From Aminobacter anthyllidis (GTDB lineage: Bacteria > Pseudomonadota > Alphaproteobacteria > Rhizobiales > Rhizobiaceae), in contig NZ_JAFLWW010000019.1 in the NCBI RefSeq assembly GCF_018555685.1, forward strand, positions 1-34,624: a stretch of 34,624 nt of DNA. The letters run 5' to 3'. The position numbers and the translations under genes were made by a program. The stretch's first letter is position 1, and each line of letters opens with the position of its first letter. Below, in pieces: positions 1 through 34,624 of this stretch. The notes under the pieces were generated by a model. That model did no database searches. It was not told the DNA's origin and worked only from the letters and a program-made list of their open reading frames with translations.

Positions 1-35
1 AAGACATGAGAAGGATCATTCGGCATTTCGTTCAC
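1..35 (-). CDS. 5' end of a gene leaving the window
   Basis: On the minus strand a reading frame opens with GTG at 35 (Met-Asn-Glu) or ATG at 26 (Met-Pro-Asn-Asp-Pro-Ser) and runs off the left edge. Only 8 to 11 codons are visible, so the product cannot be named. The main support is the strong EcfG-type promoter at 65-90 on the same strand, whose predicted transcription start lies about 25-30 bases before these start codons. It is probably another general-stress-response gene. Confidence 0.4.
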   Translation of the reverse strand, partial: MNEMPNDPSHV

Positions 36-64
36 AACCGGGTTGTGATTATCATCGACCGCTT

Positions 65-90
65 AAACGACGATCAAACCGCATCGTTCC
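65..90 (-). promoter_or_regulatory. EcfG-type general stress promoter
   Basis: Read on the minus strand: GGAAC (90-86), a 16-base spacer, then CGTTT (69-65). This is a full match to the alphaproteobacterial EcfG/RpoE2 consensus GGAAC-N16-17-cGTT. It points out of the window toward the partial gene at 1-35. Confidence 0.7.
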
Positions 91-189
91 AGGCTTTGAC
101 TTCACATTGCTTTAAGGCCGACTCCGTATCGCAATTTTGCGACAATTAGCTCAAGCAGGGTCTCCGCCGCCGACAGTAGCGTGTCCACT

Positions 190-366
190 TCGTCGAACAA
201 GCCGCGAGGAATTCCGGCCTTATTGCTTTGCAACACGTGAGGTGCCGCGGTGTTCGCTGTGCATTTTGAGGGCCCGCAGGGCCCGGTCAAGGGCGCGTAA
301 ACGCCTGGCTACGCAGTGGAAGCCGCTCGAGCGCTGCGGCCCTTCTCCAGTTCCGCGGTTCTTTTG
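190..366 (+). pseudogene. Decayed copy of the 130-aa gene at 29795
   Basis: This stretch matches the C-terminal half of the intact protein at 29795-30187 once frameshifts are allowed. One frame reads YCFATR (intact: YCFASR), a second reads AAVFAVHFEG (intact: ADVFAAEFEG), and a third reads QWKPLERCGPSPVPRFF (intact: EWKPIERCGPLQLPRFF). DNA similarity also extends a little upstream of the YCFA codons. At least two frameshifts and small deletions rule out a functional product of this type. No start or N-terminal half could be found. Confidence 0.75.
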
Positions 367-835
367 TTTCGCAAGCTCTAATACGTACTCAACTCCGATC
401 CGGATTATCGGTTCGGCGATGGCCGTAACTACATTCCTGAACAACGTACTGACTGTGCTTGTCATCGCCCCCATCGCGGTGGTATTCGCCTAAGGCTTCG
501 GAGTCGGCCCGAAGCGGTCCTAATGGTAGCGCGATTGGCGCCGACTGCTATTTCCGACCCCTATGGCCCAACACTCTGGTAATGGGCCCTCGGGGATATC
601 GCTTTTCAGACTATCCCGAACTTGTCCTTCCCCTTGTCCGCGTTGGTTCGTTTTCATCTCGGTTGCAATGCTGTTGGTGGTGGCCGCTATGATCGGGGGG
701 GCCATGTCGCGCCCAATCGGTTCGACCAGATCGCGTTTAGCCCAAGCGCAATCAGGAACCTGAGGACTGTCCCTGCATTATGAGGACGCGACAGGGACTT
801 CTTCAGGAAAGGCGTTCACGCCGGATCGATGGGGT
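367..835. other. No convincing gene
   Basis: About 470 bases without a supported gene. A 24-codon frame at 420-493 (+) encodes a hydrophobic peptide starting Met-Ala-Val-Thr-Thr, and a frame at 563-763 contains one hydrophobic segment; neither has a good ribosome binding site. A weak EcfG-like site (GGAAC at 755, N16, CATT at 776) precedes the hydrolase gene at 836, but its -10 element deviates. Confidence 0.4.
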
Positions 836-1453
836 GTGGTGATCGTGGCGGCTCAGGGGCTTATATACGGTCCGCTAGGCAGAAATTGCCTGCATCTGTG
901 CGTCGACATGCAGCAACTGTTCGCGCCAGGTGGTCCGTGGGCTGTACCGTGGGCGCAGAAGGTGCTGCCGGCGATCGAAGAACTGGCGGGCAGGCACGCT
1001 CAGCGAACCTTGTTCACGCGCTTCATTCCGGCCGCTCGGCCTGGGGAAGGACCAGGTATGTGGGCGCGCTATTATCGTCGATGGGCCGAAGTTACGTTGG
1101 CAAACATGGATCCCAAGTTCGTAGAGTTGATGCCTCCCCTCAGACGGCTTGTACCCCCGGCGAAGGTTCTCGATAAGCACGTCTATTCGCCCTGGACGGA
1201 AGGGCGGCTCGATGCCTTGCTGAAGGATTCGGAGATCGACACGCTCGTTGTCACTGGCGGGGAAACCGACGTATGCGTCTTGGCGACTGTGCTCGGTGCG
1301 ATTGACAGGGGGTTTCGACTTGTCCTTGTAACGGACGCCTTATGCAGTTCTTCAGACAAGACCCATGATGCGCTCATGGAACTATATCATTCACGGTTTA
1401 GCCAGCAGGTCGAGGCGGCCACGGTCCAGCAAGTTCTGGAGGGTTGGCATTAA
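836..1453 (+). CDS. Isochorismatase-family cysteine hydrolase
   Basis: A 205-aa protein of the isochorismatase-like hydrolase fold (isochorismatase, nicotinamidase and N-carbamoyl amidase relatives). The catalytic triad is visible: Asp24 in CVDMQ, Lys114 in DKHVYSPW, and the nucleophile Cys147 in GGETDVCVLA with the usual preceding Gly-Gly-Glu-Thr. The C-terminal part (LVLVTDALCSSSDKTHDA) is also typical. Length is normal for the family. The substrate cannot be read from sequence. The start is uncertain: tandem GTG codons lie at 836 and 839 with no clear ribosome binding site, and homology begins around residue 13. It is a lone gene with no obvious operon partner; only a weak EcfG-like site lies upstream. 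Confidence 0.85.
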   Translation: MVIVAAQGLIYGPLGRNCLHLCVDMQQLFAPGGPWAVPWAQKVLPAIEELAGRHAQRTLFTRFIPAARPGEGPGMWARYYRRWAEVTLANMDPKFVELMPPLRRLVPPAKVLDKHVYSPWTEGRLDALLKDSEIDTLVVTGGETDVCVLATVLGAIDRGFRLVLVTDALCSSSDKTHDALMELYHSRFSQQVEAATVQQVLEGWH

Positions 1454-1937
1454 CACGAGGCGGTGGTCCATAAGGCTTTTGAGTCTCGTTAGTCATCCAT
1501 TGGCTGGCCAGGGATAGCGCTTCCAATGAGGAATGGTCACCACGCTCAGTCTGCGACGAGCCCTGTTTGACCGCCAGTTGCGAATTCCTGACGACGGCTG
1601 TCGATTTTCCTCCGGTTCCACGGCTCGCCGGAGTCAAAGCCTGTCTCCGCGCCTCACCGCCAGAGCGGGACGCGAAGCTCGAAGGCCGATGAAGAAGTCA
1701 GACCATTCTGCCGAGGCCGTCGCCACCGTCTCGGTTATGGCTAAAGGCGGCCACCCATTAGGTGACAGCCACAGAGCAACTTTCCATCACCAGCCCACCT
1801 TGTCGACCGTGCTTGGTAAGTTGAGGCGAATGAGCATCGCCAAGGCGGGTTTCCTATCTAGCGCAGGATATTGTCAGCCTCTCAACCGGCTTGCCGGGGC
1901 AGCTTTCGTGCTCGGACCCATCGATTTCGCCACCGTC
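1454..1937. other. Gene-free stretch
   Basis: About 480 bases between the hydrolase and the EcfG promoter at 1938. A long open frame at 1533-1958 (+) has an arginine- and serine-rich composition typical of out-of-frame GC-rich DNA, and no recognisable motif or ribosome binding site. I see no RNA gene or clear repeat. Confidence 0.4.
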
Positions 1938-1962
1938 GGAACAAGCAGGCCATGTTGACGTT
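1938..1962 (+). promoter_or_regulatory. EcfG-type general stress promoter
   Basis: GGAAC at 1938-1942, a 16-base spacer, CGTT at 1959-1962 followed by TT. A full consensus match. The predicted start is about 30 bases before the small membrane-peptide gene at 2001, and the transcript could continue into the histidine kinase gene at 2189. Confidence 0.75.
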
Positions 1963-2000
1963 TTAGGAAGTTGATATGTTGTTCGGCCGGGAGGACCAAA

Positions 2001-2087
2001 ATGGATATCACGACGCTCCTGCTAATCATCCTCATCGTTCTGCTTGTAGGAGGCGGCGGTTGGTACGGTCGAGGACGATGGTACTGA
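2001..2087 (+). CDS. 28-aa single-pass membrane peptide
   Basis: A small gene with a strong ribosome binding site (GGGAGG, 9 bases before ATG). The peptide begins MDITTLLLIILIVLL, a near-perfect transmembrane helix, followed by a Gly4 turn and a basic, aromatic tail GWYGRGRWY. Short peptides of this design (hydrophobic helix plus GGxWYGRGRW tail, related in style to DUF3309 peptides) are known from rhizobia, with no established function. The EcfG promoter at 1938 and the good ribosome binding site argue that it is real and stress-induced. It could also act as the leader cistron of the kinase operon. Confidence 0.75.
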   Translation: MDITTLLLIILIVLLVGGGGWYGRGRWY

Positions 2088-2188
2088 CCGAAGCACTTCA
2101 TGGAACGCGTTTGCGGAGGCAGTCGAACCGTGGCGACGCCTTCCTTAGCGTGCACTAAGGCCTCTTAGCTCAAAAGTCCGGGGGTGCG

Positions 2189-5100
2189 ATGACTAGTGCG
2201 GACGTTCTTTCCAAACTGTTTTCTCCTGATGGGAGTCTGGTTGGGCCAGGCTTCCGCGAGATGCTCGACGAGCTACCGCTTGCAATTTACGCGACAGACG
2301 CCAATGGGATGGTCACCTACTTCAATCCGGCTGCCGCAAGCCTGGCTGGCCGAATTCCACATATTGGCGAAGATCACTGGTGCGTAAGCTGGCAGCTACG
2401 ACGCCCAGACGGTTCAATCCTGCCCCACGACGAATGTCCGATGGCACGGGCCCTCCAACAAAAGCGACCAATTCGCGGCGAGGAATTGATCGCGGTGCGC
2501 CCCGACGGCGGAGCCGTGTCGATCTTGCCGTTTCCGACTCCGATATTTGATGAGCAGGGAGCGATTACTGGTGCGGTAAATGTGCTTTTTGACATTACAG
2601 ATCGAAAGTCTGTCGAGACTGCATTGCATGCCAAAACAGAGCGAATTGAGGATCTCGCCAGCATTGTACGAAGTTTGTCGAGCGACATACCTTTGGACAA
2701 GATTGTCCAACTTGTTACTGACTCTGCAACGAGGCTAAGCGGCGCAAAGTTTGGTGCGTTTTTTTACAATGTAATAGACGAAGCCGGGGAAAGCTTTCAG
2801 CTCTTTACGCTATCGGGCGCACCGAGATCAGCGTTCGAGACATTTGGAATGCCGCGCAACACCGCTGTGTTTTCTCCAACGTTCAGCGGCGAGCGAACGG
2901 TGAGAAGCGACGATATTCAACTCGACTCCCGGTATGGCAAGTCTGCGCCACATTTCGGTATGCCCAAGGGACATCTTCCGGTGCGGAGCTACCTTGCCGT
3001 TCCCGTCTTAGCTCGTTCAGGCGAGGTCCTTGGGGGGCTGTTTTTCGGCCATGACAAGGCTGGCGTATTTTCTCAAGAATCGGAACAGATAGTCCAGACG
3101 ATCGCAGCTCACGCAGCAATTGCGATCGACAATGCCCGGCTTTTGGTCGCGAGCCAGCGCGATTCCGATGATCGCCGCAGGGCAGAGGTGACGATAGAGC
3201 ACTTGGCTTCTATCGTTGAGAACACCAGTGATGCGGTAGTCAGTACCGACACGCAAGACATAATCAAAAGCTGGAATAAAGGTGCCGAAAATCTTTTTGG
3301 TTATTCAGCCGATGAAATCGTCGGAAAGACCATAGTTGTTTTAATCCCCTCAAATCTTAAGAGCGAAGAGAATGAAATCTTAGATCGAGTTCGCAATGGC
3401 GAACGGATTGAACCCTATGAAACCCAGCGGCTGCGCAAGGACGGCACGCCTGTCGATGTATCTCTGACAGTTTCCCCAATTCTCGATGGCGATCACCGCA
3501 TAGTGGGCGTGTCCAAAATCGCTCGCGACATAACTGAACGGAAAAGGTCGGAAGCTGCACTTTCCAACCAAGCCCGTCAGCAGGCTGCTCTCCATAGGCT
3601 TACCGAACGTCTCCATCGAGCGCGAAGAATTGAAGAAGCGTACGCGGCGGCGCTAGATGCCATCCAAGCGGCGCTTGTTTGCAGCAGGGCTTCGATTTTG
3701 TTGTTCGACCAGACTGACAAAATGCGCTTTGTGGCGTGGCGAGGTCTTTCCGACCGTTATCGGGCGGCCGTCGACGGGCATTCTCCTTGGAGAGCTGAAG
3801 CCAGAAATCCTGCCCCAATCTTCATTGACGACTTGAATGCGGTGGTCGTTTCCGAAGAACTCAGGACTGCCGTTCGCGATGAAGGGATCGGAGCCATAGG
3901 TTTCATCCCGATGCTTGCGGGGAAAAAGCTGATCGGGAAGTTTATGGCGTATTACGACCAGCCTCACGCATTTTCGGTGGCCGACAGCGAGCTTGCACTG
4001 ACGATCTCCCGACAATTGGGCTTTAGCATCCAAAAAATCCGGTCCGATCAAGCCAGACGTCAGGCGCAGGCTGAATTGCGGGAGAAGGAAGCAAAGGAGC
4101 GGGCACGTGCCACTGAGTTACAGACTTTGATGGAAGCGGTGCCCGCGGCGATTTGGATCGCCCGAACGAGCGACTGTAGCGTCATAAGCGGCAATCGACG
4201 CTCGTTTGAACTACTTCGCCTGCCTCCAAATTCTAACAGTTCCTTGTCAGCCCCTCCCGATGAGCGCCCTGAGCACTTCCAGGTATATTCCGAGGGCAAG
4301 ATGTTGGAGGCCGACGAGTTACCTGTCCAGCGCGCAGCGCGCGGGGAGGAGGTAGCAAATTTCGAAGCGGAAGTTCGCTTTGCAGACGGAACTTCCCGTC
4401 ACTTGTTTGGCAATGCCACTCCATTGCGCGAAACAAACGGACAGCTCGTGGGCGCCGTTGCGGCGTTCGTTGACATCACAGAACGCAAGCAAGTCGAGGC
4501 CGCGCTGAGAGAAAGCGAAGGGCGCTTGCAGATGGCGTTGGACGCCGGGCGAATGGGAGCTTGGGATTGGGACATCGTAACCGGGAAAGTCATTTGGTCA
4601 CCCGGGCTTGAACGGCTTCACGGTCTAGAGCCGGGGGCATTCGGTGGCACAATCGAGGACTTCAAAAGAGATATTCATCCCGATGATTTGGCTGCGGTTG
4701 AGCAGCAAATTAGTACCTCCATCGAAACCCACCAAGACTATCATGCGTCATATCGCATCCGCATTCCCGATGAGACCATAAGGTGGGTAGAGGCATTTGG
4801 CCGGCACGTTCCTTCACAAAGCGGCGGCGATAGGCGACTGGCAGGCGTCTGCATGGACGTTACCGAACGTAAGGCATCCGATGCGCAGTTGAGCCTTTTG
4901 GTTGCTGAGTTGAGTCACCGGGTTAAGAACACCCTTGCAACGGTGAATTCGATAGCTCGACAGTCGTTCGCATCGAACCCGGACGTTGAAGAAGCTCAAC
5001 GCTCTTTTGGTGCCCGCATTCGCGCCCTTGGGCAAACGCACACCAGGCTCGCGGAGTCGAGCTGGGCCGGCGTTTCGCTTGAGACGATCGTACGCGACGA

Positions 5101-5470
5101 GTTGGCTCCGTACCGAGAAGATGGCGACGGTCATTTTGAAATTTCAGGTCCACACATCACGCTCACGCCAAAGCGCGCGTTGACGTTGGGAATGGCGATG
5201 CATGAACTCGCCACCAATGCGGCAAAATACGGAGCCCTTTCGACACAACATGGCGAAGTGAGCGTGACCTGGCATGTCACTAAGAAACCGCCTGAATTAC
5301 AGATTCAATGGCGCGAAGCAAATGGCCCCCGCGTCAAGCGCCCACAGCGGCATGGCTTTGGGCGTTTGCTTTTGGAGCGTGTGCTTGTCGGTGAGTTCGG
5401 CGGCTCGGTACGGCTCGATTTCGCGGAAAAAGGTCTCACATGCTCAATCGAGCTTCCCCTGACCGAGTAG
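2189..5470 (+). CDS. Multi-PAS/GAF HWE-family sensor histidine kinase
   Basis: A 1093-aa soluble-looking sensor kinase with no transmembrane segment. Approximate domain order: PAS (20-140, ending FDITDRK), GAF (160-315), PAS (330-455, ending ARDITERK), GAF (475-625), PAS (645-765, ending VDITERK), PAS_3-type (775-900, ending MDVTERK), then an HWE kinase core. The phospho-accepting His910 lies in ELSHRVKNTLATV, the N-box is HELATNAAKYGALS (His1005, Asn1010), and the Trp-x-Glu that names the family is W1041-R-E1043. The last part, GFGRLLLERVL, is the usual G2 region. HWE kinases feed light, redox or general-stress responses in alphaproteobacteria. The response regulator at 5476 begins 5 bases after the stop, so the two form a pair. 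No heme or flavin attachment motif is evident, so the signal is unknown. Confidence 0.93.
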   Translation: MTSADVLSKLFSPDGSLVGPGFREMLDELPLAIYATDANGMVTYFNPAAASLAGRIPHIGEDHWCVSWQLRRPDGSILPHDECPMARALQQKRPIRGEELIAVRPDGGAVSILPFPTPIFDEQGAITGAVNVLFDITDRKSVETALHAKTERIEDLASIVRSLSSDIPLDKIVQLVTDSATRLSGAKFGAFFYNVIDEAGESFQLFTLSGAPRSAFETFGMPRNTAVFSPTFSGERTVRSDDIQLDSRYGKSAPHFGMPKGHLPVRSYLAVPVLARSGEVLGGLFFGHDKAGVFSQESEQIVQTIAAHAAIAIDNARLLVASQRDSDDRRRAEVTIEHLASIVENTSDAVVSTDTQDIIKSWNKGAENLFGYSADEIVGKTIVVLIPSNLKSEENEILDRVRNGERIEPYETQRLRKDGTPVDVSLTVSPILDGDHRIVGVSKIARDITERKRSEAALSNQARQQAALHRLTERLHRARRIEEAYAAALDAIQAALVCSRASILLFDQTDKMRFVAWRGLSDRYRAAVDGHSPWRAEARNPAPIFIDDLNAVVVSEELRTAVRDEGIGAIGFIPMLAGKKLIGKFMAYYDQPHAFSVADSELALTISRQLGFSIQKIRSDQARRQAQAELREKEAKERARATELQTLMEAVPAAIWIARTSDCSVISGNRRSFELLRLPPNSNSSLSAPPDERPEHFQVYSEGKMLEADELPVQRAARGEEVANFEAEVRFADGTSRHLFGNATPLRETNGQLVGAVAAFVDITERKQVEAALRESEGRLQMALDAGRMGAWDWDIVTGKVIWSPGLERLHGLEPGAFGGTIEDFKRDIHPDDLAAVEQQISTSIETHQDYHASYRIRIPDETIRWVEAFGRHVPSQSGGDRRLAGVCMDVTERKASDAQLSLLVAELSHRVKNTLATVNSIARQSFASNPDVEEAQRSFGARIRALGQTHTRLAESSWAGVSLETIVRDELAPYREDGDGHFEISGPHITLTPKRALTLGMAMHELATNAAKYGALSTQHGEVSVTWHVTKKPPELQIQWREANGPRVKRPQRHGFGRLLLERVLVGEFGGSVRLDFAEKGLTCSIELPLTE

Positions 5471-5475
5471 GCGTG

Positions 5476-5835
5476 ATGACAGCAGAACATTCTTCAAGGG
5501 TATTGGTCGTTGAAGATGAATATCTTCTGGCGATGTTGTTGGTGGACGATCTTCAAGCCGCGGGGTTCGTGCCACTGGGACCATTCTCAACTTTGGAGAC
5601 AGCCCTAGAGGCATCTCGAAGGCTGACTTTTGACATGGCCACACTCGATGTCAACCTCAACGGCCAATGGGTTTATCCTTTGGCAGACGAACTGTTGACG
5701 CGAGGGATTCCGTTTCTATTCCTCACGGGGTACGCGCCAGCAGATATGCCGGAGAAGTTTCGTGCTCTCCCACGATTGACGAAACCTTATGACGCGCCGG
5801 TGCTTGAGCGCCGGCTCCGCCTTCTAGGTGGGTGA
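5476..5835 (+). CDS. Single-domain response regulator (REC only)
   Basis: A 119-aa receiver domain without an output domain. The acidic pocket is E13-D14-E15, the phosphorylation site is Asp58 in ATLDVNLNG, and the switch residues are Thr84 (FLTGY) and Lys103 (LTKPY). I chose ATG 5476, just after the kinase stop, because the upstream in-frame codons overlap the kinase end and add no domain sequence. It is almost certainly the phosphorylation partner of the HWE kinase. In such pairs a free-standing receiver usually acts as a phosphate sink, relay or protein-protein switch; which applies here cannot be decided. Confidence 0.9.
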   Translation: MTAEHSSRVLVVEDEYLLAMLLVDDLQAAGFVPLGPFSTLETALEASRRLTFDMATLDVNLNGQWVYPLADELLTRGIPFLFLTGYAPADMPEKFRALPRLTKPYDAPVLERRLRLLGG

Positions 5836-6134
5836 TCGTGAATGCCTCGACTCGGTTATCTGATAAGGCCCCAGGTAGCTGCCACCATCGTGGCATAGGA
5901 CCTGTGCACTCGTTCACCCCGGTGATTTGCTTCTGTCCTGTGCGCGAAGGTGGTCATGTACAAAGTTGATTTCTCCCCAGCCTTATTGGGAACCTGAGTG
6001 CGTGACGATCGTGGTTTGGTGCTGTCGGCGGAGTCGAACGTTAACCGCGTGCTTCAGTGCTTGAGACAGGTGATCAAACTTCCTCCCTGGATCCAGCCGG
6101 CTCTCGTAGACAGTGGCTGTCCGAGCTTGCAAGG
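5836..6134. other. Gene-free stretch
   Basis: About 300 bases after the response regulator. A GGAAC at about 5989 is not followed by a -10 element at the right spacing. Nothing else is supported up to the start of the resolvase remnant. Confidence 0.4.
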
Positions 6135-6335
6135 TCGATCGCCAACGAACAAGCGTCGATACGGTCAACATCTTCGCGTACTGCCAAGAGCAAAACCAAA
6201 AGCTGTTTCTGAAGCTGATCTGTTCTTGTCCAACCAGCTGTTGAAATCCGAAAGCCTCACGGTAAGCGATGTTGCCACCCGTCTCGCGTGACGGAACCGC
6301 TCTGCTTCAACATGTTCTGCCACCCACCAAGCGAG
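6135..6335 (+). pseudogene. Degenerate tail of a serine resolvase
   Basis: Reading across two frameshifts reproduces the C-terminal part of the intact recombinase at 12584-13150. One frame gives IANEQASIRSTSSRT (intact ISSERSEIRSTLSGT), the next gives SEADLFLSNQLLKSESLTV (intact SEADIFLATKLLKSHNLTM) and SDVATRLA, and a third continues with a counterpart of LLQHLPP. The N-terminal catalytic domain is gone. This is a decayed paralogue or a remnant left by a recombination event. Confidence 0.75.
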
Positions 6336-6371
6336 GGCTAAAGCATAAAACCCTTGCAAGACACAAACAGC

Positions 6372-6396
6372 GGAACTGCCCGCTGCGCTTCGCGTT
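6372..6396 (+). promoter_or_regulatory. EcfG-type general stress promoter
   Basis: GGAAC at 6372-6376, a 16-base spacer, CGTT at 6393-6396 followed by T. A full consensus match about 50 bases before the CHRD gene at 6447. Confidence 0.75.
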
Positions 6397-6446
6397 TCTA
6401 CCAAACAAGCGAGCTCTAAGGCTGAGCCGCTCATAGGGAGGAAATT

Positions 6447-6872
6447 ATGTCGCCTTTCAAGACAGTTACAGTCGCATTGACGCTGGGAACGGCATTCTTG
6501 AGCAGCCCTCTGTATGCAGAGACTATGAAATTCAAGGCTGATCTGAAGGCCGCTAGCGAGGTTCCGCCGGTCGACAGCAGTGGGACTGGCTCGGCAGACG
6601 TCACGGTGGATACAACTACCAAGAAACTATCATGGACGGTTACCTCGAGCGGTTTGACCGGGGACGCAACAGCTGCGCATTTCCACGGCCCTGCGGCAGC
6701 GGGTGAAAACGCAGATCCCGTAGTCGACATTTCAGCTGCCGTTGCTAGTGGGACGGCGGACATAACGGATCAGCAACTGACCGATCTGCAGGCGGGTAAA
6801 TGGTACCTGAACATCCATACCCAGAAGTTCCCCGATGGGGAAATCAGGGGGCAGGTGGAAAAGGCACCGTAG
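6447..6872 (+). CDS. Secreted CHRD-domain protein
   Basis: A 141-aa protein with a clear Sec signal peptide (about residues 1-24, cleavage after LYA) followed by one CHRD domain filling the rest. Family hallmarks are the ASEVPPVDSSGTGSADV opening, the TAAHFHGPAAAGENADPVV loop, and the closing WYLNIHTQKFPDGEIRGQV. CHRD domains are named from chordin; their role in bacteria is poorly known, and export to the periplasm or beyond is inferred from the signal peptide. The ribosome binding site GGGAGG sits 7 bases before ATG. The EcfG promoter at 6372 places it in the general stress regulon. Confidence 0.9.
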   Translation: MSPFKTVTVALTLGTAFLSSPLYAETMKFKADLKAASEVPPVDSSGTGSADVTVDTTTKKLSWTVTSSGLTGDATAAHFHGPAAAGENADPVVDISAAVASGTADITDQQLTDLQAGKWYLNIHTQKFPDGEIRGQVEKAP

Positions 6873-7006
6873 TCTCCGAGCATATTGGGCCCGGGCTGAC
6901 GATCAGCTGAAACAAGGTCGGTGCCGCCTATTGCTCCAGTCGCCGACCTTGCCGGCGCGCCGAGCATCCGGGCACGAGATTCGCGTGGGATCAGTGGAGG
7001 GACTAC

Positions 7007-7714
7007 ATGAACGAACCCGTCATTGCGTTCGATGCGGGTCGAATGCTTTTGGGCGATGAGCCGCCTCTGTTCCTGTTGGAAATAGCTTTCCGAACAGTCT
7101 TCATTTATCTCTACACGCTGATCCTTATCCGATGGATTGGAAGTCGATCGATCGCACAGCTATCGCTCGTCGAATTCCTGTTGGTGATTGCGCTGGGCTC
7201 CGCTGTCGGGGACGCAATGTTCTATCCCGATGTGCCGCTGGTCCACGGCCTTATCGTCATAACCTTGGTCGTGCTGCTCGACAAAGGGCTGGCCTATGTT
7301 GTGGCGCGGCACCCGGTCCTGGAAGATGTGATCGAGGGAAAAAGCGTCGAGGTTGTGCGCGATGGCGTAATCGCCTACCGGGCGCTTCAAGCCCTGAATT
7401 TTGGCCATGACGAACTTTTTGAACAGCTGCGATTGAAGGATGTCGCGCATTTGGGACAAGTTCGCGGCGCGTACTTGGAAACAAATGGCGCGATTTCAGT
7501 GTTCAAGTTCGAGACTGATGCCAATCGGCCGGGGCTTTCCATCCAACCTCCCTGGGACGTGAGCGAACCACGGAAGGTACATGCTGGCAACACGTCGCCT
7601 CGACAAGTCCGGCTGGCGTGCGCTCAATGCGCGACCGTGACCGAGAGCTCTGCCGACCAGATCCTGAAGTCTTGTCCGAACTGTAGCGGCAGCGTCTGGC
7701 ACGAAGCTGTTTAA
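7007..7714 (+). CDS. DUF421 (YetF-like) membrane protein with C-terminal zinc-ribbon-like tail
   Basis: A 235-aa inner-membrane protein. Three hydrophobic helices lie at roughly residues 22-42, 50-70 and 77-97, followed by a cytosolic DUF421/YetF domain (IEGKSVEVVRDGVIAYRALQ, then HDELFEQLRLKDV and an ISVFKFE strand). The last 40 residues carry two Cys-x2-Cys pairs, CAQC and CPNC, spaced like a zinc ribbon. I do not know that tail as part of the common DUF421 layout. The ribosome binding site GGAGGG supports ATG 7007. The biochemical role of the family is not established; Bacillus relatives are stress or sporulation linked. No strong EcfG site lies directly upstream, so it may be read through from the CHRD gene. 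Confidence 0.88.
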   Translation: MNEPVIAFDAGRMLLGDEPPLFLLEIAFRTVFIYLYTLILIRWIGSRSIAQLSLVEFLLVIALGSAVGDAMFYPDVPLVHGLIVITLVVLLDKGLAYVVARHPVLEDVIEGKSVEVVRDGVIAYRALQALNFGHDELFEQLRLKDVAHLGQVRGAYLETNGAISVFKFETDANRPGLSIQPPWDVSEPRKVHAGNTSPRQVRLACAQCATVTESSADQILKSCPNCSGSVWHEAV

Positions 7715-7905
7715 CAGCCGCTGCTGACATTAGGCGGCCCGCGAAGCGCTGCCGCAGTGCGGCACAGGAAAGTATGGCAGCCCCCTCAACTGCCTGCCGA
7801 AGCCGGTAGCGGCAGGTCATTTTGGTCGCGGACAGTCGACCGACGCTTCTAGGAGCGAGTTATCGTTCCGCCCAGCCGCGTTCTGACATATGGCGGGTGA
7901 CGGCT

Positions 7906-7930
7906 CGAACTAATTCCTACGTTGTGAGTT
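7906..7930 (+). promoter_or_regulatory. Possible degenerate EcfG promoter of the CsbD gene
   Basis: CGAAC at 7906-7910, a 16-base spacer, AGTT at 7927-7930. It has one mismatch in each element but correct spacing and position, about 35 bases before the start of a CsbD gene, a family usually under general-stress control. Weak on sequence alone. Confidence 0.3.
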
Positions 7931-7964
7931 GTTTGTATAGACGCAAACCCAGGAGGAAACGCAC

Positions 7965-8168
7965 ATGGATTGGAATCGGGTCGAAGGCAATTGGAAGCAA
8001 TTCAAGGGTAAGATCAAGGAGCAGTGGGGTAAGCTTACCGACGACGATCTCGACCAGATCGCAGGGAAACGAGACCAACTCGAAGGCAAAATCCAGGAAC
8101 GCTATGGTCTTGAGAAGGACCGCGCCAAGAGGGACATTGACGACTGGTACAGCAGACAGGACTGGTAA
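7965..8168 (+). CDS. CsbD-family stress protein
   Basis: A 67-aa hydrophilic, highly charged protein matching the CsbD family throughout: opening MDWNRVEGNWKQFKGKIKEQ, then KLTDDDLDQIAGKRDQLEGKI and a C-terminal DIDDWYSRQDW. CsbD proteins are abundant small stress proteins (general sigma-factor regulon in Bacillus, EcfG regulon in rhizobia) without a known activity. The ribosome binding site AGGAGG is strong and the gene ends in a perfect terminator at 8178. Confidence 0.93.
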   Translation: MDWNRVEGNWKQFKGKIKEQWGKLTDDDLDQIAGKRDQLEGKIQERYGLEKDRAKRDIDDWYSRQDW

Positions 8169-8177
8169 TCTCGAACA

Positions 8178-8206
8178 AAACCCCGCCGTAGGCGGGGTTT
8201 CCTTTT
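8178..8206 (+). terminator. Rho-independent terminator after csbD
   Basis: A perfect 10-bp stem (8178-8187 with 8191-8200) around a 3-base loop, with a TTT..TTTT tract on the 3' side. It starts 9 bases after the CsbD stop codon. Confidence 0.85.
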
Positions 8207-8316
8207 CGGCACGGCGAGGCCGGCCCATCACCGCGACGCCGATCGGACGTAAGCTCCGGATAACATGCAGGAGTCATGTGAGCCTCCGGCCGCCTGATTA
8301 CACAACTGCATTAGCT

Positions 8317-8341
8317 GGAACGAATGACGTCGCATGCCGTT
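8317..8341 (+). promoter_or_regulatory. EcfG-type general stress promoter
   Basis: GGAAC at 8317-8321, a 16-base spacer, CGTT at 8338-8341 followed by TG. A full consensus match 30 bases before the DUF982 gene at 8371. Confidence 0.75.
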
Positions 8342-8370
8342 TGCTGAGTTGGACAGGCACGGGTGACGCG

Positions 8371-8790
8371 ATGCACAATGCATTCTTCAGGATTCCAGTG
8401 ACAGTTCTGTTGTCAACTGGCGATACTCGTACGCTGTGCGGTGCTTCCGACGCTACCATCTTTATGATGGAGAAGGAGAAGTGGCCCGAGGAGCACGGCT
8501 CAAGCTACCGGGACGCGCTGCAGGCCTGCACTGGCTCACTGTCTAACGCGGACGATGTTGAAAATGCCCGCCGCGCATTTTTGGCAGCCGCGCATGAGGC
8601 TGGCTTCAACGTTCAGCGCGATGGAGACGCCCCATCGCTCCGTTCGGTAGAGCAGCCCAAGTCGTCCTACACGCCCATGAGAAACGGCGCGATCGTGAGC
8701 AAGACGACTTTCTTACCCGTTTCCTGGCACGGGAGAAACGGGTATCACCGAGGCTCAGGCGCGAAAACTAATCGAAATGGTTGGCATTGA
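8371..8790 (+). CDS. DUF982 protein, possibly with a shifted C-terminus
   Basis: A 139-aa frame whose first 90 residues are a DUF982 domain: an N-terminal beta strand (FFRIPVTVLL), a central TIFMMEKEKWPEEHGSSYRDALQAC helix region and the closing ARRAFLAAAHEAGFNV. DUF982 proteins are small alphaproteobacterial proteins of unknown function. The remaining 45 residues look non-native (Trp-, Gly- and His-rich), and another frame of the same DNA carries a better protein-like sequence (see 8620-8839). The original stop or downstream gene has probably been disturbed. An EcfG promoter lies directly upstream; the ribosome binding site is weak. Confidence 0.75.
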   Translation: MHNAFFRIPVTVLLSTGDTRTLCGASDATIFMMEKEKWPEEHGSSYRDALQACTGSLSNADDVENARRAFLAAAHEAGFNVQRDGDAPSLRSVEQPKSSYTPMRNGAIVSKTTFLPVSWHGRNGYHRGSGAKTNRNGWH

Positions 8791-8839
8791 TCGTGCTTCA
8801 TTATTGCGAGAGGCCAGGATCTTGAAGGCGCTGCATTGA
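8620..8839 (+). pseudogene. Frameshifted remnant of a small DUF3606-like gene
   Basis: Two frames different from the DUF982 frame join into one plausible protein. The first reads REQDDFLTRFLARE and is followed after about 8735 by a second frame reading GITEAQARKLIEMVGIDRAS and LLREARIL, ending at 8839. The 'gISeaqArkLiemVG' pattern resembles the helix-turn region of DUF3606-like small proteins. A 1-base deletion (or 2-base insertion) around 8737 would explain the break. No start codon or ribosome binding site is evident. Confidence 0.45.
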
Positions 8840-8840
8840 A

Positions 8841-8932
8841 TAGTGAGCGCTGTTCTCAGGCGGTTCCTGGTCGACGTAGGCCCAGGGCAGGAGGTCGTCG
8901 ATGTTGGGATGGCCGTTTACGATCCTGGCGAT
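8841..8932 (-). mobile_element. IS66-family transposase C-terminal fragment
   Basis: On the minus strand the DNA reads IARIVNGHPNIDDLLPWAYV and continues with DQEPPENSAHY. The 'RI..HP...IDDLLPW' signature is the extreme C-terminus of IS66-type TnpC transposases. Only about 30 codons remain and no other IS66 part was found nearby. It is a decayed insertion-sequence remnant. Confidence 0.5.
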
Positions 8933-9042
8933 GGATGGGTCTCGCGCGATTTTATCACGGGGCATCCTTTAGCCACCCGTCGAGTGTAGCTGGATACACG
9001 GGCGAGGGCGGCAGCCAGTCCGCCGCCCTCTGTGACAATCAA

Positions 9043-9327
9043 TCAAGCGTGGACAGATCGAGTATCACCGCTCTCCGGCGGCATCTCGCCATCCAGTACC
9101 AGGATGTCCTTCTTGCGAGCAAAGGCGGTGAAGACACCTCTGGCTGTCTCGGCGTCCACATCTCCAGACAATGCAGCTTTGCAGGCCCTAATCGCCGCTC
9201 GTTGCTCCGGGCTGTTTCCGCACCATTCCATCGCGAACTGGTAAGCATCAACGACGGTATTGAGTTGGCGAGGAAAACCAAGGCCTACCCAAACACGGAT
9301 GGGCTTTTCGAAAAATTGTGCGAGCAT
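9043..9327 (-). CDS. DUF982 protein
   Basis: A 94-aa DUF982 protein: N-terminal strand KPIRVWVGLGFPRQLNTV, a middle region with YQFAMEWCGNSPEQRAAIRA, and the closing helix AETARGVFTAFARKKDILV. I chose ATG 9327 because GGAGGG lies 9 bases upstream; an upstream GTG at 9360 lacks a ribosome binding site. It lies 16 bases downstream of another DUF982 gene (9344-9646) on the same strand, so the two form a tandem operon. Function unknown. Confidence 0.8.
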   Translation of the reverse strand: MLAQFFEKPIRVWVGLGFPRQLNTVVDAYQFAMEWCGNSPEQRAAIRACKAALSGDVDAETARGVFTAFARKKDILVLDGEMPPESGDTRSVHA

Positions 9328-9343
9328 CGCGCGAGCCCTCCGC

Positions 9344-9646
9344 TTATGTACCGAGACCACTGGCGCCAGCCTTTCCGTCTGTCATCCATGGCAGCGGAAT
9401 GCTGATCTCTTCGAGAATGTTGGCCGATTGGGCGAAACCGCAGAATGCCTGCCTTGCGGCGCGTAGCGGGTAATCGCTATCAATAGCTCGCTGACAAGCG
9501 CGAAGAGCCGTCTCGTAAATCGTGCCGCGCCGGTTCTTGGGCCATTCGTAGAGAAATTCGAGGGCGTCCTCCAGGCAGGCTATTTCCTCGATTAAGCTGT
9601 TTCCGGACCTCACGAAAACAGGGCTGTCGAACATCCGATCGCTCAT
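9344..9646 (-). CDS. DUF982 protein
   Basis: A 100-aa DUF982 protein with the canonical core: SPVFVRSGNSLIEEIACLED, ALEFLYEWPKNRRGTIYETA with the family WP..RG..Y motif, and ARQAFCGFAQSANIL. ATG 9646 is preceded by GGAGG at 7 bases, and the longer upstream frame has no domain sequence. It is first gene of a two-gene DUF982 operon on the minus strand. I found no EcfG-type promoter directly upstream. The protein is closer in sequence to the DUF982 gene at 23763 (shared WP.NRRG, FC..A.IL.E) than to its immediate neighbour. Confidence 0.85.
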   Translation of the reverse strand: MSDRMFDSPVFVRSGNSLIEEIACLEDALEFLYEWPKNRRGTIYETALRACQRAIDSDYPLRAARQAFCGFAQSANILEEISIPLPWMTDGKAGASGLGT

Positions 9647-9789
9647 CAGATCCTCCAAGTCGAACGAAAGTTTGCGTTTTGAATAGGCCGATGCCGACAG
9701 CGGCAGCGACCCGCAATTGATATGTGTCGGCAAATTTCCCGATTCAAGATCAGCTTGATGAAAATTCACCACGCAAGGTAGGGTAATTC

Positions 9790-10005
9790 ATGAGAAACGA
9801 TCGCGCGTGGAACGATCAGTTAGTCGTGCTCGGACTGCTGCAGACCAGAAGAGTAAATCCGATTGAGAACCTCGCACGCAGCCCTTGCTCGTCTCAAAGG
9901 GCCGATCTACCAGTAGCTGAGGCCAAATCAGTCTGCCTGGCTAGTGAAACGTTTGCTGCGTGGCGCAAGGCTTGCGAAACGATCAAACGCCATCCCGCCG
10001 CGTGA
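9790..10005 (+). CDS. Possible small protein, unrecognised
   Basis: A 71-aa frame with a fair ribosome binding region (AAGGTAGGG, 6 bases before ATG). The sequence is soluble and mildly basic, with no motif I recognise; the C-terminal part FAAWRKACETIKRHP could be a helix. It may be a genuine small gene or a chance frame between two minus-strand genes. Confidence 0.3.
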   Translation: MRNDRAWNDQLVVLGLLQTRRVNPIENLARSPCSSQRADLPVAEAKSVCLASETFAAWRKACETIKRHPAA

Positions 10006-10065
10006 CAGAAAGCTCTTATCGCCCTCAAAGAAGGTGGCGGGCTCACTACACGTTCTTCGGGTCTT

Positions 10066-10206
10066 TCATTGGCCGGTCACTTCCTGGGAAACGTCTGGGA
10101 AGGGCCCAGGATCTCGCACCCGGTCCAGTACCCCGATCATAAACATGGCTACCACCGCGAAAGCCACGGCAATCAACGTAGCATACATGCCTGTGTTGTT
10201 ACCCAT
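10066..10206 (-). CDS. 46-aa membrane protein, EcfG-controlled
   Basis: A short minus-strand gene. The ribosome binding site AAGGAG is 8 bases before ATG. The peptide starts MGNNTGMYATLIAVAFAVVA and continues with MFMIGVLDRVRDPGPF, giving one transmembrane helix (about residues 6-27) and a short charged, proline-containing tail. No family is recognised. A promoter of the EcfG type lies 30 bases upstream (10236-10260), and the combination of promoter, ribosome binding site and clean helix makes it likely to be real. Genes this small are often missed by annotation. Confidence 0.7.
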   Translation of the reverse strand: MGNNTGMYATLIAVAFAVVAMFMIGVLDRVRDPGPFPDVSQEVTGQ

Positions 10207-10235
10207 CTGAACATCTCCTTGAGATGACTGGAATC

Positions 10236-10260
10236 AACCGTCGGCAGCCCCAACAGTTCC
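10236..10260 (-). promoter_or_regulatory. EcfG-type promoter (GGTT variant)
   Basis: Minus strand: GGAAC (10260-10256), a 16-base spacer, GGTT (10239-10236). One deviation, at the least conserved -10 base. It lies 30 bases before the start of the 46-aa membrane protein gene. Confidence 0.6.
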
Positions 10261-10289
10261 CGTCAGCCAATCGACTGCTTAAAACGGCG

Positions 10290-10680
10290 AGACAAACTCA
10301 CATGAAGACCATCCGAAATGACAAAGGTATTGGAGATGGGCAAAGCCACCGCTCGCTCTGCATCGATGAGTCATGGCCGAACAAGTCGACTGTGTTCCGG
10401 TGGCTTGCTGCCGACGAAGCGTTCCGCTGCACGAGCACGCACGCGAGGCCCAGGCCAACGCCCTGTTCGACGACATCCTCGACATCGCGGACGACGGCAC
10501 GAACGATTTCCAAGAAGAATGCCGACGCCACGGATTACGAGGCTTTGATCGCAGAGCATATCCAGCGGTCCAAGCTTCGTGTTGATGCCCGCAAGTGGAT
10601 GGCCGGCAAGCTTCAGCCGATGAAGTAGGGCGAGAAGATCACGAACGCCAACGATCCGGATAACCTGATCCTGGTCCCAG
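10290..10680 (+). pseudogene. Phage terminase small subunit, decayed
   Basis: Three frames must be joined to read a terminase small subunit of the kind found in rhizobial prophages. Frame one gives NKSTVFRWLAADEAFR, frame two gives HAREAQANALFDDILDIADD and GTNDFQE, and frame one resumes with EHIQRSKLRVDARKWMAGKL and QPMK. A nonsense codon at 10627 replaces what is probably the Tyr of a KYGEK motif, and GEKITNANDPDNL continues beyond it. Two frameshifts plus a stop make this clearly inactive. Confidence 0.8.
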
Positions 10681-10789
10681 TCCTGAATGTCAGCGGCAAA
10701 GCAGGGCGCGGCGTTCATTGTCGTGGCAACTGAGCGAAGTCGCAGCCTCGTTCCCGTACGGGGGATGCGAGTTTTTGATCTTCCTTCGT

Positions 10790-10890
10790 TTTGGACAAGT
10801 ACAAGGGCTGGTTCCCGCGCATCTTGCGCAGCGGCAATCCGGGCGGCATTGGCCTCCAGTTCGTCGAGAGCACCTTCATGACGGCGCGGT
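10790..10890 (+). pseudogene. Possible phage terminase large subunit fragment
   Basis: About 30 codons read DKYKGWFPRILRSGNPGGIG followed by LQFVESTFM. The GNPGGxGxxxVxxxF pattern resembles the segment of terminase large subunits that follows the ATPase core (usually NPGGxGHxWVKxxF). It lies directly after the small-subunit remnant, which is the normal phage gene order. Only this fragment survives. Confidence 0.45.
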
Positions 10891-11015
10891 CGAATACAGG
10901 ATCTACAAGACGCCCCCGTCTGCGGGCGGCATACTTCGCCAGTACATTCCGGCAGCTCGGAGACAATCCAGCCATCCCGGCCATGAGGAACCAGAAACGC
11001 CTTGGGCCGAGGAAC

Positions 11016-11040
11016 GGAACCAAATAGGCCGTGCCGCGTC
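11016..11040 (+). promoter_or_regulatory. Possible EcfG-like promoter of the L,D-transpeptidase gene
   Basis: GGAAC at 11016-11020, a 16-base spacer, CGTC at 11037-11040. One deviation, at a normally conserved T. Its position about 30 bases before the start at 11072 is right. Low confidence. Confidence 0.3.
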
Positions 11041-11071
11041 ATAAAGGCAGTTCCCGTCCGGAGTGAAAGCG

Positions 11072-12070
11072 ATGATCAGGCTCCTTGTTGTCGCCGCGGC
11101 GTTCCTCCTCGCTTGTGGCGGGGCACAAGCGGCCAGGCTGGACGTGACCGCTGTTGACCAGGCTCAATTCACGTCCGACGGACCAAGAGGTTTCAGCTTA
11201 GCGATCCTGAAGGCGCAAATTCTTTTGGATCGTGCGCGCTTTTCGCCGGGCCTGATCGACGGCCGCCCCGGAGAGAACTTCGCCAGTGCGGTCAGGGCCT
11301 TCCAGACGGCGAACGGATTCCCGGCCGATGGCAAGCTCACTAGGGAGACCTGGGACAGGCTGTTGGCAACCTCCTCGAGCCCAGCCCTGGTCACCTATGA
11401 GCTGACGCGCAAGGATCTGCGCGGACCTTTTACCAAGCGAATCCCGGCTCGTCTGGAACGGATGTCCCGCCTGTCGAGGCTCGGCTATCGCGATGCGGCC
11501 GAGAAGCTGGCGGAGCGCTTCCATATCAGCGAACAACTGTTCCGAAGGCTCAACCCAAGCATCGGCCTCACTAAGGGCGGCACGAAGTTGCTCGTCCCTG
11601 ATATTGGCCGGGGCGATCCTCCCGCCGCCATTGCCCAGATTGAGGTCGACAAGGGGGCTCGCGTGGTCCGCGTTCTCGATGCTTCCGGTAAAGCGCTTGC
11701 AGTCTACCCTGCCTCGATTGGCAGCGACGACAAGCCGGCGCCGAGTGGCCAGGCAGAGGTGAAACGCGTGGTGCGAAATCCGACCTATCACTACAAGCCC
11801 GATTTCGCTTTCAAGGGCGTCAACACCAAGCGACCCTTCACTATTGCTGCCGGACCGAACAATCCGGTGGGATCCATCTGGATCGATCTTTCTATCGAAA
11901 GCTACGGCATTCATGGCACGCCCGAACCCGGCAAGATCGGAAAAACCTTCTCGCATGGCTGCATCAGGCTGACTAACTGGGACGCCGAAGACCTCGCCTC
12001 TATGGTGCAAAAGAGCACGAAAGTTGGATTCAAGGACGAAATGGCGGCCGCTGGCGACAAGCCTAAGTAG
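11072..12070 (+). CDS. L,D-transpeptidase (YkuD) with peptidoglycan-binding domain
   Basis: A 332-aa exported enzyme that would form or edit 3-3 peptidoglycan cross-links. An N-terminal signal peptide (about residues 1-21) is followed by a PG_binding_1-type domain (around residues 45-95, with RFSPGLIDGRPGENFASAVR and FQTANGFPADGKL), a linker with a LysM-like stretch, and a C-terminal YkuD catalytic domain. The active site is visible: HGTPEPGKIGKTFSHGCIRL, with the nucleophile Cys297 in SHGCIR. ATG 11072 fits the GGAG ribosome binding site 8 bases upstream better than the GTG at 11063. A weak EcfG-like site lies upstream. Envelope fortification fits the stress theme of the island. Confidence 0.9.
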   Translation: MIRLLVVAAAFLLACGGAQAARLDVTAVDQAQFTSDGPRGFSLAILKAQILLDRARFSPGLIDGRPGENFASAVRAFQTANGFPADGKLTRETWDRLLATSSSPALVTYELTRKDLRGPFTKRIPARLERMSRLSRLGYRDAAEKLAERFHISEQLFRRLNPSIGLTKGGTKLLVPDIGRGDPPAAIAQIEVDKGARVVRVLDASGKALAVYPASIGSDDKPAPSGQAEVKRVVRNPTYHYKPDFAFKGVNTKRPFTIAAGPNNPVGSIWIDLSIESYGIHGTPEPGKIGKTFSHGCIRLTNWDAEDLASMVQKSTKVGFKDEMAAAGDKPK

Positions 12071-12568
12071 GCAACACCGCACTTTATGCAGATTCATGTT
12101 GTCTACTCTCCTGTGTCGTAGTTTGGCACACAAGATGGCTGACAGGAACGGCCAGAGCACAATCACGCAACCAATCGCTAGCAAGCAGAGCGCACCCCCC
12201 CAACATTTGCTCCATAGGCTTGCCGAGAGGGATTATCGCCAATCCCTCCTCTTGCCACCCTCACTTGATTCTGAGGCCGAAAGATCGCGCAATGGTTAAA
12301 TCCGTTGGGACATAGGGCGGCATCAAGCCCGACTCTTTCTGCTGGAGAATTGATCCGCCAGACGGTTCCCCAGTCTCCTAACGGCCGGTTTCAAGGTTGA
12401 CAAAGCCAGTTGTAGGGCGTGGTGGCCGAACGCTGCTCCCCGCAATCGCAATTACGATCACGCGCTCAAGAATGGCGGCACATATTGCCAAGCGTTGCAA
12501 TGCCTCGAACCCTGATGGATGACCAGCGGCCTCTCTTGAAATGACCTCTTTGAAACACATGTCTGAGT
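12071..12568. other. Gene-free stretch
   Basis: About 500 bases between the transpeptidase and the recombinase. Open frames on both strands lack motifs and ribosome binding sites. No EcfG element, hairpin terminator or RNA gene was recognised. Confidence 0.4.
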
Positions 12569-12583
12569 TTGAGGAGGTGCCTT

Positions 12584-13150
12584 ATGCTTATCGGCTACGC
12601 ACGTGTTTCGTCTGGCGATGAGCAATCCTTGCTGCAGCACGACGCGTTGGCCAAGGCTGGGTGTGAAAAAATCCACGTTGAAACTGGTTCTGGCGGACGA
12701 CGGAAGCGGCCGAAGCTCAGAACCGTGCTTCTGGAAATCCAAGCTGGCGATGTCCTGTGCGTTTGGAAACTCGATCGCTTGGCACAATCGACGAGGCATC
12801 TCCTCGAGACGGTAGAACTGCTTAATAAAAAGGGCGTGGGTTTGAAGTCACTTACGGAGGGCATCGATACGACCTCGTCAAATGGAAAACAGGTGTTTCG
12901 CATATTTAGCGCGCTGGCCGAACTTGAACGGTCGATCAGCAGTGAGCGATCAGAGATACGTTCGACTTTGTCGGGGACTAGAAAGAGCAGGGCCAACCGC
13001 GTTCTGTCTGAAGCTGACATATTCCTGGCCACCAAGCTTTTGAAATCCCACAACTTAACGATGGCTGAAGTCGCTGTTCGCCTTGGCGTGACGGTGCCGG
13101 TGCTCCTTCAGCACCTTCCACCCCATCAGTCGCCCACACTCGAGGGATAG
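12584..13150 (+). CDS. Serine recombinase (resolvase/invertase family)
   Basis: A 188-aa site-specific recombinase. The N-terminal catalytic domain starts LIGYARVSSGDEQSLLQ with the nucleophilic Ser of the ARVS motif, and the arginines of the second catalytic motif are in WKLDRLAQSTRHL. The dimerisation helix region FSALAELERSISSERSEIR is followed by a C-terminal helix-turn-helix (LSEADIFLATKLLKSHNLTM and AEVAVRLGVTVPVL). ATG 12584 has GAGGAGG 6 bases upstream. Length is normal for a Tn3/Hin-type resolvase and all catalytic positions I can identify are intact, so it may be active. No transposase or inverted repeats lie around it. A decayed homologue lies at 6135-6335. Confidence 0.9.
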   Translation: MLIGYARVSSGDEQSLLQHDALAKAGCEKIHVETGSGGRRKRPKLRTVLLEIQAGDVLCVWKLDRLAQSTRHLLETVELLNKKGVGLKSLTEGIDTTSSNGKQVFRIFSALAELERSISSERSEIRSTLSGTRKSRANRVLSEADIFLATKLLKSHNLTMAEVAVRLGVTVPVLLQHLPPHQSPTLEG

Positions 13151-13175
13151 AGCTAGCTGTATTGAGGCTGGGACG

Positions 13176-14095
13176 ATGAAAACGACGGCCGATAGCTCGA
13201 AGAGCCCCAAGCGCGATGGAGTTCTGAGCGAAGACGCGAGCGCATTGCTGAGCGGCCATGGTTTGCGGGCAGGGTGGGCCGTTCTGCGTGAAGCTACACT
13301 TCGCCTTTGGAACGACGAGGCGATGTCGCTGGCAGGAAACATCGCGTTTCGCAGTGTGTTAGCAATGTTTCCGTTCTTGATTTTTATCAGTTCGCTGACG
13401 GCTTTCGTTGGCGATCAAACGATGGCAAGTCGGCTGATCGAGTTCTTGATCGCTATCGTCCCAGCGCCCTTGGTAGACACCTTGGTTGCAGAAGTTCGCG
13501 CTGTTTTAACAGACAAGCGCGGCGGAGTTGCCAGTATCGGTATCTTGCTGACGGTATGGTTTGCCGTAGGCGGGGTCGACAGCATCCGGGTCGGGCTCAA
13601 CCGCGCCTACGACGTCAAAGAGGACCGCTCCATGCTGGCCGTCTTCGTCACTCAGGTGTTGGTTGTGCTCGGAGGCGGACTGACTTTCGTCATCGTCGCC
13701 TTTCTCCTGGTAGCGGCTCCCCTTGTTGGTCTCATTGCTCATCGCTTTTTTCCTGGAATCCAGCCTGCCTTTTCCATCTTCGAAATTGTTCGATATCCCT
13801 CCGCGGCCTTTATTTTGATGATCGCGCTGTTCGTCTTCCAGCGCGTCGAACACGATTTTCAAACATGTGGCCCGGTGTGCTGTTTACCGTATTGGTCTGG
13901 TTGGTGTTGGCGATTGCCTTCTCCTGGTACCTGACGAGTTTTGGGAACTATGCGAGCTATTATGCCGGGATCGCGGGGGTGATCGCGGCTTTGTACTTTC
14001 TCTATTTGGCAGCGCTGGTCCTAATATTTGGCGGCGAGATCAATCGGGCTATCAGGATCAGGCGGCTGGGGCTCGCATTACGCCAGTCATCTTAG
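13176..14095 (+). pseudogene. YihY/BrkB-family membrane protein, frameshifted
   Basis: Two overlapping frames together make a complete YihY/BrkB (formerly 'RNase BN') inner-membrane protein of about 305 aa. The first frame (ATG 13176) runs to about 13840 and covers the N-terminal domain and most helices, including WNDEAMSLAGNIAFRSVLAM and VWFAVGGVDSIRVGLNRAYD. The family sequence then continues one frame away with LPARRTRFSNMWPGVLFTVL through the last two helices and GGEINRAIRIRRLG, ending at 14095. The shift falls between VF and LPARR, near 13840-13845, and corresponds to a net -1 or +2 change. This is either an inactivating mutation or a sequence error. The gene follows the recombinase by 25 bases. 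Confidence 0.85.
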
Positions 14096-14420
14096 CATGA
14101 GCGGCCTGGTTGGAGCGCTTCGAACGGCGAGGCGATGTTCCACCGCCGGAAGAAGGCATGATTGTAAGGCGGATTCGTCTGGGAGGAGGAGCCGGAGGTG
14201 ACCGCGATGTTGACGACTGACATCAGGGAGCCGCGCCCCCCGGCGCTCGCGCTGATGAAGGTAGACGGGCGGCCGCCAATGCGGGCGCAGGCACCAGAAC
14301 GAAAAAAGGACTCCGAAAGCGCAGCAAGATGAATCGACAAACGCATGGTCATTTTTTCGACCCCAAAAACGCTAGGTTCCTCTTTTTGCCGGCGGACCTC
14401 AGTTTCAGTTTGCGACCCCG
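14096..14420. other. Gene-free stretch between convergent genes
   Basis: About 325 bases between the ends of the YihY gene and the small gene at 14421. Frames here have no recognisable motif. No good terminator hairpin was seen. Confidence 0.4.
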
Positions 14421-14642
14421 TCAAACATTCGTTTTCGGGTTCGCTTTTCCGTCAGACAGCTGCCGCGCCGCCAAGAACATCACCGCGTACGCTGCCTTCC
14501 GTCGGTCCCAGCCTGCGGATTCAGTCATGTCGAGCACCTCGGTCAGCACCGGCTCCAGCACGGTTTTCAGATCGGCCTCATAACTCAGTTCGGACGCCGC
14601 ACGTTGCGGCGGCGCAATCTTGTTGATGTTGATCGTATCCAT
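14421..14642 (-). CDS. Small protein encoded downstream of groEL
   Basis: A 73-aa protein starting MDTININKIAPPQRAASELS with an acidic middle (LKTVLEPVLTEVLDMTESAG) and a basic C-terminus. It looks soluble and helical, and I recognise no named domain. It lies 60 bases downstream of groEL on the same strand, with a hairpin in between, so it is probably the third cistron of the groESL transcript. The ribosome binding site is weak. Confidence 0.65.
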   Translation of the reverse strand: MDTININKIAPPQRAASELSYEADLKTVLEPVLTEVLDMTESAGWDRRKAAYAVMFLAARQLSDGKANPKTNV

Positions 14643-14656
14643 GGCATTACCCGTGG

Positions 14657-14692
14657 GGCCGTGCCCGCGCCCGGATAGACACGGACACGGCC
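14657..14692 (-). promoter_or_regulatory. Hairpin between groEL and the downstream gene
   Basis: A 7-bp perfect stem (GGCCGTG at 14657-14663 pairing with CACGGCC at 14686-14692) with a GC-rich loop, located 10 bases after the groEL stop. No T-run follows in the minus direction, so it is more likely an RNA-processing or stability element, or a leaky terminator, than a full stop. Confidence 0.35.
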
Positions 14693-14702
14693 TATCTATC
14701 TC

Positions 14703-16346
<1,644 letters not shown>

Positions 16347-16365
16347 TCAAAACGGCAGGTGCGAC

Positions 16366-16680
16366 CTAAGCGGCCTTCTTCGCCTGGACCGCGGCATCGA
16401 TCACGCCCATAACGTCGGACTCCTTCATGATCAGGAGATCCTCTCCATCGAGCCTGATCTCGGTGCCGGACCATTTGCCGAACAGGATGCGGTCGCCAAC
16501 CTTGACGTCGAGCGACAGCCACTGGCCGCTGTCGTCGCGGGTGCCCGGACCAACGGCGATGACCTCGCCTTCCTGCGGCTTTTCCTTGGCGGTGTCGGGG
16601 ATGATGATGCCGCCCGCCGTTTTTTCCTCGGCCTCGATGCGGCGGACCAGGATACGGTCGTGCAATGGACGGAACGTCAT
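16366..16680 (-). CDS. groS: Co-chaperonin GroES (10 kDa)
   Basis: A 104-aa Hsp10. It begins [20 protein letters not shown] and contains the mobile loop [20 protein letters not shown] and the C-terminal [21 protein letters not shown] 16680 was chosen because the family always starts there and GGAG lies just upstream; the 30 extra in-frame codons before it have no family match. It is the first gene of the groES-groEL operon, behind the CIRCE-like and sigma-32-like elements. Confidence 0.97.
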
Positions 16681-16782
16681 GTCGTTCTCCTCATGGACAA
16701 ACAGATTTTGAGGTTCCTCCGCGCCGCATCCGAAGCGGTGCCGGCGCGGGTGCGCGACCCTTTCCGGCATCGCGCGCTATCG

Positions 16783-16811
16783 ATCTGGGTGAGGATTTTT
16801 CCAGTTTCAAG
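16783..16811 (-). promoter_or_regulatory. RpoH (sigma-32)-like promoter of groESL
   Basis: Minus strand: CTTGAAA (16811-16805), a 15-base spacer, CCCAGAT (16789-16783), close to the sigma-32 pattern CTTGAAA-N11-15-CCCATNT. It would start transcription about 95 bases before groES. The CIRCE-like element lies just upstream of it. Confidence 0.45.
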
Positions 16812-16828
16812 AGGTTGAGGAGAAAATT

Positions 16829-16855
16829 TTAGCACTCGACCTTGCACAGTGTTAG
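16829..16855 (-). promoter_or_regulatory. CIRCE-like operator (HrcA site), one arm degenerate
   Basis: The plus strand shows TTAGCACTC (16829-16837), a 9-base spacer, then CAGTGTTAG (16847-16855). The CIRCE consensus is TTAGCACTC-N9-GAGTGCTAA: one arm is perfect and the other matches at 6 of 9 positions, with exact spacing. It lies between the divergent groES and usg genes, so HrcA repression of this groESL copy is likely. It sits upstream of the sigma-32-like promoter, suggesting a second, more distal promoter. Confidence 0.65.
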
Positions 16856-16890
16856 CGCGCTGGATTCATGCCGCTATTCGCCCCGGCAAC

Positions 16891-17190
16891 GTGATTTCGG
16901 GACTTGAAATTTTGTTCGAATTCTCCAAATTTTTGTTCCGGTTGCAGATGGAGGGTTACGGCCTCACGACCGCGGAAATCCATTATCACCTTCCTGATTA
17001 CCCACGTTTGTTGCAACTTTATGTCTGGCAGGAATACGACCTCGCACCGGAATTCCCAACGCTGAGAGGTTTCCTGAGCTACTGGGAACAGGAACTTGAA
17101 GGCGCGCTGCATTCCGTGCGCGTTGCCCACCACCGCCTAATCAAACCTGCCGAGTGGCAGGCAGTGGATGGGGTATTTACGATTCAGTGA
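16891..17190 (+). CDS. usg: Usg-family protein
   Basis: A small protein matching the rhizobial Usg family ('upstream gene' of the trp region): GYGLTTAEIHYHLPDYPRLL, then QLYVWQEYDLAPEFPTLRGF, and the C-terminal ELEGALHSVRVAHHRLIKP with AEWQAVDG. Function is unknown; the Tyr/Trp-rich core is highly conserved. The start is uncertain: GTG 16891 gives 99 aa, GTG 16849 adds 14 residues but lies inside the CIRCE-like element, and ATG 16948 would truncate the N-terminus. It is divergent from groESL and may share heat-shock control through the operator. Confidence 0.85.
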   Translation: MISGLEILFEFSKFLFRLQMEGYGLTTAEIHYHLPDYPRLLQLYVWQEYDLAPEFPTLRGFLSYWEQELEGALHSVRVAHHRLIKPAEWQAVDGVFTIQ

Positions 17191-17435
17191 GCACCCGGGC
17201 CCGGTACAGCCGGGCCCTCTATCTCGTCATCGTCGGGTTCAATCAAGTCAATCAGTGCCGCAACCCGCGTTCCGGGCAGAGGGCGGCCTTGCCCCATCAA
17301 CGCGTCGTCGCCGAAAGCCCAACCCCACGCCTCCCTGAGTTCCTCGAGCGAAGCACCGGACAGGATCACTTGTGCAATCATCGTATCGTCCACCGGCCCG
17401 AGGACCGAGACAACGTCTTCCCGCGTCATGGTCAT
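17184..17435 (-). CDS. Conserved small protein
   Basis: An 83-aa acidic protein: MTMTREDVVSVLGPVDDTMI, AQVILSGASLEELREAWGWA, GQGRPLPGTRVAALIDLIEP, then a DDDEIE tail. Similar small proteins ('EDV..VLGPVDD..IA.I...GA...EL.EAW.W') are widespread in alphaproteobacteria, with no assigned function. GGAGG lies 7 bases before ATG 17435, which decides the start. The gene converges with usg, overlapping its end by 7 bases, and is divergent from the ROSE-controlled small heat-shock gene. Confidence 0.75.
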   Translation of the reverse strand: MTMTREDVVSVLGPVDDTMIAQVILSGASLEELREAWGWAFGDDALMGQGRPLPGTRVAALIDLIEPDDDEIEGPAVPGPGAH

Positions 17436-17589
17436 CGCTTGCCTCCATGGATTTGCCAGCGGAATAGATGGGGATTGGACCGAGCGCTTTCCAGCGGCTC
17501 CGGTCTGTGAATACACCACCAAGCCGTCAAAATGTCGGACCGATTGATCCCCCTTGACGTAGCGTAAATCGCTTCCCAACTCATTATTC

Positions 17590-17678
17590 GTCGGCCGCTG
17601 TAAAGGGCCGACACGGTCAGGGAGCGCCGGGCTTCTTGGCGCTCCTCGTACCTATGTTGCTCCAAGGAGGATGTAGCT
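17590..17678 (+). promoter_or_regulatory. ROSE-type RNA thermometer
   Basis: The 5' leader of the small heat-shock gene folds into three hairpins. Helix 1 is GTCGGCC (17590-17596) with GGCCGAC (17606-17612). Helix 2 is GGAGCGCC (17621-17628) with GGCGCTCC (17638-17645), both perfect. Helix 3 is TTGCTCC (17657-17663) pairing with the Shine-Dalgarno GGAGG (17666-17670) across a tiny loop. The last hairpin, with its TTGCT strand facing the ribosome binding site, is the hallmark of rhizobial ROSE elements, which open at heat-shock temperature. A CTTGAC at 17553 could be a sigma-32-type -35 box; its -10 element is poor. Confidence 0.85.
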
Positions 17679-18146
17679 ATGAGAACAAATATGGACTTCT
17701 CCCCCTTCTACAGGTCGAGCATAGGCTTCGACCGGATCTTCGATCTGCTTGAGAAATCCAGTTCACCGCAGGCCGACAATTGGCCGCCCTATGACATCGT
17801 CAAGGTCGGTGAAGACACCTATCGCATCGCTCTTGCGGTAGCTGGGTTCGCAGAAGACGAGCTTTCGATCACGCATGAGCCGAACCTGCTCGTCATCAAC
17901 GGCTCGAAGACAGAAAATGGCGAGGTTTTGTATCTCCACCATGGACTGGCGATGAGGACCTTTGACCGACGTTTCGAACTCGCCGACCATGTCAGTGTCA
18001 TCGGTGCCAAGCTCGAGCACGGCCTGCTGATCATCGACCTCAAGAAGGAAATTCCCGAGGAGATGAAGCCGCGACGGATCGCGATTAACGCCGACGCTGA
18101 CAAGAAGTCTGCATCCAAGCGGATCGAAGGCAATGTAGCGGCATGA
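17679..18146 (+). CDS. Small heat-shock protein, Hsp20/IbpA type
   Basis: A 155-aa alpha-crystallin-domain holdase. The N-terminus MRTNMDFSPFYRSSIGFDRI is typical of class A rhizobial IbpA-like proteins. The crystallin domain spans about residues 35-140 (YDIVKVGEDTYRIALAVAGF, LLVINGSKTENGEVLYLHHG, FDRRFELADHV, LEHGLLIIDLKKEIPE), ending with PRRIAIN, the I-x-I anchor region. It binds unfolding proteins during heat stress. A ROSE thermometer controls its translation. The other small heat-shock gene follows 93 bases downstream. Confidence 0.95.
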   Translation: MRTNMDFSPFYRSSIGFDRIFDLLEKSSSPQADNWPPYDIVKVGEDTYRIALAVAGFAEDELSITHEPNLLVINGSKTENGEVLYLHHGLAMRTFDRRFELADHVSVIGAKLEHGLLIIDLKKEIPEEMKPRRIAINADADKKSASKRIEGNVAA

Positions 18147-18239
18147 TCTTAACTGAACCGTCCAGCGCGCCCCCATCTGGGACGGGGTGTCGTCGCGACC
18201 TAACGAGAAAGGACAACAAAGAAAACGGAGAAAAAGGCA

Positions 18240-18749
18240 ATGAGTGTACGTGACCTGATCCCATGGAACCGTGGCAACAACCAGGCCCCGGCGATCAATC
18301 GCAGTGAGGACATGGATCCGTTCATGTCGCTGCATCGCAACGTCAATCGGCTGTTTGACGAGGTGTTCCGGGACTTTGACACACCGTCGGTTCTTGGGCG
18401 CATGAAGCCTCGCAATGGCACCTGGCCAAGCGTCGAATTCTCGGAGAACGACAAGGAAATCCGGGTGGTCGCGGAAATGCCCGGGCTTGACGCGAACTAT
18501 GTCGAGGTTCTTCTTGAAGACGGTGTTCTCACACTTCGCGGCGAGAAGAAATCGGAAACCGAAGACAAGGATCGTCAGTTCAGCGAACGCTATTACGGGC
18601 GTTTCGAGCGGCGCCTTGCTCTTGGCCGCGAAGTTGATGAGGACAAGGTTGAGGCCGGATTCAAGAACGGCATCCTCACCGTCACGCTGCCCAAGACGGA
18701 AAAGGCGCAGGCCAGCGCCAAGCGCATCGCAATCAATACCACCAAGTAA
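18240..18749 (+). CDS. Small heat-shock protein, Hsp20 class C-like
   Basis: A 169-aa Hsp20 with an HspC-like N-terminus (MSVRDLIPWNRGNN, then DPFMSLHRNVNRLFDEVFRD) and an alpha-crystallin domain at about residues 60-165: WPSVEFSENDKEIRVVAEMP, GVLTLRGEKKSE, YYGRFERRLALGREVDEDKV, FKNGILTVTLPKTE and a final KRIAIN anchor. It probably forms oligomers of its own class rather than co-assembling with the 17679 product. No ROSE structure precedes it; the leader is purine-rich with AAAAAGG before ATG. It may be cotranscribed with the upstream gene. Confidence 0.95.
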   Translation: MSVRDLIPWNRGNNQAPAINRSEDMDPFMSLHRNVNRLFDEVFRDFDTPSVLGRMKPRNGTWPSVEFSENDKEIRVVAEMPGLDANYVEVLLEDGVLTLRGEKKSETEDKDRQFSERYYGRFERRLALGREVDEDKVEAGFKNGILTVTLPKTEKAQASAKRIAINTTK

Positions 18750-19059
18750 GCTGACTGGCCGGTCGGGTGCCCAAGGCCCCGGCCGGCATCCTTCAGCTGG
18801 ACGGAGCCGCCGACACGAACGAGGATACAAACCGAATAGTGTTGAATTGCGGGCGGACGGCGAACGCGTAGCTTCCGATGATGTTACCCGCCAATCGGCC
18901 GCCACGAAGTGGCAAATTTCGGTGCGCATTTTCCGGCCTGGCCGTTTCGTCATGACCTCGGCTCGCGGCGGCCCTCAACTGGTGTTCGAACGGCGGACGC
19001 CTTCGCGAGGCACTGTGGTCTTTGGGCTCGCGTCTTTTCGGTGGTGCTCTTATTTCTGC
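18750..19059. other. Gene-free stretch
   Basis: About 310 bases between the second small heat-shock gene and the EcfG promoter at 19060. Open frames are extensions or shadows of neighbouring genes. A GC-rich palindromic patch just after 18750 (GGCCGG.. and ..CCGGCC) could terminate the heat-shock transcript, without a clear T-run. Confidence 0.4.
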
Positions 19060-19084
19060 GGAACGGAAGTCAGCCGGTTCCGTT
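19060..19084 (+). promoter_or_regulatory. EcfG-type general stress promoter
   Basis: GGAAC at 19060-19064, a 16-base spacer, CGTT at 19081-19084. A full consensus match 32 bases before the gene at 19117. Confidence 0.75.
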
Positions 19085-19116
19085 CTTGCGGAAGGGACGT
19101 CGAATGGAGAATTGAA

Positions 19117-19791
19117 ATGAAAAGTATTTTCGCAATTACCGCTGCTGCTGCGGCCATGCAACTGGCGCTTTCGGGAATTTCAATCGCCCAGACAAGTGTG
19201 TCGGCAACAACGGATCTAAATGTCAGAGCTGGCCCGGGCCCCCAACACCCTGTGATAGGCGTGATCGGGGCAGGGCAGTCGACAACCCTCAATGGCTGCC
19301 TCAAAAGCGGCAAGTGGTGCTCGGTGGCAACCGCCAATGGGGAAGGCTGGGTTTACTCCGATTACCTGACCGGGGACTTCGGCGGAACCCGAGTTATCTT
19401 GACGGAACGTCCTGCTGACTCAGTCAAAGTTGTCGAGCCGGCCGACAAGGGCGGCGGGGATGCAGGGGCAGTCGCGGGCGGCGTAACGGGAGCCGTAGCA
19501 GGCGCACTGATTGCCGGGCCTGTAGGCGCTGCAGTGGGCGGCGCAGCAGGTGTTGTGGCCGGAGGTGCAGCGGGCACCGTTATTGATCCGCCGGAGAAGG
19601 TGCGGACCTATGTCACCACAAACAAGATCGACCCCATCTATCTAGACGGTGAAGTGGTGGTCGGCGCAGGCCTGCCCGAGACGGTGGAGCTTCGAGAAAT
19701 CCCCGACTACGAGTATCGGTATGTGTATGTGAACGGACAGCCGGTACTAGTGGACGCTAAGTCCCGTCAGATTGTCTACATTGTGAGATAG
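19117..19791 (+). CDS. Exported SH3-domain / glycine-zipper / DUF1236 protein
   Basis: A 224-aa envelope protein in three parts. A signal peptide (about residues 1-24, cleavage after IAQ or nearby) is followed by a bacterial SH3 domain (about 25-90: TTDLNVRAGPGPQHPVIGVI, CLKSGKWCSVATANGEGWVY). A Gly/Ala-rich zipper (about 112-150, repeated GAVAGG/GAAVGG units) may insert into or associate with a membrane. The C-terminus is a DUF1236 domain ending YVNGQPVLVDAKSRQIVYIV. The gene has an EcfG promoter, a GGAGA ribosome binding site and a perfect terminator. A shorter DUF1236 protein is encoded at 25320. A periplasmic, wall-associated role is inferred from SH3 and export; the exact function is unknown. 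Confidence 0.9.
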   Translation: MKSIFAITAAAAAMQLALSGISIAQTSVSATTDLNVRAGPGPQHPVIGVIGAGQSTTLNGCLKSGKWCSVATANGEGWVYSDYLTGDFGGTRVILTERPADSVKVVEPADKGGGDAGAVAGGVTGAVAGALIAGPVGAAVGGAAGVVAGGAAGTVIDPPEKVRTYVTTNKIDPIYLDGEVVVGAGLPETVELREIPDYEYRYVYVNGQPVLVDAKSRQIVYIVR

Positions 19792-19796
19792 TGGTC

Positions 19797-19827
19797 ATGG
19801 GGCCGCCATTGGCGGCCCCATTTCTTC
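19797..19827 (+). terminator. Rho-independent terminator
   Basis: A perfect 11-bp stem (19797-19807 with 19811-19821) around a 3-base loop, followed by TTCTTC, beginning 5 bases after the stop codon of the SH3/DUF1236 gene. Confidence 0.85.
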
Positions 19828-20078
19828 AAGATGCATTAAAAGGTAAGCAGGGCGGACTCTCAATCAGGCTCGATTTTTGCAAGCTACCGGGAGCAAATTG
19901 GCGAAAGGCTTTCGCTTGACCAGCCTGCGAACGCCGCGATCTTCCTAGAAATCGGCCAATGCAGCGCGCCTTCCGCGGTTTCGTGGGAGACCACTGCGCC
20001 TGCTAGGCCGCGGCTTAAGATTCGGTGGAATGGCGTTGAAAGAGAGTAATGCGATTAAGAATGCCTATGCGGCCCAGC

Positions 20079-20103
20079 GGAACAAACGCGTCTGACAGAT
20101 GTT
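20079..20103 (+). promoter_or_regulatory. EcfG-type promoter (TGTT variant)
   Basis: GGAAC at 20079-20083, a 16-base spacer, TGTT at 20100-20103. One deviation, at the variable first -10 base. It lies 38 bases before the OmpA-family gene at 20142. The 250 bases between the previous terminator and this site hold nothing else recognisable. Confidence 0.6.
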
Positions 20104-20141
20104 ACGGCACGGATGGGACCTATTGTTGCTGGAGATTGATC

Positions 20142-21788
20142 ATGAAATTCCACCCAAGGATTTGGGCGGGCACTGCACTCAGCTTGCTGATGGCATCTTC
20201 GCAATCGGGTGCTATGTCGATTAGCAACGAGTTTGCAGCCTCGCCGAACTTGATGAGAACACAGGATATGCTGGTTCAAGCCGATTGTCTCGAGGGCGAG
20301 ACGACGGAAGCGTGTGCACTGCGCCTGCGGCAAGGGGCTCCAGCTGAACAGGTGCCCGCCCCGGTGCCGGAGGCACCCCCGGCGCCTGAAGCGCCGGTAA
20401 CGCCGTCGCCCGAAGCTCCGGCTGCTGATAAGCCAGCACCTGAGGCGCCTGCTGCCGAACCCGCGCCGGTGCCGGTGCCGTCTGATCAGCCGCCGGCCGA
20501 ACAGCCTGCCGCTGAGCAACCAGCTCCAGAGGCCCCTGCGGCGGTACCAGCGCCGGCTCCGTCGGATCAGCCACCAGCTGAGCAGCCTGCCGCTGAGCCA
20601 CCAGTTCCGGAGACCCCGGCCACCGAACCTGTGCAGCCGGCTGGAGACCAATCTCAATCGGGCGAAAAGCCCGCTGATCCGAATGCAGCACCGGTCCTTG
20701 ATAGCCAAAAGGAAGCCCCAGCGACAGAAGGCAGTAGCCAACCGGGGCAGGCTGGGGACAAGGCAGCTCAGCCGGCCCCACCGCTGGATCAGGCTCCGCC
20801 GCCCGCAACCGACGCCGCCGCCACCGAAGGCGCGCAGCCGGCAGAAATCCAACCCGTTACCGTCGAAAAGGGCACTCGTGTCGAGCGAGCGCCCGACCAA
20901 GATATGCGCCGCCGCGAACGGCCAGAAGGCGTCGATGTCGTGCGGGAGATTGGCGACCGCATCATCATCCAGATCAATAATCAGGTGATCGTCGAGAGCA
21001 ACGACCGGCCGCGTATGATCCGGGGCGCGCGCGAGGTCTACTATGAGGATCTGCCACGCGGACGGACGCGCGAAACGATCGTGCGCGAGAACGGGACGCA
21101 GATTGTTACTATCCGTAGCCGATATGGCGACGTCATACGCCGCTCCCGGATCACGCCAGATGGCCGTGAATACGTGCTCGTTTACGTCGATGAGCTCAAT
21201 TACGATCAGGTCGGGGAATGGCGTGATCCGGGTCTTGACTTAGGACCAATCCACCTAACCATCCCGGTCACCGAATACATCCTGGTGGCAGCGAATGTCG
21301 AGGACGCGGACGCCTATTATGAGTTCCTTGAAAAACCACCGATAGAGCGAGTGCAAAGGCTCTATTCGATCGACGAGGTGAAGCGCTCAGCTCGTGTCCG
21401 TGACATTGCCCGCCGCGTCGATCTGGACACCCTGACGTTCGAGTTTGGTTCCGCGGAAATCCCCCAGAGCGAGGTCGTCAAGCTGGAAGGTGTTGCGAAG
21501 GCGATGGAAAGGCTGCTTGAGAAGAATCCGGCGGAAACCTTCCTCATCGAAGGCCACACAGATGCCGTAGGTTCCGACCTCGATAACCTGGCCCTATCGG
21601 ACAGGCGCGCGGAAGCGGTCGCTGAGGCGCTCACGAACAGCTTCGCAATCCCGCCGGAGAACTTGGTGCCACAGGGGTATGGTGAGCAATATCTCAAGGT
21701 GAACACCGAGGAAGCCAACCGCCAAAATCGGCGCGTTGCTGTCCGTCGCATCACGCCGCTGGTGGCGCCAGTGGCAGCAGCTAAATAA
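20142..21788 (+). CDS. OmpA-family peptidoglycan-binding protein with Pro/Ala/Glu-rich linker
   Basis: A 548-aa exported protein. An N-terminal signal (about residues 1-25, ending SQSGAMS) is followed by a long, low-complexity linker (about residues 65-235) of Pro-Ala-Glu repeats such as PAEQPAAEQPAPEAP. A charged middle domain (GDRIIIQINNQVIVESNDRP, YEDLPRGRTRETIVRENG, VRDIARRVDLDTLTFEFGSA) leads to the C-terminal OmpA domain. The peptidoglycan-contact motifs are intact: EGHTDAVGSDLDNLALSDRR with the Asp and Arg that bind diaminopimelate. The repeat linker would span the periplasm. ATG 20142 has GGAGA upstream; the earlier in-frame ATG at 20049 precedes the promoter and is not used. Controlled by an EcfG-type promoter. 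Confidence 0.92.
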   Translation: MKFHPRIWAGTALSLLMASSQSGAMSISNEFAASPNLMRTQDMLVQADCLEGETTEACALRLRQGAPAEQVPAPVPEAPPAPEAPVTPSPEAPAADKPAPEAPAAEPAPVPVPSDQPPAEQPAAEQPAPEAPAAVPAPAPSDQPPAEQPAAEPPVPETPATEPVQPAGDQSQSGEKPADPNAAPVLDSQKEAPATEGSSQPGQAGDKAAQPAPPLDQAPPPATDAAATEGAQPAEIQPVTVEKGTRVERAPDQDMRRRERPEGVDVVREIGDRIIIQINNQVIVESNDRPRMIRGAREVYYEDLPRGRTRETIVRENGTQIVTIRSRYGDVIRRSRITPDGREYVLVYVDELNYDQVGEWRDPGLDLGPIHLTIPVTEYILVAANVEDADAYYEFLEKPPIERVQRLYSIDEVKRSARVRDIARRVDLDTLTFEFGSAEIPQSEVVKLEGVAKAMERLLEKNPAETFLIEGHTDAVGSDLDNLALSDRRAEAVAEALTNSFAIPPENLVPQGYGEQYLKVNTEEANRQNRRVAVRRITPLVAPVAAAK

Positions 21789-21796
21789 GCCCATAT

Positions 21797-21824
21797 ACCC
21801 GCGGCTTGACGAAGAGCCGCGGGT
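21797..21824 (+). terminator. Hairpin terminator after the OmpA-family gene
   Basis: A perfect 10-bp GC-rich stem (21797-21806 with 21815-21824) and an 8-base loop, 8 bases after the stop. Only a short TTC follows, so termination may be partial. Confidence 0.6.
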
Positions 21825-21972
21825 TCAACCGGAGGGCCTGTATTTCACAATGGTCCTGCCGTTCGCGACATCAGGCCTCCTAATCCTGATCGGGTGGCCT
21901 TGCCGCTGGCCATAGCGGGAGTAACGTATCGCTGGTATTGATGTCGCCCATTTTCCAGCACAGGCGCCGCAG

Positions 21973-23061
21973 ATGACATCCGATACAGATAAAGCCGAGG
22001 CTGTCGAGCAACTGCTCGATACACCTGACCTTGCCACTGCGCTGGAAAGCGAACAATTCAAGAAATTCCTCGACCAGGTGCCGATTGCCATAGCGGTCTC
22101 GGAGCTGAAGGCAAAGGAGCGCGTCGTCTATGCCAATCCGGAATTTGAAAAACTCTCGGGCCTGACGGCGGACGGTCTCACGCGGCAAAACTGGTCCGCA
22201 CTTTCCGGCGTTGGCCTGCAACAGCAAAAGGACCGGCCACTGGCGGAGGCCGTGATCGAGGAAACCGATTTCGTTGGCACCTTCCGGCTGGAGCGCGACG
22301 AGGATAAGCAGGCGCTTGTCGACGTCTATTCCAATCTTATCGAGGACGACAACGGCAATATCTGCTTTCGGCTGGTGGCGCTTGTCGACGTGTCGGCTCA
22401 TGGCGAGACTGAGGATCCGCGCTCGGTCGACGAGCGCGTGCGCGAAAAGGACACGTTGTTGCGCGAGTTGCAGCACCGTGTGAAGAACAATTTGCAGATG
22501 ATCACTGCGCTGATCCGTCTGGAAACCCGAAATGCGACCGAGCCGGATCAGAAGCGTTTCGAGAGACTGGCAGGACGTGTAAACGCGCTCGCGATCCTCT
22601 ACCAGACGCTGTCCGCTGACGAGCAGAAGGATGAGGTCGATCTCGGCGTCTATCTCAGCCAGATCGCGTCAGCGGTGATGACCTCGCATGCGGTCGAGGG
22701 TATTCGCCTCGACATGAAGGTGGATACTTATCCGGTCTCGATTAACGTCGCCATGCCGACAGGGCTGGTGGTAAACGAGTTGCTGACCAATGCACTCAAA
22801 CATGCATTCCGCGGCCGTGAAGGTGGCACAATAACGCTACACAGCATCGTCGACGGTGGTGGTTGCAGGGTCGTGGTTGCGGACGACGGGGTCGGCCTAC
22901 CTGAAGGGGAGAGCTGGCCCAAGCATGGTAAGCTGGGGGCGCTGATAGCGCACTCGCTGACTGAGAACGCCAAGGCGGAATTCGACGTCAGCTCAAGTCC
23001 CACCGAGGGAACCAGGGTGTCCATCATTTTCAAACGGTCGGCTGCTGGTGCGTCCTCGTAA
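21973..23061 (+). CDS. PAS-HisKA_2 sensor histidine kinase
   Basis: A 362-aa soluble kinase. A PAS domain (about residues 33-142: QVPIAIAVSELKAKERVVYA, NPEFEKLSGLTADGL, FRLVALVDVS) precedes a HisKA_2 dimerisation domain with the phospho-acceptor His168 in LLRELQHRVKNNLQMITALI. The ATP-binding domain has its N-box in LVVNELLTNALKHAFRG (Asn269, Asn273) and G1 box in VADDGVGLPEG. HisKA_2 and HWE kinases are the usual inputs to the PhyR-NepR-EcfG cascade, which fits the density of EcfG promoters around it. No response regulator is adjacent. No membrane segment is seen, so it senses a cytosolic signal or works with a partner. Confidence 0.92.
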   Translation: MTSDTDKAEAVEQLLDTPDLATALESEQFKKFLDQVPIAIAVSELKAKERVVYANPEFEKLSGLTADGLTRQNWSALSGVGLQQQKDRPLAEAVIEETDFVGTFRLERDEDKQALVDVYSNLIEDDNGNICFRLVALVDVSAHGETEDPRSVDERVREKDTLLRELQHRVKNNLQMITALIRLETRNATEPDQKRFERLAGRVNALAILYQTLSADEQKDEVDLGVYLSQIASAVMTSHAVEGIRLDMKVDTYPVSINVAMPTGLVVNELLTNALKHAFRGREGGTITLHSIVDGGGCRVVVADDGVGLPEGESWPKHGKLGALIAHSLTENAKAEFDVSSSPTEGTRVSIIFKRSAAGASS

Positions 23062-23244
23062 CTGAGGGGCGTCATCGAATAAATGACGATTGGAGCTTGC
23101 TGGTCGTGGAACTTTAGCACCCGCCTAAAACGCGAACTATCGGACCGCAATGAGAACCGTCGGAGTTCGCCCGGCCAGCTTTGTCAACTCGAGTGTGCTA
23201 CGGGCAGAGAGCCGAGAGCGGGCAGGAACACCGGCCAGTTGCGC

Positions 23245-23505
23245 TTACTGCTGGCCGCCGATAATCAGAATATCGGAATCGCGTGCAGCAGCAATAAACG
23301 CCAGGCGCGCGGCTTCGGTAGACCGTTTCCCTCGTATCGCGAGCAGGCAGATATGCAACGCCTCGCTGTAAGGTGAGCTAACGTCGTCCGGCCAGAATTC
23401 GTCGACAAGACACTCGCTCGCCTCTATCACCGTCGACACGACACGCATTGTCCCGGCCAGCCCGAGGGCAACTACAACATGTCTGCTGAACTCACCTGTC
23501 GCCAT
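23245..23505 (-). CDS. DUF982 protein
   Basis: An 86-aa DUF982 protein with the canonical pattern: FSRHVVVALGLAGTMRVVST, a VIEASECLVDEFWPDDVSSP segment with the family WP motif, YSEALHICLLAIRGKRST and EAARLAFIAAARDSDILI. ATG 23505 was preferred; an upstream GTG at 23580 adds 25 residues without domain character, but neither start has a good ribosome binding site. It is one of five DUF982 paralogues in the window. No EcfG match lies directly upstream. Function unknown. Confidence 0.8.
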   Translation of the reverse strand: MATGEFSRHVVVALGLAGTMRVVSTVIEASECLVDEFWPDDVSSPYSEALHICLLAIRGKRSTEAARLAFIAAARDSDILIIGGQQ

Positions 23506-23762
23506 CCGTACGCGCTTCGATCGCAATGTAGTGCCCACAGGGTGCCGCAGTGGCGTGAAAATTTCGTAAGCAACGATCACGATCCATCAATCCAGGATCG
23601 AGGTGCGCACATTGATTTCACCGCTGCCGCGGGATCGCCAATGACGTGGGCTTTGCGTTGTACACCAGCCGCCAACTCCAAGGGCCGCGCGCCCGTTCAA
23701 AACCCGTTCGATCTGGGAGGCCTAATGACGCAACCAAAATCTTATTACGCGCGTTGGGTTTG

Positions 23763-24011
23763 ATGGAATTCAGGCCACATATCTGGGTGAAGGAGAGCGA
23801 TCTCGCGATCTGCGTTATCAGTTCCCTTGCGGAAGCGCTCGAATTCCTCGCCGCATGGCCGCCAAATAGGCGAGGGCCCTTCTTCTATCTCGCCTCAAAC
23901 AGCGTTCAATCAGCAGCCGCGGGTTCGATCGATCCTTATGAGGCCCGCGAGGTGTTTGAGATGTTTTGCCGTGAAGCAGGCATTCTGGCCGAAGCGAAGA
24001 TGAACGAGTGA
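23763..24011 (+). CDS. DUF982 protein
   Basis: An 82-aa DUF982 protein: EFRPHIWVKESDLAICVISS, LAEALEFLAAWPPNRRGPFF and the closing EAREVFEMFCREAGILAEAK. ATG 23763 is where family similarity begins; the 39 upstream codons in the same frame look random. The ribosome binding site is weak. It is divergent from the 23245 paralogue, with 257 bases between them. It is most like the 9344 protein in the WP.NRRG region. Confidence 0.8.
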   Translation: MEFRPHIWVKESDLAICVISSLAEALEFLAAWPPNRRGPFFYLASNSVQSAAAGSIDPYEAREVFEMFCREAGILAEAKMNE

Positions 24012-24542
24012 GATGCATTTGGGCCTCATGAACCTTTCCCTGTCTTGGCCGTTCCAGGTTTATGAACGTCCTCAGCCGCGAAACGAGGGCCGCGCGCGAT
24101 TACAATGAGGATGATTCAGATGGCCGACCCCATGGATGTCCAAACGACGACTAACCTTTCGATGGAACCGCGACAAGGCATGCGCCCTGTCATGGTTTGC
24201 CGATCGGTTTACCATTCCGGAAAGCAACGAAGGACCTTGTCGCCACCGTGCGGATGGCGATTCCAGGAACCATGCTGGCCGACTCACGCGTGTTGAAGGT
24301 CAGGACTAACGAGGCGTATGCGGGCCGAGCGCGTAATCAGGTGGCGGTCTGGGAAACAAGTCATGTCCTGGCGTTTAAGACAGTGGCGGCGCAACTCCAC
24401 AGCAGGTGGCAAATCGGTGACCGCTCCTGCGTTTGCTCAGATTCTGGCCGGAATGGCGATGCTTCACATCCTGGCAGTCCCATTTAGGGCAAAGCTGGAG
24501 TGGAAGCACGGGCTGGACATCATGGACCGGTCGATCCAAGCG
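24012..24542. other. Gene-free stretch with one EcfG-like match
   Basis: About 530 bases without a supported gene; frames at 24105 and 24318 lack recognisable motifs. On the minus strand GGAAC (24055-24051), a 16-base spacer and GGTT (24034-24031) match an EcfG promoter variant. It would transcribe antisense to the DUF982 gene at 23763 and may be fortuitous. Confidence 0.35.
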
Positions 24543-24806
24543 TCAAGATTGCCAAAAGCGGGCCCGTTTCATCCGGTAGCCAGGCTGCTCGCTGCCGCCG
24601 GGCGACGCAAAACTTGACGGCCCGGGAATCGGCACATTTTTGCCACCTGAGCGACGCATCTTTTCGTTGGTCTCATCAACTGGCTCGGTGCTGCCGTCCT
24701 TGGCCGCAGAACTCCTGTTTTCTGCGGCCTTACCAGAGACGTTGTCATTGGGGTCGCGGTAGTTTCGCGCTGGCTTGCGAGCTGCGATTTCAAGTTTGTA
24801 CGGCAT
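24543..24806 (-). CDS. Hypothetical 87-aa protein, EcfG-controlled
   Basis: An unrecognised basic, Ser/Gly/Pro-rich protein starting MPYKLEIAARKPARNYRDPN, with a probably disordered middle (GKAAENRSSAAKDGSTEPVD) and no membrane segment. Two signals support it: a GGGAG ribosome binding site 8 bases before ATG 24806, and an EcfG-type promoter at 24831-24855. Composition alone would not have convinced me. It could be a stress-induced disordered protein. Confidence 0.55.
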   Translation of the reverse strand: MPYKLEIAARKPARNYRDPNDNVSGKAAENRSSAAKDGSTEPVDETNEKMRRSGGKNVPIPGPSSFASPGGSEQPGYRMKRARFWQS

Positions 24807-24830
24807 CGTTTGCTCCCACTTTCCTGAGAT

Positions 24831-24855
24831 AACATGCGGTGTCGCGTAAGGTTCC
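24831..24855 (-). promoter_or_regulatory. EcfG-type promoter (TGTT variant)
   Basis: Minus strand: GGAAC (24855-24851), a 16-base spacer, TGTT (24834-24831). It lies 25 bases before the start of the hypothetical gene at 24806, and its -35 element touches the edge of the tRNA remnant at 24854. Confidence 0.6.
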
Positions 24856-24917
24856 TGTCTACGGAGCAGGCTGCTCGCCAGCCCATCGGTCGAGGTTCAA
24901 ATCTTCCTCTGCAACCA
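24854..24917 (+). pseudogene. Degenerate initiator tRNA (fMet) remnant
   Basis: The 3' end, GGTTCAAATC..TCTGCAACCA, is the T-loop, acceptor strand and encoded CCA typical of alphaproteobacterial initiator tRNA (GGTTCAAATCC..CCCGCAACCA). Before it lie GGAGCAG, GCTCG.CAG and GGTCG, in the same order as the D-arm, start of the anticodon arm and variable loop of tRNA-fMet. The anticodon stem-loop is deleted and the 5' acceptor strand does not pair. It cannot be a working tRNA. Remnants of tRNA 3' ends often mark attachment sites of integrated elements. Confidence 0.55.
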
Positions 24918-25319
24918 GATCGATGCAACAGCACGTACGGCGACAGCGCACGCCGGCGGCTTCAATCGCTGAGTATGGTGTTTAAGCCGAAGAATCGATC
25001 CAATGACCAATGCGAGGCGTCTTGCACGCAAGGGCTCGGCAAGGGAGGGACGGAACCATCGGAGTAGCCGGTCTTTGGCCGCCCTCTATCCCGCTGAGCC
25101 AATACTTCCACCGAAGGGGCCAGCACCACCACGATCATGCGACGGAAAATATCGCCGCCGACGAGCGCCGAGCTGTGGAAACGTTTCACCGCTTTGGCAA
25201 CAGTAGTTTACCGGCAGCCATGGCGCCAATGAACAGCCCGCGGAAGGAAACGACTTGGCAGAAGCCCTGATGTTGGCAGAAGCCCTGGTGCACTGTTTCT
25301 GCATCAGGGCTCTCGCCAG
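24918..25319. other. Gene-free stretch with a short tandem repeat
   Basis: About 400 bases with no supported gene. At 25255-25290 an 18-bp unit (starting TTGGCAGAAGCCCTG) occurs twice in tandem with one base difference. No RNA gene was recognised. Confidence 0.4.
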
Positions 25320-25613
25320 TCAGTCCATGATGTACACGACCTTGCGAGTCTGCGGGTCAATGAGAACGGTACGACCGTCCATTACAACATACTGATACTT
25401 GTTGTCGGCAAGCGCGCCTGGCTTGAGGATATCAGGAATGATCGCTCCTAGCACCAGTTCAAAGTTGGATGGACGTTCGACGACCACCGGATTGGCTTTC
25501 ACGTATTCCCGGACAACGACTTCCTCTTCGGGGGTCACGATCACAGTCTGGGCAGCCGTGAATACGGTACCTGCGAGCAGGATGGCGACGGCAAGTGTGC
25601 TTCGGAAAAACAT
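25320..25613 (-). CDS. Exported DUF1236 protein
   Basis: A 97-aa protein with a signal peptide (MFFRSTLAVAILLAGTVFTA, cleavage after AAQ or nearby) and a DUF1236 domain: EEVVVREYVKANPVVVERPS, then YQYVVMDGRTVLIDPQTRKV and VYIMD. The last 25 residues correspond to the C-terminus of the SH3/DUF1236 protein at 19117 (VYVNGQPVLVDAKSRQIVYI). DUF1236 proteins are periplasmic proteins of unknown function common in rhizobia. AGGAGG lies 9 bases before ATG and an EcfG-type promoter lies 30 bases further upstream. Confidence 0.9.
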   Translation of the reverse strand: MFFRSTLAVAILLAGTVFTAAQTVIVTPEEEVVVREYVKANPVVVERPSNFELVLGAIIPDILKPGALADNKYQYVVMDGRTVLIDPQTRKVVYIMD

Positions 25614-25642
25614 CTCAACAACCTCCTGAGTTGATGTGTAAC

Positions 25643-25667
25643 AACCGGTATGGGCCGAAACGGTTCC
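25643..25667 (-). promoter_or_regulatory. EcfG-type promoter (GGTT variant)
   Basis: Minus strand: GGAAC (25667-25663), a 16-base spacer, GGTT (25646-25643). It lies 30 bases before the DUF1236 gene, the same arrangement and -10 variant as for the 46-aa protein gene at 10206. Confidence 0.6.
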
Positions 25668-25761
25668 GTGCTTGGTGGCGCAGGCGTGCCGCGCCCGGGC
25701 GCTCTATGGAACTAAATGCCGCTGCGGCGCTTCATGGCCTGAATGATCATAGGAGACAAAA

Positions 25762-26217
25762 ATGGCCGGCCTCGGACGAATAGCCCTCGCAGCGTTGGGT
25801 ATCCTCGCCTACCAAAACCGCGACAAGCTGGGCGAAATCATCAAAAAAGTTAGCTCTCCAAACACTGACCCTAACAATCCCGGGGGAAACGAGAACGTGT
25901 TTGATCAAGCTGTGAAAGGGGGAATGGGCGGGCTAAGCGATCTCTTGAACCGCTTGAAGGCTGCTGGCTCGGGCGATGCAGTCGACTCCTGGATGGGGAA
26001 GGGGGCAAATCAGCCAATTGGTCCTGCAAATGTAGAGGCTGCAATCGATGAGGAAACACTCGAATCTCTGATCAGGCAAACGGGCATGTCGAGGCAGGAA
26101 ATTCTTGACCGCCTAGCCGTCGACCTCCCAAAAGTCGTAGATGAGATAACACCAGAGGGCACGCTGCCCGAGGAACCGACGCTGCTAGATCCCGTCCCGC
26201 CCCCTCCTAAGCCTTAG
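25762..26217 (+). CDS. YidB-family (DUF937) protein
   Basis: A 151-aa protein of the YidB/DUF937 family. It starts MAGLGRIALAALGILAYQNR, has a glycine-rich middle (GGMGGLSDLLNRLKAAGSGD), the conserved VDSWMGKGANQPIGPANVEA segment, and a helical part EETLESLIRQTGMSRQEILD, RLAVDLPKVVDEITPEGTLP before a proline tail. AGGAG lies 9 bases before ATG. Function unknown. It is divergent from the DUF1236 gene; a GGAAC at 25708 has a poor -10 (GCTT), so EcfG control is doubtful. Confidence 0.88.
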   Translation: MAGLGRIALAALGILAYQNRDKLGEIIKKVSSPNTDPNNPGGNENVFDQAVKGGMGGLSDLLNRLKAAGSGDAVDSWMGKGANQPIGPANVEAAIDEETLESLIRQTGMSRQEILDRLAVDLPKVVDEITPEGTLPEEPTLLDPVPPPPKP

Positions 26218-26536
26218 TTGAATCCTTGCCGGCGATGTCGTCGAATGCCGTTGTCAGGCCGCGCAATGAGGGCGGAGGGGACGACATCAGTTTCATTTGC
26301 GGCTGTGCCCTCAAGGTTGAGCCCTCGGTATGGCACTGTCCGCAGCCGCGCGGGCTGGCCAGCACTGGAATTGTCGCGGAATGCGCCGGATTACTTATTT
26401 AATCAATGCAGCCGTTCGGCCTCAGCCCCCGCGTAGCGGAATGCGCGTTTCCTTTGCCACCGTCAGAACCGTCGGACATCGCGGAGTCTCCAATGGATAT
26501 TAGAGAACTCTAAAACGCGAGGTTGCGAATCGGAAG
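26218..26536. other. Gene-free stretch between convergent genes
   Basis: About 320 bases between the ends of the YidB gene and the small gene at 26537. No motif-bearing frame and no strong terminator were seen. Confidence 0.4.
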
Positions 26537-26761
26537 CTACCCAGCGTCGCGCCCGGCCTTGGTTTGTCGTGCAATCTTGACCAAGGCGTCGATGATTTCG
26601 TCGGGATATTCGTTTTCGGGGCAGAAATCGGCTGCGACCGCCCTTGCCACCTCACTGAGATCGACAGGACAACCCTCAGATGTTGCGATCTTGATGATGA
26701 CGCCACGCATAATGCCGAAATCAAACGCGGTACCGCCGTTCTTCCCGTTGGAGCCTCCCAT
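26537..26761 (-). CDS. Conserved hypothetical, 74 aa
   Basis: A soluble 74-aa protein: MGGSNGKNGGTAFDFGIMRG, VIIKIATSEGCPVDLSEVAR, AVAADFCPENEYPDEIIDAL and VKIARQTKAG. The regular helix pattern and conserved-looking core suggest a real gene; I do not recognise the family. ATG 26761 has GGAGG 5 bases upstream, and the 75 in-frame codons before it look like non-coding sequence. Confidence 0.65.
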   Translation of the reverse strand: MGGSNGKNGGTAFDFGIMRGVIIKIATSEGCPVDLSEVARAVAADFCPENEYPDEIIDALVKIARQTKAGRDAG

Positions 26762-26943
26762 GGCATCCTCCCTAGCGATGGGGCGGAAGCCTGGTATTCG
26801 CTCACAGTCGGCGATGCCATTAAAAGTTACTACCGATGAGTCGTCGTCTATTGATATGGCGTCTCGTTTGCGGCGCCCTGAACCGTCAGGCGCTCCAGCA
26901 GCGAGGCCTGCCGAGGGTCGCCCTCCGGCGGGCCTTCGTTTTT

Positions 26944-27050
26944 GGAACTTAATGAGCCTATCAGAGTTTCTAGTTCTTCGGCGCATAGCCTCCCCCCTCC
27001 GGCCTATGCTCCGAACGAGGGCCTGCCAGACACAACCGTCCGGCAGGCCC
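26944..27050 (+). ncRNA. Candidate small RNA with EcfG-like promoter
   Basis: GGAAC at 26944-26948, a 16-base spacer and AGTT at 26965-26968 resemble an EcfG promoter with a variant -10. About 80 bases downstream is a strong terminator (27019-27050). No convincing coding frame lies between, so a transcript of roughly 75-85 bases is possible. This is inference from promoter plus terminator only. Confidence 0.3.
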
Positions 27051-27056
27051 TATTTC
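27019..27056 (+). terminator. Rho-independent terminator
   Basis: A perfect 9-bp stem (GGGCCTGCC at 27019-27027 with GGCAGGCCC at 27042-27050), a 14-base loop, then TATTTCATTT. The T-rich side shows plus-strand orientation. No annotated plus-strand gene ends here. Confidence 0.65.
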
Positions 27057-27110
27057 ATTTCGGCATGAGGACCTCAATTACCGTTGCATGCCGAAGCTTC
27101 TCTTCGCCCT

Positions 27111-27604
27111 TTAGCCATGACCTTTAGGACCGGACAGCGGCCTTGTTGCCGCGGCGCCTATCGGGGTGGCAAAGTGGCTTGCGTGCAAGAACTCCAGCGC
27201 CCGGCATAGCTCGTCGCGCTTTGCCTGGGGGATGGCCGGTATCGCACGCCCGACGTAGGTCATGCGGTCGTCGGCCTCCATGGCCAGAAGAAGTGACGGC
27301 GCTGCTCCGTGTTTGCGCTCATAGTCGATCACGACGAACTCGCCTGTGATGTATGTCTTGGCTTCGACCCAATCCAAAGATGGGCCGCTGCGGTAGATGC
27401 TGGCGCGGCGCTTGGATACCATGCCTTCGAGATCCATCTTTTCCACCGCGGCGAAGAACTCGGCTCCTGAGCCTTCGAACGCCTGGCTGAATTGCAGCGG
27501 GCACGTGGGTCGGGGATCGCCGAGCAACTCATGCAGCTGCAGCCGCCGATCCTCGCAGCGCACTTGCGCAGGTCTTTGCCATCCAGTCCGAGCAGGTCGT
27601 CGGT
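27111..27604 (-). pseudogene. ATP-dependent DNA ligase (LigD-type) remnant
   Basis: Two frames cover the back half of a LigD-type ligase. The upstream one gives DDLLGLDGKDLRKCA; after a frameshift near 27560 the other continues with DRRLQLHELLGDPRPTCPLQ, FEGSGAEFFAAVEKMDLEGM, VSKRRASIYRSGPSLDWVEA and KTYITGEFVVIDYERKHGAA. The E-G-x-V-S-K and K-T motifs of the adenylation domain are recognisable. The N-terminal part with the catalytic lysine is absent. It is a truncated, frameshifted pseudogene of a non-homologous end-joining ligase. Confidence 0.75.
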
Positions 27605-27861
27605 ATGCAGGGTGGTATGAACGCGGATCGGCGCTTGTCCTTCATGGATCAGCCGCAGCGAAAGCGGCCCGCTTGGTCTTTGCCAAGTCGGGCCGCCTGC
27701 ATTGCGTGTTTGGGCGTGGCAGCCGACGCAATACTCAACTCTCGGACTTAGGCCCTGCATCGACGTCGCACCTCACCGTGCAAGGATGGGGGAGCCTAGC
27801 CAATTCGTACACAATGCAGCCGCATTCTTTTTTCGGGAAACTCTCTTTGGCTAGCAGAGGG

Positions 27862-28131
27862 TTATTCCATGTCGGGCACCTCACCGGCCCGGCAGAGGAT
27901 TGTCGGTTCGCCATACTCGCCGATAACGGAGTTAGCTTCACGGCTCCAGGCGATAACGCCCGCGTGCTCGCTCTCGATTATCTTCGCTAAACGAACTGCA
28001 GCGTCCTCGCTCTGCATCTGGCGCGGATCGAACGCGGGCTTCAGGTCGCCTTCTTCGTCGCGGTTGAAGGCCGCTACCACGATCAGCTTCGGCATCTTCT
28101 GCTGAGGCACGACGTGACCGGTATTCGACAT
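27862..28131 (-). CDS. Hypothetical protein following the SRAP gene
   Basis: An 89-aa protein: MSNTGHVVPQQKMPKLIVVA, AFNRDEEGDLKPAFDPRQMQ, SEDAAVRLAKIIESEHAGVI and AWSREANSVIGEYGEPTILC. Proteins with this pattern accompany SRAP or other DNA-repair genes in rhizobia as far as I recall, but no function is known. AGGAG lies 8 bases before ATG 28131. It starts 11 bases after the SRAP stop, so the two are cotranscribed. Confidence 0.75.
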   Translation of the reverse strand: MSNTGHVVPQQKMPKLIVVAAFNRDEEGDLKPAFDPRQMQSEDAAVRLAKIIESEHAGVIAWSREANSVIGEYGEPTILCRAGEVPDME

Positions 28132-28142
28132 CGAGTAATCTC

Positions 28143-28907
28143 CTAGATCAACGACGCCTGGGATTGAGGTGAAACGAGTTGGGTCGGCGGAAGATCCACA
28201 ACGGTCAGCATGTCGTCAGGCAGCGGACGCTGCAGCTTGCTCGCTTCTGACCAGGGTGCCGTTAGCCACGTGTCAATCTCGCCTTGCGTCGTCAGGATAA
28301 CCGGCATGGCCTTTTCGTGGATCGGGGCGACAACAGCGTTCGGGCTGGTGGTCAGGAAAGCATAGACCTGCCAGTCGAGCACGCCATCACGAATGGTGCG
28401 GGCGCCACGCCAAGGCGTCCAGAGCCCAGCGAAGACCGCCAGCGGCTGGCTTTCGTTGAGCGCAAACCAGAAATTGCGATGCCGGCCAGTGAGGGGGTCT
28501 TTGTCACCTTCGACCGGGCTCGGCTCGGCGAAGCTGGTGAACGGCACGACGCATCTGCTCTCGACGCCGAGATGGGGGACCCAGTGCTTACTGTCGGTGT
28601 GTCGGATGTTGGTTACGCCCTTGTCGGGTTCTTTCTCGAGCAGTGCCTTGAAATCGACGGTCTGACCCTTCGCCTCGAGCTTTGCCGCGCGGGCCTTGGT
28701 CGCCTGAAATTGCACGTTCGAAGCCGTGGGCATTCCCCAGTTGAGCATTGCCAACTGCCGGCGCCCTTCGAAGTTGCGCACCACCGGCCCATTGCGGCCG
28801 GGATAGACGTCGATAGATGGTTCGAGATTGCCCGCGATGTCGTCGAGCACCTTGGTAAGCGCTCGCAGCTCGTCTTGGGATGATGAGAAATTGTAGAGGT
28901 TGCACAT
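28143..28907 (-). CDS. SOS response-associated peptidase (SRAP/YedK-HMCES family)
   Basis: A 254-aa SRAP-family protein, which covalently caps abasic sites in single-stranded DNA through its N-terminal cysteine. Cys2 is in place (MCNLYNFS) and becomes residue 1 after Met removal. Other family marks are NWGMPTASN, NIRHTDSKHW, RCVVPFTSFAEPSPVEGDKD with the conserved Glu, FAGLWTPWRGARTIRDG, and the active-site His in PIHEKAMPVILT. Length is normal. It lies in a run of four minus-strand genes (29435 to 27862), next to a ligase remnant, suggesting a former DNA-repair cluster. Confidence 0.95.
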   Translation of the reverse strand: MCNLYNFSSSQDELRALTKVLDDIAGNLEPSIDVYPGRNGPVVRNFEGRRQLAMLNWGMPTASNVQFQATKARAAKLEAKGQTVDFKALLEKEPDKGVTNIRHTDSKHWVPHLGVESRCVVPFTSFAEPSPVEGDKDPLTGRHRNFWFALNESQPLAVFAGLWTPWRGARTIRDGVLDWQVYAFLTTSPNAVVAPIHEKAMPVILTTQGEIDTWLTAPWSEASKLQRPLPDDMLTVVDLPPTQLVSPQSQASLI

Positions 28908-28938
28908 AGGGGGAGACTGCCGTGGCGTGGGGGTGCCG

Positions 28939-29250
28939 TCAATCGCGGCTGCACCCTAGTGGACCCTGATGATCACCGGGTTCATATGGAGCAGGGTCTC
29001 TGCCGCATGCCTTCACCGCGGCTTCCTGCGCCCTGTACCAGATGACCGAAATTCTCTCGTCTTCCCTGGTGGGTTCCAAATCTTCGCCGTCCAGCGAATA
29101 GAGCGGCTCGTGCGCATTCTCGACCTTCCATGTGGAGTAATCGCCTTGTTCAGGCGTCACGCCGTACATGTCGAGGATTGCCTGAGCTGCCGCGAGGCCC
29201 CGTTGCATTTCGTCTGGCGATGCGCCGGGGATTTCAAGCGTAAGGGGCAT
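28939..29250 (-). CDS. Hypothetical protein, 103 aa
   Basis: A soluble protein starting MPLTLEIPGASPDEMQRGLA, with AAQAILDMYGVTPEQGDYST, DEPLYSLDGEDLEPTRED-like acidic sequence and an AQEAAVKACG helix. No family recognised. ATG 29250 overlaps by one base (TGATG) the stop of the upstream 61-aa gene, which indicates translational coupling and decides the start over a longer frame. The stop lies 31 bases before the SRAP gene. Confidence 0.7.
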   Translation of the reverse strand: MPLTLEIPGASPDEMQRGLAAAQAILDMYGVTPEQGDYSTWKVENAHEPLYSLDGEDLEPTREDERISVIWYRAQEAAVKACGRDPAPYEPGDHQGPLGCSRD

Positions 29251-29435
29251 CAGCAGAGCCTCCCCGTAGATTTCTTGCCCTCGGGCTTGTGCTCGTAGCA
29301 GAACCAATGCGGCGTTTGCTTGCCTGTAGCGAAGCCCCATCCGCCATGCTTCTTGTAGCCGGGGTGCTCACAACAGTGCTCATAGATGCCGCCGGGCATG
29401 CGCGGTGCGGTGTTTGGCTCGTCACTCATGCCCAT
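29250..29435 (-). CDS. Hypothetical 61-aa Cys/His-rich protein
   Basis: A small protein rich in Cys, His, Gly and Trp: MPGGIYEHCCEHPGYKKHGG, WGFATGKQTPHWFCYEHKPE. The arrangement HCCEH..WFCYEH could bind a metal ion such as zinc. Starts at 29435 or six bases later; neither has a clear ribosome binding site. It is first of four colinear minus-strand genes and divergent from the gene at 29490. Family unknown. Confidence 0.65.
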   Translation of the reverse strand: MGMSDEPNTAPRMPGGIYEHCCEHPGYKKHGGWGFATGKQTPHWFCYEHKPEGKKSTGRLC

Positions 29436-29489
29436 AGGTTAGCGTGATGTGAATTGACTCCGCAAGGAGTTTGTTCCTATTTCGTTCTC

Positions 29490-29798
29490 ATGCCCGAGCC
29501 GAACCGAACAACACCCTTTCCGCTGTCCAAGCTGAACGATGCCCGCGATTTCGTCGAGGTTCGATGCGCCTATTGCAAGCGAGCGCACGTCTATTACCCG
29601 ACCGACCTGATGCAGCTGTTTGGCGACGTCGACGTCGATTCTCTTTCCGGCCGGATGAAGTGCGAAAGTGTCCCAGGCGGCCATGGGTTCCTCAAGGTCG
29701 AGCGCATTTTCTCCGGCTCCAGGGAGATGGTGGGGGTGAAGATCCGCCGGCTTGTCGCCATCAAGATCAATCGAATTCCGGTCTGGAAGGAAGAATGA
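29490..29798 (+). CDS. Hypothetical 102-aa protein
   Basis: A protein starting MPEPNRTTPFPLSKLNDARD with a CAYCKRAHVYYPTDLMQLFG segment (Cys-x2-Cys and a single His, resembling half a zinc ribbon), SLSGRMKCESVPGGHGFLKV and a basic end IRRLVAIKINRIPVWKEE. ATG 29490 is the first Met with protein-like sequence. Its stop overlaps the start of the next gene (ATGA at 29795-29798), so the two are translationally coupled. Function unknown. Confidence 0.7.
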   Translation: MPEPNRTTPFPLSKLNDARDFVEVRCAYCKRAHVYYPTDLMQLFGDVDVDSLSGRMKCESVPGGHGFLKVERIFSGSREMVGVKIRRLVAIKINRIPVWKEE

Positions 29799-30187
29799 CG
29801 GCCGCGAAGAAACGTGAGAACTCAAAGCGCTGGTATATCCGCAAGAACCTACCGCATCAGGTCGCCCTCCCGAATGACCTTTGCTGCATGGAGAACTACG
29901 ACTTCCTTGAGCGGTACTGCCAGCGCTTCGAGCCTCGCCCGAGCACCCAGCAAGTCACGGCGAAATGGCCGAACGGCAAGCAGGAAGACTACCGGCTCTA
30001 TTGCTTCGCGAGCAGAGCCGACGCTGACGTCTTTGCGGCCGAGTTCGAAGGAATTCACTTCGACCCAGCAAAGGACCGGGAGCGCGGCCGCGTCAACGGT
30101 GCCTGGCTACGAACCGATGAGTGGAAGCCGATCGAGCGTTGCGGGCCCCTTCAGTTGCCGAGGTTCTTCCGTGAGTATGGCCGCTGA
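29795..30187 (+). CDS. Hypothetical 130-aa protein (intact copy of the 190-366 remnant)
   Basis: A soluble protein: MTAAKKRENSKRWYIRKNLP, ENYDFLERYCQRFEPRPSTQ, EDYRLYCFASRADADVFAAE, FEGIHFDPAKDRERG and EWKPIERCGPLQLPRFF. No named domain is recognised; the aromatic-rich core and YCF.SRADADVF segment resemble a small alpha/beta fold. It starts inside the stop codon of the upstream gene (ATGA overlap). A frameshifted copy of its C-terminal half lies at the left end of the window. Confidence 0.75.
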   Translation: MTAAKKRENSKRWYIRKNLPHQVALPNDLCCMENYDFLERYCQRFEPRPSTQQVTAKWPNGKQEDYRLYCFASRADADVFAAEFEGIHFDPAKDRERGRVNGAWLRTDEWKPIERCGPLQLPRFFREYGR

Positions 30188-30291
30188 TCACCCGCACCAG
30201 GGCGCTTGACCTTCGGTCTCCAGATGATCGCATAGCCCTCGGCGAGCACCACCTTCTCTGCCAGCCGCCCATCGCTGAGCCTGATACGCAC
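30151..30291 (-). other. Short coding-like frame, probably a remnant
   Basis: A minus-strand frame reads VRIRLSDGRLAEKVVLAEGY followed by AIIWRPKVKRP, which looks like part of a real protein. There is no ribosome binding site at the only start candidate (GTG 30291), an upstream TGA closes the frame, and the 3' end overlaps the gene at 29795-30187. It may be a fragment of a broken gene. Confidence 0.3.
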
Positions 30292-30728
30292 CAGCGGTCG
30301 GCGGCCTGAGGTGATCGGGCAGGCATGCTCATCAAGGCTCCAGCTCGTCGGGTTCTGCCTTGTTCAGTGCGCGGGTTTGCCACCTGTTCCGCCAATCCCG
30401 ATGGAAGACCTGGGCAGCAGCGTCTGCCCATCCGCAATGTTGCGACCACTCCATTTTCATTGCTGCATAATCGACCGATCCAAGTCGCTTTTGTCACTTG
30501 GTTGCTACGACCTTTCATCTATCAAACAAATCTTGCTGGGGCTGTATCGCTCCGGCGACCGCAATAGAATGGAAGACCGACGCCACTCGCTTGGAAGGTG
30601 CCTCTTACCAAGCGGGTCATGTATCGTGTCAGGCAATTCTCCAGCTCGATTGCACTCATGAACAAGGCTCGGCGCAGCAGCGGCTCGGCCATCTCGCACA
30701 CGTATCCAAGCCCTTTCGAGACCATGCC
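30292..30728. other. Gene-free stretch before the lyase-like gene
   Basis: About 440 bases. The lyase-like frame is open far upstream, but protein similarity begins only at 30729. No GGAAC-type promoter, operator or terminator stands out. Confidence 0.4.
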
Positions 30729-32273
30729 ATGATAACAATCGACGCATCTCCAACTTGGCAGGACATCGCGCGGATCGGCGATGGTGAGACGCTGGCACTT
30801 GCGCCTGCCGCCTGGGAGCGGGTCGCATTCGCAAACCGGATCGTGGCGCGAATAGTTGAAAACGGCATTCGCGCCTATGGCGTGAATACCGGCGTTGGCG
30901 CGCTGTCGAACACGGTGGTCGAACCTGCCTTGCTGCAGCGACTTTCTCGCAACATCATTTTCAGCCACGCTTGCGGGGTCGGTGATCTGCTGCCGGAGCG
31001 CAGCATCCGTGCCATCATCGCATCGCAGGTGGCCAATTTTGCGCACGGCCATTCCGGAGTGCGACCAGAGGTCGTTCTCAACTTGCTGAGCTTCCTGGAG
31101 CGCAACTGCATCCCAGAGGTGCCGTCTCGAGGGTCGGCGGGATATCTCACGCACAACGCACACATTGCCCTGGTGTTGATCGGCGAGGGCAGGGCGTGCG
31201 TCGCAGGGCGTCGGATGAACGGGGGTGACGCACTGGCCGCTATTGGAATTGAGCCACTGGTGCTCGGCGCCAAGGAAGGCCTCAGCCTGGTCAACGGTAC
31301 AGCCTGCGCTACTGGACTTCTGTGCGTGGCATTGGCACGCGTCGAACGCCTGTTGCGCTGGGCCAATGCAGCTGCGGCCCTGACGCTCGAGGCCGCCGGC
31401 GGCCAAATGGCGGCCTTTGACGAGCAAGTCCTCGCCATGCGCCCGTCGCCCGGTATCGAGGCGGTCGGCGCAACACTGCGCGGGTTGCTCGAGGGCAGCG
31501 GCCTGATTGAGGCGGCCCGCGGGCAGCGCACACAAGATGCGCTCAGCCTTCGCGCTATACCCCATGTGCATGGTGCCGCACTTGAGGTGATGGAGCGTTC
31601 CGCACAGCTGGTCGACCGCGAATTGGCTTCCGTCACGGATAATCCTGCTGTCTCGGGTACGCTGGAAAACCCACTGGTCTTTTCAGAGGCGCATGCAGTT
31701 GCGCCCGCTTTGGGTCAGGCTGCCGACAGTCTGACGATCGCTCTGGCTCAGGTGGCGGCCATGAGCGAGCGACGCATCGACCGCCTGGTCAATCCACTGG
31801 TCAACGATCTGCCGGCGTTTCTCGCCAGCGAAGGCGGCTGCAATTCTGGCTTCATGATCGCGCAGTATACCGCCGCTTCGCTGAGCAACGTGAACCGCCG
31901 CCTGGCGGCCCCGGCTGCGACGGACGGTGGTGTCACATCCGGCTTGCAGGAAGACTTCCTCGCCCATCCAACCGTTGCGGCCAACAAGCTGCTCGCGGTC
32001 ATCGACAACGCCGAATACATCCTGGCAATTGAACTGATGGCGGCAGCGCAGGCGCATGACTTCCTGGCCGGCAAGAAAGGGCGCGCCCCTCGAACAGATG
32101 CGATCTATCGCACTGTTCGCGAGCACGTGGCACATTATGCAGACGACCGCCCGCTATCATGGGACATGGAAACGCTCCGCGATTTCATTCGCTCGGCGGA
32201 TGCGCCCAACAGGCTGACCAGCCGGTATGCGCTGCTTGAGCCGCTGCAGGCGAAACGTCCACCACCAGCTTGA
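30729..32273 (+). CDS. HAL/PAL-family lyase homologue lacking the MIO motif
   Basis: A 514-aa protein collinear with histidine/phenylalanine ammonia-lyases over its whole length: AYGVNTGVGALSNTVV with the catalytic-type Tyr50, LVNGTACATGLLCVAL with Asn189, SERRIDRLVNPLVND, GCNSGFMIAQYTAASLSNVN and DNAEYILAIELMAAAQAHDF. The Ala-Ser-Gly that cyclises into the MIO electrophile is missing: where family members have GSVGASGDLAPLAHM, this protein reads GSAGYLTHNAHI (residues 135-146), a clean three-residue deletion with the flanks retained. The QDxYS tyrosine is replaced by Leu272 (QDALSLR) and the usual GNFHG loop is absent (SEAHAV). The fold should persist, but MIO-dependent deamination should not occur. 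It is convergent with the deacylase gene and overlaps its end. Confidence 0.9.
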   Translation: MITIDASPTWQDIARIGDGETLALAPAAWERVAFANRIVARIVENGIRAYGVNTGVGALSNTVVEPALLQRLSRNIIFSHACGVGDLLPERSIRAIIASQVANFAHGHSGVRPEVVLNLLSFLERNCIPEVPSRGSAGYLTHNAHIALVLIGEGRACVAGRRMNGGDALAAIGIEPLVLGAKEGLSLVNGTACATGLLCVALARVERLLRWANAAAALTLEAAGGQMAAFDEQVLAMRPSPGIEAVGATLRGLLEGSGLIEAARGQRTQDALSLRAIPHVHGAALEVMERSAQLVDRELASVTDNPAVSGTLENPLVFSEAHAVAPALGQAADSLTIALAQVAAMSERRIDRLVNPLVNDLPAFLASEGGCNSGFMIAQYTAASLSNVNRRLAAPAATDGGVTSGLQEDFLAHPTVAANKLLAVIDNAEYILAIELMAAAQAHDFLAGKKGRAPRTDAIYRTVREHVAHYADDRPLSWDMETLRDFIRSADAPNRLTSRYALLEPLQAKRPPPA

Positions 32274-33255
32274 ACAGGCAATCTCCCGGCTCGGTTAGTG
32301 CAGGAGCCCGTTGGCAGGCAACGAGACCAGACTTCGCGAACTGCACCAATCTGGCAGGCTCGGACGGCCCGGCAATCGGATGAATGACGCCGGCAAGATC
32401 TCCCGCCTGAACCTCGTCTCCCACGGCCACGGCAGGCTCGAAGATCCCTCTGACGGGCGCGTAGGTGAACGCCTGCCTGCCATCGACCCGCATGGATCGC
32501 GTTGCATCAGCCGGTTCGACAATAGCGTCGGGCAGGATGCCCATGTGCTTCAGCACGCGCAGCACGCCGTCTCGGGCAAGGGCTTCGCCTTTCCGTGACA
32601 TCGTCGCGCCACCGCCGAGTTCGGTCGTCAGGGCTGGAATGCCGAGCATCTGGGCTATTGCTGACAGTGTCGAGGCGCCGCCGCCGCCGGAACCGTCACT
32701 GATCGAGCCGATTGGAGCGCCGAAGACGCGCATGAGTTCGATCAGACTTGCCGTCTCGGCTGCGGTCTTGCCCACGCGGATCAGGCAGCAGGGGAGATAG
32801 AGCAACGAGGTGCCACCGGAATGCAGGTCGATGACGATGTCGGCGAGCGGCAGCAGCACCTCAGAGACATAGTGGGCGATCATGTCAGTCGGTGTGCCAT
32901 TGGCGTCGCCGGGAAACATCCGGTTGAGATTACCCTGATCGAGCGGCGACACGCGTCTGCCTGCGTCCACCGCGGGATAGTTCAATGCTGGCAGGATAAT
33001 GATGCGGCCGCGGAGCTCGCTTGCATCGAGTTGCCGGGCGAGCTTGCTGAGCGCCACCTGGCCCTCATACTCATCGCCATGATTGCCGGCGACAAGCAGT
33101 GCAGTTGGCCCGTTGCCATTCCTGATGCAGACGATGGGGATCGGAATGGTGCCATAGGCCGACCGATCGCTCGAAAACGGCAAACGCAGGCACGATATCT
33201 GCTTGCCGTCCTTGTCGAAGTCGATGTCCGTCCAGATGCGTGTGTCGGTTGCCAC
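32185..33255 (-). CDS. DoeB/succinylglutamate desuccinylase-aspartoacylase-type deacylase
   Basis: A 356-aa zinc-dependent deacylase of the AstE/AspA family, closest in layout to DoeB/EutE (N-acetyl-diaminobutyrate deacetylase of ectoine catabolism). The zinc ligands are visible: His59 and Glu62 in GNHGDEYEG, and His145 in IDLHSGGTSL. The substrate-binding Asn-Arg is in GNLNRMFPGD, the catalytic Glu region is TTELGGGAT, and a C-terminal beta domain (VGDEVQAGDLAGVIHPIAG) ends the fold. After LFKLVVDV, where relatives usually stop, a further 25 residues overlap the lyase gene by 89 bases. The ATPase gene lies 12 bases upstream, so it is cotranscribed with the transporter. Substrate: probably an N-acylated amino acid, unproven. 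Confidence 0.88.
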   Translation of the reverse strand: MATDTRIWTDIDFDKDGKQISCLRLPFSSDRSAYGTIPIPIVCIRNGNGPTALLVAGNHGDEYEGQVALSKLARQLDASELRGRIIILPALNYPAVDAGRRVSPLDQGNLNRMFPGDANGTPTDMIAHYVSEVLLPLADIVIDLHSGGTSLLYLPCCLIRVGKTAAETASLIELMRVFGAPIGSISDGSGGGGASTLSAIAQMLGIPALTTELGGGATMSRKGEALARDGVLRVLKHMGILPDAIVEPADATRSMRVDGRQAFTYAPVRGIFEPAVAVGDEVQAGDLAGVIHPIAGPSEPARLVQFAKSGLVACQRAPALTEPGDCLFKLVVDVSPAAAQAAHTGWSACWAHPPSE

Positions 33256-33267
33256 CGGTCCGTCCTC

Positions 33268-34017
33268 TCAATGCAGCAGCGTGTTGAGGAAAGACTGGGC
33301 GCGCGGATGACTGGGTGTCGAAAAGAACGTCATCGGCGACGCCTGCTCGACAATGCTGCCCTGATCCATGAACACCACCTGGTCGGCAACTTCCCGGGCA
33401 AAGCCCATCTCATGGGTGACGCAGATCATCGTCATGCCCTCGTGAGCCAGCCCGGTCATGACGTCGAGCACCTCCTTGACCATTTCGGGATCGAGCGCGG
33501 AGGTTGGCTCGTCGAACAGCATGAGGCGCGGGTTCATGCAGAGCGCCCGCGCAATCGCCACCCGCTGCTGCTGTCCGCCTGACAATTGCGCGGGATATTT
33601 GTCGGCTTGTTCGGGAATACGGACCTTTTCGAGGAAATGGCGCGCCAGGCTCTCAGCCTCCTTGCGCGGCATGCGAAGTACCCGCCGCAGCGCCAGCGTG
33701 CAGTTCGACAACACGGTCAGATGTGGAAACAGGTTGAAGCTCTGGAACACCATTCCGGTCTGGCGACGGGCGAGTGCTGTCTCCCTGGCATTGTCACCCA
33801 GCCTGATCGTGGCAAGTGTGACGGTTCCCTGCTGGTAGGCTTCAAGTCCGTTCAGGCAGCGGATCAGCGTCGATTTGCCTGAACCGGACGGTCCGCAGAT
33901 CACGACGCGGGATCCGCTTGGGATGGTGAGGTTGACCTCCTTCAACACATGGAAGGCGCCATACCACTTGTTGAGCGAGGATATCTGGACGGCAGGTTTG
34001 TCGTCTGTCTGGGTCAT
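33268..34017 (-). CDS. Polar amino acid ABC transporter, ATP-binding subunit
   Basis: A 249-aa ATPase of the HisP/GlnQ/EhuA type. Walker A is [10 protein letters not shown] (residues 42-50), the Q-loop is [18 protein letters not shown], the signature is [15 protein letters not shown], Walker B is [15 protein letters not shown] and the switch His is in VTHEMGFA. It energises uptake of an amino-acid-like solute at the inner membrane. It stands between the permease and deacylase genes in one minus-strand operon. The periplasmic binding protein and other permease presumably lie beyond the right edge. Confidence 0.95.
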
Positions 34018-34106
34018 GGAGTATCTCTACATTCGCTTGAAGATAGCGAGCCAAGTATTTGTTTTTGTGAGGGCGTAGTCAGCCGTTGGGGTTACCGGCC
34101 TGCCGG

Positions 34107-34624
34107 CTATCTGGTTGTCGGTCCCAGCAGGCGGGTCTCGAGCCGTTTGATGGCCAACGAGATGAGGAGTGCGAGACCGAGAAAGATCAGGCCCGCGACC
34201 GTCAGCGGCTCGGCGTAGCGGTAGGTCTCGGAGGCAATGTCGAAGGCACGTCCCAGCATCTCCGGCACCGCAAGCACCGCCAGATAAGGCGTCGCCTTGA
34301 GGATAGAGACGAAGTAGTTACCCATGGGTGCTGCGATGTTGCGCAGCATCTGCGGGGCGATGACAAAGACGGTCATATCGATCCTGCCGAGCCCAAGTGC
34401 CCTTGCGGCCTCCGCCTGACCGTTGGGGATGGCATCGATGCCGGCCTTGAACACCTCGGCGAGATAACCGCTGTAATAGAGGCTGAGCCCGATCATGCCT
34501 GTGGCAAGCGCACCAAGGCGAATGCCGTAAAACGGCAGGATGAAATACAGGCAATAGAGCCAGACCAGCACTGGCGTCGCCCTGATGAAGTCGATCAGGA
34601 AGCGGACGAACAGCCCTCCCAACC
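34107..34624 (-). CDS. Polar amino acid ABC transporter, permease subunit (partial)
   Basis: The C-terminal 170 or so residues of a HisMQ/GlnP/EhuC-type permease; the N-terminus lies outside the window. It shows the family's RATPVLVWLYCLYFILPFYG opening, membrane helices, and the EAA-loop equivalent GQAEAARALGLGRIDMTVFV that contacts the ATPase, followed by ILKATPYLAVLAVPEMLGRA and a final helix before RLETRLLG. The gap to the ATPase gene is 89 bases. It belongs to the same operon as the ATPase and deacylase. Confidence 0.93.
   Translation of the reverse strand, partial: LGGLFVRFLIDFIRATPVLVWLYCLYFILPFYGIRLGALATGMIGLSLYYSGYLAEVFKAGIDAIPNGQAEAARALGLGRIDMTVFVIAPQMLRNIAAPMGNYFVSILKATPYLAVLAVPEMLGRAFDIASETYRYAEPLTVAGLIFLGLALLISLAIKRLETRLLGPTTR

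Follow-up and report, generated by a model that had tools for sequence, protein, structure and literature searches.

A contig of 34,624 nucleotides from Aminobacter anthyllidis, analysed whole and called the window below, encodes a protein of the HAL/PAL fold in which the residues that form the MIO cofactor are missing, raising the question of whether it is still an enzyme and, if so, on which substrate it acts. The protein (the window lyase; Table 1) covers positions 3-466 of the 466-position PF00221 profile (482 bits) and scores 467.6 bits against the NCBIfam hutH model, under the cut-off of 539.15. A plasmid copy 96.8% identical to it carries the annotation hutH, and its relatives are annotated 'histidine ammonia-lyase'.

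Where canonical enzymes have GSVGASGDLAPLAH, the window lyase reads GSAGYLTHNAH, with GSAG followed directly by YLTHNAHI. Because this block holds no X-Ser-Gly, no MIO is expected, and an alternative gap register restoring the triad was rejected since the block has neither Ser-Gly nor Cys-Gly. An earlier note on this DNA had described the MIO-forming Ala-Ser-Gly as precisely deleted. Its open reading frame, coordinates and residue-level claims were correct when compared with the ORF, the PF00221 match over nearly the whole profile and the alignment; the triad is absent and three residues are certainly missing, although their identity depends on the alignment (in one, Tyr139 lies under Ala142 and the gap spans 143-145).

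Conservation of the gap was determined in 81 close loci, defined as the best 80 of 578 relatives in the species-genome collection plus the window locus, and in 92 members once 11 deeper ones were added (10 from genomes of the same order and one from a plasmid). The pattern GS[AV]GY[LI] occurred in 81/81 close loci, 80 of them from genomes other than the window's, and in 92/92 members examined (91 by pattern, L069 by eye). In the residue alignment, from which four near-duplicate plasmid or genome rows were left out (L083, L084, L132 and L133), Ala-Ser-Gly was present in 39/39 canonical rows, two of which (L001 and L092) are the same gene, compared with X-Ser-Gly or X-Cys-Gly in 0/92 clade members. 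Between the window lyase and three Aminobacter relatives, dS values of 0.158, 0.412 and 1.006 were found against dN values of 0.009, 0.043 and 0.064 (dN/dS 0.06-0.10), and the gene is under purifying selection. Sequencing error and gene decay were rejected, since the loss of the triad is common to all close loci and the gene is under such selection; neither the missing 9-base segment nor the decaying singleton that the earlier note had named as grounds for abandoning its view fits these loci, which instead support its claim of a maintained protein with changed chemistry. The window lyase and its clade are genuine HAL/PAL-fold proteins that lack MIO and have been maintained. At least 157 plasmid records (1 + 6 + 150, counted by identity) carry a stretch at least 60% identical to the window lyase, and among the plasmid matches listed all annotated records are named histidine ammonia-lyase.

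The last ~18 residues of the window lyase differ from those of a 98%-identical relative (L080) as a result of a 5-base difference after position 32219, which is far from the residues at issue. The overlap between the convergent lyase and hydrolase ORFs is 89 bases in the window and 30 in L080. Aminobacter carboxidus Contig_5 carries two copies of the MIO-less lyase (L003 and L080) ~35 kb apart, together with an ergothionase-type gene.

Table 1. Features of the window lyase and its immediate surroundings.
Feature	Position	Strand	Basis or remark
MIO-less PF00221 lyase (window lyase), 514 residues	30729..32273	+	ORF and PF00221 profile match
GSAGYLTHNAH, residues 135-145	31131..31163	+	Three residues shorter than GSVGASGDLAPLAH; no X-Ser-Gly
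Leu272 codon, position of catalytic Tyr280 in Pseudomonas HAL	31542..31544	+	Alignment
Tyr380 codon, position of ergothionase Lys383	31866..31868	+	Alignment
AstE/AspA-family hydrolase, DoeB-like	32185..33255	-	PF24827, 138 bits; convergent with window lyase
Polar amino-acid ABC transporter ATPase, GlnQ/EhuA-like	33268..34017	-	Under both cut-offs; orthologue in L083
ABC permease, EhuD-like	34107..34622	-	Under cut-off; truncated by contig end

Active sites of the HAL/PAL fold are built from several subunits, and within the site of HAL/TAL/PAL it is the Ser-His pair that favours an imidazole ring. Numbering residues by Pseudomonas HAL in the alignment, we take Tyr53, His83, Asn195, Gln277, Tyr280, Arg283, Phe329 and Glu414 to be the functional-site residues of HAL. 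Tyr53, Ser82-His83, Asn195, Gln277, Arg283 and Glu414 were invariant in 92/92 members, the window lyase keeping Tyr50, His80, Asn189, Arg275 and Glu408. Position 280, in contrast, was Leu in 92/92 members and Tyr in 39/39 ASG-bearing rows, while position 329 was Ala or Pro in the 92 members and Phe in all 39 ASG-bearing rows; in the window lyase the GNFHG loop is replaced by SEAHAVAP. The alignment thereby confirmed what had been read from the window earlier, namely that Tyr50 and Asn189 are retained, that Leu272 stands at the second catalytic Tyr and that the GNFHG loop is gone. Two further tyrosines, Tyr139 adjoining the gap and Tyr380, are both invariant in the clade. The position of ergothionase Lys383 was occupied by Tyr in 92/92 clade members, Lys in 15/15 ergothionase-type rows and Val or Cys in 38/39 canonical rows, and Tyr was also found there in one canonical row and in Thermoplasma HAL (7tqr), so that Tyr380 was rejected as a mark of MIO loss. 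A strict rule equating Leu280 with absence of MIO was likewise rejected, because two PF00221 proteins (L141:2935-4296 and L142:4348-2888) have Leu for Tyr280 together with Ala-Cys-Gly for Ala-Ser-Gly.

MIO-free members of this fold are already known. Ergothionase (ergothioneine trimethylamine-lyase; Treponema denticola, PDB 6s7j/6s7q) shares the fold and, like the window's clade, lacks the triad; 6s7j also shares Leu at Tyr280, as well as Tyr53, Ser-His, Arg283 and Glu414. In contrast to these similarities, the window lyase is only 28.9% identical to 6s7j, the gap is one residue in ergothionase and three in the window's clade, and ergothionase Lys383, Phe326 and Ser194 are Tyr, Ala and Asn in the latter. 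Lys383 is presumably the catalytic active-site Lys of ergothionase. All 15 ergothionase-type rows lacked the triad and had the one-residue gap, Leu280 and Lys at the 383 position; five further ergothionase-like rows had the one-residue gap and Leu280, with Lys in 4/5 and Ala in a Sinorhizobium meliloti row, which led us to reject Lys383 as a strict mark of the type. Unlike the window lyase, HutH (Pseudomonas putida 1b8f; Thermoplasma 7tqr) has the MIO triad, Tyr280 and the Phe329 loop. In a tree of 66 rows, which included 15 of the 81 close loci and a subset of the canonical ones, with gap columns kept in and several rows on long branches, the window clade received support of 100/100 and the ergothionase type formed a separate group (100/99). 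The AU test rejected neither a single clade of all MIO-less rows (p 0.395) nor a clade of the window clade plus the ergothionase type (p 0.265).

A Klebsiella protein joined the window clade in the same tree at 94/88. It is the MIO-less PF00221 lyase of Klebsiella pneumoniae plasmid p205880-1 (L086:4977-6509), distinct from that of the window and annotated 'aromatic amino acid ammonia-lyase'. Its GSVGYLIATAH block resembles the window's clade in the three-residue loss with Tyr, and it has Leu280 and Tyr at the Lys383 position, but it differs in its 37% identity and in having Gly for both Asn195 and Phe329. Lyases of the Klebsiella type occurred in 167 plasmid records at ≥80% identity (54 + 109 + 1 + 3), counted by identity with the motif read in L086. 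The Klebsiella lyase is accompanied by hutU, hutC, hutF and a related OpuAC-type transporter (ATPase and permeases 60-62% identical); given this transporter and these hut genes, the two types of MIO-less lyase may act on the same substrate.

Other MIO-less lyases were found on plasmids. That of a Rhizobium anhuiense plasmid (L087:7977-9482) is of the ergothionase type with Ala-Arg for Ser-His, and its neighbours are hutC, betaine-type ABC genes, ornithine cyclodeaminase, MaoC, SDR and CoA-transferase; it is perhaps a lyase for another amino-acid betaine, the acrylate being routed via CoA. On a Paracoccus saliphilus plasmid, an ergothionase-like lyase (L208:8908-10596; 38% to 6s7j) lies directly downstream of hutI-H-G-U, with hutF diverging. 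An ergothionase-like lyase without the Lys, on S. meliloti pSymA (L209:8923-10563), lies ~2.7 kb from a DMSP-lyase-family gene (PF16867), which encodes another onium-elimination enzyme.

To place the clade in its genomic context, neighbours were counted in the 81 close loci within flanks of up to 8 kb, transporters being scored by their ATPase and binding-protein genes. HutC was encoded within 5.5 kb of the lyase in 64/81 loci and an amino-acid or betaine-type ABC transporter near it in 61/81. The most frequent arrangement, a polar amino-acid ABC transporter upstream with the ATPase adjacent and a binding protein, was found in 51/81, OpuAC-type transporter genes in 10/81, an N-methyl-L-tryptophan-oxidase-type flavoenzyme downstream in 36/81, and HutF, HutI or HutG within 9 kb in at least 26/81. 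A representative HutC scored 297 against a TIGR02018 cut-off of 220, yet fell under the NF011575 cut-off, and a representative flavin oxidase reached 418 bits, the cut-off being 257. One locus (L123) has the order hutD-hutU, hutC, hutF, transporter, MIO-less lyase, hutI, canonical hutH and oxidase. The transporter and lyase also lie beside hut genes on three annotated plasmids, those of Rhizobium johnstonii 3841 (pRL11, where the lyase gene is RL_RS30855), Sinorhizobium sp. B11 and Rhizobium sp. L51/94, with hutC or the oxidase missing in one or other of them.

Binding proteins were compared with solved relatives through representatives. That of the rhizobial polar transporter (L084:8692-9534) was nearest to octopine- and nopaline-binding proteins, whereas Lmo1422 and the binding domain of the ergothioneine transporter EgtU were the nearest solved relatives of the one OpuAC protein compared (L066); for the Klebsiella OpuAC-type protein, engineered sensors of acetylcholine and nicotine ranked alongside or just ahead of Lmo1422 and EgtU. 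EgtU Glu375 was kept in 10/10 OpuAC-type loci, but Asn339, Tyr341 and Tyr443 were replaced by Asp, Asp and Gln in 10/10 and in Klebsiella, and Tyr419 by Phe in the OpuAC-type loci and Leu in Klebsiella. Histidine itself can also be a substrate of OpuA-type systems, as in HutXWV.

The window's own branch (15/81 close loci: Aminobacter, Mesorhizobium and one 'Rhizobiales') showed none of the counted hut, HutC or transporter neighbours. The earlier note had proposed to look for a conserved clade with the same neighbours; the clade exists, with HutC and histidine- or betaine-type transport in most of it but not in the window's branch. Two relatives on this branch (L003 and L013) have an S15-family hydrolase and parts of an oligopeptide-type transporter near the lyase; the window instead has the DoeB-like hydrolase (TIGR02994, 281.9 bits, under the cut-off of 402.7) and an Ehu-like transporter, and the order of lyase and hydrolase is the same in L080 and L083. 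A hut operon (L092: hutD, U, G, H, I, F, C) lies elsewhere in the window's genome, and urocanate could therefore still be used there.

Linkage to histidine utilization was also determined at the genome level in an order-wide sample of 199 genomes, 14 of which carried the gene at an identity of ≥47%. HutU scored above its cut-off in 14/14 genomes with the gene and in 85/185 without it (Fisher one-sided p 3.5e-5, an indicative value as the genomes are related), and was also found in 10/10 further genomes reached via close loci. In 7/14 genomes HutU lay within 10.3 kb of the lyase, and in 6 of those 7 the sole HutU found was 5.8-7.1 kb away. Canonical HutH with Ala-Ser-Gly was encoded elsewhere in all 14 gene-bearing genomes; hence the clade lyase is not a substitute for HutH but adds to it. 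Most simply, its product is urocanate.

Taken together, these data make it probable that the clade breaks down a modified form of histidine, most likely histidine betaine, without the help of a cofactor. From the residues and the gene context we infer substrate, product, leaving group and residue roles as follows. The substrate would be the betaine of an imidazole amino acid, most likely hercynine (Nalpha-trimethyl-histidine), from which the enzyme would eliminate the quaternary amine at the alpha carbon. The products would be trimethylamine and urocanate, the latter entering the ordinary hut pathway. Since trimethylamine leaves without help, the electrophilic MIO would not be needed, which is also why ergothionase needs none. 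Arg275 would hold the carboxylate, His80 and Glu408 would hold the imidazole and join Tyr50 in acid/base chemistry, and Tyr139 and Tyr380 may surround the N(CH3)3+ group. Hercynine is preferred because it is the natural trimethylated histidine that would yield urocanate rather than thiourocanate. Ammonia, on the other hand, is an unlikely leaving group, because MIO-deficient PAL mutants are inactive: in the excerpted texts of the two studies, S153A had practically no activity on L-Phe (PMC3903478) and S154A no hydroamination activity (PMC12535398).

We therefore put at slightly better than even the chance that the window lyase functions as a MIO-independent lyase of this fold, most likely converting hercynine to urocanate and trimethylamine; a MIO-independent lyase had been the first option of the earlier note, which these data support. 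It is the rhizobial members that make the best case for this substrate; identical active-site residues carry it over to the window. Counting against hercynine are the window's own branch, with its lack of the counted hut, HutC and transporter neighbours, and the OpuAC-type binders, which do not keep EgtU Asn339, Tyr341 and Tyr443. In the open-licence literature, nothing was found pointing to a hercynine-to-urocanate reaction; the two names occurred together in one paper, a metabolomics study (PMC7253363).

The commonest transporter (51/81) also speaks against hercynine, not being of the betaine type and having a tested binder nearest to octopine and nopaline binders. It would suit a MIO-free lyase or related enzyme acting on a secondary-amine derivative of histidine, such as an opine-like N-carboxyalkyl-histidine or N-methyl-histidine, with the flavin oxidase of 36/81 loci handling the same class of compounds. 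A secondary amine, however, leaves no more easily than ammonia, so this reading would leave the loss of MIO unexplained, nor do the 10 OpuAC-type loci fit it, and we consider it unlikely. An ergothionase, converting ergothioneine or its sulfonate to thiourocanate (or its sulfonate) and trimethylamine, would account for the absence of MIO and the Leu280 that the clade has in common with that enzyme. An ergothionase has moreover been reported in Agrobacterium radiobacter, according to excerpts of PMC13405746, which describes the enzyme as free of MIO, and PMC7653990, and in seven Agrobacterium genomes the sole PF00221 gene without Ala-Ser-Gly belongs to the window's clade. Yet the hydratase linked to the clade is an ordinary HutU, and these same genomes encode one HutU each, at 950-974 bits. 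Identity to 6s7j is low, Lys383 is replaced by Tyr throughout the clade (though Lys is not universal, as the S. meliloti Ala shows), and the clade falls outside the ergothionase-type group, albeit with a common MIO-less clade not rejected. We regard this assignment as quite improbable.

The intact substrate-site residues of HAL, along with a histidine-type transport ATPase and HutC nearby, would be compatible with a MIO-free ammonia-lyase acting on L- or D-histidine itself, and a MIO-independent pathway of PAL hydroamination has been suggested before, as mentioned in PMC12535398. The excerpt of that study, however, rules out such a route for its own system, the MIO-deficient PAL mutants there and in PMC3903478 lose activity, and canonical HutH is present in 14/14 sampled genomes, making this very improbable. 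The loss of two catalytic features of HAL, MIO and Tyr280, might instead indicate a non-catalytic protein binding histidine or urocanate, or another activity altogether; we give this scarcely any weight, as the remaining HAL residues are invariant in 92/92 members and ergothionase shows that catalysis is compatible with the loss of both features.

Hercynine trimethylamine-lyase thus remains our preferred reading, and the window's clade is probably a lyase for histidine betaine. No description of the clade was found in the open-licence literature, and its members are annotated as histidine ammonia-lyase although they lack the residues needed to form MIO. Should hercynine be the substrate, the clade would supply an enzyme through which histidine betaine can be used, and would also be a trimethylamine source. 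Histidine betaine was depleted from soil crusts, yet no isolate of that study took it up, according to an excerpt of PMC4595634. More tentatively, and at somewhat less than even odds in our judgement, MIO loss across the superfamily may track the leaving group, all MIO-less PF00221 clades being betaine lyases that share Leu280 and the window's clade being the missing hercynine trimethylamine-lyase. With the histidine-site residues of HAL kept and MIO and Tyr280 dropped, the clade is a clean natural test of when the fold needs its cofactor.
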